Assembly: GCA_027484055.1 (NCBI GenBank) | Contig: JAIXQH010000044.1 | Span: 332,325 to 396,324 of the forward strand | Direction: 5' to 3' | Length of the DNA: 64,000 nt | Source of the DNA: Verrucomicrobiaceae bacterium | Lineage (GTDB): Bacteria > Verrucomicrobiota > Verrucomicrobiia > Verrucomicrobiales > Akkermansiaceae | Part shown: piece after piece, positions 1 through 64,000 of the stretch | How the letters are laid out: each line of letters starts with the position of its first letter | Numbering within the stretch: position 1 is the stretch's first letter | Program-made: the position numbers and the translations under genes | Notes under the pieces: model-generated | Database searches by the model: none | The model's input: only the letters and a program-made list of their open reading frames with translations | Told to the model about the DNA's origin: nothing

Positions 1-1891
1 AAAACTCGCCGTCGAGCATGCGCTTCCAGTCCTTCGGCGATTGTTCGAACGCTTTGGCGATGGTGAGGGACTCGGCGCCGACCAGCGGTTTGTCGTAGAG
101 ATGCGCGGCCGACGCGGCGGTGCGCACCGAGTCCACGGTGGGATAAAACGCGGTCATCAGACCATCGAACCAGAACTCGCCCATCGGCACGTCCACGCGC
201 CCGCCCGCCGCGAGTCCGTCGATGTGCGGCTGGGGGTAGGTGCCGTAAACGTTCTCGGCGCGCATGAGCAGGCCGTCGGCATGGGCGCGTTGGGTCCAGC
301 GGGCGTAGAAATCGTTGTAGAGATCGGCCAGCACCTGACGGTAATCCCACAGGAAGCGGTTGGTGGACTGGCGGTCGTCCACCACGCGCCGGGTCAGGGC
401 GGGCAACCACGGCAGCAGATCGTAGCCGTGTTTTTTGCGGAAGGTTTCGCGGAAGCCCTCGGTCCACGTGCCCTGCTGACCGTCGGCCGACGCGCCGATT
501 TCGTAGCTGTCGGTGAAGAGGCCGGTGAAGGCTTTGCGCGACGCGGGCGGCGTGTCGGCGACCAGGATCTTGGCGGTGGCGTCGTAGAGGGCGTCGGCCG
601 CCGCCGGACTGTAGGGGTCCACTTCGTAACCGCCTCCGGGAACGGCCCGGCTCTTGGCGCGGGGCGGCTCGCCGACCAACACCACGCCGAAACGGGCGAT
701 GGTCCAACGGCCGGCGGGCACGTCCCAGGTCAGTTTGCCGTCGGGCGACATCTTCGCCGTCAGATCCACCGTGTCGGTGCTGCGGCAGTCGGTGACATCG
801 GGGGCGGAGTATTCATCGGCCAGCAAGAGGTTGATCCGCATTTTCGGCCAATTCCACACGCTGCGGTTGGCGGATTTGAACTTCCACCACTTGGTGCCCG
901 GTCGCGATTGCGGCTGGTCGCCCGTCCGCAGAACCTGGAACTCCGCCAGGCGGATTTGCGGATCGTGCGCGGTGGCGACCAGCAGGCGGAAATGACCGGC
1001 CGTGACCGGCGGGAACGGCACCACCCGGCTCTCGCCCGGTTGCAGGGCAAGGGTGGTGACGGTGCGGAATGTTTTGCCATCGTCCGACGCCTGAATCTCG
1101 CCGGTGGCCGGACCGGCCCCGGACGGGCTGGCGATAAACGCGCGGACGGCGGGCAAGGGTTGCGGGTAGCTGAGATCCAAGGTCACGGGAAATGTTGCTT
1201 TAGGGGCGGCGTGCCACACGGTTTCAGGATCGCCATCGACCCCTTCCACGGCGGGAAAATTCTCTTCGCGGCAATAGCCTTGCTGCACCGAACTGGCGCG
1301 CACCTTCAAGGGTCGCAGCGGCGAGGTCGCTGGGGCCGGGAACGCCACCACCATGGCATCACGGTAATAACCGCCGGGACCGCTTGCGGCCGGCAGGTCG
1401 CAGGTCAGGCGTTGAGGCCCGTCCACCTGGATTTCGCGGTACGTCAGGGTCTTGGTGGCGTGGGTAGCATCGATCCACGGTCCGCCGATGCCCCATCCCG
1501 CCGCCGGCACCACGTTGATCGAAATGCCCAGCTTGGCCGCTTCGGCCAAGGCATGTTGGAAAAGCGCGCGCCATTCCGGTCCCATCATCGTCGCCGTGCC
1601 CACCTTGGGCGCACCGCCCACATCGAACAAATCGAGCACCGTGATGCCTTGCCGCGCCATCTCGCTGAGATCGCGGGTGATGCCTTCTTTGCTAACGTTG
1701 CCGTCGATCCACCGCCACCACACGCCCGCCTTGGCGTCCGTCGGAGGAGCGAGAAACTGCCGGGCCAGTTCATCGGCGGCTTTGGCGGGGAGTTCCGCCG
1801 CGTGGGTGCTGGCCAATCCACCCAGGGCGGGAAGGCAGGCAAAAGCGAAACAACGCAGGAGGCGGAGGCGGGAACAGGTTTTGATTTTCAT
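1..1891 (-). CDS. GH106-type alpha-L-rhamnosidase, 3' end truncated by window edge
   Basis: Not in the ORF track because it runs off the window. Reverse-strand translation from ATG at 1891: MKIKTCSRLRLLRCFAFACLPALGG..AKAADELARQFLAPPTDAKAGVWWRWIDGNVSKEGITRDLSEMARQGITVLDLFDVGG..MMGPEWRALFQHALAEAAKLGISINVVPAAGWGIGGPWI. Same architecture as the intact GH106 proteins at 26601 and 29997. Confidence 0.85.
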   Translation of the reverse strand, partial: MKIKTCSRLRLLRCFAFACLPALGGLASTHAAELPAKAADELARQFLAPPTDAKAGVWWRWIDGNVSKEGITRDLSEMARQGITVLDLFDVGGAPKVGTATMMGPEWRALFQHALAEAAKLGISINVVPAAGWGIGGPWIDATHATKTLTYREIQVDGPQRLTCDLPAASGPGGYYRDAMVVAFPAPATSPLRPLKVRASSVQQGYCREENFPAVEGVDGDPETVWHAAPKATFPVTLDLSYPQPLPAVRAFIASPSGAGPATGEIQASDDGKTFRTVTTLALQPGESRVVPFPPVTAGHFRLLVATAHDPQIRLAEFQVLRTGDQPQSRPGTKWWKFKSANRSVWNWPKMRINLLLADEYSAPDVTDCRSTDTVDLTAKMSPDGKLTWDVPAGRWTIARFGVVLVGEPPRAKSRAVPGGGYEVDPYSPAAADALYDATAKILVADTPPASRKAFTGLFTDSYEIGASADGQQGTWTEGFRETFRKKHGYDLLPWLPALTRRVVDDRQSTNRFLWDYRQVLADLYNDFYARWTQRAHADGLLMRAENVYGTYPQPHIDGLAAGGRVDVPMGEFWFDGLMTAFYPTVDSVRTAASAAHLYDKPLVGAESLTIAKAFEQSPKDWKRMLDGEF

Positions 1892-1933
1892 GGGGTATGA
1901 TTCCGAACAGGGCAGGCCGACGGGGGGTGATTA

Positions 1934-4900
1934 TTATTTTTGTATTCCGGTCGCAGGCAGCGAGGAGCGGAAGCGGTAGGTGCCCGCGCCTATGGTATAA
2001 ACGGCCGCTCCAGCTTCTTGGCGGAGGACGGTCACGCCTTTGATCTTATTTATAGGTTTGCCCGCTTCGGTCACGCTGGCAGCATCCGTCGTTGGTATAT
2101 AAACGGTGGCGTTGGTGTTGAAGGGTATCGTCACGTCCAGTTGCAAGGCAGACGACTCCACTTTCCAAGCCGTGGCGATGCGGCCATAAGGCGATTCCAG
2201 ACTGGTTTTGGCCCAGCTCAATCCGGCGCCCAGCACCGGGCGGATGATGATTGTTTTATAACCGGGGCTGGCGGGCTGGATGCCGCCGACGTAACCGTAT
2301 AAATATTCACCCACTGCACCGAAGGCGTAGTGGTTGAACGAGTTCATCCCGATGGCTCCGAACCCCTTGTTAGGAGTCCAGCCATCCCAACGTTCCCACA
2401 TGGTGGTGGCCCCGTTTTTCACCGGAAACAGCCACGATGGGTAGGTGTCGGTCAGCAGAAGTTTATAGGCCAAGTCGTCTTTTCCGGCCTGGCTCAGTCC
2501 TGGTAATAAACGGGGAGTGCCGATAAACCCGGTGGCCAAGTGATCGTTGAAACGCTTGATCTCCTGCACGAATTGATCGGCGGCTTTCTCGCGTATCTCG
2601 GGTAGCAGCAAATCCATCGTAAAGGCTAGGGCGTAAGCGGTCTGGCTGGAGTCTTTGATCGCGCCGTCGGCTTGAATAAACTCCCGGGCAAACGCCTTTT
2701 TAATATCACTGCTGCGTTGGATGTAGCGGGCCGCGTCCTCGGTCTTACCAATGGCTTGGGCCATTTCCGCCATGATTTGCGCCAGGTAAGCATGATAGGC
2801 GGTGTCCATCACTTCCTTTTTCGCGCCGCCGCCGGCATTCAACCAGTCGCCAAAACCGCCCACCGTGGTGATGCCGTCCTTGGTTTTCGTTTCCAACCAT
2901 TTCATATAACGCTCCATTGATTCATATTGCTCGGCGATGAGCCGGGTGTCGGCGTAGTTGCGATAGATATTATACGTGCAAAGGATCGGAGCGTCGCTCC
3001 AAGCGGTGCTGCCCCCGCCTCCCAAGATGCCAGGAATCACATGCGGAAATGAGCCGTCGGCGTTTTGATCGTCGCGGCTGTTTTGCAGCCAGCGGGTGAA
3101 AAAATTGGCAACATTGAAATTATAAGCTGCGGTCGGCGCGAAAAACTGGGTGTCGCCGGTCCAGCCCATGCGCTCGTCGCGTTGCGGGCAGTCGGTCGGC
3201 ACCTCCAGATAATTGCCCTTCTGGCCCCATACCTGATTACTATAAAGCTGATTGAGCAGTGCATGGGACGATTCGAAGCTGCCGGTGCGGTCCATCGGCG
3301 TATGCACCACCAGACCGGTCACCGCGCTCAACTCTGGCTTGGTGCCCAGCCCGCGAATTTCTACATACCGGAAGCCGTGAAAGGTGCCGAATGGTTGAAA
3401 GGTTTCCTCTCCCCGGCCCGATAGGATATAGTAATCAGTGGCCGGGCAACTGCGCAACGCGGCGGTATATAACGTGCCGTCTGCATTGAGCATCTCGGCA
3501 TGGCGCAGCGTGAGGCGACGCCCGGCAGGTCCGCGGACTTTGAGACGCACCCAGCCGACCATGTTTTGCCCCAAGTCAAAGGTCCAGCAACCCGGCTTGG
3601 TTTCGCGGACCGAGCGAGCCGGAAGCTCTCCAATAATACGCGAGGGCTCGGCCGTGGACGCCTGCAACACCACGGTGGATTTTTTACCCTTGGGTAACTC
3701 CTCGCCGACCACCACCGGAGTCCAGTTTTGTTGATCAAAGCCGGGCCGGTCCCAGCCGGGCATGGCCAGGCGGGCGTCGTATTCACAGCCAATCAGCAAG
3801 TCGGCATGACGCACTGGACCAAAGGCAGTTTTCCAAGTGTCGTCACTGCATGCCCGCTGAATCGTGCCGTCGGCGAGTTCCATTTCCAACTGTATAATGA
3901 AGCGAGGGCGGCCTTTATATAGGTTGCGTTTATTATAGTGCGCCAAGGAACTGGCATACCAACCGTCGCCCAAAATCGCCCCCAGCGCATTGTTGCCTTG
4001 GGTGATAAGACGGGTGACATCGTAGGTTTGATAATGCACCCGTTTATTAAAATTCGTCCACCCGGGGGCGAGAACATCCTGTCTCACCGGCTGGCCGTTG
4101 AGGCGCAATTCATAGATGCCGAGGGCGCTGACGCAGACGGTGGCGCGTTTGACAGGCCCGCTGGCCACGAACTCCTTGCGCAGATAGGGGGCGGGCATCC
4201 GGGGCAAGTCCGACTTGGTGGGCGGCGCACCCCACGGATTGCCTTTTAACAACTCGGCACTCAGCCAAGTGACGTCATTAAAACCCACAGTCATCCATCC
4301 AGCCGCCGCCTGCTGGGTAACCTTCCAGCTTGCGTCCAAGGGCACCAAAACGGGTTCGCCGGTTTCAAATTGCAATACCAGCTGACCAACGGCCGCCGGC
4401 AAATACGGGTCCGCAATGCTGACCACCACGCCGAGACTGTTGCGGCCCTGTTTTAAGGTTTTCGTAATATCCAAGCGCGAGGTCGCCTCCCAATGGGCCC
4501 CGCTGCCCACGATCACCCCGTTCACCGTCGCCTGGCATTCATTAAACGCATAGAGAACCCAAATGGCGCGCTTGAGTATGCGATCGGCGGGCAGTTCGAT
4601 TTCGCGGCGCAGATAGGTATCGCCGCTGTTCTTGCCTTCCTTTTTCGGCATCTGCAGCCAGCTAAGACCTTTTAAAGAAAATGATTTATTATCGGCCTCG
4701 ACCTCCGCAGTTGTTTGATACGCGTCATCATTGCCGATCCATTTCGCCTGCCAATCGGTGGGCGAGAGCAGTCCCATCGTCCAGCGGGCAGACTCGCTCC
4801 ACGCGCCGGGCTTTCCGGTTTGGTCCCAGGTGCGGACCTTCCAATAACAGATGGCACCGGAGGTAAGCGGTTGTCCGTTGTAGACAATTTGATTCTGCTG

Positions 4901-5176
4901 ATCGGAGGCGATTTTCCCGCTGTCCCAACGATCACCCTGGTCCTTGGCCAACAACTCCGGGGTGGATGCGATCAGAACGTGATAGGCAGTCTGGCGCGCC
5001 CCGCGCTCGGCGGAGGTGTTGAGCCAACTCAGGCGCGGGCGGACCACGTCGAGGCCGAGCGGATCGTGCCGATATTCACAACGTAACTGCGTGACCTCGG
5101 CCGCCGCGCTGACGACGGACGATGCGCACGTGAAGAGGACAACGGCGTATATGATTAAGAGTGTAAGTTTATTCAT
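1934..5176 (-). CDS. GH78 alpha-L-rhamnosidase, secreted
   Basis: Signal peptide; LRCEYRHDPLGLDVVRPRLSWL..RQTAYHVLIAS..WDSGKI N-terminal module; PTDCPQRDERMGWTGDTQFF catalytic motif. Confidence 0.93.
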   Translation of the reverse strand: MNKLTLLIIYAVVLFTCASSVVSAAAEVTQLRCEYRHDPLGLDVVRPRLSWLNTSAERGARQTAYHVLIASTPELLAKDQGDRWDSGKIASDQQNQIVYNGQPLTSGAICYWKVRTWDQTGKPGAWSESARWTMGLLSPTDWQAKWIGNDDAYQTTAEVEADNKSFSLKGLSWLQMPKKEGKNSGDTYLRREIELPADRILKRAIWVLYAFNECQATVNGVIVGSGAHWEATSRLDITKTLKQGRNSLGVVVSIADPYLPAAVGQLVLQFETGEPVLVPLDASWKVTQQAAAGWMTVGFNDVTWLSAELLKGNPWGAPPTKSDLPRMPAPYLRKEFVASGPVKRATVCVSALGIYELRLNGQPVRQDVLAPGWTNFNKRVHYQTYDVTRLITQGNNALGAILGDGWYASSLAHYNKRNLYKGRPRFIIQLEMELADGTIQRACSDDTWKTAFGPVRHADLLIGCEYDARLAMPGWDRPGFDQQNWTPVVVGEELPKGKKSTVVLQASTAEPSRIIGELPARSVRETKPGCWTFDLGQNMVGWVRLKVRGPAGRRLTLRHAEMLNADGTLYTAALRSCPATDYYILSGRGEETFQPFGTFHGFRYVEIRGLGTKPELSAVTGLVVHTPMDRTGSFESSHALLNQLYSNQVWGQKGNYLEVPTDCPQRDERMGWTGDTQFFAPTAAYNFNVANFFTRWLQNSRDDQNADGSFPHVIPGILGGGGSTAWSDAPILCTYNIYRNYADTRLIAEQYESMERYMKWLETKTKDGITTVGGFGDWLNAGGGAKKEVMDTAYHAYLAQIMAEMAQAIGKTEDAARYIQRSSDIKKAFAREFIQADGAIKDSSQTAYALAFTMDLLLPEIREKAADQFVQEIKRFNDHLATGFIGTPRLLPGLSQAGKDDLAYKLLLTDTYPSWLFPVKNGATTMWERWDGWTPNKGFGAIGMNSFNHYAFGAVGEYLYGYVGGIQPASPGYKTIIIRPVLGAGLSWAKTSLESPYGRIATAWKVESSALQLDVTIPFNTNATVYIPTTDAASVTEAGKPINKIKGVTVLRQEAGAAVYTIGAGTYRFRSSLPATGIQK

Positions 5177-5352
5177 GAGATTTTGAAGTAAAGCCGTGCG
5201 AAGGAGGTATGTCGCCGCGTAAGTAAACCACCAATGCCAAGCCCGGCCTTGGCCTCCAAGTCAGCGATGATGCCCTCCTTGCTCAGATTGCCATTCAAAG
5301 CGAAGTGAAAGATCCAAGGACGAGCGTAGGCCGGGGATTTAGGAAAAGGCAT
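5173..5352 (-). pseudogene. GH106 N-terminal remnant, 59 aa
   Basis: Reverse-strand translation MPFPKSPAYARPWIFHFALNGNLSKEGIIADLEAKAGLGIGGLLTRRHTSFARLYFKIS* matches PPASARPWVLYFAVNGNLTKEGITADLEAMARVGIGGF of the 29997-33257 GH106. Too short to appear in the ORF track. Confidence 0.85.
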
Positions 5353-5380
5353 ATTTTTGTATCACTCTACGGGTGAGGTG

Positions 5381-8300
5381 TCACTTCATGGTTTCCTGTG
5401 TCTTGCCCATCACCGGCATATTACAGGGGAGCGTCTTTCCTTTCAGTGGCGACCACGGCTCCAGGCTGTAGCCGTTTTTATCAAAGCGGATACCATAGTG
5501 TCCGGCAAAGATTCCGGCATAGGCATGCCAGTTCTCTGGCAGGTAGCCGATGCCGTTGGACTTGTTGCCATCCCAATAATAAAACGCACTGCCCACCGGA
5601 TTTCTCCGCGGCCCGAGGATGCCGATTCCGGAGTTGAAGGTGCCCTTGTCAAAGGAGGCGACTTGCGGCCAAAGCACTTCCTCGGCCTGCTGGCGGCGGC
5701 CCAGTTTATAGAGCGCCATGATGACGTAGTTGGAATACGGCGGGGTGATGCTTCCGTTCATATAACCCTCCCATTCGCGGTAGCCGTGACTCATCTCGTC
5801 GCGTCCCATGGATATAAGATTGGTCGGCAATCCATATTGGAATTGGGTGAAGCCGATCTCTTTCATCTTCGCAAAGAGCCGGTCCATGATCTGGTGGGCC
5901 AGCTCATCGGGCACCAAGCCAGCACAGATCGCGTAACCGTTGATCCAGGGAAACATCCGGTCACGTAACTTGCCCTCCAAATCGCGCCAGCCACCGATGA
6001 CACCGGTTTCGGGGTTATAAAACATCTTCAGGTAGTTGTCTTTGATCAACTGGGCACGCTTCTGGTAATGGGCCGCCTTTTCTTTGCGCCCTGCTAGGGT
6101 TTCCAAATCGGCCATATGCACAAAGGCCTCGTAATTGACGGCTGTGGAGTGCGCCTCTTTCACCCCTTCGGGCAGTTTATAATTATCAAACCAGTGCCCG
6201 CGATCGCCGGAATCGACGATGCCATCGCCATCGGTATCGTGCGCCTCCAAGTGCCCGGCCAAAGCTTCCAGACGCGGTAGCCACCGGTCGAGCAAGGGCT
6301 TCCCGCCCACTGTATTCACGGCATACCAGGCGCTGTTGATTAGAAACCCACCGCTCTCGAATGAGGCATACCATTTCCCAGGCGGGGTCACCTCGACCTT
6401 CATGCCGTGCCAAAGCAAGTGACCGCCCATGCCATCCAGATACCGGTCCACCGTGGGCACCACCAGTGCCATGGGCGAAATGCCGTCCTTCATCACTGGC
6501 GCATAGACCGCCATTTCGGCGTAAAATTGGACTGATAGCGGGCAATCCTGACTGATAACATTATTGGCCAACACACTCTGGTCCACGCGCCACTGCGCGA
6601 TGTTCAATGAGTATTTCGGCAACCCGCTCAGCCGCAGATCTTGCGCGACGATGTCCGGCCAGGGGATCTGAGGCTCCACCGCAAAGGTGAACGTCCCGCG
6701 CCAATTGCCTGCCGGGATGAGTCCGTAGCGTTCCTTCAGACCCGTCGTCTCCGGCACCAAGTCCATCATACAATGCCCGCCCATATCGTGTCCGCCCGAC
6801 GGGATCACCTGACGCAGCACCGCCTCGTCGCCCGTTTGGGTGATGCGGAAGGTCCCGCAATCCGGCGCATGCATGTAAGTGGGGAGCTTCACAAAACCCA
6901 CCGGATCTTCGGCGCGCGGGAAGAAAGCCGTCGGCGTCTGTCCGTAATCCAAAGCAAACCGGAACAAGCCGGCCTTCAGCGGCAGTGCCCGCTTGGCGGC
7001 GGTGGACAGTTCGAGTTCGATCGACTTCTCTTTGAACCGGAACGCGAGCTGCGCGAAGACGCCGGGCGCAACCGCGACGAAGGGATAACTGACCACATTC
7101 CCCTCCCGCACAAACGGTCCGTCCCCCGCCGCTTGAACCGGGCTGAACATCGGCTCGGCGATGGGAAAGGCACCGGCATTTTTCAGGATATTGCAGAGAA
7201 ACTGTCCTTTGCCAGTGGCATCCAGCGAAAGGTAGCTCAAACGGGGCCGGGCCTTGTCCAGGTTGAGGCGATACCAGGGAGTGGAAATGACCAACTGGGT
7301 CGCATCTTCCTTGATGTCGGGAACAAACCCGGCATCCGGTTTCAAGTCCGAGGCCTGAGGCTTAGGTGCTGGACCCGCGGTCACGGCAACCGCCGCACCT
7401 TCTCCATACACCTCCAACTCCGAGACCTGCGCGACATCAAAGCCCGAGGTCTCTGATTTTTCCACCGCCGTGATCCGGACCCGGACGTTGTCGGTCACCA
7501 CAGGTTTGAAATCGATTGCATACTCCGATTGCGGTCCGGGCTTTGCATCTTTCCGCGCGAACAACGGCAAAAACGTGGCGCCGCCGTCCGGCGAATATTC
7601 ACCCGTGAAATCCCGCGTGTTTTTCCCAGCATAAAGCACCACACGATCAACCGTGCGGGGCCCGGCGAACTTCACCCAGACCCACTGCGGCAGGTTCTGC
7701 TGAGCCTGCGAACCCCAGCCCGCTCCCGTTGTCCGGCCGTCGTTGATGAAGTGACGCCCGGTTTGATCCGTCATCACACCCTGCCAACGGACACTGCTGG
7801 TTTCGATTTTGGCCCCCTCGGACCACAGCGCCACGTTCCGCTTCCCGGATGCCGGTTTCTCGCTCACGGCAACAGGCTCGGCCGTTTCGAAAGTCAGCTG
7901 GGCCTTGGATTCAAACGAGCTGCTAACCGTCCACTTCGCGCTTCCTTTGTGATTCCAAGATTTGACTAGAACTGCATTCTGTCCGCGCTTCAGCACAACG
8001 TCCACTTTGACCGTCTCCTCGCCTTCACCCACCAGCGTGTTATTCACAAAACAGCGCAATGACCCAGACGCACGGAGGGTCAGCACGGCTTGCGCAGCCA
8101 CCTCGCTCCCCACCCGAAAGCCTGCATACGCACAGGCATTGGGATACGAGGCACCGCATGCGGCGGCCAAATCCAGCGCCCCATCTTGCGCCGGAATCGA
8201 TAGACCGCGCATGTCCCGCCCACCTAGGCCTACGTGTGCATTCCATTGATTGCGCTTCGGGTCATTATTGGTGGCATTTTCAATGTTTTCGTTGGCTTGG

Positions 8301-8437
8301 AAATCGCCCTGCGTGTAGCGCGGGAAGGCCCCGACGACCCACCAGCTCGTGGGGGATTGGGCGGGACTTTCGGCGGCACCGGCAGTCAGGACTGCAAAGC
8401 CGAGACTTATAGTTAGAATATATACGGATTTTATCAT
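5381..8437 (-). CDS. Secreted six-hairpin ((alpha/alpha)6) glycosidase-like protein with F5/8-type C (discoidin) domain
   Basis: Signal peptide; discoidin-like GRTTGAGWGSQAQQNLPQWVWVKFAGPRTVDRVVLYAG..; C-terminal helical repeat style (HSTAVNYEAFVHMADLETLAGRKEKAAHYQKRAQLIKDNYLKMFYNPETGVIGGW..). Confidence 0.65.
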   Translation of the reverse strand: MIKSVYILTISLGFAVLTAGAAESPAQSPTSWWVVGAFPRYTQGDFQANENIENATNNDPKRNQWNAHVGLGGRDMRGLSIPAQDGALDLAAACGASYPNACAYAGFRVGSEVAAQAVLTLRASGSLRCFVNNTLVGEGEETVKVDVVLKRGQNAVLVKSWNHKGSAKWTVSSSFESKAQLTFETAEPVAVSEKPASGKRNVALWSEGAKIETSSVRWQGVMTDQTGRHFINDGRTTGAGWGSQAQQNLPQWVWVKFAGPRTVDRVVLYAGKNTRDFTGEYSPDGGATFLPLFARKDAKPGPQSEYAIDFKPVVTDNVRVRITAVEKSETSGFDVAQVSELEVYGEGAAVAVTAGPAPKPQASDLKPDAGFVPDIKEDATQLVISTPWYRLNLDKARPRLSYLSLDATGKGQFLCNILKNAGAFPIAEPMFSPVQAAGDGPFVREGNVVSYPFVAVAPGVFAQLAFRFKEKSIELELSTAAKRALPLKAGLFRFALDYGQTPTAFFPRAEDPVGFVKLPTYMHAPDCGTFRITQTGDEAVLRQVIPSGGHDMGGHCMMDLVPETTGLKERYGLIPAGNWRGTFTFAVEPQIPWPDIVAQDLRLSGLPKYSLNIAQWRVDQSVLANNVISQDCPLSVQFYAEMAVYAPVMKDGISPMALVVPTVDRYLDGMGGHLLWHGMKVEVTPPGKWYASFESGGFLINSAWYAVNTVGGKPLLDRWLPRLEALAGHLEAHDTDGDGIVDSGDRGHWFDNYKLPEGVKEAHSTAVNYEAFVHMADLETLAGRKEKAAHYQKRAQLIKDNYLKMFYNPETGVIGGWRDLEGKLRDRMFPWINGYAICAGLVPDELAHQIMDRLFAKMKEIGFTQFQYGLPTNLISMGRDEMSHGYREWEGYMNGSITPPYSNYVIMALYKLGRRQQAEEVLWPQVASFDKGTFNSGIGILGPRRNPVGSAFYYWDGNKSNGIGYLPENWHAYAGIFAGHYGIRFDKNGYSLEPWSPLKGKTLPCNMPVMGKTQETMK

Positions 8438-8513
8438 ATCGATTGATGGCTGAAGAAAGATGACTGGAATCCCGGCTGCTCACTCGCAGCATGGGTAGGT
8501 TATAAAAAACAGA

Positions 8514-11375
8514 TTATGGGTAGCACACCTTGATGTTGCGGACTCGGGCGAAGCTGCCATAGAGGGTCACTGGATCGAGTGTTAGGGTGATCTCCTGCGT
8601 GCCTTTCCATTTGGTGATGGCGGCAAGATCGATCGAAGTCGTTCCCACGCCTGCATCCCCGCATTTTTTCCATACGCCCTTTTCATCCAGAAGACCGATG
8701 ATCGTTCCACTTCCGTTGAGGTCCGGCACCGTGATTTTGAGGATCGGCTTGCAGCTGAAATCAATCTGCTTCAAGGGCAAGGTGACCCGCCCCGACTTCG
8801 CCACGGATCTACCGCTTTCAAAGTAATCGCTGCGAGTCCTGCCGGCCGGCGGGGTGACCTTGATCATGTCGCGATCCACTGTTAACGAAGCGCCGTTCAA
8901 AGCTGTCCATCCCGTGGTGGAATCACAATCGGTGACGTTGACGGCCTTCGGATAAGTGGTCAGAGAGAAATCCTTCTTCCAACGGAAACGGGAATCCTGA
9001 TAGACGATTCTCGCGTTGCCGGGACTGGTCCCTGCCGGTGGGGTGAAGGTGACGACCTGCTTCAAGTTAGATCCTTGCGGCACCGGACCGTGGTCCCACT
9101 CCGCAGGGGATGATGTCCAGCCGGATGGCAGCGTCCAGGTCACTTTACCCGGTTTTCCGCTCTGCCCCGAGGGATTGTGGAGTTGGAATCTGACTTTCAC
9201 GCTATCGCCAGCACCGACGCCATCGGAGTAGGGCTTGGCCACCAAGGCACCCGATTCCTCGGCTAGACCGATGAAATCCGGCATTCCCACGACCTCCACA
9301 TTCTTAGGCAACATGCCCATGAGTTCCTTGACGAAGGTGGGGGAAACCCGGGTGTTGATCGTCAGGAATTTGGGATCTAATCCCGGGTATTCCGCCTCGA
9401 TTTCCTTGATGTCGCTGAGGATGCCTTGTTGTGTGGTTTTTCCGTTTTTCTGGCTCTTTCCATGGAAGCGTTTGTCGTTGCGCACCACTACCGCGCCATT
9501 GTCGAGCCAGTAGGTTTCGGGCCCGCGAGGCGAGGGCAAGGTGCTCATCAGTTTGACACCGGGAAACTCGGACGGCCTGCTGAACTCTTCATACGTTGGC
9601 GAGGAATTGGAATCGTTATCCCAGATATCCACGGCGGGGGAAATCCCCAGCTCGGAAAGCCCGCGGCGTGTGTCTTCCGCATAAAGCTTCAAATTCCGAG
9701 GGGAAAAACTGGAAGCGTGGGTGTAGCCCGCCGTGAATCCCCAGAAGGAGTCTTTCGGCGTGGCCGATTTCGCGTAGAACTCCACCAAAGCCGGGGCAAA
9801 TTTAGCAATCAGGGGATTGAAGCCCCATGTCACGGGCACTTTACCACGGTTCGGATCCTCCCAGTAACCTTCCATCAGATTGTAAGTGAACTCGATGGCG
9901 TCTGCGGACGCCCAACTGAAATTCAGATAGATTTTATTTTCCAACTCTTTGACCTCGCGCACCTGCGGAAGCGGAATCGGACGGCCGGGGGTTTTCAGAG
10001 GAACCCATTGCCAGAAAGAAAAATTCTCGGGAGGTCCACCGGCATAGCGGGCACCGTAAGAACCCATTTTCATGCAGGAATACGACTCGCCTCCGAGCCA
10101 GCCGAAGACCAAGGCGGGAGGTTTAAGATCAGCCAGAATTTTTTCCAGATTCGGATAGCCACCTTCGGTATAGGGCTCCTTTGCCTGATAGAAGAGATAG
10201 GCCTTTTTCGAGATGGCATAGTCCAGCCCCTTGAGAATCCAGGATCCGCCGGAAAAGGAGCCGAACGCGCCCTGCGCGGATTGCTTCCGCTGGTTAGCCA
10301 GCGACCATTCGCACGCTTTTTCCTCATCCTGTTCATATGGAGCGGCTGTCACGAGATCGCGTTTGACGACCAGACCTTTGAAGACGTCCTTTGCGGGAAC
10401 AAAGGGCACGCCTTGCGGATCCTCGCCTTTTGCATTCAGCAGGCGGATCGATTTCACGGTTACGGAGGTGGCCGGGTCGCACGGCGCAATGATCAGTTGG
10501 ACTCTAGTGGCACGGGGATTGAAGAGGCCAGTGGCGGCAAGGTCGGCGGTAAAGGTTCCGGTGATACGGATGTTGGTCAGTCCGGGGATGCTGGTGGACC
10601 GGCAGTTCTCGGGGGTATCCACCGTCGTCGGCGACTTGATCTGCAAGGACCAAGCACCACCCGGGGATAGATCGCTGACCACCACTTCAATCTTCGGGGT
10701 GACATCCACATCCAGATAGACCGTCCGATTGGCAGATCCCGTCCTGTTTGCATTGCCCCCGGGACGGGTTTGCACCGAGAGTCCGCCGGTGGTGGGGCGA
10801 TTCAGCACGGCCACCATCTGGGTCCACTCACCCCCCATCTTCTCATCCTTCCACCAGAAATCGGAGCCCGACAGCATCGCGGTCTGGCATTTCAGGATAT
10901 TTTCGGTGACCGGTAGCAGGTCTTCCTGAGCCGCAAAATTGGCGGCGATCCACGTGTTGTAATACGTGTTCACCTTAGTCTTTTTCACCGGGTCCACATA
11001 GAACGTGGGATATTTCACCAATCCTTTGATCAGCGGAGTGACTCCGTCCGCCCTCTTCATCGCGGCGAACGTGGAGACTGCTTCACCTAACGACTTCAAG
11101 CGGGTGAAGGTGAAGCCCTTTTCCTTTTCCAAGTATTTGATATACACATTATTGGAACCCGCGCACATCCCATGATCCAAGGCGCTCAGAAAAAGACGGG
11201 GAGCATCCCGGTTGACGATTCCCTGGAGTGTGCCGACGAGGTAAAGCTCTTCGACATCCCGAAGTCCGCCGGTGTCCAACAGATAGGCTTGAGTCGCACC
11301 GGAAGCCGCCGTCAAGGTGCCGCAGCAAAGAACGCATGAGAGCGCGGCTATTGTAGTTCGAAAAATATCTTTCAT
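8514..11375 (-). CDS. GxGYxYP-family putative glycoside hydrolase
   Basis: AYLLDTGGLRDVEELYLVGTLQGIVNRDAPRLFL N-terminal signature; ATPKDSFWGFTAGYTHASSF; NEW3-like beta domain near the C terminus; paralogous to the ORFs at 23676 and 37107. Confidence 0.8.
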   Translation of the reverse strand: MKDIFRTTIAALSCVLCCGTLTAASGATQAYLLDTGGLRDVEELYLVGTLQGIVNRDAPRLFLSALDHGMCAGSNNVYIKYLEKEKGFTFTRLKSLGEAVSTFAAMKRADGVTPLIKGLVKYPTFYVDPVKKTKVNTYYNTWIAANFAAQEDLLPVTENILKCQTAMLSGSDFWWKDEKMGGEWTQMVAVLNRPTTGGLSVQTRPGGNANRTGSANRTVYLDVDVTPKIEVVVSDLSPGGAWSLQIKSPTTVDTPENCRSTSIPGLTNIRITGTFTADLAATGLFNPRATRVQLIIAPCDPATSVTVKSIRLLNAKGEDPQGVPFVPAKDVFKGLVVKRDLVTAAPYEQDEEKACEWSLANQRKQSAQGAFGSFSGGSWILKGLDYAISKKAYLFYQAKEPYTEGGYPNLEKILADLKPPALVFGWLGGESYSCMKMGSYGARYAGGPPENFSFWQWVPLKTPGRPIPLPQVREVKELENKIYLNFSWASADAIEFTYNLMEGYWEDPNRGKVPVTWGFNPLIAKFAPALVEFYAKSATPKDSFWGFTAGYTHASSFSPRNLKLYAEDTRRGLSELGISPAVDIWDNDSNSSPTYEEFSRPSEFPGVKLMSTLPSPRGPETYWLDNGAVVVRNDKRFHGKSQKNGKTTQQGILSDIKEIEAEYPGLDPKFLTINTRVSPTFVKELMGMLPKNVEVVGMPDFIGLAEESGALVAKPYSDGVGAGDSVKVRFQLHNPSGQSGKPGKVTWTLPSGWTSSPAEWDHGPVPQGSNLKQVVTFTPPAGTSPGNARIVYQDSRFRWKKDFSLTTYPKAVNVTDCDSTTGWTALNGASLTVDRDMIKVTPPAGRTRSDYFESGRSVAKSGRVTLPLKQIDFSCKPILKITVPDLNGSGTIIGLLDEKGVWKKCGDAGVGTTSIDLAAITKWKGTQEITLTLDPVTLYGSFARVRNIKVCYP

Positions 11376-11452
11376 GAAGTGGATGAGTTCGGTTTATTAA
11401 CTAGATAGTTATTTGATTAATGTAAATTCTAACGGACAAATCGGAAGGAATA

Positions 11453-13939
11453 TCACCGGGGCGTCACTGGAAGCACCCGGTTCGCCACGGCATGGCAATG
11501 AAAAGGTTCCGCCAATCGATCAATTGTGAAATCTCTGGAGCCGCTGGCACCGGCCACGAAGGTGTGTGAAATCCAAATGCCGTTGTTTTGGCCGTAAAGA
11601 TCCTGATCGAGCAGGAAACGGTCTCCCTCCGACTCGAAATTCAACGGACGACCACCCGGCGCTTCAGACCCGACACTGAAGAAAGTGGTCTCATAGGTCG
11701 CGCCCGGAGATAGATTCGTTAGCCTCAAGGTGCGAGGGTAGCCTTCGCCAATGAAGCCGGCGGCAAGGGCAGCGCCGGCACCGGTAATGGAGTGATCGGT
11801 GTCGCTCCCGTTCACAGCCTGACCGCCGATTTGGAAGCCATCACCCGCGAGAGCCGAGGCTTGGAAGTCAACCCCGTTGACCCTAACCGCTGGGCCGGCG
11901 AGATTCACCGCCATAGTGTAGGGCGTGCGGCTTGAGATCCCCGAAGTTTCATCGCTCGTCCACGCGCCGAATTTCCAACCACTCTCGACAGCTCTAACGG
12001 TGTAAGTCTTAATTCGCGTAGAATCCGCAGAAGTGACCGTGTATTTTACCGGTCGGGTGAAATCACGGGCGATTTCCGCTTTTTGATCGCACGTGGCGCT
12101 CAAGGACATCCTGTAAGGGATGATGAGTTTCCTTAAATCGGTTCCCTGAGGGACGGTCACTACGATGCTCTTTTTCGACTCGTCAATGACCGACGGCATA
12201 CCCGGCATGCCGAAGGACTTGATATCCGCTTCGCTTGGAGGAGGCGTGAAAAACCGGACTTCGGAAATCCCGGTATTCGCATCGTCACCGCTGAAGTTTT
12301 CGGTGACGTGAATTTGAATGTACCGAGCGGTGACTGGAGCAGGAAATGAATAATCATCTCCCGCGTAATCCGCGAGGCCACTCGCCGGGCGAAAAGTGAA
12401 ATTTTTCACCAGCTTGCCCCATGCTGGACCTTGTGAGGTGTAGTCGCTTCCATCAGCAGGCAGCGTCGAGCCTACATAAATTCCGGCGACTTTGACACCT
12501 CGACCGACCAAGCCCGCTTCATTGTAATTCCATAGATGAAAGCCACCGAGGATCTGGGGGTGGCCGAGATCAAAGGTGATCCAGGTCCGCCTCGTCCCGT
12601 TGCTTTGCCACATCGTCCCACCGGCATTGGTGGCGCAGGTGGAGTCAGGCGTGATCCATTTGAAGGGTGGATGATTCATGCCTGTGCCGTCGATCGCATG
12701 GATCGGAGAGCGGACTCCGCCTGCATCGGCATGTTGACTTTGCGCGGTGACCGCGACGGGCGTCACGAGTTCTCCCGGCAGCGAAGTGGCGGACTTTGGT
12801 ATGTAGAGAAAAGGATTTCCGATGAAGAGAAATCCGGAAATGACATTCCCGTTGGGATATTCGGCGAAGAAATCCACCTCGGACTGTTTTTTCGCCGCCA
12901 GATAGGCTTTCCCCACATAATCGCCTGCCTGGATACTTTCGAAGATTTTCTCCTGACGCCAAACACCGCCACTTCTCACTTGCCCGATCAGTGCCTGCCC
13001 GATGCCCTCGCCGAAAACATAGGCCATGCCGGTATTGGGTGAGTTGCCCTCCTTATAATTGCGATACCAGCTTGAATCATAACAGCCATTGTGAATCGTG
13101 AACAACGCCCCGCTCTTGATCGGGACGACATCGCTGGCCTTAGCCGACGTGGGCCAGAAGCCCATGGAGTTGTGGGTCGAGTGAATTAAAATCCACTGCA
13201 TGGTGTAATTACGACTGCTGAGGGCCTTCAGATAGTCGTCTGCCGTCGGATCAATTTTTCCGCCTAACATTTCGACGCCTCGGGTGCCAAAACGCTCGTA
13301 GCCAAGCTGATCGGCGTAATGTCGGTTTGCTTCGCTCCAATGTCTGCCGGTCACGGCCAGGGCGCGGGGTTCGATCCGGGTTTTACCCTGATAGTATGCA
13401 TGGGTCTTTTTGAAAAACTCCCGAAGCTTGGTGATTCCTGAATCGTTTGGATCCTCGACCGCACGGATATTGGCCACCCAGATCTTCACATTCGGCGGCC
13501 CGTTGGTATAGCGCGCCCGTTCGTTGTCCGCATCCGAGAAATCTAGGTCGAAGTCTTCATAATAAAGGGGATTGGGATTGAGGCCCTCATGCATGTAATA
13601 CAGATGCATGGGAACATCCCCAACCAGGACAACTCCGCTGATACCATGGGTGTTGAACGAGTCTTTGATGGTGGCGCGAACCTGCTCGGGGCTGGTCCAG
13701 TCTCCTTGGATGATCCCTAGGTTGACCGGAAAGCGGGCTTCGACGTTCTTTTTATACTGTTCGATTTCCGGCACCAAAGCACGGTAGGTCTTGGACTGCA
13801 CAAGCAGTGCCACTTTGTCCCGAGCGGGCGCTACCAAAGCGTCACTCTCCCCATTTCGACTCACGACCGCAGTTGATTCGCCTGCCAAGCACGAGGCCGA
13901 GAAATTCGCTAGGAAAACACAGAGACAAATAATTTTCAT
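11453..13939 (-). CDS. Peptidase C25 (gingipain)-like caspase-fold protein with discoidin-like and C-terminal beta domains
   Basis: VALLVQSKTYRALVPEIEQYKKNVEARFPVNLGIIQGDWTSPEQVRATIKDSFNTHGISGVVLVGDVP; WILIHSTHNSMGF and LFTIHNGCYDSSW resemble the His and Cys dyad regions; followed by FDLGHPQILGGFHLWNYNEAG discoidin-like segment. Confidence 0.6.
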   Translation of the reverse strand: MKIICLCVFLANFSASCLAGESTAVVSRNGESDALVAPARDKVALLVQSKTYRALVPEIEQYKKNVEARFPVNLGIIQGDWTSPEQVRATIKDSFNTHGISGVVLVGDVPMHLYYMHEGLNPNPLYYEDFDLDFSDADNERARYTNGPPNVKIWVANIRAVEDPNDSGITKLREFFKKTHAYYQGKTRIEPRALAVTGRHWSEANRHYADQLGYERFGTRGVEMLGGKIDPTADDYLKALSSRNYTMQWILIHSTHNSMGFWPTSAKASDVVPIKSGALFTIHNGCYDSSWYRNYKEGNSPNTGMAYVFGEGIGQALIGQVRSGGVWRQEKIFESIQAGDYVGKAYLAAKKQSEVDFFAEYPNGNVISGFLFIGNPFLYIPKSATSLPGELVTPVAVTAQSQHADAGGVRSPIHAIDGTGMNHPPFKWITPDSTCATNAGGTMWQSNGTRRTWITFDLGHPQILGGFHLWNYNEAGLVGRGVKVAGIYVGSTLPADGSDYTSQGPAWGKLVKNFTFRPASGLADYAGDDYSFPAPVTARYIQIHVTENFSGDDANTGISEVRFFTPPPSEADIKSFGMPGMPSVIDESKKSIVVTVPQGTDLRKLIIPYRMSLSATCDQKAEIARDFTRPVKYTVTSADSTRIKTYTVRAVESGWKFGAWTSDETSGISSRTPYTMAVNLAGPAVRVNGVDFQASALAGDGFQIGGQAVNGSDTDHSITGAGAALAAGFIGEGYPRTLRLTNLSPGATYETTFFSVGSEAPGGRPLNFESEGDRFLLDQDLYGQNNGIWISHTFVAGASGSRDFTIDRLAEPFHCHAVANRVLPVTPR

Positions 13940-14940
13940 AATCGTGTTAGTAAAGGGATTTCGTTTCTCATTGGGTCTATATTACAACCGCCTTGGATAG
14001 AATTGTCACCAGACCAAGCAGTCCGGATTCGGCGAGCGGATCGTCTTTCTTCTAAAGTCGTGTGGTCATGAAGGTCAATCGTCCCCCAAGGCTTAGATTT
14101 GCCCTCCTGCAACCATTGCGGCCACACTTTAACCATGCCGTTCGGATTGCTATCAGAGCCCTCCTGCAAGTGCTCATCGCCGATCATCCGATTGATCCAC
14201 AGGTTTACAACATTGATCTCCAATGGATTTTCACCGTCCTTCAGTGCATCGCTCACGTTCATGCGGAACGGCGGTTTCCAGAGGAGGCCGAGCGGTTTAC
14301 CGTTGAGCGTCAGCTCAGCCATGACCGCCACTTTCTCTAAGTCTAGCAGGAAATGGCCCCGCTTCGCATGGAATTTTGTACGATAGGTCGCGTGGTCGGA
14401 ATAGTCTTTGATCCCTGCATCCTGATTCTTACTCCAGTCTAGGAGCTTATGAAACATACCTGACTGAGCTGGGCCGCCCCACTTCGGGTCAAGGGTCACC
14501 CGCCAAGGCCCTGTGATTTCCTGGACCGGGCTGGTTTCCACCCAGTTTTTCCCGTTGCCTTGGGTAGACTTTGTCGGTTGGCAGAAGATTACGAACACCG
14601 AACCGTTCGGTTCGAGGCGGAAAGACACGCGGGTGATGCCGTCTTTGATCTCAAAGCACTTGGCCTGCTCGGTAGGGCCGGTGTCCGGCCACCAGAGCTC
14701 CGCTTGCTTGCCAGTGACGCGGAATTCTGCGACAGCATCCACCTGTTGGGGCTCGAGATTCGCCATTACAGCGACGGTGATGCCTTCCTTGGTCAGGTTG
14801 TCGTTTGCAGGAAACCAAAAAAACCACGGCCGCGCCGAGGCGGGCGGCGAGACGAAGTCGTTCGCCAATTCATCGGCAAAACCGCTGGTGGTGAGCGCCA
14901 GCAACGCGAGCAGGAGTTTTTTATCGTACCTGTAATTCAT
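13936..14940 (-). pseudogene. GH106 with catalytic core deleted and frameshifted C terminus
   Basis: N-term PPASARPWFFWFPANDNLTKEGIT is fused directly to VMANLEPQQVDAVAEFRVTGKQAELWWPDTG, the C-terminal third of GH106 (compare 29997-33257). Downstream the homologous frame reads GRLTFMTTRL*KKDDPLAESGLLGLVTILSK, offset from the ORF frame. Confidence 0.9.
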
Positions 14941-14983
14941 TGTATATGGCGTTTCGGTTATAGTCATACGCTCCGCTTGCTCG

Positions 14984-17900
14984 TCAGCGGTTAAGCTCGA
15001 ATTCATAACTACCGGAACCGACTTCCAATAGAGTCTCTTCGCTGGCTGAGGCGGAAATGATTTTGATTTCAGAAACCTGTTTCAACGGCATGCCGCTTTC
15101 TTGGATACTTTCCATTTTTGCGGCCGGTAGGTGCACGATGGCCCGGGTGTTGGCGGGAATCGTGACGCTTAATTTCCAGTTTTCGCCTTCCCTGCGACAA
15201 TCGACTGCAATCGTCCCATGGAGCGATTCATAGGAACCTTTTACCCACTGCAAGTCAGCCGGAAGCGTCGGTTTAATGTGAAACCGGGAGAATCCGGGGC
15301 CGGTGAAGTCGGGCTGGATTCCCGCCACATCATGAAAAAACCATTCATTGATTTGCCCCAACATGAAATGGTTCTGGGAATTCCCGCCACTCCACGACTC
15401 CGTCAGGCTGGTGGCGCCGCGTTTGAGTTGATAACCATATCCGGGTTTATCGGACTGGTTGTTTATAGCGTATATCACATCGGAACGTCCGGCATCGGCC
15501 AAAGCACGAAGCAGGTAAACATAACCCACGTCACCGGCTGTGATATTTTTTTGCTGAACATCTTTGACGAGGTTTTCCAGAACGGCGGCGCGGGCCGAGT
15601 CCGGAACCAACCCCATGACTAGGGCGATGGCATTGGCACATTGGGAGCCTGTGGCGACTTGTGCGGTATCTGGGTTAAAAAACTTGGCGATGAATTTCGT
15701 GCGAATCTGATCGGCTAAATCACTGTAGGTCTTTTCGTCGTCGGCCTCCCCTAAGAGCCGGGCAGTTTGCGCCAGAATCCAAGCGTTTTTATAAAAATAG
15801 GCCGTTGCGGTGACGGCTTTGGGCGTCAGTTGGGCCGGGCCGGGGCCCTTGGGCCCAATGTCATACCAATCCCCTAAGCCATGATCGACGATCAGGTCCT
15901 TGGATTGTGAAAAGAGATAGGCTTCATAGCGTTTCATCATCTCGTAAGCCCGCTCCAGATCCTTCTTGTTTCCATCGAACAGATAGCTCTGCCAGGGCAC
16001 AAACAGGGCTGAGCTTCCCCACTCGGGGGAATCCCGGAATCCCCCCTTAAACACAATGTATTCAGGCGCGATATCGGGGACCAAACCTTCCGGCGTTTGG
16101 GCATCCATCATATCCTGTACTATTTTGCCGAACAACGGCCCTAGGGTAAAGTTGTAGCGAAGGGCGGGACCGTTGAGATGGACTTCTTCAAGCCATCCCC
16201 GCTTTTCGCGATGAGGGCAATCGGTCAAAATGCTCACCATATTGCTGCGCTGGGCCCAGCGAACCAGATCGTAGATGCGATTAAACAGCTCGTTGGAACA
16301 CGAGAACGCGCCCGCCACAGGACTCTGCGCGTGGATGACCTGTTGGCGGATTGATTCAACTTTCGGCAGTTCGCCCCCGGGGCTGGCAGGGAACTTTTCC
16401 ACCTTTAGGTAACGTGCGCCGCGATAAAAGAACCGTGGCCGCCACTGCTCGGTCCCGCTGCCGGAGAGAGTATAGGAATAAAACATTTTCTCACGGCCCA
16501 TCGCGTCGGTGATCGCGCCATCGGCACCGATGAGCTCCGAGGGGGTCAAGCGCACCGAGGATCCTTCCGGACCGCTCACCGCTATTTCTGGAAAGGTTGA
16601 GGCGTTCTGACCGAAATCATAAACCGTGACGCTGGGACTGAGCTCCTTGGAGGACTTCATTTCCAGCGGTTCAATCTGCCGGACCAGCCACGCTTGAGAC
16701 GATTTACCCCGGAGCACCCCGGCGGGGCCAGACAGCGCGACCGCGGGTTTCCAGTCCGGGGTCGGATGAAAGGTCGGCGTGCTCCAGCCTGGTTGTGCGC
16801 GCCGGGCATCATAGTCTTCGCCACCATAAGGCCCGGAAAACAGGATGGGGCTTGGCCCTGCGGACCAGGATCCGTCGGTGACCACTGTCTCGCTGCTTCC
16901 ATCTTGGTATTGAAGTTCTAGTTTCCCGCGTAAAGTGAGCGGGCCGTAGTGAGTATATCCGGCCGAAACGCGGCCACTTTTTTCATTAAAATACATCCCT
17001 CCATCCAGCGTTACCCCGAGTGTGTTTGTTCCCGCCTTCAGCAACGGGGTCAGATCTAGCGTATCGTATAAAACCGTTTTCTTGTAGTCGGTCCATCCCG
17101 GCGTAAGAGGTCGTCCTTCGACGGGTTCCTTTCCGTTAACCTCCAATGCATAGTGACCAAGCCCACAAACATGGAAAAGGGCACGCTGCAAGGCTGGACG
17201 AACGCCAAAGTCGCGCCGCAGGCGGATGGTAAAGACTTTCTCCTTAGTCGCTTTGGAAAGAACATCTTCCCCGTTTTTTCCACTGACTAATGCAGCTATA
17301 CCCCATCCATACCCCTCCACGCTGGAGGCGGCGGCCACTTTTTGTTTCAGCGCCACATTGCGTCCGGCAGCCATCAAATGGACTTCGTTCAGAGCCCATA
17401 AAAATTGCTCCCCCGGTTTCCGTTTTGGATATTCGCAGGGAACAATTTCCGTGATCCGAACTGCCCGGATTTTCGAACCGTCGAGCGGGAACTCGACAAG
17501 GTTCATTCCGGGATTCGGGAAATCGCTTTCACTCTGGTCCACGACGGTCTTTGGGGATTGAAAATCTGGATTGGCCGAGACCTCGATTTTGAACCGCTTG
17601 GGAAAACCAAAGCCGTCGATTCCCTGGTGCGAAACCGGGAAAATTCGAATTTTCTCCACCGGTTGATCCTGGTCGAGGGTGATTTGCACCCACTCATTGG
17701 TTGAAGGCAATGCCGTGGGCTTGCCATGAAATCCGTTCAATGCCACCGCCGGGGGCTCCGGCGTGGGATTGGTAGCGCCGATCCACTGTGCCCCGCCCCA
17801 ATCTTCCGGACGCAACAACCCAGTCGTCCATGAGGAAATGGCGCTCCAATCACCGGGCTGACCGTTTTGATCCCAGACCCGCACCTTCCAATAATAGGCT

Positions 17901-18223
17901 TTCGAAGAGGCGAGCGGCGTGCCGGCATAAGGAATGCCTAGAGACTCGGATGAGGTAATTTTGCCAGAGTCCCAAATATCCGCTTTGCTTTTTTCGAGTT
18001 GGGCGGTTTCGGACGCAACCAGAATCTGATAGGCCGCCTGGGATTGATTCCGCGCCGAGGACTCAAGCTTCCAGGAGAGAAGGGGGGCAGGATTGTCGAT
18101 TCCCATGGGATTGCCATGCGCATCACAACTCATCCCCACTGTGGTCAACGCTTGAGCAGACAGCGAGAACCAAGCCAGCAGTATACCTGCAATAAATAAA
18201 CTTAGGTTATTGTTTTTTTTCAT
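14984..18223 (-). CDS. GH78 alpha-L-rhamnosidase, secreted
   Basis: MSCDAHGNPMGIDNPAPLLSWKLES..QAAYQILVAS..WDSGKI; TDCPHREKRGWLEEVHLNGPALRYN. Confidence 0.93.
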   Translation of the reverse strand: MKKNNNLSLFIAGILLAWFSLSAQALTTVGMSCDAHGNPMGIDNPAPLLSWKLESSARNQSQAAYQILVASETAQLEKSKADIWDSGKITSSESLGIPYAGTPLASSKAYYWKVRVWDQNGQPGDWSAISSWTTGLLRPEDWGGAQWIGATNPTPEPPAVALNGFHGKPTALPSTNEWVQITLDQDQPVEKIRIFPVSHQGIDGFGFPKRFKIEVSANPDFQSPKTVVDQSESDFPNPGMNLVEFPLDGSKIRAVRITEIVPCEYPKRKPGEQFLWALNEVHLMAAGRNVALKQKVAAASSVEGYGWGIAALVSGKNGEDVLSKATKEKVFTIRLRRDFGVRPALQRALFHVCGLGHYALEVNGKEPVEGRPLTPGWTDYKKTVLYDTLDLTPLLKAGTNTLGVTLDGGMYFNEKSGRVSAGYTHYGPLTLRGKLELQYQDGSSETVVTDGSWSAGPSPILFSGPYGGEDYDARRAQPGWSTPTFHPTPDWKPAVALSGPAGVLRGKSSQAWLVRQIEPLEMKSSKELSPSVTVYDFGQNASTFPEIAVSGPEGSSVRLTPSELIGADGAITDAMGREKMFYSYTLSGSGTEQWRPRFFYRGARYLKVEKFPASPGGELPKVESIRQQVIHAQSPVAGAFSCSNELFNRIYDLVRWAQRSNMVSILTDCPHREKRGWLEEVHLNGPALRYNFTLGPLFGKIVQDMMDAQTPEGLVPDIAPEYIVFKGGFRDSPEWGSSALFVPWQSYLFDGNKKDLERAYEMMKRYEAYLFSQSKDLIVDHGLGDWYDIGPKGPGPAQLTPKAVTATAYFYKNAWILAQTARLLGEADDEKTYSDLADQIRTKFIAKFFNPDTAQVATGSQCANAIALVMGLVPDSARAAVLENLVKDVQQKNITAGDVGYVYLLRALADAGRSDVIYAINNQSDKPGYGYQLKRGATSLTESWSGGNSQNHFMLGQINEWFFHDVAGIQPDFTGPGFSRFHIKPTLPADLQWVKGSYESLHGTIAVDCRREGENWKLSVTIPANTRAIVHLPAAKMESIQESGMPLKQVSEIKIISASASEETLLEVGSGSYEFELNR

Positions 18224-18874
18224 ATCGGGGAAATCACTCTTTTATGTTTTAGTTCGGGATAACGTTTCAATATTTTCTGCTGCTCCTCGGTAGGCAGCTC
18301 CGTGAACGGCATGAGTTTGTCCTGCGGGCGAGATTCTTTTTGGTTTAGGATGTCCAACAGATCCCAGTGCCGCTCAATTACATTGCTACGGGGTTCCTTG
18401 TAAGGTTTATTATAACGCGTGTAATCCATCACCAGTTTCCGTCCGTTTTCTTTCCAGTTCTTGATGATCTCACACCGGAATTCCTTGTTGATATACCAAC
18501 GCATTTCCATATCCGCCCCGAAAATTTCGGTGTGGAATTGATACTTGGGCGTGAGTTTTTTTCCCTTCCTCCAAGGAGGGCATGTCATTGTCCCGCTGAA
18601 CAAGCTTCAGGTTGATTCGGCTGTTGTCGGGATTGTGCCGGGGCCACTTCCTGCCGACGAAGACTAGCATCGGCTTGCCGGTTTTCTTGGCCATGTTGCC
18701 GTTCGGGGTGAACCAATAAACCCACGACCGCGCCGATGCGGGCGGGGAAGCGAACACCGCGACGAGCGGACCATGCGAGAGTGCCTGATTAATCGGCGCT
18801 GCTGCATTTGTGTGAAACGATGCGACGACGTTGACCATCGCCATAACGATGGCTCTAGCGGAAGGGATTTTCAT
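18220..18874 (-). pseudogene. Chimeric relic: GH106 N-term + short thioredoxin-fusion segment + C-term of the thioredoxin-fusion family (cf. 48629-50536), frameshifted
   Basis: FASPPASARSWVYWFTPNGNM (GH106) followed by KKTGKPMLVFVG then RHNPDNSRINLKLVQRDNDMP (both in the 635-aa protein). The frame changes at a T7 run at 18556-18562 and continues as MEMRWYINKEFR..NWKENGRKLVMDYTRYNKPYKEPRSNVIERHWDLLDILNQKESRPQDK. Confidence 0.88.
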
Positions 18875-18921
18875 GAGACTGTTTGGTTTTGGAGATGTAT
18901 GTAGTTACTGGGGACTGACTG

Positions 18922-18957
18922 GAATGGCACGGGATTAAGCCGTATTTCGTGCCATTC
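18922..18957. repeat. Perfect 10-bp inverted repeat (GAATGGCACG / CGTGCCATTC), 16-nt loop
   Basis: Read directly: gaatggcacg-ggattaagccgtattt-cgtgccattc. Confidence 0.85.
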
Positions 18958-19219
18958 GGGTCACATGGCTTTTGAGGTTCAGTGAACCGCTCAGGTATTT
19001 GCCTGGCGGCAGCAATACTAAACCACCACCGGCCTTGGCCGCAGCGTCGATGGTTTTCTGAATCGCCTCGGTGTCCATGGCGGTGCCATTCCCCAGCGCG
19101 CCGTAGTTACGGATATTAAACGTCGCCGGAGCAGCGGCCGCGCAGGGCGTCCAAGCGCTCACGGCCAGGCAGAGGACGGTAATAAAATGAACAATTTCCA
19201 TGGGGCTGAAGACAATCAT
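18935..19219 (-). pseudogene. GH28 polygalacturonase N-terminal remnant (94 aa)
   Basis: FNIRNYGALGNGTAMDTEAIQKTIDAAAKAGGGLVLLPPGKYLSGSLNLKSHV is the classic GH28/pectate-lyase-superfamily N-terminal motif; the ORF then ends abruptly. Confidence 0.85.
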
Positions 19220-19245
19220 TTCATATTAAATACGTGCGATCACGG

Positions 19246-20539
19246 GTATCCGGTTAACTAAGGAGCGATGATTCATGAGTTTTTAAAAGTGAGAGACTTG
19301 TGAATGAGATTTGATGCCACGCTTTTGAACTTTTCTTGGATTTCAGGCAACGTGTCGCCCGATAAACTCTGGACGCCACATCCTCTCTCAAATCCCCGAC
19401 CTCGTAGATCGCAAGACGCTTTCCCGCGTGGTCAAACGTTACGAGGCCGAGTCGCGTGTCCGCCATTTTGGCTGCCGCCAGCAACTCATTTGCATGGTCT
19501 TCGCCCAGCTGACTTGGCGGGAAGGACTCCGTGACATCGCCGCCTGCCTCAATGCTAGACCTTCGAATTTGCATCATCTCGGGTTCAGTCAACCTATTGC
19601 CAAATCCACTCTCGCGGATGCCAACGAACAACGCGATTGGCGGCTCTGGGAAGACCTTGCCAAGGGCCTCATGCGCAAGGCCCGCGCCCTGTATGTCGGC
19701 GAGGAATTCGGACTGGACCTCGACAACACCATCTATGCCCTCGACTCGACGACCATCGACCTCTCGCTGACCCTCTTCCCATGGGCCGCCTTCCGGCAGA
19801 CCATGGCGGGCATCAAGATGCACACCCAGATCGACCTGAGGGGTCCTATTCCAACCTGCATCCACATCACCGGAGCACGTCAGCATGACGTGGGCTGGCT
19901 TGACAGCCTGCTGTTTGAACCTGGCGCATTCTATCTGATGGATCGCGGCTACATGGATTTCGCCCGCCTCTTCCTCATTGCAAACGCGGGCGCCTTCTTC
20001 GTCACGCGAGCTAAAAGCATACTGCAATTCACCCGGCACTACTCGCTGCCGGTGGATCGCTTCACCGGTTTGCGAAGCGACCATGTCGGCAAACCTAGTC
20101 TCGCCAAATCGCGAAACGCCTTTCCTGCACTTCTGAGAAAAGTCCGCTACTACGACTCGGAAACCGAAAGGGAACTGATCTTTCTCACCAACAACCTTGA
20201 GATCCCTGCCCTGACAGTTGCCATGCTCTACAAGATGCGTTGGCGAATCGAGCTGTTCTTCCGATGGATCAAGCAGCATTTGCGGATCAAGCACTTTTAC
20301 GGCACAAGTCCAAACGCGGTGAAGACGCAGATATGGATCGAGGTGACCACCTATCTGATGGTCGCGATCATTCATAAGCAGATGAAACTGCCTGGCACCC
20401 TCCACAGAACTTTGCAGCTTTTGAGCGTTCATCCTTTCGAGAAAGTGACTCTAAATGAGCTACTTACAGAATCGGACCACAGAACTAGTGATGACCGTGA
20501 ACGTAACCAATTAAATTTGTATGGGTTATAACCGGACAC
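19246..20539 (+). mobile_element. IS4-family insertion sequence
   Basis: Imperfect terminal inverted repeats GTATCCGGTTA (19246-19256) and TAACCGGACAC (20529-20539) around a DDE transposase ORF. Exact ends and target duplication not established. Confidence 0.75.
19362..20531 (+). CDS. IS4-family DDE transposase (first in-frame ATG at 19428; homologous N-term appears to begin at 19362 with ATA)
   Basis: ALDSTTIDLSL, YLMDRGY and the IS4 Y-2-R-3-E-6-K signature YKMRWRIELFFRWIK; upstream in-frame INSGRHILSQIPDLVDRKTLSRVVKRYEAESRVRHFGC. Confidence 0.85.
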   Translation: MNSGRHILSQIPDLVDRKTLSRVVKRYEAESRVRHFGCRQQLICMVFAQLTWREGLRDIAACLNARPSNLHHLGFSQPIAKSTLADANEQRDWRLWEDLAKGLMRKARALYVGEEFGLDLDNTIYALDSTTIDLSLTLFPWAAFRQTMAGIKMHTQIDLRGPIPTCIHITGARQHDVGWLDSLLFEPGAFYLMDRGYMDFARLFLIANAGAFFVTRAKSILQFTRHYSLPVDRFTGLRSDHVGKPSLAKSRNAFPALLRKVRYYDSETERELIFLTNNLEIPALTVAMLYKMRWRIELFFRWIKQHLRIKHFYGTSPNAVKTQIWIEVTTYLMVAIIHKQMKLPGTLHRTLQLLSVHPFEKVTLNELLTESDHRTSDDRERNQLNLYGL

Positions 20540-20627
20540 TTGTGTTTTAATGTATTTATTCTTCATTATGGTATTTGATATACAGGGCGATTATAAGATC
20601 TTGATCAGTTGACTTGCGTATGACGTG

Positions 20628-21401
20628 CTATTTCATCATCTCGGTGAGAAGCGGTTTCATTGCGTCATACCATAAATCATAACCTTTCGCATTCGGGTGC
20701 AGCATGTCTGGCATGATATCGCCGGGAATTTCACCGGACTCGTCCAGAAACACTTTCCCGATGTCGAGATAGCGGGTCATCTTGCCGTCATCGAGTTTGC
20801 AGATGATGGCATTGATCGCCTTGGTTTTTTCCCGAACTTCGGAATCTTTTTTACTGCGAGGGAACACGCCCAAAAGGAGCAATTTCGTATTCGGGAGCTT
20901 GGCGTGAATGGTTTGTACGATCTTGGTCACTCCGGCGGCGGCCCAGTTTGGATCTTCGTCGGGGCACTGGCCGACATTGTTGGTGCCTACCATCAGCACG
21001 ACGACCTTGGGGTTGATTCCGTCAAGCTCGCCATTGGTGAGGCGCCCCAATACGTGTTCAGTGCGCTCGCCGCCCACTCCGAAGTTCGCCGGCTTGTAGG
21101 GAGCAAACTTCAGCCAGCTCCACTCTCCTTTGCGTGAAAAATAATCGGTGATCGAGTCACCGATAAACAGCAGGCCGATTTCTCCCTGCGTCTTGCGATA
21201 CATAAACTCCGCATGCCGCGGCGCGTTTTTAAGGATCGGCGTCACCGCGTCCTCCGGCGTGCGGGGCTTGGTTGCTGGCTTGGAGGGCACGGCCGGGGCG
21301 GGCGCCGAGGTTTGGGCGAGGAGCGGAGAACCTGCGAGCGAAGCAAGGGTGACCGCCATGAAGCAGGCGGCCAAACTGAATGTGGAATAGATGGATTTCA
21401 T
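20628..21401 (-). CDS. SGNH/GDSL hydrolase (probable carbohydrate esterase)
   Basis: LLFIGDSITDYF; NFGVGGERTEHVLGRL; VVVLMVGTNNVG; DMLHPNAKGYDLW. Confidence 0.85.
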   Translation of the reverse strand: MKSIYSTFSLAACFMAVTLASLAGSPLLAQTSAPAPAVPSKPATKPRTPEDAVTPILKNAPRHAEFMYRKTQGEIGLLFIGDSITDYFSRKGEWSWLKFAPYKPANFGVGGERTEHVLGRLTNGELDGINPKVVVLMVGTNNVGQCPDEDPNWAAAGVTKIVQTIHAKLPNTKLLLLGVFPRSKKDSEVREKTKAINAIICKLDDGKMTRYLDIGKVFLDESGEIPGDIMPDMLHPNAKGYDLWYDAMKPLLTEMMK

Positions 21402-21506
21402 AACGACTTTTTCTAATTTTGATCCACCCAGTCGGGCGATTCGGTGTTGGTTTTGTAGATAACTGAAATCATTAAGCGGGGCTTAGAACGGCCAAGATTT
21501 GACCTG

Positions 21507-23471
21507 CTATTCCGTCGATGAGAACTTGTAGAAGACCACGCCGTGCGGGTTCGGACTCACGGTTACTGTTTGATCGACCACGCCGATATCGGCGCGCTTC
21601 CACAGGTCGCGGACAAGGTATTTACCGCCCATGCCCAGTGCTTTCATATCCACAGTTTTCTCAATGGGCTCGCGGCCGCGGTTGAAGAAGCCGACAGCCT
21701 TGGAACCGTCTTCCAAATCCTTCACCCAGACTTCGAAGGGGCCGTCCACCAGTTTCTTGCGGGCAGGTTTTCCCAATGGATCCTGGTTGATATCCAGCAC
21801 ATCGTCATTGGTGAGCAACCGGAGCATGAATTCATCGGCTTTTTCCAAATCGCAGCTCATCCAGAGCGAGGCAGACATCAAAGACCACATGCTCATCTGG
21901 AGGTATCGCTCGTCGTGAGTAATGCCGCAGGGTTTGTCCCAGGCAAATCCCGAGATCAGCGAGTCCAGATCAAGCCAGTGGCCCGGCCCGCCGAACTGCG
22001 CCCAGCGATCGTTGGCAAAGGCGATGGTTTGCAAGTGCTCCCAATGACCTAGCAGGTCGTTGGTCGTGCGCCAGGAGTTGGCGTGTTTCACATAGGTACC
22101 GCCGTTCTCAAAAACCCCGCGGTTGGAAAGGCCGCAGTGCATATCCCGCCCTGATTGCTTGAGGGCTTCCGCGACCTGAATAATTTCATTGGGTTTCTGG
22201 TAATGCCAGTCCCACTTGCAATAGTCGAAGCCCCATTCCCCAAATTGCTTTGCATCCTGGTTCAGGAATGAATACGGGCCGACTTGGAATACTTGTTTAT
22301 CTCTCTCGCTACTCCATTTCCCATCCGGGGTGGCCGCAGTGCCGCCTGGAAATCTGCCATACGAGGTCATCCACGGGGTATGATAAATGCCCGCTTTCAG
22401 GCCCAGGTTATGAATCTTATCACAAAGGCCCTTCATGTCCGGGAACTTTTCGTTGGCTTGCAATGCGTTATCTTTGCCTCCGCGTTGTCCTTGCCAGCCA
22501 TCATCAATATTCACGTAAAGATAGCCGTGATCCTTCAGGCCCAGGCTGACTATCAACTCGGCGGCCTTCTCCACTCCGCGCTGATCCACCTTCTTCAGCA
22601 AGACGTTCCAACTGCTCCAGCCCATGGGAGGGCTCAATGAGAGTTGATCTCCAACAACAATCTTCAGTTCACGTTCGGCGACACCGAGTTCATTGCGCGC
22701 CGACAACATCACGCGATGCTCGGCTTTGTCTTTCAAACGGCCGGTGATGCGTCCGGTCTGGGAATCCAACTCAAGACCATCGGGGAGATTCTGGGCCGAG
22801 AAAGTCATCGGCTTCTTGCCGCTTGCGGTCACGGTGAAAAGGAAGGGCGACCCGGGGCGTACACCAAAAACGCGACCCCCGGTGATTCTGGGCGTTTCCG
22901 GTCCCTTGGGAGTGACGAAAACAGCTGCCGGATCGGGCTTGGGTTTGGAATAGACGGGCGTGGGGCAAAACCCCGAATAGCTAATGGCCATGTCCGCAAA
23001 GGTCACTTGCGCGTCGTCATACAGGTCGCCTGCAAAATCGGTTAAAACCTCCAGTTGCTTCACCCCTTTGAGATCCACGTTCATGGCAACGGGGGGCTGC
23101 CCCGACTTCAGGGGGCCGCTGGACCATAATCTCTTGTTATCCCCGTAAATCAATACCTCGGCGCATTCGGTGAACCGGTTGGCGACCGCATCATCGATCC
23201 CCACCTTGCCCGTGAGCGATTGTGACTGTCCCTTGAGATCGTAGGTGAACAGAGTGTTTGCCAATGCCGTATAAGCATTGGACTGGGGCTGCCCGCCCAG
23301 ACTCGGATCCCGACCCTTTACAACTCGGGGGGTACCATATTTGGCCGCGGTTTTCAGGCCAAAATCTTTCAGGTTGACCGTTTGAATGCCGGTATCGGCA
23401 GCGACTGCCGAGCCGAAGACGCATAAGCACAGTGCGAAATGGAACAAGTTCTTAATCATTTTCGTTTTCAT
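21507..23471 (-). CDS. GH27 alpha-galactosidase with N-terminal NPCBM-like and Ig-like domains
   Basis: PPMGWSSWNVLLKKVD; YLYVNIDDGWQG; WGFDYCKWDW nucleophile region; SWRTTNDLLGHW; GGPGHWLDLDSL. Confidence 0.9.
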   Translation of the reverse strand: MKTKMIKNLFHFALCLCVFGSAVAADTGIQTVNLKDFGLKTAAKYGTPRVVKGRDPSLGGQPQSNAYTALANTLFTYDLKGQSQSLTGKVGIDDAVANRFTECAEVLIYGDNKRLWSSGPLKSGQPPVAMNVDLKGVKQLEVLTDFAGDLYDDAQVTFADMAISYSGFCPTPVYSKPKPDPAAVFVTPKGPETPRITGGRVFGVRPGSPFLFTVTASGKKPMTFSAQNLPDGLELDSQTGRITGRLKDKAEHRVMLSARNELGVAERELKIVVGDQLSLSPPMGWSSWNVLLKKVDQRGVEKAAELIVSLGLKDHGYLYVNIDDGWQGQRGGKDNALQANEKFPDMKGLCDKIHNLGLKAGIYHTPWMTSYGRFPGGTAATPDGKWSSERDKQVFQVGPYSFLNQDAKQFGEWGFDYCKWDWHYQKPNEIIQVAEALKQSGRDMHCGLSNRGVFENGGTYVKHANSWRTTNDLLGHWEHLQTIAFANDRWAQFGGPGHWLDLDSLISGFAWDKPCGITHDERYLQMSMWSLMSASLWMSCDLEKADEFMLRLLTNDDVLDINQDPLGKPARKKLVDGPFEVWVKDLEDGSKAVGFFNRGREPIEKTVDMKALGMGGKYLVRDLWKRADIGVVDQTVTVSPNPHGVVFYKFSSTE

Positions 23472-23675
23472 AAATTTATCTTTTTAAATGCGAGGTAATA
23501 CTGGTGCTAAAGCTGCCATGGATGAGAGGATTGAAGTGAATGAACTTGATTGGAATCAGCCAGTCTAGGATACATCTAACTAGATTACTAGATTTTGCCA
23601 GAACTTGTGGTTTCGGCGCTTTGGGTTTGATCTGCGAAACTGTGGTCGAAGTCCCCTTTAATTTAGAGTCGGTTA

Positions 23676-26573
23676 TCATTTATTGTAATGCAGTTTGATC
23701 GAGTTCACATACATGCTTCCGCCTGAATTGACCCTCGGGATCAGCACGAGTGTAACACGTTTACTACCCGTCCATTTACTGGCCGCCTTTAGATCTACGA
23801 GCGTCTTGCCGATGGCGGTGCTGTAGTTGATGAGTGTAGAGGTTTTGTTTTTTTCATCGCGCATCCGCAGGGTGAATTTGCCGCGGACCTCGTGAACATT
23901 GAGTTCAAGCCGGGGATCGCGGTCAAAATCCACATCCACCTCCGTTGACATGCTGGGATCGCTCATGGGACTCGCCATGAACTTGGCCAGACAATACTCG
24001 TGAAGATTACGACGGCTGGGCCTGAACTCCGCCATTCCATCAGCGATAAGAATCTGCCCGTCGCCTTGAATCTTCCATTTGGAAGCATCTTTGAAATCGT
24101 CGATCACTACCGTGCTCCCTTGAAAGCAATCGAGGGTGACGGTTCTGTTCCAAAGCGGGATTCGGGAATTGGAAAACTCGATTTTCACCTGCTTTCCCGA
24201 CAACTCGCGTGGCGCGGTGATCATGATGGAGTGACTGACTTTACTGCCTCTTTCGACGCCGGGGTGCTTCCACTGGGTCTGCTCTGCGGTGAAACCGGAA
24301 GGCAGTTTCCACGTGACCACTCCGTCCGCGCCCAGCTTCCCGTCGGGATTGTAGAGATCAATGTCCACAGCGACCGTGGAACCGGGCGTGATCGCATCAT
24401 CACGGCTGGTGACCACGAATTGTGAGGATTCGCGAGTAAGGTCAACAAGGTCCGATGCACCGACAAAATCAAACTGCGCGGGATTCAGTCCTTCGATGAT
24501 CCGTTTTTTGATGGAAGGAGGCAGCCGCCTTTCAAGGCAGATAAAAAACGGGGGAGAGTGTTGAGCGCTGATATTGCGCAGGAGTTCGATCATGTAAGGC
24601 ACTACCTCCGCGATCCGATCGGTGTTGTTATAATTGAACGGCGGCCAAGGAACCGAGGGCTTGTAGAGGTCACTTGCGCCTTCCAGCACAAGCGGCGTCC
24701 CATCCTTCAGGTAAAGGTTTTGATATCTACCCGAAATCTGCTTCTGAAAGAGCCGGATGGGAGGATTGGCTCCCGGCTCGTACCACCTCGGGAAGGGATA
24801 CTGCATGCATGGATCCCAGATCATCATCCCTTCCATGCCCGCTTGTGCGGCGAGCCGTCGAGTTTCATCAATGAGAGGGAAAATCACTTTTTCATCCCCC
24901 AGCACGGATGAAGGATAGGTATAGAGAGCGCCCGTTGGCGCGATGAGGAAGGTATCTTTCGGACTGGCCGTTTTGGTAAAATACTCAACGGCAGCGGGAA
25001 TGCATTTATAAGCGGTGGGAGAAAAGGTCCATGTCATCGGCACCTTTCCCCGGTCAGGATCCAGCCAGTTGCCGTCATTCCACCACAAGCTCATGAATCC
25101 GTTAGGGGTGTCACCGGGATTCACCCCGAAACACACGTAATATTTGTTTTCCAACGATTTACCCGGGGTTTCATTCCGGGGAAACCGGACAGACCCGCTG
25201 GTGGGAACCTTCGACCAGAAACTGAGATTGGCCGCGCCGCTGTGGAACATGCCGTGCCCATTGGCAGTTAGAATGGTCACGGATTTCCATTCCTCTCCGA
25301 CCCACCCGAGCATGGTGCCGGGCCGTTTGAGATGATGCATCACCGGGTCGAGCAATGGAGCCATGGCATAAGGGTTCTGCTGCACCTTTCCTTTGGCATC
25401 CATTTTCTGGAAGACGAATGCTTTGTTGGAAACTGCGAAATCAATGCCCCTGGTGTTGAACCAGCCGGGTTGGGCGGCGAACGCGTATTGGTCACTCGTT
25501 TTAGGCAGCAGCTCGCTGACGGCCCATTGCCAGGCTGCCTCAGGATCGGTGAATCGTTTGCTCAGATCCATCTTGGTCTGCAATCCGGCGAACCAATCGC
25601 GCTGGGCCGATTCCTCCTTCACGAGGGCCTTATTCGCATCAAGGAGCCGGAAGCTTTTGATCTGAAGACCGGAAGCTTCGTTCGGGACGATAAATCTAAC
25701 CAAGGTGCGCCTCCGCCCCTCCACCAGGTTCGGAATTTTCCTCAGGTCGTAGCGCAGCACTCCGTCCCGTTTCGTGTTTTTCTCGATCCAGACCCAGGAA
25801 TTCTGTCCTGTATGAACGGCTCCTTGGTCAAAAATGAGCGACCAGACATCGCCAAGATTCTTTGTCTCTACCTCCAAAAAAGGAGTCTTGCTGATATCAA
25901 TGCTGAGCCAGGTCTGAAGCCCGGCGGATTCGGCATGGATTTCAAGATTGTGACCAGACAATCCACTGCGTCTCCGGATGATGGTGCCGCTCGGATCATA
26001 GGTGGCGTCAGAACGAAACGATTCCCAAAAGGGGTTCCGGCGCTCAAACCGGTCTTCAACCCGCCAGTCCTTGCCGGATAGGAGAGTGCTGCGCCGCGCC
26101 GCCACTGAATCACTGAGCGGCAGAAGGTTCTCGAGGCCGGCAAGGGTCGCAGCGATACAACCCTGTTCGTATCGGGTCCCGTCATACCGTGTGATTCCTT
26201 TAAGCAAACCCTCTGATTTAAAAATCTCGATGGCTTCTCCGAATGACGTCCATTTGAATCGATAACCTTTTTCCCGCGCCAGATAGTCCATGAAGACCTG
26301 ATCTTCCGGGCCGAACTTGTGGAAATAAGCGCGCACAAAAAGCCGCGGAGCGTCCCGGTTCACGATGCCTTGCAGGGCGGTCAGAGTGAAAATCTCGTTG
26401 GCATCGTCGATTCCGGCTGCATCGACGACATACACTAAATGTGGATCTTTTTTGGGAAGCGACTGCGCACTTGAGGGTGCGGGTGAAGCAAAGGTGATCC
26501 CGGCAAGGATCAGCCCCAGCAGCATTGAGCCCGCACGAGCCAGAAGTTTTCCATTATGAAGTTGGTAATACAT
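23676..26573 (-). CDS. GxGYxYP-family putative glycoside hydrolase (divergent paralogue)
   Basis: VYVVDAAGIDDANEIFTLTALQGIVNRDAPRLFVRAY; ASPKDTFLIAPTGALYTYPSSV; NPDGKLGADGVVTWKLPSGF beta domain. Confidence 0.8.
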   Translation of the reverse strand: MYYQLHNGKLLARAGSMLLGLILAGITFASPAPSSAQSLPKKDPHLVYVVDAAGIDDANEIFTLTALQGIVNRDAPRLFVRAYFHKFGPEDQVFMDYLAREKGYRFKWTSFGEAIEIFKSEGLLKGITRYDGTRYEQGCIAATLAGLENLLPLSDSVAARRSTLLSGKDWRVEDRFERRNPFWESFRSDATYDPSGTIIRRRSGLSGHNLEIHAESAGLQTWLSIDISKTPFLEVETKNLGDVWSLIFDQGAVHTGQNSWVWIEKNTKRDGVLRYDLRKIPNLVEGRRRTLVRFIVPNEASGLQIKSFRLLDANKALVKEESAQRDWFAGLQTKMDLSKRFTDPEAAWQWAVSELLPKTSDQYAFAAQPGWFNTRGIDFAVSNKAFVFQKMDAKGKVQQNPYAMAPLLDPVMHHLKRPGTMLGWVGEEWKSVTILTANGHGMFHSGAANLSFWSKVPTSGSVRFPRNETPGKSLENKYYVCFGVNPGDTPNGFMSLWWNDGNWLDPDRGKVPMTWTFSPTAYKCIPAAVEYFTKTASPKDTFLIAPTGALYTYPSSVLGDEKVIFPLIDETRRLAAQAGMEGMMIWDPCMQYPFPRWYEPGANPPIRLFQKQISGRYQNLYLKDGTPLVLEGASDLYKPSVPWPPFNYNNTDRIAEVVPYMIELLRNISAQHSPPFFICLERRLPPSIKKRIIEGLNPAQFDFVGASDLVDLTRESSQFVVTSRDDAITPGSTVAVDIDLYNPDGKLGADGVVTWKLPSGFTAEQTQWKHPGVERGSKVSHSIMITAPRELSGKQVKIEFSNSRIPLWNRTVTLDCFQGSTVVIDDFKDASKWKIQGDGQILIADGMAEFRPSRRNLHEYCLAKFMASPMSDPSMSTEVDVDFDRDPRLELNVHEVRGKFTLRMRDEKNKTSTLINYSTAIGKTLVDLKAASKWTGSKRVTLVLIPRVNSGGSMYVNSIKLHYNK

Positions 26574-26600
26574 ATCTTAAATTTTCCGTCGATCTCGCTA

Positions 26601-29600
26601 TTATTTCGTTTCCAAGATCCGCACGGGTCCGAGTAGTCCGGAGGGTAGCAACGGAGCGTCCGGTTTGTAGAACTGGTTCTTCGATTCGGTGAGCTGCGCG
26701 ACGCGTTTTTCTTGGGGCAGCTGGGCGTCGCCGATGAGTCGGTTCGGCCAGAGATTGGCCACTTTGATCTCCAGCTTGTTGCCTGTTTTCCGGAGCACGC
26801 CCGTTGGAATCGTCACCTGCCAAGGCGGACACCAGGTCACTCCAAGATTCCTGCCGTTCAAGGTGACCTCGGCCATCACGGCAACGTCGCCCAGTTCAAG
26901 GTGAGTCTGTTTGGCGGGTACGCTCGGGAGATCGAATGTTTTCTCATAAATGGCGGTCCCCGAGTAGTAACGAATCCCCTCTTCCGCGCGCTTGCTCCAA
27001 TCGTCCAAGATGCTGAATGCGACAGGCTCGGTGGGTCCGCCCCACTTGGGGTCAAACGTCACGGTCCAGTCTTTATGCAGCGCGAGTAGAGGTTGGAATT
27101 CGGGAAAATTCTTTTCTCCCGCAGCAATAGCAGCGACGGCCTTTGGCTTGAAGACGACGAAGAAACTTTGGGTGGGCGCAAACCCCATCGGGATCGTCGT
27201 GACGCCGTCCTTTTCCGAATACTCGGGCAGCGGGCGTTGTGTTCCTGTTAGCGGTTCCCAGAGGAAAGGCGTGCGTCCGGTCACGCGGAAACTGACCTCC
27301 GCTTTCTGAGGCACTGCTTTGCGATTTCCGACAAAGTAGTAGTCGGTATCGCCCTCCACGCGGTGAATATAACGCAGGTCTCCGTTAGAGGCGAAGTCCG
27401 GTGGCACTCCGCGATCTGCGAGAATTTTCGCGGTCACGTCATACTTGGGATAGGGCGCGGGCGGGAGTTCGCGGCGCACCAGCTCGCCCCACGGCCACGG
27501 CCCTTGATTGGACTTGGCCACTTCAAAGGCGGCGCTCAGCGGGCTGCCGGCGTCCAATCCGGCCAGCCAGGTCTTGTCGGTATCCACCCGCTGCATGGCT
27601 CCATCACCGAGTTTAAGCACCAGCGCGCCGATCAGGCCCGCCGGTCCTTTGACGCCGTTTTTAACAACGACACTGACGGTGTTTTTCCCGGGTTTGAGCA
27701 GCGGCGTGACATCAAAGGTCCACTCTTTGGTCACTTTGTCGCCCGTGCCCACGGCTTGGCCGTTGATCGCGAGTTCAAAACTGTCGTCGGCGCTCAGGGT
27801 AAAGGTGCCGGAGGCGACGGCACCGGGGAGCTCGATCTCGCGTTTGAAATAACGGGTACCCACCTCGGCTTCGGTGGGCTTTTTCTTCACTTCGTCGGTC
27901 CAGATCCACTTCGACGCGACCAAAACCGACGCCGGTTTCGCAGGCGGTAAGGCTTCGTCCGGGAGCACGCGGTTGGTTTTCGCCAGCTCTTGGGACAAGC
28001 GGGCGACTTCCTGATCGCTCTGCGGTTGATTTTCCAAACTGGGCGAGCGTTGGGGCAAGTAGCCCATCACAAGAGCACCGTCATCCACCAGCGATTTCAC
28101 CTTGCGCAACAGTTGGGGCGTCATGGTTTCGCTGCGGGGCAGGACCAGCAGGCGGTAGCTCATGCCATCCGGGAAAACGATGCGGCCGTTTTTCACGGAG
28201 GCCCGCTCGATAAGGGTGCCCGGCGAGCAGCCGTCGAAATTGTAGCCCTTGCGGTCCGGATAACCCTGCAGCAGGGCTGAAGCGGGCGGACGGAAAACAA
28301 CCGGCGCGCCTTCCAAATCGAGATAAAGCACGTCGTTAACAGGTAACCCTCGCTGCAACAGGGCCTGGCAACGCGTCAGATAGTCGTGATAGGCTGGCAC
28401 CATCTCCCACCAGGTCTGCGTCCGCTCCCAATGCACACCGTGAGGGCCCCAGGGGAGTCCAGGTTTTTTGTCCAACTCGAGTTGGGCGGAATAGCGGTGA
28501 AACGCGAAACGATTCACGCCCGTGCAAAAGGCCCAATCGCCCTGCTCCTTCATGGAGCCGGGATGCTGCCGCCAAGCATCCATGTACGAGGTAAACGCTT
28601 CCGCCTGGACGACCTTTTTTCCGCGCGTGTGGGCGCTGGAAACCGCGGCAAGGACGCTGTAATCGGTGTTAACCCCGCCTGCCTTCGACCAGAATTCAGC
28701 CGAGGGTGTATCGGCCACATCTCCCAAGGGCATATCGCCGACGGGATTCATATCGTATGGCTCGATGGTCAGCGTGAGACCCTGCTTGGCCGCAAACTCT
28801 TTGATGTGCCGGGCGTGATTTTCGATGACCAGCTCTCGGGCGGTGAGCCGAATATCCCACAGGAACCGTTCGGTGGTTTCGACACTGTCTACAATCTCGC
28901 CTTGCATCGCGGGAAGGTAGCGGAGTGCATCGTAGCCCCGGCGCTTTTTGAACTCATCGCGAAAGGTCAGCGACCAGTTCTGGGCACTCATTTCCCAGCT
29001 ATCAAAGTGGAGATTCGTCCATGCTTTGCGTGCCGGGTCTTCTTTGCCCAATTTTGCAAAAAGGGGTGCCAGATAATCTTTGAAATGAGCGTCCAGCGAG
29101 GCCTTTTCAAATTTTCCGGTTTCCCAGCCCAGGCCCGTATCCGGCGCGGGGCGGGTCGTCTGCCCGGTGAGAGTTCGGCCCATGCGTAGGATCGTCCATT
29201 TGCCCGGCGGAACGTCCCACGAGAGCGTGCCATCGGGCGCGAGTTTATCCGTGAGATCGACGATCTTTTTGCTGTCTATGGACTCGCCCGCTGGCAGAAC
29301 GGTGGGGTCCGGCCGCAGATACGACTTTACGGTACCGGTCGTGAAGGGGGAGCGATAAAACAGCGCTTTTTCATCGGCATCCGCCAATCGATGAATCGTG
29401 ATGGGGGTGGGATAGGCGATCACCGCCACATCCCGATAATAATCCTTCCATTCCTTGTTCAAACTCTGGGTAAGGGAGCCCAGTCCGAAAAACGGTTCGC
29501 GCGGGGCCGGTTGTGGCACCACAAGATTGATGCGCTGGGGTCCGACCACTTCTGTCCCTTTGCCGACGATTTGCTGCATGGCATCGTCGGGTTTAACCCA

Positions 29601-29978
29601 GGATCCGCCAGCGCCACACCACCCGGGGCCCGTTCCCAGCGAGAACTCCAGCCCCAGCCGCGAACAGTCGCGAATCGCCGCTATCATCAAATCCTGCCAG
29701 GGTTCGCTCATGAATTTGACCGGTCCCTTGGGGATGCCCCAGGCCGTTGTTTCGAGATAAAGCGCGCCGCCGAGGCCCGCCTTCTTCATGCTCTCCAAGT
29801 CGGCTTTCATGCCCTCGCGGGTGAGGTTGCCGTCTTGAAAATACCAATAAACCCAGGGGCGTGCCTTGTCGGGCGGATGGGTAAAGGTTTGTTCGAGTGA
29901 CTGCTCAGCCGAGGCCACTAGGCAAATCGTCAAGAGGGTCAGGCCGCATAACAGCCTGATTTTGATGTTGTTTTTCAT
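26601..29978 (-). CDS. GH106 alpha-L-rhamnosidase, secreted
   Basis: HPPDKARPWVYWYFQDGNLTREGMKADLESMKKAGLGGALYLE; AGWCGAGGSWVKPDDAMQ; C-terminal galactose-binding-like WGGPTEPVAFSILDDWSKRAEEGIRYYSGTAIYEKTF. Confidence 0.9.
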   Translation of the reverse strand: MKNNIKIRLLCGLTLLTICLVASAEQSLEQTFTHPPDKARPWVYWYFQDGNLTREGMKADLESMKKAGLGGALYLETTAWGIPKGPVKFMSEPWQDLMIAAIRDCSRLGLEFSLGTGPGWCGAGGSWVKPDDAMQQIVGKGTEVVGPQRINLVVPQPAPREPFFGLGSLTQSLNKEWKDYYRDVAVIAYPTPITIHRLADADEKALFYRSPFTTGTVKSYLRPDPTVLPAGESIDSKKIVDLTDKLAPDGTLSWDVPPGKWTILRMGRTLTGQTTRPAPDTGLGWETGKFEKASLDAHFKDYLAPLFAKLGKEDPARKAWTNLHFDSWEMSAQNWSLTFRDEFKKRRGYDALRYLPAMQGEIVDSVETTERFLWDIRLTARELVIENHARHIKEFAAKQGLTLTIEPYDMNPVGDMPLGDVADTPSAEFWSKAGGVNTDYSVLAAVSSAHTRGKKVVQAEAFTSYMDAWRQHPGSMKEQGDWAFCTGVNRFAFHRYSAQLELDKKPGLPWGPHGVHWERTQTWWEMVPAYHDYLTRCQALLQRGLPVNDVLYLDLEGAPVVFRPPASALLQGYPDRKGYNFDGCSPGTLIERASVKNGRIVFPDGMSYRLLVLPRSETMTPQLLRKVKSLVDDGALVMGYLPQRSPSLENQPQSDQEVARLSQELAKTNRVLPDEALPPAKPASVLVASKWIWTDEVKKKPTEAEVGTRYFKREIELPGAVASGTFTLSADDSFELAINGQAVGTGDKVTKEWTFDVTPLLKPGKNTVSVVVKNGVKGPAGLIGALVLKLGDGAMQRVDTDKTWLAGLDAGSPLSAAFEVAKSNQGPWPWGELVRRELPPAPYPKYDVTAKILADRGVPPDFASNGDLRYIHRVEGDTDYYFVGNRKAVPQKAEVSFRVTGRTPFLWEPLTGTQRPLPEYSEKDGVTTIPMGFAPTQSFFVVFKPKAVAAIAAGEKNFPEFQPLLALHKDWTVTFDPKWGGPTEPVAFSILDDWSKRAEEGIRYYSGTAIYEKTFDLPSVPAKQTHLELGDVAVMAEVTLNGRNLGVTWCPPWQVTIPTGVLRKTGNKLEIKVANLWPNRLIGDAQLPQEKRVAQLTESKNQFYKPDAPLLPSGLLGPVRILETK

Positions 29979-29996
29979 GATGATGTTCCTGACGGG

Positions 29997-32900
29997 TTAC
30001 TGAACGAGAGTGGTGGATTGAATCGTCACCGGCCCGAGCAGGCCGGATTCGACGAGGGCGTCGGTTTTCTTCCACAGCCGATACGTGCTGAAGGTGAACC
30101 GGCCGGTCGGGCTTGGTTTGCCCTCTTGCAGCCACTGCGGCCACGACCTGAGCGTGGCTCCGCTCGGGTCGCGGTCGTCCGGCAACTGCTCGTCGCCGAT
30201 CTGGCGGTTGATGAGGAGATTGACGACTTTGACTTCGAGCCGGTTTTCGCCCGCGCGAATGGCGTCGGTCACGTCCACGCGATAGGGCGGCTTCCAGAGG
30301 ATGCCGAGGTCTTTGCCGTTGAGCGTCACCTGCGCCATCACCGCCACTTTGCCCAGGTCGAGCCAGGTTTTGGTGGAGGCGGATGCGGGTTTATACTGAA
30401 AGGTCGTCTGATACCCGGCCGTGCCCGAATAGTATTTGATGCCGTCCTCGGGGCGCTTGGACCAGTCGTCCAGTTTATCAAAGGTCACCTGCGCCGGGCC
30501 GCCCCACTTCGGGTCGAACGCGACGGCCCACGGGCCGGCGATTTCCTGAACCGGGACGGTATCCACCCAGTTTTTGCCGGTGCCTTGAGTGACTTTCGTG
30601 GCCTCGCGGAAGATGACAAACACCGAGCCTTTCGGATCAAGGCGCAGCGGAATGCGGGTGATGCCGTCTTTGATTTCAAACTCGTTCACCCGCTCGGTGC
30701 GGCCCGTGTCCGGCCACCAGAATTCGGGTTGTTTGCCCGTCATGCGGAAGTCGGCGACGGCGTCCACCTGCTTGGGGTCGGGATTGGCCACGAAATACAC
30801 TTCGGCCCCCGCCTCGGGCAGCGTGCGATGGGTGTAGCGCAAGGTCGGCGTCGCGCTGAAATCGGGCTTCACTCCGCACGCGCCGAGGACTTCGGCGGCG
30901 GTCTTGCCGGTGATGATTTTCCCGCTGGTCCAGAGTGTGTCGGCCAGCTTTTTCAGCTCGGCGTCACCTTGCCCCGCGTCCGCGAGGCTGGGCGATTTTT
31001 GCGGCGGTTTGCCGCTGGCGATGATCGTCGCGCCTTGGTCGGCCAGTTGGCTGATTTTGCGCAACAGCTTGGGCGTCATCGTCTCCACGTCGGGCAGCAC
31101 CAGCACGGCGTAGCTCATGCCGTCGGGCAGCACGATCCGGCCGTTCTGCACGCTCATGCGGTTCAAGACCACGTCCGGCGAGCAGCCGTCGAAGTTGTAG
31201 CCGCCCCGCACATGCGACGCGATTTCGGCCCCCTTCGGTGGCTCGAACCGGAGCGGCGCGCCCTCGGGTGCGAGGTAGGCCACGTCCGCCACGAACAGCC
31301 CTTGCTGGAGCAGGGCCTGGCAGCGCGCCAGGTAGTCGTGCCACGGCTTCGATTGTTCCCACCAGGTCTGGGTGCGCTCGTAATGCAGCCCCCACAGTCC
31401 CATCGACATGCCCGGCACCCGCGTGGGATTGGCCCAGGGCTGGGCCGCGTAACGGTGAATCACGAAGCGGTTCGCCCCCTCGCAAAACGCCCAGTCGCCC
31501 AGGTCTTTGATAAACCCCGGATGGCCGAGCCATTTCTCGCCCGGACCGGAGGTGAACGCCTCCACGCCCAGAATTTTCTTCCCGTAGGTGTGGGCCGAGG
31601 AGGCCATCGTGGCCATGCTTTCGGCCGAGCCCAACCGTTCCCACGCCCAGAATTCACCCATCGGTTCGTCCGCCTGGCCGCCATGGGCAAGCTCGTCGAA
31701 GGGCCCGCCGTAGGCCTCCATCGAGATGCGCAGCCCGTGCCGGTTGGCCAGACGGCGGAATTCGCCCGCGTAGTTTTCAACAATCAGATCCGACACCGTC
31801 TGCCGCAGATCCCACAGGAAACGTTCGGTGACTTCGGCGCTGTCCACCACGCGGCCGGTGAACGCGGGCAACAGGGTCAACAGGTCGTAACCGCGTCGTT
31901 GTTTGAACTCGTCCGGCATCAACCGGGTCCAGTTCTGATAACCCATCTCCCAACTGTCGATATGGGTGGACACCAGCGTCTTGCCCGCCCCGGTGAGCGC
32001 CTGGTTCTGTGCGATCAAGCGGCCCATCAAGCCGTTGAACGCCACGTTGGCCGCTTCTTTGCTCAGCTTGTCGCACTCCAAGCCGCTGCCCGCATCCGGC
32101 GGCGGGATGTTTTTCTGGCCCGTGGAGGTGTGGCCGAAACGCAGCACCGTCCAGTTGCCGGACGGAAACGCATAGGTGAGTTTGCCGGTGGCATCCATCT
32201 TGGCGGTCAGGTCCACGATGCGATTCCGGTCAACGACCGCCCCGTCGGGCGCGGCGGGCCACTGGGCGGGGCTGGGCGGGGGAATATTTTTTAGAAAACG
32301 AGACTCCAGAAAGCCGGTCTTGCTGGGGAAATTTTCCAGACGATAGCGCGGACTCAACTCGATGTTGCCGACCTCGATTTGGGTCCGTTGCGGGTCCTCG
32401 ATTTTGTTAAAAACCAAGCGGTAAAAACGCGATTGCTGGAACGGGAATTCGAGCGTCAGCGCGGGCGGCACGACGGTGAATTTCTGGAGCGTTTTGAACT
32501 GTTTGCCGTCCGCCGACACCTGCAGTTCTCCGGTCAGGCTTTTCCCTTTGCCGCCCGGCCCGCCCAGCCGGGCGGTCAACACCGTGGCGGCAAACGGCTG
32601 TGCAAACTCCAGTTGCACATGCGGAAAAGTCTTCCCCTCGGGTTTCGCCAGCGTGAACTGGCCGGGCGTCGGAGTGGTTCCGCTGCTGGTGAACTGCGGC
32701 GCGGCGTCGGCCATGTTCACGGCATCCAGGGCGGGCGTCGGGAAGGCCAGCACCGCGATATCGCGATAGTATTTGGCCACGGCTGGCGGCTGGGGCAGCA
32801 CGCCATCGAAGGGTTTGCCGCCGTCAACACGCGTCTCCGACCAGACCACTTTCTGCATGGACATTTCGGGGGTGATCCACGGGCCGCCGCTGCCGCACCA

Positions 32901-33257
32901 GCCGGCGTCGTTGTTCATGTTGATCTGCAGGCCGAGCCGCTGCGCCTCGGTGCAGAGATGGGTGAACAGCTCCATCCACAGCGGACCGGCAAACGCCGCC
33001 GGACCCTTCGGGGTGGCGACGGCGACTTCCATAAACACGAACCCGCCAATGCCGACGCGGGCCATGGCTTCCAGGTCGGCGGTGATGCCCTCCTTGGTGA
33101 GGTTGCCGTTGACGGCGAAATACAAGACCCACGGCCGGGCGGAGGCGGGCGGTTGTATGAACGCCTGTTCGAGCGAATCAGCCGCCGAGGCCACCCCAGG
33201 GGTGTAGATCGCATTGATTAAAGCTAGGAGTAACAGGGCGATTTTTGTCGCAGTCAT
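29997..33257 (-). CDS. GH106 alpha-L-rhamnosidase, secreted
   Basis: PPASARPWVLYFAVNGNLTKEGITADLEAMARVGIGGFVFMEVA; AGWCGSGGPWITPEMSMQKVVWSE; WGGPAQVTFDKLDDWSKRPEDGIKYYSGTAGYQTTF. Confidence 0.92.
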   Translation of the reverse strand: MTATKIALLLLALINAIYTPGVASAADSLEQAFIQPPASARPWVLYFAVNGNLTKEGITADLEAMARVGIGGFVFMEVAVATPKGPAAFAGPLWMELFTHLCTEAQRLGLQINMNNDAGWCGSGGPWITPEMSMQKVVWSETRVDGGKPFDGVLPQPPAVAKYYRDIAVLAFPTPALDAVNMADAAPQFTSSGTTPTPGQFTLAKPEGKTFPHVQLEFAQPFAATVLTARLGGPGGKGKSLTGELQVSADGKQFKTLQKFTVVPPALTLEFPFQQSRFYRLVFNKIEDPQRTQIEVGNIELSPRYRLENFPSKTGFLESRFLKNIPPPSPAQWPAAPDGAVVDRNRIVDLTAKMDATGKLTYAFPSGNWTVLRFGHTSTGQKNIPPPDAGSGLECDKLSKEAANVAFNGLMGRLIAQNQALTGAGKTLVSTHIDSWEMGYQNWTRLMPDEFKQRRGYDLLTLLPAFTGRVVDSAEVTERFLWDLRQTVSDLIVENYAGEFRRLANRHGLRISMEAYGGPFDELAHGGQADEPMGEFWAWERLGSAESMATMASSAHTYGKKILGVEAFTSGPGEKWLGHPGFIKDLGDWAFCEGANRFVIHRYAAQPWANPTRVPGMSMGLWGLHYERTQTWWEQSKPWHDYLARCQALLQQGLFVADVAYLAPEGAPLRFEPPKGAEIASHVRGGYNFDGCSPDVVLNRMSVQNGRIVLPDGMSYAVLVLPDVETMTPKLLRKISQLADQGATIIASGKPPQKSPSLADAGQGDAELKKLADTLWTSGKIITGKTAAEVLGACGVKPDFSATPTLRYTHRTLPEAGAEVYFVANPDPKQVDAVADFRMTGKQPEFWWPDTGRTERVNEFEIKDGITRIPLRLDPKGSVFVIFREATKVTQGTGKNWVDTVPVQEIAGPWAVAFDPKWGGPAQVTFDKLDDWSKRPEDGIKYYSGTAGYQTTFQYKPASASTKTWLDLGKVAVMAQVTLNGKDLGILWKPPYRVDVTDAIRAGENRLEVKVVNLLINRQIGDEQLPDDRDPSGATLRSWPQWLQEGKPSPTGRFTFSTYRLWKKTDALVESGLLGPVTIQSTTLVQ

Positions 33258-33331
33258 GGTTCGATTTCGTTTTGGAGGTCTAAGTCATTCGGCAAAAAAA
33301 TGGATGCCGTTGTTTGTTATACCTCATCAGA

Positions 33332-36300
33332 TCAGAGTTTCGCCTCGGCGAAGGTGAAGGTCAGCGTGCCGCTGTAGTTACCCTGGGCTTTGGCAGGTTG
33401 ACTCTCGGGGCCATACGACTCGGCGGCACCGAACTTCGCACCCACGGCTGGGATCGCCTGCAGAAACGAAAAGTCACCAGCCGGAAAGGCCGTGCTGGTG
33501 AACCCGTAACTGATGCGCGGCGTGCCGACCCGAAGATAGACCTCGGGGGAAGCACTGGCGACTGCCAGACGTCCGGCCGGGGTTTCGAGATTGGCCCAAC
33601 GCAGGCCGGAGAAGTAACCTTGGAACTCGGGATAAGCCCACGCTTCGCCGGGCTGGATGTCGTTATAGGCGGTTTCATGAACATCGAGGCGGGTACCCCG
33701 CATACGGTTTTGCCAGACCCTGTGCGGCCCCTCGCCGAGCCAACGCAGGGATTTCATCTGATCCTCGGGATGATCGAAAGTGATGCCATGGTAGAGAAAA
33801 TCGCCGTTTAGGGTGTAGTCATAATCTAGGCGCAGCGAGCCATCGCCCGCTAAAGACCAACGGAAGTGATTCAGCCCGGCCCCGCCTCGACTTTCCAACC
33901 AGACGATCGATTTGCCGGTCTCTGGGTCTTTTCCGCTGCCCGTGGTCAATGTCGCTGGAGCGGTTGTTTCAGCCGGAAAATCCGCCGCCGCATAACCGAG
34001 GCGCACGGCTTTCACCGCGATCGGTTCGCCGTCCTTCGAGATTCGCAAGGCGGCCACCTGTTGCGGGGCGAACTGGCAGCTCTTGAGATTGTTCATGCTG
34101 GAAGTGCCCTCGCAGAGGGTTTTCCACCGCTGGCCGTCGGGCGAGATTTCGAGTTTGTAACGACGGTCGCCACCGAGTTTTTTGAAATCGATCTCCAGTT
34201 GCGCGGTGCTGGCCAGATGGGAAGCGGTAAGCCGATAGATATGCGTGGCCGCGTCCTCGGTGGCGGCGGGCAGCCACTCGACGGCACTGGTGGACTTCGG
34301 TTTGGCAAATGACAGCCGGGGCCCATTGGACAACGCGAACGCCTGATCCCCACGTCGCACGCTTTTCAGCACGCCGCTGGTCGCGTCAAAACTCGCGGTG
34401 AGGCTCTCGGTCATCAATCGGATCTCGCCTGCGGCGGTTTCCACCTTTGGCGTGCCGGTCTTGGTGCTGTCATCTGTTTGCTGCGTAATCCCGGGCAGCG
34501 GCCAAGACCAGCTCCATAGCTCCTGCTGGTCCGGACCGAAGGCGACGAGGGTGAGCGCGTCCGCCTCGCGCCAGTTGGCAGGCAACGGAATTGAGAGCTC
34601 GCCACGGCCATGCGGCGGAATGGCGGGAGACGGGGCTTTGCCTTCTGCAAGGGTCTGCGGGGGAGTTTTTACCGCCGACGGATCGGGGTAACGCACCAAT
34701 TTCCAATGAAAACGGCATTGCTCAAGCGAGGTGAAATCGTAGTGATTTGAAACTGCCAGCCTTCCGGTGAATTTTCCATCGATCACTGGCTTCGCGATTT
34801 GCACGGGTGAAAAAACATCACGGACCGTGTAATAGCTGCCTTCCTTTTCATGGTGTGGGCCGACGATGCCATCCGGCGCATTTACGCCGAACACGTCGAT
34901 CCGTCCATTTTGGTCATCGCGGCGCACACCTTCATCGGCGAACACCCAGATGAAACCACCGGCACCGAGCGGAGATTCGGAAATGGCTTTCCAATAGTCC
35001 GCCAAGCCCGCACCCGCGCCGCCGTCATAGAGGCCGTGCATGAACTCGGTGGGCATGACCAGATTGGGGCCGTTGAGGCAACGGAGGAGTTTATCGTAGG
35101 TCGGATAGTGTTTGGTATCGACGCCGTTGAACGGGTCCCACGGGTGAAGCACGCGGCGATGCTGGGGATCGTAGAGGGAGAAGTCGCCATCGAGATCGCG
35201 GTTCCAGCCGCCTTCGTTGCCGTTGTCCCAAAAAAGAATGGAGGGGTGATTCACGTCGCGCTCAATCATTTCTCTCACAAGCTTACGACCGATCTCAGTG
35301 TCATACGCGTGCTGCCAGCCGGCGAGTTCATCAAGCACGTAGAGTCCGAGTTCGTCACAGGCATCCAGAAACACGGCATCCGGTGGATAATGCGACATGC
35401 GCACCGCATTCATATTCATCGACTTGATCAATCGCACATCCTCGTAGCTGTCTTCGGCATCCAGCGCTCGCCCGGTTTCAGGACGGAAGCTGTGGCGGTT
35501 CACCCCCTTGAGCATGATGCGCTGGCCGTTGAGAAACAGACCCTCGCCATCGCGTACCTCGAAGGTGCGGAAGCCGAACCGCTTCGTGACAGTGTGCAGC
35601 ACCCGCTCTCTGGATTTCCGCGAAATGCGGACCGAATAGAGGTGGGGCGTCTCGGCAGTCCATAACAATGGATTCTTGAATCGCGTGGAAATCCGCAAAC
35701 GTCCGGTTCCGCCGCCGCGGACTTTTTGAGTGAACGGCTCGCCGGCGGGTTGGCCCTTGGCATCGAGAATCTGCGCTTCAATGGTCTCGGGGATTAACGC
35801 CGGGCCGTCCAGCATTCTACCGCCTCGAAAACCCAGAGTGAGATCGGCGGTGAAATTTCCGTCGGCTTGCGCGTCGATCGCGACGTGCTCGATTGCACGA
35901 CCGGGGAGCGCCTCCAGCCAGACTGGCCGGAAAATCCCGCCGAAGACCCAGTAGTCACCGCAGTGTTCGGCCTTGTGTGCTTCAGCATTGGAACTGACTT
36001 TCGCCACCGCGACTTCTAATAGATTTTCCACGCCTTTCTCCTTATTCAAGAAGTTGGTGATCTCGTATTTGAACTGGTAAAACGCACCGATATGAGTGGC
36101 TCCAGCGAGCTGACCGTTCACTTTCACGGTGGCGTCGGTCATCACGCCGTTGAACACCAAGTTGATCCGGCGACCCTCCCAGTTTTCCGGAACGGTGAAT
36201 TTACGGCTATAAAATCCCGTTTCCTGAGGCTGGGAGCTTCCATTTCCATAGGTAAAGTTTCCGAAACCAAGAAGCTCCCAGTTCGAGGGCACGGGAATGG

Positions 36301-36469
36301 TGGCGACCTCACCGGAACGCCTGCCGCCCTCGATTTTGAAATCCCATGGTATCGCATCTTTGGGTCCTTGGCCTGATAGATATTGGATCTCGGTTCTCAC
36401 GTCTTCGGCCAACAAACGCATTGGCAGCAAGATCGCGGCACCGATCAGTAGGATTCTAAAGGTTTTCAT
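33332..36469 (-). CDS. GH2 beta-galactosidase-like, secreted (start placed at MKTFRILLIGAAILLPM)
   Basis: VPSNWELLGFGNFTYG; AVRMSHYPPDAVFLDACDELGLYVLDELAGW; NHPSILFWDNGNEGGWNRD; C-terminal small-chain-like GLRWANLETPAGRLAVAS. Confidence 0.9.
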   Translation of the reverse strand: MKTFRILLIGAAILLPMRLLAEDVRTEIQYLSGQGPKDAIPWDFKIEGGRRSGEVATIPVPSNWELLGFGNFTYGNGSSQPQETGFYSRKFTVPENWEGRRINLVFNGVMTDATVKVNGQLAGATHIGAFYQFKYEITNFLNKEKGVENLLEVAVAKVSSNAEAHKAEHCGDYWVFGGIFRPVWLEALPGRAIEHVAIDAQADGNFTADLTLGFRGGRMLDGPALIPETIEAQILDAKGQPAGEPFTQKVRGGGTGRLRISTRFKNPLLWTAETPHLYSVRISRKSRERVLHTVTKRFGFRTFEVRDGEGLFLNGQRIMLKGVNRHSFRPETGRALDAEDSYEDVRLIKSMNMNAVRMSHYPPDAVFLDACDELGLYVLDELAGWQHAYDTEIGRKLVREMIERDVNHPSILFWDNGNEGGWNRDLDGDFSLYDPQHRRVLHPWDPFNGVDTKHYPTYDKLLRCLNGPNLVMPTEFMHGLYDGGAGAGLADYWKAISESPLGAGGFIWVFADEGVRRDDQNGRIDVFGVNAPDGIVGPHHEKEGSYYTVRDVFSPVQIAKPVIDGKFTGRLAVSNHYDFTSLEQCRFHWKLVRYPDPSAVKTPPQTLAEGKAPSPAIPPHGRGELSIPLPANWREADALTLVAFGPDQQELWSWSWPLPGITQQTDDSTKTGTPKVETAAGEIRLMTESLTASFDATSGVLKSVRRGDQAFALSNGPRLSFAKPKSTSAVEWLPAATEDAATHIYRLTASHLASTAQLEIDFKKLGGDRRYKLEISPDGQRWKTLCEGTSSMNNLKSCQFAPQQVAALRISKDGEPIAVKAVRLGYAAADFPAETTAPATLTTGSGKDPETGKSIVWLESRGGAGLNHFRWSLAGDGSLRLDYDYTLNGDFLYHGITFDHPEDQMKSLRWLGEGPHRVWQNRMRGTRLDVHETAYNDIQPGEAWAYPEFQGYFSGLRWANLETPAGRLAVASASPEVYLRVGTPRISYGFTSTAFPAGDFSFLQAIPAVGAKFGAAESYGPESQPAKAQGNYSGTLTFTFAEAKL

Positions 36470-36548
36470 GCCGTTAAATGATAGAGATATCGCATTCTCA
36501 AACTGCGTAAACGTTGTTTCGATCCCGATTTGTAGTGGAAGTGCAAGA

Positions 36549-36800
36549 TCATGAATGAAGTATTTCACTACTTAAGCACTTAAAGGTGCATACGGAATTG
36601 GTGTTGCCGACGAAAGCCCGCATCGACTTGCCGCTTTGCTTCGCCTCCTGCTTGGCAATCTCGAAGGGTTCTATCCATTTCAGTTCGGCGACGGGCTTGC
36701 TAACTTTTCCTCCTGCAGGTGGTGCGTCCGCGGCATGAACTGGGGTAATCGTTTTCAGTGCCGCTAGGAACAAGGCAGCGAGGATGTTGGTTTTTTTCAT
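36549..36800 (-). pseudogene. Truncated N-terminal fragment of the thioredoxin-fusion family
   Basis: AELKWIEPFEIAKQEAKQSGKSMRAFVG resembles PDWKLPYSAAEKEAKATGKPMLVFVG of the 48629-50536 protein; homology stops after FVG. Confidence 0.7.
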
Positions 36801-36912
36801 GAGTTTATGACGACGGCCTGGATGCTCGTGGGGCGATGGAATGCCTTCTCTAGACCAAGGACATCCCTTACTCCAACTCGCCAGCGTATTTTTCCTTTTT
36901 CATAGGTGGCTG

Positions 36913-36940
36913 CGTGCAAATCGTATGGTCATACGTGCAT
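36913..36940 (-). promoter_or_regulatory. 21-bp phased direct repeat operator (ATGCACG-N14-TTGCACG reading toward 36800)
   Basis: Plus strand CGTGCAA at 36913 and CGTGCAT at 36934. Confidence 0.65.
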
Positions 36941-37106
36941 CCAGTGAATCACGGACCTGGAGATAAGGGGCAGACAAAAAACATCGGCAAGCAGGACAAA
37001 AGCCATGGGCACACTGCCGTCTCTGGGATGTAAGGCCCACCAGCGTGAAACTTGCCACCTCCAACTTGATTCCTCAGCGCCGGAGAGTTTGCGAAAAGAT
37101 AACATT

Positions 37107-39914
37107 TCAGGGGTAGCAGACCTTGATACTCCGAAGCCTCACGTATTTCCCATGACTGGTCGCGGGATCGATGCTCAGCGTTAGATCTTTTGTGCCAGTC
37201 CATTTAGTTGAACTCAGGTCAATGGAACCGCCCGAAATTTTGCACTCTTTGTATTCGCCTTTATCATCGGTGACCCCGATGCGAGTTCCACTGCTGTCTT
37301 GGTCTGGAATGTTGATGATCAGAACGGGTTTGCGGCTGAGGTCGAGCTGTTTCAAGGTGTAGGAAACCCGGCCATTGTTTTCGATCTTGGTGCCACTCCG
37401 GGAATCGTGGCGATCCACAGCAGTCTTCGGGGTGATCTTGAGCATTCCGCGGTCCACACTAACGGTCGCTCCGCTCGTGGCCGTCCAACCCTCCGTGGAT
37501 TCGCAATCGGAAAGGCTGCTCCCTTGCGGATAGGTCGTTAAAGACAGCTCTTTTTCCCAGCCAAAACGGGAATCCTTGTAGCCGATCACCGCAGTTCCCG
37601 AGGTCATGCCGGCAGGCGGAGTCAAGGTCACCGTCTTCTTCAGATTCCCCCCTTTCGGAACCGATCCATGGACCCACTCTGCCGGCGATGATTTCCATCC
37701 CGGCGGCAGCGTCCAGCTCACCTTGCCCGCATCTCCAGTTGTTCCCGAGGCGTTATGAAGCTCAAAGCTGACTTTGAGGGTGTCGCCGGAACCCACTGCC
37801 TTCGAGAAAGGAACAGCCGTCACGGCACCGGCTTCCTGTGCCAGAGCAATGAAGTCAGGCATCCCGACCATCACCACATTCTCGGGTAACAACTCTTGAA
37901 CCGCTTTCAGGAAAGTCGGCGCGAACCGGCTGTTGCAGGTTAAAAACTGTGGCCCTTTCTCCGGGTGCTTCGCTGCGGCAGCCTTGATAGATGCGACAAT
38001 CGTTTCGGGCGTCGATTTTCCATCACTCTGCCAGACGGAAAATAGCCCCTGATCCAAGCGCACAACAGGACAGCCGTTATCCAGCCAATAGGTCTCCGAA
38101 GCTTTCGATCCATTGGGAAGGACACTCATGAGCTTGACGCCCTCGGACTTCGGAGTTTGCTGGCTGAGCGCCTCGTAAGCCGGGTTATACGACGAGTTGC
38201 AATCCCAGACATCCACGGCGGGAGAAAGCCCCAGCGCACGGATTCCACGTGAAGTTTCTTCCGAATACTTCTTTAAATGAGCCTCCGGAAAACCTGAGAG
38301 ATGAGTGTATCCTGCGGTAAAGCCCCAGAAAGAATCCTTGGGCGTGGCCGATTGGGCGTAAAACTCCACGAAGGCCGGCGAGTATCGGGCGAGCAACGGA
38401 TTGAAGCCCCAAGTGGCGGGCACCTTGCCGCGGTTGGGGTCCTGCCAGAATCCATCCATCAAATTGTAGCTGAACTGAATGTAATCTGCGGATGCCCAGC
38501 TGAAGTTGACATAAACCTTGTTCTCCAGCCGGGTGACTTCCCGGTCTTGAGGCAGCGGAACCGGTTGTCCCGTTTTTTTGAGCGGCACCCATTGCCAGAA
38601 TGAAAAATTCTCCGGCAATCCCCCGGAATAGCGCGCACCGTAATGGCCCATTTTCATACACGCATAGTCCTCGTCGCCCAACCAGCCGAAGACCAGCCCC
38701 GGCGACTTGAAATCACCGAGAATCTTGTCCAGATTCGGGTATCCATCTTTCACAAAGGGAGTCTTGTCCTGATAGAAATGGTAAACTTTTTTGGCGATGG
38801 TGTAGTCGAGGCCCATGAGAATCCACGAGCCTCCGGCATAAGAAGCGAAGGCATCCGGTAAGCATTGGCTGCGCTGATTCGCCAGTGACCATTCGCAGGC
38901 GCTATCCTCGTTTTGCTCGTAGGGGGGCGAGGCTGCCAGATCCCGTTTGATGACCAGCCCCTCAAACGCATCCTTCCTAGGAGAATAAGGAGGGGCCGAC
39001 GGCTCTTGACCGTTCGCATCCAGAAAGCGGATTGATTTCACCGTGACGCTCACCTCAGGAGCTGAGGGAGTGATGTGTAGCTCGGCCCTTCCAGCACGCG
39101 GCTGAAAAAGGCCAGTGTTAGCCAGATCGACCACGAAGGTTCCGGTCTTGTCCATATTTGCCAGGCCGGGGGCCATCACGCCGCCTCGGTTCTCGAAGGT
39201 TTTGATCGTCGAACCCATGGAGACTCCCAGAGACCAAGCCCCGCCGGGGCTGAGCTCACTCACCACGATCTCAACCTTCGGCGTCACATCCAGATCCAAA
39301 TAAACCACCTTGCCGGCATGGCCACCCTTCCTCCCGGAGGTCACGCTCAAGCCATTCTCTTTCGAGTTTCTCATCTTCACGAACATCTCGCTCCAACCGC
39401 CCATGCCGGTGTCCTTATACCAAAACTCCGAACCACTCAGCATGGACGACTTGGATTGAAGCATCCCGTCGGTGACGGGAAGCAAATCCTCCTGCGCGGC
39501 ATAGTTGGCGGCAATCCAGTAGTTGTGATACAGGTTCACCATTTTATTGGCTTTCGCGTCCCAATGAGTCGCAGGATATTTGATAAGACCCTTGATCAAG
39601 GGCGTAACTCCGTCCTCCCGCTTCATCGCGGCGAACGTCGCAATCGCATCCGGCAAGGACTTGAGCCGGGTGAACTTGAAACCTTTCTCCTTCGCCAGAT
39701 AGTCCGCGTAGACATTGTTGGTGGAACCTTTGGCCAAGAACAGACGCGGAGCATCCCGGTTCACGATCCCCTGAAGAGCGCCGACTAAATAAAGCTCCTC
39801 CACATTCCCGAGCCCGGCGGTGTCCAATAGATAGGCCGGGGTTGCCAAGATGGTCTGCGGGCTCGTCAGCATCACCGCCATGGCGGCGAGAATCGTAAAT
39901 CGTTTTTTTGTCAT
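37107..39914 (-). CDS. GxGYxYP-family putative glycoside hydrolase
   Basis: PAYLLDTAGLGNVEELYLVGALQGIVNRDAPRLFLAK; ATPKDSFWGFTAGYTHLSGF; close paralogue of 8514-11375. Start placed at MTKKRFTILAAMAVM. Confidence 0.8.
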   Translation of the reverse strand: MTKKRFTILAAMAVMLTSPQTILATPAYLLDTAGLGNVEELYLVGALQGIVNRDAPRLFLAKGSTNNVYADYLAKEKGFKFTRLKSLPDAIATFAAMKREDGVTPLIKGLIKYPATHWDAKANKMVNLYHNYWIAANYAAQEDLLPVTDGMLQSKSSMLSGSEFWYKDTGMGGWSEMFVKMRNSKENGLSVTSGRKGGHAGKVVYLDLDVTPKVEIVVSELSPGGAWSLGVSMGSTIKTFENRGGVMAPGLANMDKTGTFVVDLANTGLFQPRAGRAELHITPSAPEVSVTVKSIRFLDANGQEPSAPPYSPRKDAFEGLVIKRDLAASPPYEQNEDSACEWSLANQRSQCLPDAFASYAGGSWILMGLDYTIAKKVYHFYQDKTPFVKDGYPNLDKILGDFKSPGLVFGWLGDEDYACMKMGHYGARYSGGLPENFSFWQWVPLKKTGQPVPLPQDREVTRLENKVYVNFSWASADYIQFSYNLMDGFWQDPNRGKVPATWGFNPLLARYSPAFVEFYAQSATPKDSFWGFTAGYTHLSGFPEAHLKKYSEETSRGIRALGLSPAVDVWDCNSSYNPAYEALSQQTPKSEGVKLMSVLPNGSKASETYWLDNGCPVVRLDQGLFSVWQSDGKSTPETIVASIKAAAAKHPEKGPQFLTCNSRFAPTFLKAVQELLPENVVMVGMPDFIALAQEAGAVTAVPFSKAVGSGDTLKVSFELHNASGTTGDAGKVSWTLPPGWKSSPAEWVHGSVPKGGNLKKTVTLTPPAGMTSGTAVIGYKDSRFGWEKELSLTTYPQGSSLSDCESTEGWTATSGATVSVDRGMLKITPKTAVDRHDSRSGTKIENNGRVSYTLKQLDLSRKPVLIINIPDQDSSGTRIGVTDDKGEYKECKISGGSIDLSSTKWTGTKDLTLSIDPATSHGKYVRLRSIKVCYP

Positions 39915-40011
39915 TTTTTCGAAAGTGACATCGACGATCACTTTTTCGGGAAAAGCTGTCGATGGGCTACAGGTAGTGGATCAGGCGACGGAGGGTTTGA
40001 GAATCGAGCTG

Positions 40012-40039
40012 CGTGCATTTCTCACACGGAATCGTGCAT
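40012..40039 (-). promoter_or_regulatory. 21-bp phased direct repeat operator (ATGCACG-N14-ATGCACG toward 39914)
   Basis: Plus strand CGTGCAT at 40012 and 40033. Confidence 0.7.
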
Positions 40040-40070
40040 CTTACGTCCCGACCGACCATGAAAGGCAGGA

Positions 40071-40123
40071 ATGCACGCCAATACATGCAAAATGCACAAA
40101 TGCCTGTTTTCAAAATATGCACA
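40071..40123 (+). promoter_or_regulatory. Phased direct repeats (ATGCACG 40071, ATGCACA 40092, ATGCACA 40117) toward the plus-arm gene
   Basis: First pair spaced exactly 21 bp, third half-site 25 bp later. Confidence 0.7.
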
Positions 40124-40360
40124 GTCAGGGAGTATGTCGTGGTGTGTGATATCAGTGCAAAATGGACCTTCGGCAACCCTGAGCGAGCTAACGGTCGCAC
40201 TGAACCTCGTGCGCTGTCGTTGAGAGACGACGGTCCAGGTCGATGGTCGTAAGATCGGGATCCAGATCCGCCGGTCCGCGCCGCGCCTCCACGATTTAGG
40301 GCAGTTGCCCCGAAATCATTGTTTTACCTTCTTCCATTGAACCCAACCGCTGCTAACCCA

Positions 40361-43300
40361 ATGAAGTTTACCGACTCTGTGTCTGCCTTTTTGTGCCAAA
40401 TACCGTCCTCTCTTCACAAGGGGCTCGTCGGGTTGCTCGGCGTGTTAGGTTTCGCCCAGTCCTTCGGCGCAGAACCGATTGCGCAAGCGTTTGAAGTTCG
40501 CTACTTCACGCAAAATCCGGCGGCCATCGGCGAAACGGATTTCAAAGGAAAAACCGAATTCCTCACCACCGATCAACGCGTCGATTTCCTCAAAGCCTAC
40601 GCCGACTATGGCCGGATTTTTTGGGGCGATCCGAAACTGGACAAAGAAGTATTTCCTCTGTCCGAAGCCCGCGTGCTCACCCAGAAGATCAAACCGCAGC
40701 CCAAGCCGCAGGTTCGCGTCCGGATGCTGCAGGATGATTGGGCTTGGACGGGCCTTGCGCTGTCGACCGGGGCGAAGACTAAAACCATGCAACAGCCTTG
40801 GCTGAAAGCACCGGGTTTGAGCATCGCCGACGGCCGCCTGAACTTTACCGAGGCTGCCCAAACCTCCTATAACATTGAACCCAGCCTAAACTGGCGCGGA
40901 CGTCTCCAACTCCAGTTGGATGTGAGCAAGACGCAGGCGGAGAGCACCTTCGCCTTGGGCCAGGCCGTCGTGGTCGGCTTCGACGCCCGGCAAAAGTTCT
41001 TTTATATTACCGATCAGAAGCGGGTTTTCCCGGATGTTAATATAGTTGCGGGCGCGGTGGCCCTGGCGCTGGAAGTGGATTTCACCACGCAGCGTTTCAA
41101 CGTGAAGATAAATGATAAACTCGTGGCCGACTACGTGCCGTTTTCCGACCCCAAGGCAGTCGCCGCCGCGCAGCTGGAAATTCGCGGAGCCGCCCGGCTC
41201 TCCATCGGCTCACTCTACGGAGCGGTTTATGTTAAACAAAACGTCGCGGAGTATCCTTATACCATTCACAGCTTCATCGACGCCGATTTTAAACCCGCCG
41301 TATCCACCGACGGTTGGGTGAATGCTGGCTATAATGATGCCGCTTGGGCGCGGTCCGCGCTCCCCATTGTGCATGGCGGCGAACGCTACCAGGGCGAAGC
41401 GCTGTTGCTGCGCAAAACCTTTGTCATCGAAAACCCCGAGGCCTGGTCGCAGGCGCTGCTGAATCTGGAAACCGTCGTGCCGTCCGGCACGCTTTATATC
41501 AACGGAAAACCGTTCGAGGTGATCCATGATGTGAAGCCGAAGCAGATTGATATTCGCCGCGCCCTGCGCCGTGGCACCAATACCATCGCCCTGCAGGTTG
41601 ACAGCTACTTGGTTAAAGAGGAACAGGTCATGAAACACACCTCCACGGACCGGAACACCGGCTGGTTTGCGGGCCGGATTCACTTGGACCTGCTAAAAAA
41701 CGAAGCGCTCGACGACGTGTTTGTATCCACGGCCAAGCTCGCGAACGACAGCGCGGAACAGGACTTTGATGTTACCTGGCACAGCAATCGGGACGAGGTG
41801 TTCACCGGAAAAATGCGGATCAGCCTCGCGCCTTGGTTCCCTCGCGAAGGCGCGCCGGTCGTGGTGCAGGAAGTCCCGGTCACCGCCATCCCCAAGATTG
41901 CGAATCGGTTGAAGCATCGCCTGACGGTGCCCAAGCCCGCCCTGTGGACCAGCGATTCGCCCAACCTCTATTTAGGCAAGGTGGAGCTCCTCGATCATAC
42001 CGGGGCGGTGGTCGATGATTGGAACGTCACCACCGGCCTGCGCACCGTTTCCCAAACCGGCGGAACCTTTCGGATCAACGGCCGCCCGGAAACCCTCCGT
42101 GCGCCCCTGTTGTTCGGCAGCCGGACGCCGTTGGAGAACATTTCCAAGTGGGACAAATGCCCGCCGCTGGAAAATCTCGTGCAGGAACTCACGATGATCA
42201 AACGCATGAATGGCAACGGCGTGCGCATGAGCGTGCATGACACCAAGCAAGGCGGCATCAACGACCCGCGCATTGCGGAGATCGCCGACCAAATGGGCCT
42301 GATGCTCATCTGGCAGACCTCCGCCTGGCTTCGCGAAGGCAACGTGTTCAGCATCGATGTCGATCTGCTGAGCGCGGACGTCCACCTGGTGCGCAATCAT
42401 CCGTCAATCGTGATGTGGCAGACGGCCAATCACCCTTATGATTGGTATGGTTGGGACAACGTGATGGTGGCCTATCGCCGAATTTACGACGCCATTGTGC
42501 GCTGGGATACCACGCGCCTGATTTCCCCCAACGCGGATTTCCGCTATTTTCACCCGACCAGTGACGACGGCACAACCGACCCCGATGGAAAGCCGGTCAG
42601 CCCCGACCCCATCTGGACCGCGCCGCTCATCACCCGCGGCAACATGGACTACATCTGCGGCTACGGAAACAGCTGGACGGCGTTGCGGAAATGGCCCGAC
42701 CCGGAGAAGGACGAATGGCCCCTGTATGTAAAGTTCAAGCCGGTCATACGTCCCTTTCTCGAAAGCCCGGACCGCGCATATTTCAATTTCGAGCATGACG
42801 AATCCGCCGCGCAGCCCAATTGGACGCTGATCAAGGGCCAGCCCTATTATCACGTGGCCAGTTATGAACATAGTTATGAAGAAGGCAGTATCGGCCGCCT
42901 GCTCAGTTTCGACGAATGGGACACGAGCCAGGCGTGGCAGGCGCTGATCGCCTACGAATCCATCAAGAAAATGCGGATGTGGGACTACGACGGCTTCAGT
43001 TGGTGCAACCTGCGCGGCGGCCCCAACACCGCCACCTACCAGAAACCGCTCATGGATTACGAAGGCGTCGCGAAGCTGGCCTTCTATGCCCACAACATGG
43101 TTTTCCAGAACACCGTTGCCGGCAGTGAAAATGTGGACGTCGTCTACGGACCGGGAGACTCGATCACGCCGGTTATTTTCAATTTGGGCGACGCGCGCAC
43201 CGTGTCGTTGTCCGCCCGGTTGCTCACCCGCGACGGCAAGATCCTCGAAACGAAGGCCCTCGGTCGCTTCGATCTGCCGGCCGGGCGGACCTTCGTGCGC

Positions 43301-43369
43301 GGCACGCCCTTCCGCTTTGAAAACACCCCTGCGGATGGAACTTACGTCGTCACTTACGTGTTGGAATAA
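40361..43369 (+). CDS. GH2-like protein with large N-terminal extension; possible pseudo-enzyme
   Basis: Sugar-binding domain YQGEALLLRKTFVIENPEAWSQALLNLETVVPSGTLYINGKPFEV; RNHPSIVMWQTANHPYDWYG replaces the usual NHPS..GNE motif. Start placed at MKFTDSVSAF. Confidence 0.75.
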   Translation: MKFTDSVSAFLCQIPSSLHKGLVGLLGVLGFAQSFGAEPIAQAFEVRYFTQNPAAIGETDFKGKTEFLTTDQRVDFLKAYADYGRIFWGDPKLDKEVFPLSEARVLTQKIKPQPKPQVRVRMLQDDWAWTGLALSTGAKTKTMQQPWLKAPGLSIADGRLNFTEAAQTSYNIEPSLNWRGRLQLQLDVSKTQAESTFALGQAVVVGFDARQKFFYITDQKRVFPDVNIVAGAVALALEVDFTTQRFNVKINDKLVADYVPFSDPKAVAAAQLEIRGAARLSIGSLYGAVYVKQNVAEYPYTIHSFIDADFKPAVSTDGWVNAGYNDAAWARSALPIVHGGERYQGEALLLRKTFVIENPEAWSQALLNLETVVPSGTLYINGKPFEVIHDVKPKQIDIRRALRRGTNTIALQVDSYLVKEEQVMKHTSTDRNTGWFAGRIHLDLLKNEALDDVFVSTAKLANDSAEQDFDVTWHSNRDEVFTGKMRISLAPWFPREGAPVVVQEVPVTAIPKIANRLKHRLTVPKPALWTSDSPNLYLGKVELLDHTGAVVDDWNVTTGLRTVSQTGGTFRINGRPETLRAPLLFGSRTPLENISKWDKCPPLENLVQELTMIKRMNGNGVRMSVHDTKQGGINDPRIAEIADQMGLMLIWQTSAWLREGNVFSIDVDLLSADVHLVRNHPSIVMWQTANHPYDWYGWDNVMVAYRRIYDAIVRWDTTRLISPNADFRYFHPTSDDGTTDPDGKPVSPDPIWTAPLITRGNMDYICGYGNSWTALRKWPDPEKDEWPLYVKFKPVIRPFLESPDRAYFNFEHDESAAQPNWTLIKGQPYYHVASYEHSYEEGSIGRLLSFDEWDTSQAWQALIAYESIKKMRMWDYDGFSWCNLRGGPNTATYQKPLMDYEGVAKLAFYAHNMVFQNTVAGSENVDVVYGPGDSITPVIFNLGDARTVSLSARLLTRDGKILETKALGRFDLPAGRTFVRGTPFRFENTPADGTYVVTYVLE

Positions 43370-43397
43370 ATAGAACTCTCCACCCCTTAGCATCCCA

Positions 43398-46265
43398 ATG
43401 AAATTCCCTTCTTCTCTTTTAGCCGTCATCGCCTGTGCTCTCGGCTTTGGCACCGGATCGGCATTCGTCCTGAATGCTTCCGGCGCCGCTGCGCCGGCAG
43501 TGCAGTCCCTCGCCGGGGAATGGCGGTTCGCGATCGATAAAGAATCGGCCGACCTCTTCAAAACCGACATCGCCACCGACCGGATCGCGCTGCCCGGCAC
43601 GACTCAAACGGCCCGCAAAGGAGCCGTCGTGCAGATCTCTACGCAAGAATCGAAAAGCTGGATGCCCACCCACGCCAGCCCGGACGTGGCCTGGTATCAG
43701 CGCGACATCGAGATCCCGGCAGATTGGGCCGGAAAGCGCATCACGCTGCTCCTGGAGCGCACCAAGATCACGCGCGTCTGGGTCGGTGAGCGCGATATGG
43801 GCGGCCAGGACGGCATCGTCACCGGGCAGGTCCACGACCTGACTGCGGCGCTGACTCCGGGCAAACATCGCCTGACGGTCCTGGTCAAACGCGGCCCTCT
43901 GCCGCGCCTCATTGGCGGGTGGCACCTGGGCGGTTTGCAGGAGAACTGGAACGGTATCATCGGTCGCATGGAGTTGCGCGCGACCGACCCGGTCTGGATC
44001 GAGCGCATCAACATCCGGCCCGACATCGCCGGCAAACGGGCCAAACTGCTGGTTTACCTGGGCAATACCACCGGACGGCCCGTCAACGGCGAGTTGAGCC
44101 TCGCCGCCGAGAGCTGGAACGCCGGCGCTCAGGCGACACCCCACCGTCCGGCGACGATCACGCACCGGTTCACCGCACAAACCGGCGGGGACGAAGCGCC
44201 GATCACCCTCGATTACGAACTCGGGTCGGGCGCGCAGCTGTGGAACGAGTTCTCCCCCGTGCTCTACAAGCTGACCGCTTCGCTGAAGACCACCGGCACC
44301 GCGCGCCCCTACGACGACGCCTACACGACCGATTTCGGCCTGGTCGAGCTGCGCAGCAAGGGCACGGTTTTCACGGTCAACGGCACGCCCACCTTGCTGC
44401 GCGGCACCCACGACGGCGCCAGTTTCCCGCTCACCGGCCATCCGCCGATGGATCTGGACAGCTGGCTGCAGATCCTGCGCGTGCTCAAGTCCTATGGCGT
44501 CAACCATGTGCGCTACCACACCTGGACTCCGCCTCAGGCCGCGTTTGCCGCCGCCGACCGGCTGGGACTTTATCTGCAACCGGAGTTGCCCATGTTCTCG
44601 GACTTCAAACCCGGCGAAAACCAGGTGGCCACCGCCTATGCGGTGGAGCAGGGCAAACGCACGCTGCGTTCCTGGGGCAACCACCCTTCGTTTGTGATGT
44701 TCGCACTGGGCAACGAGTTGCCCATCACCCCGACCAACCGCCCGTTCGCCACCGAGATGGTCAACGCCCTGCGCGCGGTCGATCCCTCCAAGCTCTATGC
44801 CGAGGGCTCCAACAATACGCATCACCAGCCGACGCTGAATCCCAACGACGACTACTGGACGACCATGGCCATCTACACCCCCGATAAACGCTACGTGGAG
44901 ATTCGCGGGTATTTCAGCGAAGGCACCGGCTGGATCGCCAACAGCCCGCCCTCGACCCTGCGGGATTATACGTCGGTCCTGAAACTCAGCCCGAACGTTC
45001 CGTTGATCAGCCACGAGATCGGCCAATACACGATTTTCCCAAATCTGGACGAGCGAAAGCGCTACACCGGCGTCATACGTGCCTGGAAATTCGACCGGAC
45101 CGAGGAGCGCATGCGCCAGAATCACGTGGACGGCCAGGACGCTGATTTTCAGCGCGCTTCCGGTGCCTTGGTGGTGGCCTGTTACAAAGCCGAAATCGAA
45201 GCCTACCTGGCGACGCCCGGCTTTGGCGGTTTTCAATTGCTCGATCTGGTCGATTTCCAAGGCGGCGGCCCGTCGCTGGTCGGCGTGCTCAACGGCTTCC
45301 GCGAATCCAAGGGGCTGATCACGCCGGAGCAATGGCGCGAGTTTTGCTCCGAGGTCGTGCCGCTGGCGCGTTTTGCCAAATACGTGTGGACCAGCGACGA
45401 AACGTTCTCCGCCGCCGCCATCGTGGCCCAGTATGGCCCGGCCAAGCTGGCCGCCGCCCGGCCGCAGTGGACGCTCACCGACGAGGCGGGCACCGTCGTC
45501 GCCCGCGGCCGTTTGCCGTCCGCCGACCTCGAACCCGGCGGCGTACGCGCGCTGGGCAAAATCGAGACGTCGCTGGCCAGTGTGAAAGCGCCCGCCCGGC
45601 TCACGCTGGAGCTGAGCCTGGAAGGCACGTCCTACCGCAACCGCTGGCCGCTCTGGGTTTACCCCAAGCAGCCCGCCGCGCCGGCCGCCCCCGCCACCGT
45701 GGAGGTGGTGCGCACGCTGGATGCCGCGCAAACCGCGCTGGCGGCGGGACGGCGCGTCGTGTTCCTGCCGGATGCGAAGGATATCAAAACCGCCAGCGTT
45801 CCCACCCGGTTCACGCCCGTCTTCTGGAGCACGCCCCTGTTTCCCGATCAGCCGCCGACGATGGGCCTGCTCTGCGATCCCAAGCACCCGGCCCTGGCGC
45901 AGTTCCCCACCGAATCGCACACCAACTGGCAATGGTTCAACCTCCTGCGCGGCGCCCGCGCGCTCGTGCTGTCACCCGGCGAGTTGCCCGACGATTACCG
46001 GCCGTTGATCCAGGTGATCGACGACCTGCACACGTCCCGCAAACTCGCCCTGGCCTGGGAAGTGCGCGTCGGCCCGGGCAGCCTGTTGGTATGCACCGCC
46101 AATCTGCCGACGCAGGGCGAAAAACCCGAGGCGCGGCAACTGATGACCAGCCTGCTGACCTACGCCGCGTCCGACGGATTCCGCCCGGGCGCGACGCTCA
46201 CGCCGGAAAAACTGCAGGCGATTCTTACCAAGCAGCTGAAAGATGCCAAATCGACCAAGCAGTAA
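43398..46265 (+). CDS. GH2 family glycoside hydrolase, secreted
   Basis: WYQRDIEIPADWAGKRITLLLERTKITRVWVGERDMG; RGTHDGASFPLTGHPPMDLDSWLQILRVLKSYGVNHVRYHTWTPP; NHPSFVMFALGNELP; LISHEIGQY. Confidence 0.88.
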   Translation: MKFPSSLLAVIACALGFGTGSAFVLNASGAAAPAVQSLAGEWRFAIDKESADLFKTDIATDRIALPGTTQTARKGAVVQISTQESKSWMPTHASPDVAWYQRDIEIPADWAGKRITLLLERTKITRVWVGERDMGGQDGIVTGQVHDLTAALTPGKHRLTVLVKRGPLPRLIGGWHLGGLQENWNGIIGRMELRATDPVWIERINIRPDIAGKRAKLLVYLGNTTGRPVNGELSLAAESWNAGAQATPHRPATITHRFTAQTGGDEAPITLDYELGSGAQLWNEFSPVLYKLTASLKTTGTARPYDDAYTTDFGLVELRSKGTVFTVNGTPTLLRGTHDGASFPLTGHPPMDLDSWLQILRVLKSYGVNHVRYHTWTPPQAAFAAADRLGLYLQPELPMFSDFKPGENQVATAYAVEQGKRTLRSWGNHPSFVMFALGNELPITPTNRPFATEMVNALRAVDPSKLYAEGSNNTHHQPTLNPNDDYWTTMAIYTPDKRYVEIRGYFSEGTGWIANSPPSTLRDYTSVLKLSPNVPLISHEIGQYTIFPNLDERKRYTGVIRAWKFDRTEERMRQNHVDGQDADFQRASGALVVACYKAEIEAYLATPGFGGFQLLDLVDFQGGGPSLVGVLNGFRESKGLITPEQWREFCSEVVPLARFAKYVWTSDETFSAAAIVAQYGPAKLAAARPQWTLTDEAGTVVARGRLPSADLEPGGVRALGKIETSLASVKAPARLTLELSLEGTSYRNRWPLWVYPKQPAAPAAPATVEVVRTLDAAQTALAAGRRVVFLPDAKDIKTASVPTRFTPVFWSTPLFPDQPPTMGLLCDPKHPALAQFPTESHTNWQWFNLLRGARALVLSPGELPDDYRPLIQVIDDLHTSRKLALAWEVRVGPGSLLVCTANLPTQGEKPEARQLMTSLLTYAASDGFRPGATLTPEKLQAILTKQLKDAKSTKQ

Positions 46266-46313
46266 AGAGCGAGTAAGCATCCCAAACCACCCTCCTTTCC
46301 CTAAATATATAAT

Positions 46314-47444
46314 ATGAAAAACAAATTCATCAGCGCAGTCATGTTGACTGGCTTGTTTCAAGCGGCGGTTTTCCCCAGCTTGCTAAAAGGAGCCGAAAAA
46401 ACAGCCCAGCCCCCGCCTCCGTTTCCGGCGGTGTCCTCCTTTCCGTCGCTGACGACCGAGCCCACCATCGGCTTTGAGCTGGTCGAGTTCCAAAAGAAAC
46501 CCGTGATCGGCAAAGACCATCCCGATGCTCTGGATATAAAATACGGCTTCGAGGGCGGCATGGTTCTCAAGCTCAATGGGGTTTATCACATGTTCACCGC
46601 CGAGAATCCCGACAAGCCGATTATTGTTAGGATGCGCATCGCCCACTGGACCAGCACCGACGCCCTCAACTGGAAGCGTCAATCGACCATCGTGGAGACC
46701 ACGGGCGAACCCATCGAAGTCACCGGTCGCGCCTATGCCTCGATCTGGCAGCCGACCCCGGTGTTTAACGAGGCGGAGAATCGCTGGGACATGTTTTGCG
46801 TGGCCTATAAAGTGAGCGGCACCGGCAAGGGCTTCATCCTGCGCTTCCAATCCACGGTAGAAGGCCGCGATGGCATCGCCGGTCCTTATAAGGAACTCGG
46901 TGTTATCATGCAGCCGGACAAGGAGTCCCAGCAATGGGAAGGCTGGCAAGGCGTCGCCACCTTCAATCCATTTCAGTTGAGCAACGGGCACTGGCTCGCC
47001 TTCTACGGCAGCGCGGCGGGCCATCACCCCGAGGGCTGGTTGGTCGGCCTGGCCAGCGCGCCCTCCTTGAGCGGACCGTGGAAGCGCCTCCCCCAGGGTA
47101 ACCCGGTGCTTATTGAGCAGGCATTTATGGAGAACCCGATCGTCACAAAAATCGGCGATCTTTATGTGATGGTGCATGACTGCGATGTGCTTACTCCGCC
47201 CACCCGCTTTTACTATTTTGACCGGCACAACGTCGGCTATTCGACCTCGAAAGACGGCGTAAATTGGTCAAAGGGCGGCCGTATCAAAGTTCAGCCCGAC
47301 TTCGATGGCAACCGGGCGACCGATATTCGTACTCCGCTCGGTTTGGTTGACGAAGGTAACGGACTCTACACGCTGGTATACACCGCCGAATGGGCGGGCT
47401 ATAAATCGGTCTGCACGGTAAAAGTGAAGCTCGTGCAGAAATGA
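46314..47444 (+). CDS. Five-bladed beta-propeller glycosidase (GH43/GH117-like)
   Basis: MVLKLNGVYHMFTAE..RIAHWTSTDALNWKRQSTI; IWQPTPVFNEAENRWDMFCVAYK; GYSTSKDGVNWSKGGRIKV. Confidence 0.6.
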   Translation: MKNKFISAVMLTGLFQAAVFPSLLKGAEKTAQPPPPFPAVSSFPSLTTEPTIGFELVEFQKKPVIGKDHPDALDIKYGFEGGMVLKLNGVYHMFTAENPDKPIIVRMRIAHWTSTDALNWKRQSTIVETTGEPIEVTGRAYASIWQPTPVFNEAENRWDMFCVAYKVSGTGKGFILRFQSTVEGRDGIAGPYKELGVIMQPDKESQQWEGWQGVATFNPFQLSNGHWLAFYGSAAGHHPEGWLVGLASAPSLSGPWKRLPQGNPVLIEQAFMENPIVTKIGDLYVMVHDCDVLTPPTRFYYFDRHNVGYSTSKDGVNWSKGGRIKVQPDFDGNRATDIRTPLGLVDEGNGLYTLVYTAEWAGYKSVCTVKVKLVQK

Positions 47445-47492
47445 TATAGTCGAAAATCGTAACTGAAAAAAATCAGCCCTTACTCCAATACT

Positions 47493-48611
47493 ATGAAAAA
47501 CACCTCCTCGTTTTGTTTTCTGTTTTCCGCGCTGCTGGGCCTTATTGCCCTGCTGGCCGTTTCCACTCTCCAAGCGGCCCCCGTCACTATCGAAAACGGC
47601 ACCGTCTGGAAGGACACCGACGGTAATGAAATTCTCTGCCAAGGCGGCAGTATCTATCAAGAAGATGGTACCTTTTATTGGGTCGGTCAGGAAATGTATA
47701 AAGATTCCGAGCGTTACGGCATCCGGTGCTATTCGTCCACAGACCTGAAAAACTGGACCAATCGGGGTTATATACTCACGGTTGGCCAGGGTCCGGGCTT
47801 TGAACCGGGCAAAAAATGGATGGGACGGCCCAGTCTGATCAGAAACCCAGTCACCAAGAAATACGTTCTGGTTTTGGGCTTGGACAAGGAAATCGCCTTC
47901 GCGGTAAGCGATACCATCTATGGCAAGAACTACACCTTGAAAGGCACCACACCGGTGGTCAAAGGTTCCCATTTGTGCGATCAAGCCACGGTCCAGTTCG
48001 GGGCTGATGCCTATTTGATATTGGTCCATCGGGGAAATGAAGAAATCAGCATATTCAAGCTCAATCCGGCCAGTTACCTCAAGGTGGACAGCGTCGTTTA
48101 CACCGGATTCAACGACGGCGGAATCGAGGCACCTTACATTATCCAAAAGGACGGCAAATATCTATGGTTCGGGTCCTGCCTGGCCGAATGGAAGGGTTCA
48201 CCCACACTCTACGCGGTTGCCGATTCCCTGGCCGGTCCCTGGGCCTTTCAACGGGTTCCAATCACCCCAAAACCAGTAACATTGAAAAAGTACAATCATG
48301 GCTATCTGGTGCCGACCAAGGGAGATGACGGCAAGGTTACTTTTAAAGGTTTCCCGATCTATCAAGGTGATGATTCCTATGACTCCCAACTCGACTTTAT
48401 CATACCGGTTACGGGCAGCGAGGGAACGACTTATATGTATTGCGGTGATCGGTGGAGCAATCGCAAGGGATTCGGCACGGGTAAATATGTTTGGCTGCCG
48501 CTATCTTGGGAGGGCGACGTCCCCACAATGCATTTATTGAAATCATGGACCATCGACACAGCTACCGGCAAATGGTCCGCCGCACCGGTTGGTGAGACAA
48601 ATAAGAAATAA
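47493..48611 (+). CDS. GH43 family glycosidase, secreted
   Basis: NGTVWKDTDGNEILCQGGSIYQEDGTFYWVGQE..IRCYSSTDLKNWTNRGYIL; GIEAPYIIQKDGKYLWFGSCL. Confidence 0.8.
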   Translation: MKNTSSFCFLFSALLGLIALLAVSTLQAAPVTIENGTVWKDTDGNEILCQGGSIYQEDGTFYWVGQEMYKDSERYGIRCYSSTDLKNWTNRGYILTVGQGPGFEPGKKWMGRPSLIRNPVTKKYVLVLGLDKEIAFAVSDTIYGKNYTLKGTTPVVKGSHLCDQATVQFGADAYLILVHRGNEEISIFKLNPASYLKVDSVVYTGFNDGGIEAPYIIQKDGKYLWFGSCLAEWKGSPTLYAVADSLAGPWAFQRVPITPKPVTLKKYNHGYLVPTKGDDGKVTFKGFPIYQGDDSYDSQLDFIIPVTGSEGTTYMYCGDRWSNRKGFGTGKYVWLPLSWEGDVPTMHLLKSWTIDTATGKWSAAPVGETNKK

Positions 48612-48628
48612 CTCTAAACACCGGGAAA

Positions 48629-50536
48629 ATGAGATTTTATGAATTGATAAGCGCTGGGTTGTGTTCGGGTCTGCTTTTGGCGGCCACCGCAGGTCGTGGA
48701 GTAGCGGCGGAGCCTGCGGCGCAAGCGCTGAACGGCCCGGATTGGAAGTTGCCCTATTCGGCTGCGGAGAAAGAGGCCAAGGCCACAGGTAAACCCATGC
48801 TGGTTTTCGTTGGGGACCCGCAAGCCTGTTCCGGGTGCAGAGAGTTTCTCAAAACCGTCTGTGCGGACCCCGAATTTATCGCGTTTACGAAAGACGCTCT
48901 TCTTTGCACCCAGTTGATCGGGGACCGCAATGACTCGAAGGAGGAGAAGTCGAAAAAGGGCCACGCGATTGAATCCTTCAATATACCGGCATCGCATGCG
49001 GTCATTATCACGAATCCCGACGGCAAGCGCATCGGCGAACTCTCCACCACGCCGGTATCGATCGGCCAATTCAAAAAGGACATCCAGGCGTTTATCGCCA
49101 AATCCCGTCCCGAGGGACGCTTGAAATACACGGAGGTTGAATTGTTGGACAAAGAGTTTACCCCGTCGAAAACCTATAAAACCGAGCCGCCAAAGTTTTC
49201 GCCGGAGCCGCTCAAGGGTCGATATATCAATTTCCTGACCGCTGTCCGTGTCCACGCTTGGGAAAACACCCGGGCGCGCACCCACGGCACCTGGATGGAA
49301 CGGAACAAACACACGCCCGCCATCGCCCTAAAGATGCGCAAGGCACTGGCCGAAGGCTTCCCCGGAGCGCGCATCACTTGGGGTTGGTCGTGGGCCGCGT
49401 TGAACGATATGTCTCCCAACTATGTGGAGCTGCGCAAGCTGATGAGCCAGTTCCACAAAGAATATGGCGATGAGATGACCTTTTGGCCGGGAGTCTATTT
49501 TGCGGATAAATTCAACACGGTGGAGCAGGCCAAGAAAGATCTCCACGAAGGGCTTGAACTCATTACCAAAATGGTGGGTGACGGCTATCGGCCCAAGTCG
49601 GTGCTCGCCGGCCACATGTCGGTTGAAAGCATGAAATACCTGGCCAAATACGAAGGTATCCACACGGTGCAAGGCCAGATCTGGAGTCAGTTCGACGTGG
49701 ACGGACAGGACGGCGATGGCGGTATCATTTATCCCTATTATCCGTCGAAGGAGCACTTTCTAAAACCTGCCCAAGGCCCCCGCGGTGGCGATGATTTTGT
49801 GGATATGGTCAACATTGACGGCTGGACAGTGGACTTCTTCGCCGCCCGCAAACGGGGCACCGGCAATGATTATAACAGCCGGGTGGGAATCGGTCCCATC
49901 GAGACCTACACCTACTACGGCAAGGAAATGGGACTGCGGCAAATGCTTTACACCACCGATGTCCACTTCAACGAAAAGGCTGTCTCGGATAATGGTTATG
50001 GTTTTCTGACCGTGAACTGGGAACTTTCGCTCTTTGAGTGGATCGACCCGCAATACCTCGTCAGGTGGCTCACCACCATCCGCACAAAATATCCAGACAC
50101 GCAGATGCTGACGATGGGAGATTTTGGCGACTTATGGCGCAAACACAACCCCGACAACAGCCGCATCAATCTTAAATTTGTGCAACGCGGCCACGACATG
50201 CCCAAGGAATATGAAGGGAAAAAAGTCACCCAGCACCCCCCGATTTTCCGTCCAGAGATGGAGATTCGTTGGTATTTTAACAAAGACTTCCGCTTTGCGA
50301 CTATTCAGAATTGGCAGGAAAACGGACCGAAGCTGGTGATGGATTACACGCGCTACAATCAGCCCTATAAAGAGCCCAGCGGTAATGTGATCGAGCGCCA
50401 TTGGGATATTCTGGATATCATCAACCAGAAGGAATCCCGTCCGCAGGACAAATATAAACCCTTCACCGAACTCCCCGCCGAAGAGCAGGCGAAGGTTCTA
50501 AAATGGTATCCTGAGCTGAAGAATCTGAAGCCCTGA
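48629..50536 (+). CDS. Thioredoxin-fold N-terminal domain (CSGC) fused to an uncharacterised C-terminal domain
   Basis: EAKATGKPMLVFVGDPQACSGCREFLKTV..NIPASHAVIITNPDGKRIGEL; C-terminal part with ITWGWSWAALNDMSPNYVELRKL..FWPGVYFADKFNTVEQAKKDL..GFLTVNWELSLFEWIDPQYLVRWL has no family I can assign with certainty. Confidence 0.65.
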   Translation: MRFYELISAGLCSGLLLAATAGRGVAAEPAAQALNGPDWKLPYSAAEKEAKATGKPMLVFVGDPQACSGCREFLKTVCADPEFIAFTKDALLCTQLIGDRNDSKEEKSKKGHAIESFNIPASHAVIITNPDGKRIGELSTTPVSIGQFKKDIQAFIAKSRPEGRLKYTEVELLDKEFTPSKTYKTEPPKFSPEPLKGRYINFLTAVRVHAWENTRARTHGTWMERNKHTPAIALKMRKALAEGFPGARITWGWSWAALNDMSPNYVELRKLMSQFHKEYGDEMTFWPGVYFADKFNTVEQAKKDLHEGLELITKMVGDGYRPKSVLAGHMSVESMKYLAKYEGIHTVQGQIWSQFDVDGQDGDGGIIYPYYPSKEHFLKPAQGPRGGDDFVDMVNIDGWTVDFFAARKRGTGNDYNSRVGIGPIETYTYYGKEMGLRQMLYTTDVHFNEKAVSDNGYGFLTVNWELSLFEWIDPQYLVRWLTTIRTKYPDTQMLTMGDFGDLWRKHNPDNSRINLKFVQRGHDMPKEYEGKKVTQHPPIFRPEMEIRWYFNKDFRFATIQNWQENGPKLVMDYTRYNQPYKEPSGNVIERHWDILDIINQKESRPQDKYKPFTELPAEEQAKVLKWYPELKNLKP

Positions 50537-50578
50537 GCTCCTGTTCCCTTTAATCCATCAACTTCGAAATGCTAAATC

Positions 50579-53071
50579 ATGAAAAGCTCACTCGTTAACC
50601 ACCTTTTCGTATTCAGTCTGTTTGCCATATCAACTGTCAGCGCCGCAGTGGAAGTCTATCGTGATCCCAAAGCGTCGGCGGAAGCGCGGACCGAAGATCT
50701 GATCCAACGAATGACCCTGGAGGAGAAACTGGATTACCTCGGCGGCTTTGAAGCTTTTTGCATCAGACAGATACAACGGCTGGGCATTCCGCGTATCAGG
50801 ATGTCCGATGGTCCAGTCGGAGTGCATCCTGATGGGGGGCAAAGCACTGCGTATCCGGCCAGCATTTGCGTGGCCGCCAGTTGGAACCGGGAATTGGCCC
50901 GCCAGACGGGTATCGCCTTGGGGCGCGACAGCCGCGCCCGGGGTGTTCATATTCTGTTGGCGCCCGGGGTGAATATGTATCGGAATCCCCGCTCTGGCCG
51001 CAACTTCGAGTATGCGGGCGAGGATCCGTTCCTGGCCGGAGCAACCGCAACAAATCTGATTCAGGGGCTTCAGTCCCAAGGCGTGCTCGGCACAATCAAG
51101 CATTTGGTCGGCAACGAACAGGAGACCCAGCGACTCGCAGGGAGTTCGGAGATTGATGAGCGGACCTTGCGGGAAATCTACCTGCCCGCTTTCAAAGCAG
51201 CCATCCAAGAGGGCAAGGTCGGTTGCGTGATGAACGCCTATAACAAAGTAAATGGCGTCCATTGCACCGAGAACGCGTTCCTTAATATACAAATCCTGCG
51301 CAAGGAATGGGGCTTTACCGGAATAGTCATGTCGGATTGGAACGCCACGCACGATGCCGTCGGGGCGGCCAATGGGGGGCTCGATTTGGAGATGCCGGAA
51401 GGCAAATTTATGAACCGCCAGAAGTTGCTGCCAGCTATTCAGGACGGACGTGTTGCTCAGGCGACGATCGACGACAAGGTCCGCCACATTTTGCGGACGA
51501 TCATTGCCGCCGGGTTTCTGGACCGGCCCCAGCAACTGAAAGACATTCCGAAGGATGACCCGACCAGTGCGCAAGTTGCTCTGGAGGCGGCACATCAGGG
51601 GATTGTGCTCCTGCAAAACAAAAATAATCTCCTGCCGCTCGATCTCGCCAAGGTGAAGTCTGTCGCCGTCATCGGGCCAAATTCTCACCCCGCTATCTTC
51701 GGTGGCAGCGGGAGTTCATTCACCGAGCCCTACCATGCCGTCAGCGTGCTCGACGGCATCCGGCAGGTGAATCCCAGCCTGACGGTGACCTCAAGCGGTG
51801 CTCCCGTAGAAATGGACGCGCTTCTGAAATCTTCCACCTTCGAAGGCCCGATTAGCTTGGAGTTGTTTGATAATATGGAGCTAAAGGGCGAGCCGGTGAC
51901 TGTCCGCACCGTGGATCAAATCCTGCTGGAACCAAAGGGTAAACCCGTGGCTGATGGTCTGAGCGCCTCGAATTATTCAGCCCGCTGGACCAGCCGGATC
52001 AAGCCGACTGTTTCCGGCACGCATCTGTTTGCCTGCCACACTTTTTTTGGGATACGCGTTATCCTGGACGGCAAAACCATTCTCGACGATTGGAAAGTCT
52101 ATGACTTGGCGCCAAATGTGAAAGTTGAGCTGGAGGCAGGCAAAACTTACGAACTGCAGGTCGAGAGCCGCCATAATCACCCCCACGCTGTCGCCAAGTT
52201 TGGGTGGGGTATTGCGCCTATCGACCCAATCACAGCCGCGAAACAAGCCGATGTGGCCGTGGTTTGCGTGGGTTTTAACAAGCGAGACTATGAGGGAGAA
52301 GCCCAAGACCGCTCGTTTGCGCTACCGAAGGCGCAAGTGGAACTTATCAAGAATGTAGCTGCCGCCAATCCCCGCACGATTGTAATCCTGAACGCCGGTG
52401 GTGGCGTGGACTGGCAAGGCTGGCTGGACAAGGTTCCGGCCGTTCTGCACGCATGGTATCCCGGTCAGGAAGGGGGTCGTGCCGTTGCCGACATCCTGTT
52501 CGGCGCGGTCAACCCGTCCGGCAAACTCCCGGTCACTTTTGAGAAACGCGTGGAGGATAATCCGTCCTTCCCGTTTTATCTGCGCGCGGAGGATCTGAAG
52601 GAGAAAAAGGCGGTTTATGGGGAGGGGATTTTCGTCGGATACCGGGGTTACGACCAAAACAACATAGAGCCGCAGTTCTGTTTCGGGCACGGGCTCTCCT
52701 ACACCACCTTTGAGTATTCGGATCTGAAGATTACGCCATCAACGATCAGCGAAGGCCAGGCGGTGAAGGTATCTTTTGCCGTTCGCAACACCGGGAGACG
52801 CGCGGGTGCGGAGGTGGCGCAGCTGTATATAAACGACGAGAAATCCAGTGTGCCGCGGCCGCCGCAGGAGCTAAAGGGCTTTGAGCGCATCGAACTCCAA
52901 CCGGGTGAGCAGAAACGCGTCACCATCACGCTAGGCTCCGAAGCGATGGCCTTCTTTGATCCCGTGGCGAAGCAATGGACGGTTGAGCCCGGTATGTTCA
53001 ACGTGCGAGTAGGGGCGTCTTCCCGCGATCTCCGGCTCAAGGGCAGCTTTACCTGCACGGGTGGGAAGTGA
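50579..53071 (+). CDS. GH3 beta-glucosidase-like enzyme with PA14 and C-terminal Fn3-like domains
   Basis: RIRMSDGPVGVH; KGFTGIVMSDWNATHD-type nucleophile motif; PA14-like insertion YSARWTSRIKPTVSGTHLFACHTFFGIRVILDGKTILDDW; HGLSYTTFEYSDL. Confidence 0.93.
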   Translation: MKSSLVNHLFVFSLFAISTVSAAVEVYRDPKASAEARTEDLIQRMTLEEKLDYLGGFEAFCIRQIQRLGIPRIRMSDGPVGVHPDGGQSTAYPASICVAASWNRELARQTGIALGRDSRARGVHILLAPGVNMYRNPRSGRNFEYAGEDPFLAGATATNLIQGLQSQGVLGTIKHLVGNEQETQRLAGSSEIDERTLREIYLPAFKAAIQEGKVGCVMNAYNKVNGVHCTENAFLNIQILRKEWGFTGIVMSDWNATHDAVGAANGGLDLEMPEGKFMNRQKLLPAIQDGRVAQATIDDKVRHILRTIIAAGFLDRPQQLKDIPKDDPTSAQVALEAAHQGIVLLQNKNNLLPLDLAKVKSVAVIGPNSHPAIFGGSGSSFTEPYHAVSVLDGIRQVNPSLTVTSSGAPVEMDALLKSSTFEGPISLELFDNMELKGEPVTVRTVDQILLEPKGKPVADGLSASNYSARWTSRIKPTVSGTHLFACHTFFGIRVILDGKTILDDWKVYDLAPNVKVELEAGKTYELQVESRHNHPHAVAKFGWGIAPIDPITAAKQADVAVVCVGFNKRDYEGEAQDRSFALPKAQVELIKNVAAANPRTIVILNAGGGVDWQGWLDKVPAVLHAWYPGQEGGRAVADILFGAVNPSGKLPVTFEKRVEDNPSFPFYLRAEDLKEKKAVYGEGIFVGYRGYDQNNIEPQFCFGHGLSYTTFEYSDLKITPSTISEGQAVKVSFAVRNTGRRAGAEVAQLYINDEKSSVPRPPQELKGFERIELQPGEQKRVTITLGSEAMAFFDPVAKQWTVEPGMFNVRVGASSRDLRLKGSFTCTGGK

Positions 53072-53110
53072 TGTTGAAAAACAACCATCAATAACGAAGG
53101 AACTCTCACG

Positions 53111-55528
53111 ATGAAAATCTCCCACTTCAGACATTTAGTATTGTTGGGCCTGCTAGCCCTATCAAGCGCCCATGCGGCGGACCCCACCATCCCGCTCGAC
53201 GGGAAGGACACTGGCCGGGTTTTCGACGGCATCGGCTCCTTGAGCGCCGGGGCCAGCTCGCGGCTCCTGATCGACTACCCGGAGCCGCAGCGCAGCGAAA
53301 TCCTCGACTTTTTATTCAAGCCCAATTTCGGCGCGGCCTTGCAAATCAACAAGGTCGAGATCGGCGGCGATATGAACTCCACCGACGGCTCCGAGCCGAG
53401 CCACATGCGCACCCGCGACGACGAAAACTATAACCGTGGCTACGAATGGTGGCTGATGGTCGAATCGAAAAAGCGCAACCCCCGGATCAAGCTGCACGGC
53501 CTGCAATGGGGCGCACCCCACTGGATCAACCCCACCGGCAAAGACATTTGGACGAAAGATAATATCACCTTTCTGATCAACTGGGTGAAAGGGGCCAAAA
53601 CCCACCATAACCTGACCATTGATTACATGGGCGGCTGGAATGAAAATGAGGGCAATCCGGACTGGTTCGTCGATTTCCGAAAAGCCCTCGATGCAGCCGA
53701 CCTTAAGCATGTTCAAGTCGTCGCCGATGATGGGTTTAAATGGAAGGCGGCGAGCGTAATGGCAGCCCATCCCGAGTATGCGGCTGCGGTGCAGGTGATC
53801 GGCTCGCATTATCCGGATTTCCTGACTGGCAAAGACGCGGATGAGAATCTGGTCGAAGCCCTGAAAACCGGAAAGCCGCTGTGGGGCAGTGAGATCGGCA
53901 CCAGCCATTATCACGACGGCGCGCCCCGCTTGATCAAACAATTCAATCGCGGCTATATTGATAGTAAAATGACCGCCTTTATCAACTGGTCCACCGTCTG
54001 GTCGGTGTTAAGCGAAAGTCCCTTTGCCGGCTGTGGCTTGATGCTGGCGAATACCCCCTGGACCGGACATTACGAAGTGGGCAAACAAATCTGGGCGACC
54101 GCCCACACCACCCAGTTTGCCCAGCCAGGCTGGCAGTATCTGGATCGGGCCTGCGGTTATTTTAACGGAGAGTCCTGGCGCGGCAGTTATGTGACCCTCG
54201 TCTCGCCTAATAAAAAAGATTATAGTGTGGTCGTGGAAACCCTCGACGCCCGCGAACCCCGCACCGCGACCTTCACCGTGACCGGCGGGCTCTCCACCGG
54301 CAAAGTCCAGGTTTGGAAAACCAATATCCGGTCCAAAAAAACCGAGGATTGGTTTATCAAACAAGCCAGCCTCACCGTGAAAGACGGCAGCTTCACCGCC
54401 ACCTTTGAACCCGGCTGCCTCTACACGCTGACCACCACCACCGGGCAGACCAAGGGCATGACCACGCCTCCCACCGAAACGCTGCTCGCCCTTCCCTATT
54501 CGGACGATTTTCAAAGCTACGCGGTCGGGGCGACCCCCAAATACTTCAGCGACCAGCACGGCAACTTTGAAATCGTCGCAGCGGGCGGTGGACGCCAAGG
54601 CAAGAGCCTGCAACAGATGGTGACCGCCAAGCCGGTCGTCTGGGGGGCCGGCGATGCCTCCCCGGCCAGCTTCATCGGCGATCCGCTGTGGAAAAATTAT
54701 CAAGTGAGCTGCGACGTCTTCTTGGACCAACCCGGCTACGTATCTCTCATGGGCCGCATTGAAGATAATAAAGGCATGAACGGTCGGCGAGGCTACCACT
54801 TCGGCATGAACGAGAAAGGCGAATGGTCGCTCAGCATCGATATGAACAAGGAGCCTTGGTATAAAAAGCTGGCCTCCGGTGTCGTGCCCGACGCCAAAGG
54901 CAAATGGCACAAACTCAGCGTGAGCTTCCTCGACAGCACGATCAGCGCCTCGATCAACGGCGTGGTGGTGGTCGATAAGATAGTGGATACCAACTATAGA
55001 AGCGGGATGGTCGGCCTGCAATCGGGCCGGTGGCACACCCCGCAGTATATGAACTTCAGTGTGGTTCCGCTCGGTGACGATCCGTATGTCAGGACCATCG
55101 ACAACCTCGCCAAGACGGGGGCCAAGGTCATCGACCGCAGTTCCCAAGACCCAAAGTATCCCGCGGACCTGGCGATCGACGGCAACCCGGACACCCTCTG
55201 GCACACCGTCTGGACGCCTACGCCCGCGCCGTTGCCCCATTATATAACGATTGATTTTGGCAAAACCCGCACGCTCCACGGTCTCAACCTCACTTCCCGA
55301 CAGGATCAATCCAGTTCGCGGGTGGCGGACTGCGAGGTGTATGTGAGCGCTGACGCCAATCAATGGGGCACGCCTGCCGCGAGCACGAAACTCAACAACG
55401 AAGCGACCCCTCGCACGGTCCGCTTCTCTGCGCCTGCGAGGGGACGTTATATGAAGATTATCATCAAATCCACCCACACCAAAGAAAGCCCGAACGCCGC
55501 CTTCGCCGAAATCGGGATAATCGAGTGA
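53111..55528 (+). CDS. GH59 galactocerebrosidase-like beta-galactosidase with C-terminal F5/8C domain
   Basis: RVFDGIGSLSAGASSRLLIDYPEPQRSEILDFLFKPNFGAALQINKVEIGGDMNSTDGSEPSHM; GGWNENEG; GKPLWGSEIGTSHYHDGAPRL; C-term YPADLAIDGNPDTLWHTVW..LPHYITIDFGKTRTLHGL. Confidence 0.9.
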   Translation: MKISHFRHLVLLGLLALSSAHAADPTIPLDGKDTGRVFDGIGSLSAGASSRLLIDYPEPQRSEILDFLFKPNFGAALQINKVEIGGDMNSTDGSEPSHMRTRDDENYNRGYEWWLMVESKKRNPRIKLHGLQWGAPHWINPTGKDIWTKDNITFLINWVKGAKTHHNLTIDYMGGWNENEGNPDWFVDFRKALDAADLKHVQVVADDGFKWKAASVMAAHPEYAAAVQVIGSHYPDFLTGKDADENLVEALKTGKPLWGSEIGTSHYHDGAPRLIKQFNRGYIDSKMTAFINWSTVWSVLSESPFAGCGLMLANTPWTGHYEVGKQIWATAHTTQFAQPGWQYLDRACGYFNGESWRGSYVTLVSPNKKDYSVVVETLDAREPRTATFTVTGGLSTGKVQVWKTNIRSKKTEDWFIKQASLTVKDGSFTATFEPGCLYTLTTTTGQTKGMTTPPTETLLALPYSDDFQSYAVGATPKYFSDQHGNFEIVAAGGGRQGKSLQQMVTAKPVVWGAGDASPASFIGDPLWKNYQVSCDVFLDQPGYVSLMGRIEDNKGMNGRRGYHFGMNEKGEWSLSIDMNKEPWYKKLASGVVPDAKGKWHKLSVSFLDSTISASINGVVVVDKIVDTNYRSGMVGLQSGRWHTPQYMNFSVVPLGDDPYVRTIDNLAKTGAKVIDRSSQDPKYPADLAIDGNPDTLWHTVWTPTPAPLPHYITIDFGKTRTLHGLNLTSRQDQSSSRVADCEVYVSADANQWGTPAASTKLNNEATPRTVRFSAPARGRYMKIIIKSTHTKESPNAAFAEIGIIE

Positions 55529-55538
55529 CGGGCGCGCG

Positions 55539-55579
55539 CCGGCTAGGGTAGGTCGTATGCCTACCCCAGCCGTAGCCGG
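55539..55579. terminator. Nested inverted repeat hairpin between GH59 and GH2 genes (function uncertain)
   Basis: CCGGCTA (55539-55545)/TAGCCGG (55573-55579) enclosing GGGTAGG (55546-55552)/CCTACCC (55560-55566); no T-run follows immediately. Confidence 0.5.
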
Positions 55580-55637
55580 AGGCCCGCCGCGCTATCCTGA
55601 TAATACATTATAAAAGCCAAAACTAGCCTTAAAAACC

Positions 55638-58600
55638 ATGAACCCCCCATTGTTCCCCGTATTCGCCGACCTGCGCCGCGTGTTTATAAAAACCGTGATA
55701 ATCGTGAGTGCCCTGCTCGGCATTCCCGCCGGTGCGGCGGAGCGCCCTTCGCCCTCGGTGCCCGTCTCTCTGGCAGGAGCTTGGCGGTTCCAATTCGATC
55801 CTCAAAACGCCGGCATCAAAGACCAGTGGTTCACTAAATCCTTGGACGGCAAGATCGACCTGCCCAACACCACCAGCACCGCCGGGCTCGGCGCTGAAAA
55901 CACCGGGGTGGATAAAAGCATGCTGACCTCGCTGCGTCCGTATGTCGGCCCCGCGTGGTATCAACGCGACATCGAAATCCCCGCCGCGTGGGCCGGACGC
56001 CCGGTCGTCCTGCATCTGGAGCGCGTGCTCTGGCGCAGCATGGTTTGGGTAAATGACAAACCCATCGAGCAACCGGTGGATTTCCTTAGCGTGCCCCATA
56101 ATCACGACTTGGGCGTGCTGTCCCCCGGACGACACACCCTCACGGTGCGCATTGATAACCGCCAGATCCATAATGTGAGAGGCCATCATTATAACGAGGG
56201 CATGCAAACCCTCTGGAACGGCATCGTCGGGCAAATCGAACTCCGCCCGCGCCCGGTCATCTCGCTCGCCCGGTTTTTCCCTTCCTATAAAAACGGCACC
56301 GTGGGCGTGGAGGTGACCGCCACCACCCCCGACGACATGGTTGTGACGATCCGCCACAAGACCACCGGCAAAGTCGCCGCCCAAGCCACTCTGCCGGTGT
56401 CGGGTCGGCAGGAAGTAAAACTCAAGGAGCAGCCGCTGCCTTGGGATGAATTTACGCCGAATTTATACACTGCTGAAATTGCGCTGGGCGGGGATACTTA
56501 CCGCGCCGACATCGGTTTCCGGGATCTGGGAACGACGGAACGCCACCTCACGATAAACGGTCGGCCGTTCTTTTATCGCAGCAGTCAAGACGGTTGCCTC
56601 TTTCCGCTCACCGGTCATCCGCCGACGGATGTCGCCAGCTGGAAGCGCATCCTGAAAATATACAAAGATCACGGCCTGAATAGTGTTCGCTTTCATTCCT
56701 GGACTCCGCCTGAAGCAGCCTTCACTGCGGCCGATGAACTCGGCCTCTACCTGCAATCCGAGCTATTCCACTGCCAGTTGGATTCCTCGGCCGCTCTGAT
56801 CGCGTTTGCCAAAGCCGAGATGCGCGCCGCTCTGGATCAGTATGGCAATCATCCCTCGATGTGTCTGGTACTTTACGGTAACGAACTCTCCGGCGACCTC
56901 ACCAAGCTCGCCGATTGGCTGCGAGCCGACCGCGTTTATGATCCGCGCCACCTTTACAGCATATCCGCCGGACACCGGATCGCGGGAGCGGAGGACTTTT
57001 CCGAATTCGGCGCGAAAATGAATTGGCAGACGCCGCACACCGATTGGGACTTTTCGCGCTATTTCACCCGGCCGGCGTCGCCCGATTTGCCCCCCAAAAC
57101 CGATGAGCTCGGCCAGCCGGCCAAATCCATCCGCTGGGAGTCCAGTGCGCTCCATCCTGAGACTACCCACGAAATGGGCCAGCCGGCCACCCATCCGGAT
57201 TGGCGCGAACTGGCCAAATACACCGGCGTGCTCAAACCGCGTCAATTGGAGGCGCTCCGCGAGGCAGCCCGACAGGCCGGAGTCGAGGAACAATCGGCCC
57301 ACTTCCAACGCGCGTCTGGCAACCTCAACCGCATCAATTATAAATTTGATATAGAGGGCCTGCTGCGGACTCCGGAAAGCGCCGGTTACGGTCTGCTCGA
57401 CATGCACGATTATCCCGGCCAAAGCGGGGCACTGGTCGGCTGGCTTGATTCGTTCTATGATGAAAAAGGCTTTCTCAGCGCGGAGACCTTCCGGCACTAC
57501 GGCGGGGCGACGGTGCCCCTCGTGCGCCTGCCCCGGTTTGTATTTGCCAGCGGGGACAAATTGAACGCCAAGGCGGAAATCGCGCACTACGGCAATGCGC
57601 CGCTAAAAAACGTCGTCCCGCGCTGGACCCTGCGCAACGCGACGGGCGGCACCGTCGCCACCGGCACGCTCGCCGCCCTCGACGTGCCCTTGGGCGGGGT
57701 GACCCGCTTCGGCGAGTTTTCCCCCGAGCTCTCGACCGCCTCGCCGCGCGGTGAACAACTCACGCTGGAGCTGGCAATTGCGGACTTTACCAACACTTGG
57801 GACCTGTGGGTATTCCCCAAAGAACCCGCGCCGACCGCACCGGCGGACGTCCTGATTGCGACCCGGGTCGAGGATGCGCTGGTGGCGCTCCGCAAGGGGG
57901 GCAAGGTGCTGCTGGTGGCGGACAAACTCGGTCGCAAAGGCGACAGCAATTATGCCTCGTTCAAGCCGCCGTTCTGGTCGGTCGTCTTTGTCGGGCCGCG
58001 AGGCTCCATGGTTTCAGGCACGGTGATCCAGGATCAACATCCCGCGCTGGCCCTCTTCCCGACCAAGGACGTGATGGATTGGCAGTGGCAACCGCTCTGC
58101 TCCGACGCGCGGGAATACGTGGAAAAACCCTCCAACGCGTATCGCGATACCACCGGCGGCAACGATGCCCGCGGTTTCGATCTCAAGGGTTTTCCGGCCG
58201 ACTACCGCCCCATCGTCCAGCCGGTTCCTGATTTTCATTTTCCCAAGAAAATCGGCACCGTGTTTGAAGTAAGCACCCGCACGGGCGGCAAACTATTGAT
58301 CAGCGGTTATAATCTATTGGCCGACCAGGTGGTCGCGCGCCAACTGAAGCGCAGCCTGCTGGCTTACATGGCGACCGACCGTTTCGCCCCGACGCATCCG
58401 GTGGACGAGGAATGGCTGGCCAAGACCTTCCGCGATCCCGACGCGCCGGTGGTGATGCCCGCCGGCTTTGAGAACGCGATTATATATGTCAAAGCGGGCG
58501 GCCGCCACCCGACCGGCAACGGCAATGTAAATTGGAGCGCCAAAGAAGACTCGTTCGCACCGCCGGATGCGTCCGTTTACACCGTGAAGGGGGCCGGCAC

Positions 58601-58901
58601 GTGGGCGGGCGACGCGGGCAGCGCATGGGTGGGCTCCAAGATCCGTATTGAGATCACGCTCAAAGCGGCGGTGTCGGGCCTGCTGAAAGTCAAGTTTGTG
58701 GACTGGGATCGCAAAGGCCGCCGAGGCACGGTCCGCAGTGATAATGAGCAGACCGAAACCCTCGGCGCCCACGAAAACGGCCAGTGGGTGGCTTTTCATA
58801 TACGCCGGGAAGATTGCCAGGACGGAAAAGTGGTCCTCGAAGCCGACTCCACCGCCGGCCCCAACCTGATGATCGAAGAACTCGCGCTGATTCCGCAGTA
58901 A
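55638..58901 (+). CDS. GH2 family glycoside hydrolase, secreted
   Basis: WYQRDIEIPAAWAGRPVVLHLERVLWRSMVWVND; SSQDGCLFPLTGHPPTDVASWKRILKIYKDHGLNSVRFHSWTPP; NHPSMCLVLYGNELSG; THEMGQP. Paralogous to 43398-46265. Confidence 0.88.
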   Translation: MNPPLFPVFADLRRVFIKTVIIVSALLGIPAGAAERPSPSVPVSLAGAWRFQFDPQNAGIKDQWFTKSLDGKIDLPNTTSTAGLGAENTGVDKSMLTSLRPYVGPAWYQRDIEIPAAWAGRPVVLHLERVLWRSMVWVNDKPIEQPVDFLSVPHNHDLGVLSPGRHTLTVRIDNRQIHNVRGHHYNEGMQTLWNGIVGQIELRPRPVISLARFFPSYKNGTVGVEVTATTPDDMVVTIRHKTTGKVAAQATLPVSGRQEVKLKEQPLPWDEFTPNLYTAEIALGGDTYRADIGFRDLGTTERHLTINGRPFFYRSSQDGCLFPLTGHPPTDVASWKRILKIYKDHGLNSVRFHSWTPPEAAFTAADELGLYLQSELFHCQLDSSAALIAFAKAEMRAALDQYGNHPSMCLVLYGNELSGDLTKLADWLRADRVYDPRHLYSISAGHRIAGAEDFSEFGAKMNWQTPHTDWDFSRYFTRPASPDLPPKTDELGQPAKSIRWESSALHPETTHEMGQPATHPDWRELAKYTGVLKPRQLEALREAARQAGVEEQSAHFQRASGNLNRINYKFDIEGLLRTPESAGYGLLDMHDYPGQSGALVGWLDSFYDEKGFLSAETFRHYGGATVPLVRLPRFVFASGDKLNAKAEIAHYGNAPLKNVVPRWTLRNATGGTVATGTLAALDVPLGGVTRFGEFSPELSTASPRGEQLTLELAIADFTNTWDLWVFPKEPAPTAPADVLIATRVEDALVALRKGGKVLLVADKLGRKGDSNYASFKPPFWSVVFVGPRGSMVSGTVIQDQHPALALFPTKDVMDWQWQPLCSDAREYVEKPSNAYRDTTGGNDARGFDLKGFPADYRPIVQPVPDFHFPKKIGTVFEVSTRTGGKLLISGYNLLADQVVARQLKRSLLAYMATDRFAPTHPVDEEWLAKTFRDPDAPVVMPAGFENAIIYVKAGGRHPTGNGNVNWSAKEDSFAPPDASVYTVKGAGTWAGDAGSAWVGSKIRIEITLKAAVSGLLKVKFVDWDRKGRRGTVRSDNEQTETLGAHENGQWVAFHIRREDCQDGKVVLEADSTAGPNLMIEELALIPQ

Positions 58902-59011
58902 TAAATGATTATACCATCGGCCACTTGCCCTGAATAACAGATGCCGTGCAGCCGTAATATCAATTTATCACCTACGTATCATATCAATTACCCCCAAATA
59001 CTAATAACCTT

Positions 59012-60163
59012 ATGCAACGCTCGATCAATTCTTTCACCGGCTTGATTGCCGTCGCCTTGGCCATCTCTAGCCAAACCCTCGCCCCGCTTCACGCGGAGAC
59101 ACCGGCTGTCGCGCTGGCTAAGGCCACCGCGCCGATTGCGCCGAAGGCGGTCCTCAATGTCATGGAACGCGTGGCTGACTGGCAATTGGCCAACCCGTCC
59201 AAGCACAAGCCGACCGACTGGACGCAGGGTGCTGGTTATGCCGGATTCATGGCGCTGGCGGGCATTTCCAAGGACCCGAAATACCGCGATGCCATGTTGG
59301 CGATGGGCCAGAAAAACCAGTGGAAAGCAGGACCGCTAAAATACCACGCCGACGACCATTGCGTGGGTCAGGCCTATGTGGAGCTTTATCAGATCAAAAA
59401 GGATCCCTCGCTGATCGCCCCGCTGCGCGAGCGCTTTGATTTCATTTTGGCAAATCCACCCGCGAGCACGAATCTGGAATTCCGCAGCAAAGACTCCCAA
59501 CAGCGCTGGTCTTGGGCCGATGCGCTGTTCATGGCCCCGCCCGCGTGGGTGCAGCTTTCCGCCGCAACCGGCGAGAAGAAGTATCTCGATTACGCCGTCC
59601 AAGAGTGGTGGCGCACGACCGATTACCTTTACGATAAGGAAGAGCACCTTTACTTCCGAGACAGCAATTACTTCAAGAAGCGCGAATCCAACGGCAAGAA
59701 GGTCTTCTGGGGCCGTGGCAACGGCTGGGTGATGGGTGGCTTGGTCCGCGTGCTGCAATATCTGCCGAAAGATCATTCCGACCGCCCGCGCTTCGAGCAA
59801 TTGTATAAAGACATGGCGGCCAAAATCCTGACCTGCCAACAGCCGGACGGACTCTGGCGCGCGAGCCTGCTCGACCCGGAAAAATTTCCGCTCAAGGAAA
59901 CCAGTGGCTCCGGTTTCTACACCTACGCGCTCGCTTGGGGCTTGAACCACGGCCTGCTCGACCGCGCGCGGTTTGAACCCGCCGTGCGCAAAGCTTGGAC
60001 GACGCTGATCGATTGCGTCGCTGCCGACGGCAAGCTCATGCACGTGCAACCCATCGGTGAGTCCCCTCTCAGCTTCAAAGACGATTCCACCGAAATCTAC
60101 GGCGTCGGAGCCTTCCTGCTAGCGGGCAGTGAGGTTTACCGGATAGCGTCATCCCGCAACTGA
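59012..60163 (+). CDS. GH105 unsaturated rhamnogalacturonyl hydrolase
   Basis: VMERVADWQLANPSKHKPTDWTQGAGYAGFMALA; YHADDHCVGQAYVELY; SWADALFMAPPAWVQLSAATGEKKYLDYAVQEWWRTTDYLYDKEEHLYFRDSNYF; WGRGNGWVMGGLVRVL. Confidence 0.93.
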   Translation: MQRSINSFTGLIAVALAISSQTLAPLHAETPAVALAKATAPIAPKAVLNVMERVADWQLANPSKHKPTDWTQGAGYAGFMALAGISKDPKYRDAMLAMGQKNQWKAGPLKYHADDHCVGQAYVELYQIKKDPSLIAPLRERFDFILANPPASTNLEFRSKDSQQRWSWADALFMAPPAWVQLSAATGEKKYLDYAVQEWWRTTDYLYDKEEHLYFRDSNYFKKRESNGKKVFWGRGNGWVMGGLVRVLQYLPKDHSDRPRFEQLYKDMAAKILTCQQPDGLWRASLLDPEKFPLKETSGSGFYTYALAWGLNHGLLDRARFEPAVRKAWTTLIDCVAADGKLMHVQPIGESPLSFKDDSTEIYGVGAFLLAGSEVYRIASSRN

Positions 60164-60183
60164 TCTGCGCATCACAACACAGA

Positions 60184-62961
60184 TTGTCCCAAAACTTTAT
60201 GAAACGATTCTCCACTTTTTTTTCACAACACGCCCACATGTCTTTGCGTCCGCTGCTGCGCCTAGCAGTCGTGACCGCAGCGATTCTAACCGTAAGCCCG
60301 TTGGTCCACGGTCAATCGCAGCTGCGCGTGTCCGATCTCCGATGTGAGCACCTGACGGAGGCGCTGGGTGTCGATGCGCAAAAACCCCGGCTGTCGTGGA
60401 AACTTCAGTCCGAAAAGCGGGGGCAGAAGCAGTCGGCCTATCGCGTGATCGTCGCTTCGACGAAGGCGATTTTGGAGTCCGGGCGAGGAGACGTTTGGGA
60501 CAGCGGCAAGGTGGATTCCGATGCGACCTTGGAGGTGCGCTATGATGGCAAACCCCTGCAATCGGGGACCCGCTATCATTGGCAGGTCAAGGTTTGGGAC
60601 GTGAATCAAAAAGAGTCCGCTCCGGGCAAGCCCTCATGGTTCGAGACCGGCCTGCTGGAAACCGGCGCCTGGACCGCCAAGTGGATCGGTGCCAATGTCA
60701 AAGCGGACGCGTCGCCGATGCTGCGAAAGTCATTCACGCTCACCAAACCGCTCGCCTCGGCGCGGCTCTACATCTGCGGGCTTGGGATGTATGAAGCCAG
60801 CCTGAACGGGAAAAAAATCGGTGATCGCCTGTTGGAATCGCCCGACACGCAATATAACAAGCGGAACTACTACACGACTTTCGATGTGACCGGCCAACTC
60901 GTGAAAGGAGGCAACGCCCTCGGCGTGGAGCTCGGGCACGGATTCTACGATATCGCCGAAACCACACCTTGGGCTTGGAACAACGCCAGTTGGCGGGATC
61001 ATCCCAAATGCATCGTGCAATTGAACCTCGTTTATGCCGATGGCAGCCGAGAGTCCGTGGTGAGCGACGAAACATGGAAGGTCTGGCTTGATGGGCCCAC
61101 CCGGCGGAATTCGATCTACTTCGGTGAGGACTACGATGCCACCAAGGAAGTTCCGGGCTGGAACACCGCCGGCTTTGCTGACTCCGCATGGACGCCTGCC
61201 GTGGCCGTCCGGCCTCCGGGTCCCAAAGACCAGCCGCCAGCGCTTTTATGCGCCCACCTGATGCCGCCGATCCGGGTGATACAGACGAAAAAACCGGCCG
61301 CGATCAGTGAACCGAAACCCGGCGTGTTTATCTATGACGTCGGCCACATCACCGCAGGTTGGATCCGGTTTTCGGGATCGGCTCCCGCTGGCACGAAAAT
61401 CAACGTGGTCTATCATGAAAAACTGGAAAACGACAAAACCGTCAAGCCGGTCCAATACTCAGGCTCCTCATTGCAGAACTATAACTATACCTTCAAAGGA
61501 ACAGGCGTGGAGAGCTTCGAGCCGAAATTTTCCTATGGCGGATACCGCTACGTACAAGTGACCGGATATCCAGCCCAGCTCACCCTCAACAATGCCGAGG
61601 TAAGAGTCGTACATCAGGATGTCGAAGTCATCGGTAAATTCACCTGCTCGAATCCGTTGATCAATCAACTCCATGAGAACCAGGTCCGCACGCTTCTCAA
61701 TAATTTCTACAATAAGCCGACTGATACCCCGATGTATGAAAAGAACGGCTGGACCGGAGACTTCAACTTCGCCCGCAAGTCGGCCCTGTATAACTTCGAT
61801 CTCTCAGCTTTCTTGGAGAAATGGTTTCACGATGTGGGAGATTCTCAGGCCAAGGATGGCACCATCCGGGAATACATTCCGCACCCGTATCCAGGTGGCG
61901 GTGCCAATGCCCCGCCATGGAGTTCATTTTTCCTGCTGGTCCCGTGGGACATGCATCTCTTTTCCGGAGATCGCCAGGTGATCGAGGAGCATTACGAGGG
62001 GATCAAAAAACACGGGGATTTCCTGTGGAACAAGCTGGACGCCAACAAGCTGGCCTCCGCCAAGACTTTCGGGCCAGACTGGCAATGCCCGCACAACGAG
62101 AATCCCCCGGAAGGTTCTCAAATGGCGGCCAGCGGCCACACCTATGGCTACATCCAAACCCTGGCAGAGGCAGCCAAACTCCTCGGCAAGGAGAACGACG
62201 CCGCGGAATACGAACGCCGCGCGCAAGAGATGAAAAATTCCCTGAACACCCTCTGCTACGATCCGGCAACCAAGAGCTACAAGACTGACATGCCTGCACC
62301 CTTCCGGCAGACCACCAACCTGCTGCCCTTTGGTTTCGGATTCATCCCCGAGGACCGGAAGGCCGACGTCAGCTCCAACATTGCCAAGGACGTCATGGAA
62401 GTTCGAGGCGGCCACTTGGAGACCGGATGCATTGGGACCCAGTATATTTTGCCGGTTCTGACAGACAATGGCCATGGGGAGGTGGCCTATCAGATCATTA
62501 CCAAGACCAAGTTCCCAAGCTGGGGACTCATGGCGCAGACCGGAACGAACTGGGAATCCTGGGGGCTCGGAGCGCGTTCGCGCGATCACTTTTGGTTGGG
62601 GACCTACGAGGAATGGCTGTATAGCCACTTGGCCGGAATACGCCCGTTCGCGCCGGGTTTTAAAGAAATCACGTTCAAGCCCTATCTACTCGGGGATTTA
62701 ACCAGTGCCGCAGCGGAACTGAAGACCGTGCGCGGTCTGGTCGCATCTACCTGGACGCGCGACAAGTCAGGTTTGGCATGGCAGGTCATCGTGCCACCCA
62801 ACGCGACCGCCATCGTGCATGTTCCGACGAGTGACCCCGCCAGCGTCATGGAAGGTGGTCTAGCCGCCGCGAAAGCTCCCGGAATCCGTCATCTGCGGGA
62901 CGAAAAAGGATACGCCGTCTTTTCGGTCCCGGCGGGAAACTATCACTTCACGGCCCACTGA
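60184..62961 (+). CDS. GH78 alpha-L-rhamnosidase, secreted
   Basis: LRCEHLTEALGVDAQKPRLSWKLQS..QSAYRVIVAS..WDSGKV; PTDTPMYEKNGWTGDFNFARKSALYN. Confidence 0.93.
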   Translation: MSQNFMKRFSTFFSQHAHMSLRPLLRLAVVTAAILTVSPLVHGQSQLRVSDLRCEHLTEALGVDAQKPRLSWKLQSEKRGQKQSAYRVIVASTKAILESGRGDVWDSGKVDSDATLEVRYDGKPLQSGTRYHWQVKVWDVNQKESAPGKPSWFETGLLETGAWTAKWIGANVKADASPMLRKSFTLTKPLASARLYICGLGMYEASLNGKKIGDRLLESPDTQYNKRNYYTTFDVTGQLVKGGNALGVELGHGFYDIAETTPWAWNNASWRDHPKCIVQLNLVYADGSRESVVSDETWKVWLDGPTRRNSIYFGEDYDATKEVPGWNTAGFADSAWTPAVAVRPPGPKDQPPALLCAHLMPPIRVIQTKKPAAISEPKPGVFIYDVGHITAGWIRFSGSAPAGTKINVVYHEKLENDKTVKPVQYSGSSLQNYNYTFKGTGVESFEPKFSYGGYRYVQVTGYPAQLTLNNAEVRVVHQDVEVIGKFTCSNPLINQLHENQVRTLLNNFYNKPTDTPMYEKNGWTGDFNFARKSALYNFDLSAFLEKWFHDVGDSQAKDGTIREYIPHPYPGGGANAPPWSSFFLLVPWDMHLFSGDRQVIEEHYEGIKKHGDFLWNKLDANKLASAKTFGPDWQCPHNENPPEGSQMAASGHTYGYIQTLAEAAKLLGKENDAAEYERRAQEMKNSLNTLCYDPATKSYKTDMPAPFRQTTNLLPFGFGFIPEDRKADVSSNIAKDVMEVRGGHLETGCIGTQYILPVLTDNGHGEVAYQIITKTKFPSWGLMAQTGTNWESWGLGARSRDHFWLGTYEEWLYSHLAGIRPFAPGFKEITFKPYLLGDLTSAAAELKTVRGLVASTWTRDKSGLAWQVIVPPNATAIVHVPTSDPASVMEGGLAAAKAPGIRHLRDEKGYAVFSVPAGNYHFTAH

Positions 62962-63030
62962 TCATCCCTGCCGTCGCCGACAAAAACCCTCCGTAATCTC
63001 TCTTTCCTCCGGTGAAACACCTGTTTTTAA

Positions 63031-63163
63031 ACCGTTTACCAATGAGACAGTGGTAGATGCGTGAGAATCGGGGATTGAAACCTCGCATAAAGCTCCGCGC
63101 CTCTCTCTGCGACCTCTGCGGCTCTGCGGTGAACTCTTCCTGCAGGACCAAGATTTTTGAACT
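63031..63163. repeat. Dispersed intergenic repeat, copy 1
   Basis: ccaatgagacagtggtagat..atcgggga..gcgcctctctctgcgacctctgcggc..gtgaactcttcctgcaggaccaagatttttgaac; also present at 63361-63537. Confidence 0.8.
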
Positions 63164-63255
63164 CCGAAGTTGCAGGGGTAATTAGTTGGATTTTAACACA
63201 ATGGAAGCGCAGCGGACATGGAAGAACTAACCGCCTCCTAATCCTTCCTCAAATT

Positions 63256-63338
63256 CCACGGATTTTACGGATTACAGAATGCACCAAAAAGGTTTCGAAT
63301 CATTTTCATAACCTCTTCATCATACGTGTAATCCATGG
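63256..63338. repeat. Imperfect inverted repeat CCACGGATTTTACGGATTAC ... CATACGTGTAATCCATGG
   Basis: 63256-63275 and 63321-63338; lies between the two direct-repeat copies. Confidence 0.6.
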
Positions 63339-63360
63339 TTAAATTTCTGTTTTCGGGTTT

Positions 63361-63537
63361 ACACCCTTTGCCAATGAGACAGTGGTAGATACGTAGGATC
63401 GGGGATAAACCACCGCGCCTCTCTCTGCGACCTCCCCACCTCTGCGTTTCGTTTCAAAACCTCAATCTTCTCTGCGGCCCTTTGCGACCTCTGCGGCCCG
63501 CAGTGAACTCTTGCTGCTGGACCAAGATTTTTGAACC
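63361..63537. repeat. Dispersed intergenic repeat, copy 2
   Basis: ccaatgagacagtggtagat..gatcgggga..gcgcctctctctgcgacctc..gcagtgaactcttgctgctggaccaagatttttgaac. Confidence 0.8.
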
Positions 63538-63641
63538 GCCAAGAGCACCAAGGTTTTGACAAGGCAGGGACGCTGCGGGGAGCTAGGGTTCTTGCGTAGG
63601 GTGTTTTAGTTTGGAGCTTGGGCGCAATAAGGATGCAATTT

Positions 63642-63669
63642 TTGCACAAACAAGCATGTTAAATGCACG
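63642..63669 (+). promoter_or_regulatory. 21-bp phased direct repeat operator (TTGCACA-N14-ATGCACG)
   Basis: TTGCACA at 63642 and ATGCACG at 63663, 110 bp upstream of the ATG at 63779. Confidence 0.65.
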
Positions 63670-63778
63670 TGAGCGTCTTGTATGGTTCGCGACTAGATGC
63701 TTAATTTGTCGACTCTCGAGACAGAGTGCTCCTTTGCTGCTCTACCGCTCGGTTCAGAGTTCCTAACCCAACAAAACC

Positions 63779-64000
63779 ATGAAAACCAAAAACCGTTTCC
63801 TATTTCCATCCCTCCTCACCGTCGCCTTCGCTAGCCAACTCCACGCCGCGTCACTAACATGGACCACAGGAGACGGTGGCGATGGAAACTGGAGCAACAC
63901 CGCCAACTGGGGTGGTGCGACCTTGGCTCCCAATGATACCATCACCTTTGGTGCCACCACCGGGACCACGACGCTCAACAACGATCAGGCCGCCGCAAAC
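63779..64000 (+). CDS. Autotransporter-associated beta-strand-repeat type secreted protein, truncated by window end
   Basis: MKTKNRFLFPSLLTVAFASQLHAASLTWTTGDGGDGNWSNTANWGGATLAPNDTITFGATTGTTTLNNDQAAAN; typical LTW..GDGNWS...NW start. Confidence 0.75.
   Translation, partial: MKTKNRFLFPSLLTVAFASQLHAASLTWTTGDGGDGNWSNTANWGGATLAPNDTITFGATTGTTTLNNDQAAAN

Follow-up and report, generated by a model that had tools for sequence, protein, structure and literature searches.

A 21-bp-phased direct repeat as the probable operator of a XylR-type activator in a polysaccharide island of a Verrucomicrobiaceae bacterium

Verrucomicrobia carry very large polysaccharide islands. In the AraC system, araI1-I2 consists of 21-bp direct repeats. 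The AraC half-site is TAGC-N7-TCCATA, with GC at positions 3-4 and CAT at 14-16 (PMC4514859). E. coli XylR is an activator, and at xylE its two sites are directly adjacent, the right-hand one beside the RNA polymerase site (PMC6375646). AraC-family rhamnose regulons with direct-repeat motifs of 21-bp periodicity have been predicted in Bacillales, Bacteroides and Enterococcus; their regulators are non-orthologous and their motifs unique, and the text does not mention Verrucomicrobia (PMC3870299). The beta-1,3-xylan regulon of Vibrio is governed by XylRA, a LacI-AraC fusion acting via direct repeats before several polysaccharide operons (PMC12125979). For XylR/AraC-type regulators of Verrucomicrobia, we found no described operator in the literature.

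The stretch analysed here (hereafter the window) comprises 64,000 nucleotides and is the last 64 kb of contig C34. An earlier note on the window had pointed to WTGCACR half-sites repeated at 21 bp toward both arms of the divergent region 40012-40123, and to pairs of identical geometry (WTGCACR-N14-WTGCACR) at 36913-36940 and 63642-63669. All of these repeats were recovered from the sequence at the coordinates given there:

40012-40039, minus strand: candidate operator pair ATGCACGATTCCGTGTGAGAAATGCACG, ATGCACG at 40012 and 40033; faces a GxGYxYP glycosidase gene; weight-matrix score 31.3 bits
40071-40098, plus strand: candidate operator pair ATGCACGCCAATACATGCAAAATGCACA, ATGCACG at 40071 and ATGCACA at 40092; faces a GH2 gene; 31.5 bits
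40117-40123, plus strand: extra half-site ATGCACA, 25 bp on, within the predicted promoter spacer
36913-36940, minus strand: candidate operator pair ATGCACGTATGACCATACGATTTGCACG, preceding the GH2 gene 33332-36568; 29.5 bits
63642-63669, plus strand: candidate operator pair TTGCACAAACAAGCATGTTAAATGCACG, preceding a gene for a PATR-type surface protein at the contig end; 31.1 bits

The rarity claimed for such pairs is borne out, with four same-strand pairs at +21 in the window against 0.01 expected from dinucleotide shuffles. Single WTGCACR 7-mers are not enriched (28 against 35.6 expected), and the pairing is therefore the special feature. Every one of the four pairs is intergenic and has its half-sites facing the gene downstream, both as described. 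The half-site at 40117 is present, but it does not share the 21-bp phase; since its distance to the neighbouring half-site is 25 bp and it lies in the spacer between the predicted -35 and -10, we place it outside the phased pair.

Pattern scans of the 4.40-Mb genome returned six exact WTGCACR-N14-WTGCACR pairs, five of them at 293-396 kb of C34 and the sixth at C25:43377, within a 480-aa coding ORF. A 28-bp weight matrix was built from six sites and run over C34 and selected stretches, the remaining genome being covered by the pattern scans. The matrix adds three sites on C34, bringing the total to nine:

C34 238909, minus strand
C34 260169, minus strand
C34 264318, minus strand
C34 293593, minus strand
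C34 300824, minus strand
C34 369237, minus strand (window 36913)
C34 372336, minus strand (window 40012)
C34 372395, plus strand (window 40071)
C34 395966, plus strand (window 63642)

All nine sites are located in the last 157 kb of C34 (238.9-396 kb), each oriented toward the next gene, and in all nine the half-sites are direct repeats spaced by exactly 21 bp. They score 26.7-35.8 bits with a nine-site matrix; the next-best candidate on C34 reached about 13 bits with the first, six-site matrix. Eight lie outside called genes, though gene calls cover 94% of the region, and the frame hosting the ninth (117 aa, overlapping two larger genes) is probably spurious. In eight cases a downstream gene is present on the contig, and in six of these its called start is located 70-142 bp from the pair. 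The earlier note had named an equal frequency of pairs in coding DNA and before unrelated genes as counting against it; this distribution was not found, and the observation of the repeats is correct and stronger than first stated. A decayed look-alike of the 260169 site (TTACATCCGATCTGATACAAAATTCGCG, 12 bits; locus L034) was seen at C34:264709-264736 (minus strand) near the end of a LacI-type gene, and is perhaps the relic of a duplicated promoter.

A refined form of the motif, TGCAC-N13-AAATGCAC, occurs six times in the genome, always on C34, and four times in 72 other genomes of the genus, three of these four being one sequence shared by three genomes. That the repeats arose by chance or were carried along by duplicated or mobile DNA might be argued from identical pairs in coding or repeated DNA of other genomes, such as recurrent matches in genus g3 and four copies in G406. 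We consider this explanation to have a negligible probability. The expectation of 0.01 pairs and the flanks of the sites, which are at most 33% alike, rule out a chance origin; the flanks also show that the sites are not copies of one DNA segment, the promoter offset is fixed, and the nine sites are confined to one island. The G406 copies, identical instances of TGCACCGGTTGTATTGTCAAATGCACG on its contig C1 (792083, 1402485, 1525331 and 2650866), probably sit in a mobile element. In G010 and G088, TGCACGTGC arrays scored with the matrix but are tandem repeats and were set aside as operators. Arrays of 21-bp units (ATGCACGTGCGCTACGATAAA and variants) resembling the half-site are found at L103:2040-2160 (G010:C22) and L102:5760-5900 (G088:C123), and are not clearly promoters.

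The consensus of the sites is about WTGCACR-N6-SATACRAAATGCACR. In the first half-site, a TGCAC box is followed about one helical turn on by an AT(AC) box, and the second TGCAC box begins exactly 21 bp after the first. Among the six first sites, the upstream half-site has TGCAC at positions 2-6 and AT at 15-16, each position being conserved in five of six, while the downstream B-box is not clearly conserved. The AraC arrangement of GC at 3-4 and CAT at 14-16 matches the best, SATAC-bearing half-sites of the island (PMC4514859). The sequence, the sensor domain and the phylum differ from those of AraC and araI1-I2.

The nine sites described above were aligned on the operator with four from relatives (two from G135, one from G052 and one from G013), thirteen in all. 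When every downstream offset is compared, TTGACA is matched best at operator position 37 and TATAAT at position 60, so that a -35 at 37-42 and a -10 at 60-65 are separated by a 17-bp spacer. Circular-shift controls reached the observed value in 0 of 2000 cases for the -35, 9 of 2000 for the -10 and 0 of 2000 for both jointly, and the same positions come out best when the nine own sites and the four sites of relatives are taken separately. Several single hexamers match the consensus poorly, the -35 hexamers of this genome averaging 3.2 of 6 matches. In the window, the consensus offset predicts the following boxes:

39998-40003, minus strand: predicted -35, TTCTCA (operator position 37-42), weak as a single hexamer
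39975-39980, minus strand: predicted -10, TCCACT (operator position 60-65), weak as a single hexamer
40107-40112, plus strand: predicted -35, TTTTCA
40130-40135, plus strand: predicted -10, GAGTAT
63678-63683, plus strand: predicted -35, TTGTAT
63701-63706, plus strand: predicted -10, TTAATT
36899-36904, minus strand: predicted -35, TATGAA, weak

This offset puts a weak -35 box at the end of the downstream half-site. This is the layout of class II AraC-type activators, and in araI1-I2, too, the downstream half-site is located at the -35 box. The sites could instead bind a repressor, or an activator-repressor, of the AraC or another family: the operator edge abuts or overlaps the -35, the half-site at 40117 falls within a promoter spacer, and the island contains a LacI-type gene (C34:264722-265723). 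We regard this as very unlikely, because operators of the LacI family are palindromic whereas these are direct repeats in nine of nine sites, which led us to reject a LacI-family operator. Poor -35 matches are moreover what is expected of activator-dependent promoters, and AraC and XylR, as class II activators, use just this arrangement of direct repeats that end at the -35. The AraC-type operator proposed in the earlier note is thus upheld by the 21-bp direct repeat, by the fixed -35/-10 just downstream and by the occurrence of the same motif class before XylR-type AraC genes, as described below.

The genes facing the four pairs of the window are as follows:

37107-39914, minus strand: GxGYxYP putative glycoside hydrolase with signal peptide, ATG at 39914 (frame to 39941); putative target of the 40012 pair
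40361-43369, plus strand: GH2-type glycosidase, likely ATG at 40361, ORF reaching TTG at 40319; putative target of the 40071 pair
33332-36568, minus strand: GH2 beta-galactosidase-like gene; putative target of the 36913 pair
63779-64000, plus strand: N-terminus of a surface protein (signal peptide, PATR-type), cut by the contig end; putative target of the 63642 pair

The called start of the 33332-36568 gene is 345 bp from the 36913 pair; at 113 bp, an ATG at 36800 begins an 83-aa frame with a signal peptide. This frame (36549-36800, minus strand) starts like the Thioredoxin_7/DUF3863 proteins of the island (48629-50536) and stops early; it is probably a truncated gene between the 36913 pair and the GH2 gene. 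Beyond these genes, the island with the sites encodes GH78 and GH106 rhamnosidases, GH2, GH3, GH43, GH59, GH88, alpha-galactosidase and GxGYxYP proteins, together with esterases, a polysaccharide deacetylase, glucuronate isomerase and altronate/galactarate dehydratase. This inventory suggests polymers of rhamnose, galactose and uronate rather than of xylose, and a reasonable guess is that the substrate would be a rhamnose- or uronate-containing polymer such as the rhamnogalacturonan of pectin, or a polysaccharide of algae or gums.

Among 73 genomes of the genus, G158 is the only one besides this genome with a gene closely related to the GxGYxYP gene, and the island is therefore uncommon in the genus. 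No operator site was detected at the G158 relative, and close GxGYxYP relatives in named genomes number only two, both without a site. Three GxGYxYP paralogs, about 59-60% identical, occur in this one island (window 8514-11375 and 37107-39941, and C34:284568-287444). The proposal that one regulator controls the whole island holds in part: nine promoters over 157 kb carry the site, but several long operons of the island do not.

In relatives, the site is linked to XylR-type genes. In G052 it lies in the divergent gap between a XylR-type gene and a PEP-CTERM/sulfatase row. One site of G135 precedes a PATR gene, and in the gap before a XylR-type gene there is another, with 22 of 28 positions identical, which faces the divergent neighbour. 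The gene row of G013 comprises a CTGCACG 21-bp pair (low on the weight matrix at 5.1 bits), a PATR/PEP-CTERM gene, a XylR-type gene and a GxGYxYP gene. In the 350 bp upstream of 56 XylR-type loci, TGC[AG]C pairs at lag 21 were found in eight regions, against a mean of 0.27 per other lag; the independent count is lower, about five, because the G052 region had been found by the pattern itself and L161, L162 and L167 are near-identical and not phylogenetically independent. A further XylR-type gene, L143 (G013:C85:19759-20895), has TTGCAC-type 21-bp pairs on both strands upstream, a second back-to-back case like 40012-40098.

Most XylR-type proteins with a linked TGCAC site have R-x-L-Y in their first recognition helix; where E replaces the Y, the pairs are TGCGC in several cases. 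L143 has a different recognition helix, yet TTGCAC pairs. As a clean marker of TGCAC the tyrosine was rejected, since it is present in 10 of 56 proteins and several of these lack a pair within 450 bp. Given these exceptions, a Tyr/Glu specificity is a lead only.

Which protein reads the sites? The genome has 14 HTH_18 (AraC-domain) genes, none of them anywhere on C34. The best candidate is a XylR-type gene near the end of contig C39, proposed on the basis of its domains and its similarity to the G052 and G013 genes:

C39:167441-168634 (L099:7442-8635): candidate XylR-type regulator gene

Its product has a Peripla_BP_3 domain (1.9e-28) followed by HTH_18 (1.1e-16). It thereby has the same layout of LacI-type sensor and AraC DNA-binding domain as E. 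coli XylR, whose structures 4fe4 and 4fe7 it matches over its full length (4fe4_A, E 3.8e-38, residues 8-380). The half-site and the recognition helix are different, being WTGCACR here and RRALYQKF in the C39 protein as against RSNLEKRF in XylR. The gene is this genome's best match to the site-linked XylR of G052 (31%), and its product is 71% identical to the site-linked protein of G013. A gene on G174:C9 was rejected as an ortholog at only 31% identity.

The earlier note had supposed the regulator to be unlinked. We posit that it is probably linked, since the end of C39 probably abuts the right end of the window. Immediately upstream of the XylR-type gene, the end of C39 encodes a PATR/PEP-CTERM protein that lacks a start and retains its C-terminal 735 residues. 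The right end of the window encodes the initial 74 residues of a PATR-type protein behind the 63642 site, in an orientation that fits the C39 remnant. Among the PATR genes compared, the one that immediately precedes the G013 ortholog of XylR is closest to this N-terminus: it scores 103, and none of ten others exceeds 77. Matching of the PATR C-terminus was discarded as proof of the join, its repeats making it non-discriminating. Contigs C7 and C28 can be joined at their ends by an exact 119-bp overlap inside a PATR gene; with this pair resolved, the ends of C34 and C39 are left unmatched among the PATR genes examined, and further PATR genes are present elsewhere in the genome. As the two ends share no overlap, the C34-C39 join is a prediction from truncated-gene matching and G013 synteny. 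The PATR/PEP-CTERM gene whose start is at the right end of the window would probably be followed directly by the C39 gene.

An operator of the same type could also be read by another of the fourteen AraC-domain proteins, or by one missing from the 95%-complete assembly. XylR-type genes are found among the fourteen on C20 and C62, the latter adjoining a GH88 gene as in the window, and the C34-C39 junction is itself predicted. Three findings make a different reader unlikely. No site above 15.2 bits was detected near the other AraC genes scanned in this genome; G135 has a 78% counterpart of the C20 gene and many genomes of the genus give 389-aa matches to it, while the site is nearly absent from the genus; and it is the C39 gene that best matches the site-linked G052 regulator and has the site-linked ortholog in G013. 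Taken together, the repeats are likely to be operators of one XylR-type activator, most likely the product of C39:167441-168634.

Such a regulator would combine a LacI/periplasmic-type sugar-sensing domain with an AraC-type double helix-turn-helix domain. Two subunits would occupy the two half-sites spaced by 21 bp (A-box WTGCACR, B-box about SATAC) on one helix face. With the downstream half-site ending beside a weak -35 box, the regulator, once bound, may act by class II activation and recruit RNA polymerase in response to its sugar ligand. Two such operator-promoter units, placed back to back at 40012-40123, would activate the GxGYxYP and GH2 arms, and through seven further sites the regulon would extend to other glycosidase operons across the 157 kb of the island.

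The mechanism is of a known kind; the operator and probable regulon are new, and the operator and its probable regulator seem to be undescribed in this group. The predicted targets are rhamnosidases, GH2 and GxGYxYP enzymes, unlike the xylose genes of E. coli XylR. The rhamnose regulons share the 21-bp direct repeats and the rhamnose theme, and differ in that they comprise catabolic rha genes, whereas mainly secreted glycosidases are found here (PMC3870299). Vibrio XylRA is similar in regulator type and in its direct repeats at polysaccharide operons, and different in its AT-rich XylR-like motif and its substrate xylan (PMC12125979); here the motif is TGCAC and the rhamnosidase island is larger.

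As a more speculative possibility, to which we give less than even weight, a code may extend across the XylR-type regulators of this family of Verrucomicrobia. They would read 21-bp-phased WTGCRCR, with Tyr specifying TGCAC and Glu TGCGC, and one regulator would have spread over at least nine promoters, making a single-signal regulon of a genus-rare 157-kb island. Now that a 28-bp operator is defined, with a fixed offset to the promoter and a candidate regulator, the inducing signal of the island becomes testable, and the operator offers a means of sorting the operons of the island into regulons from sequence alone.
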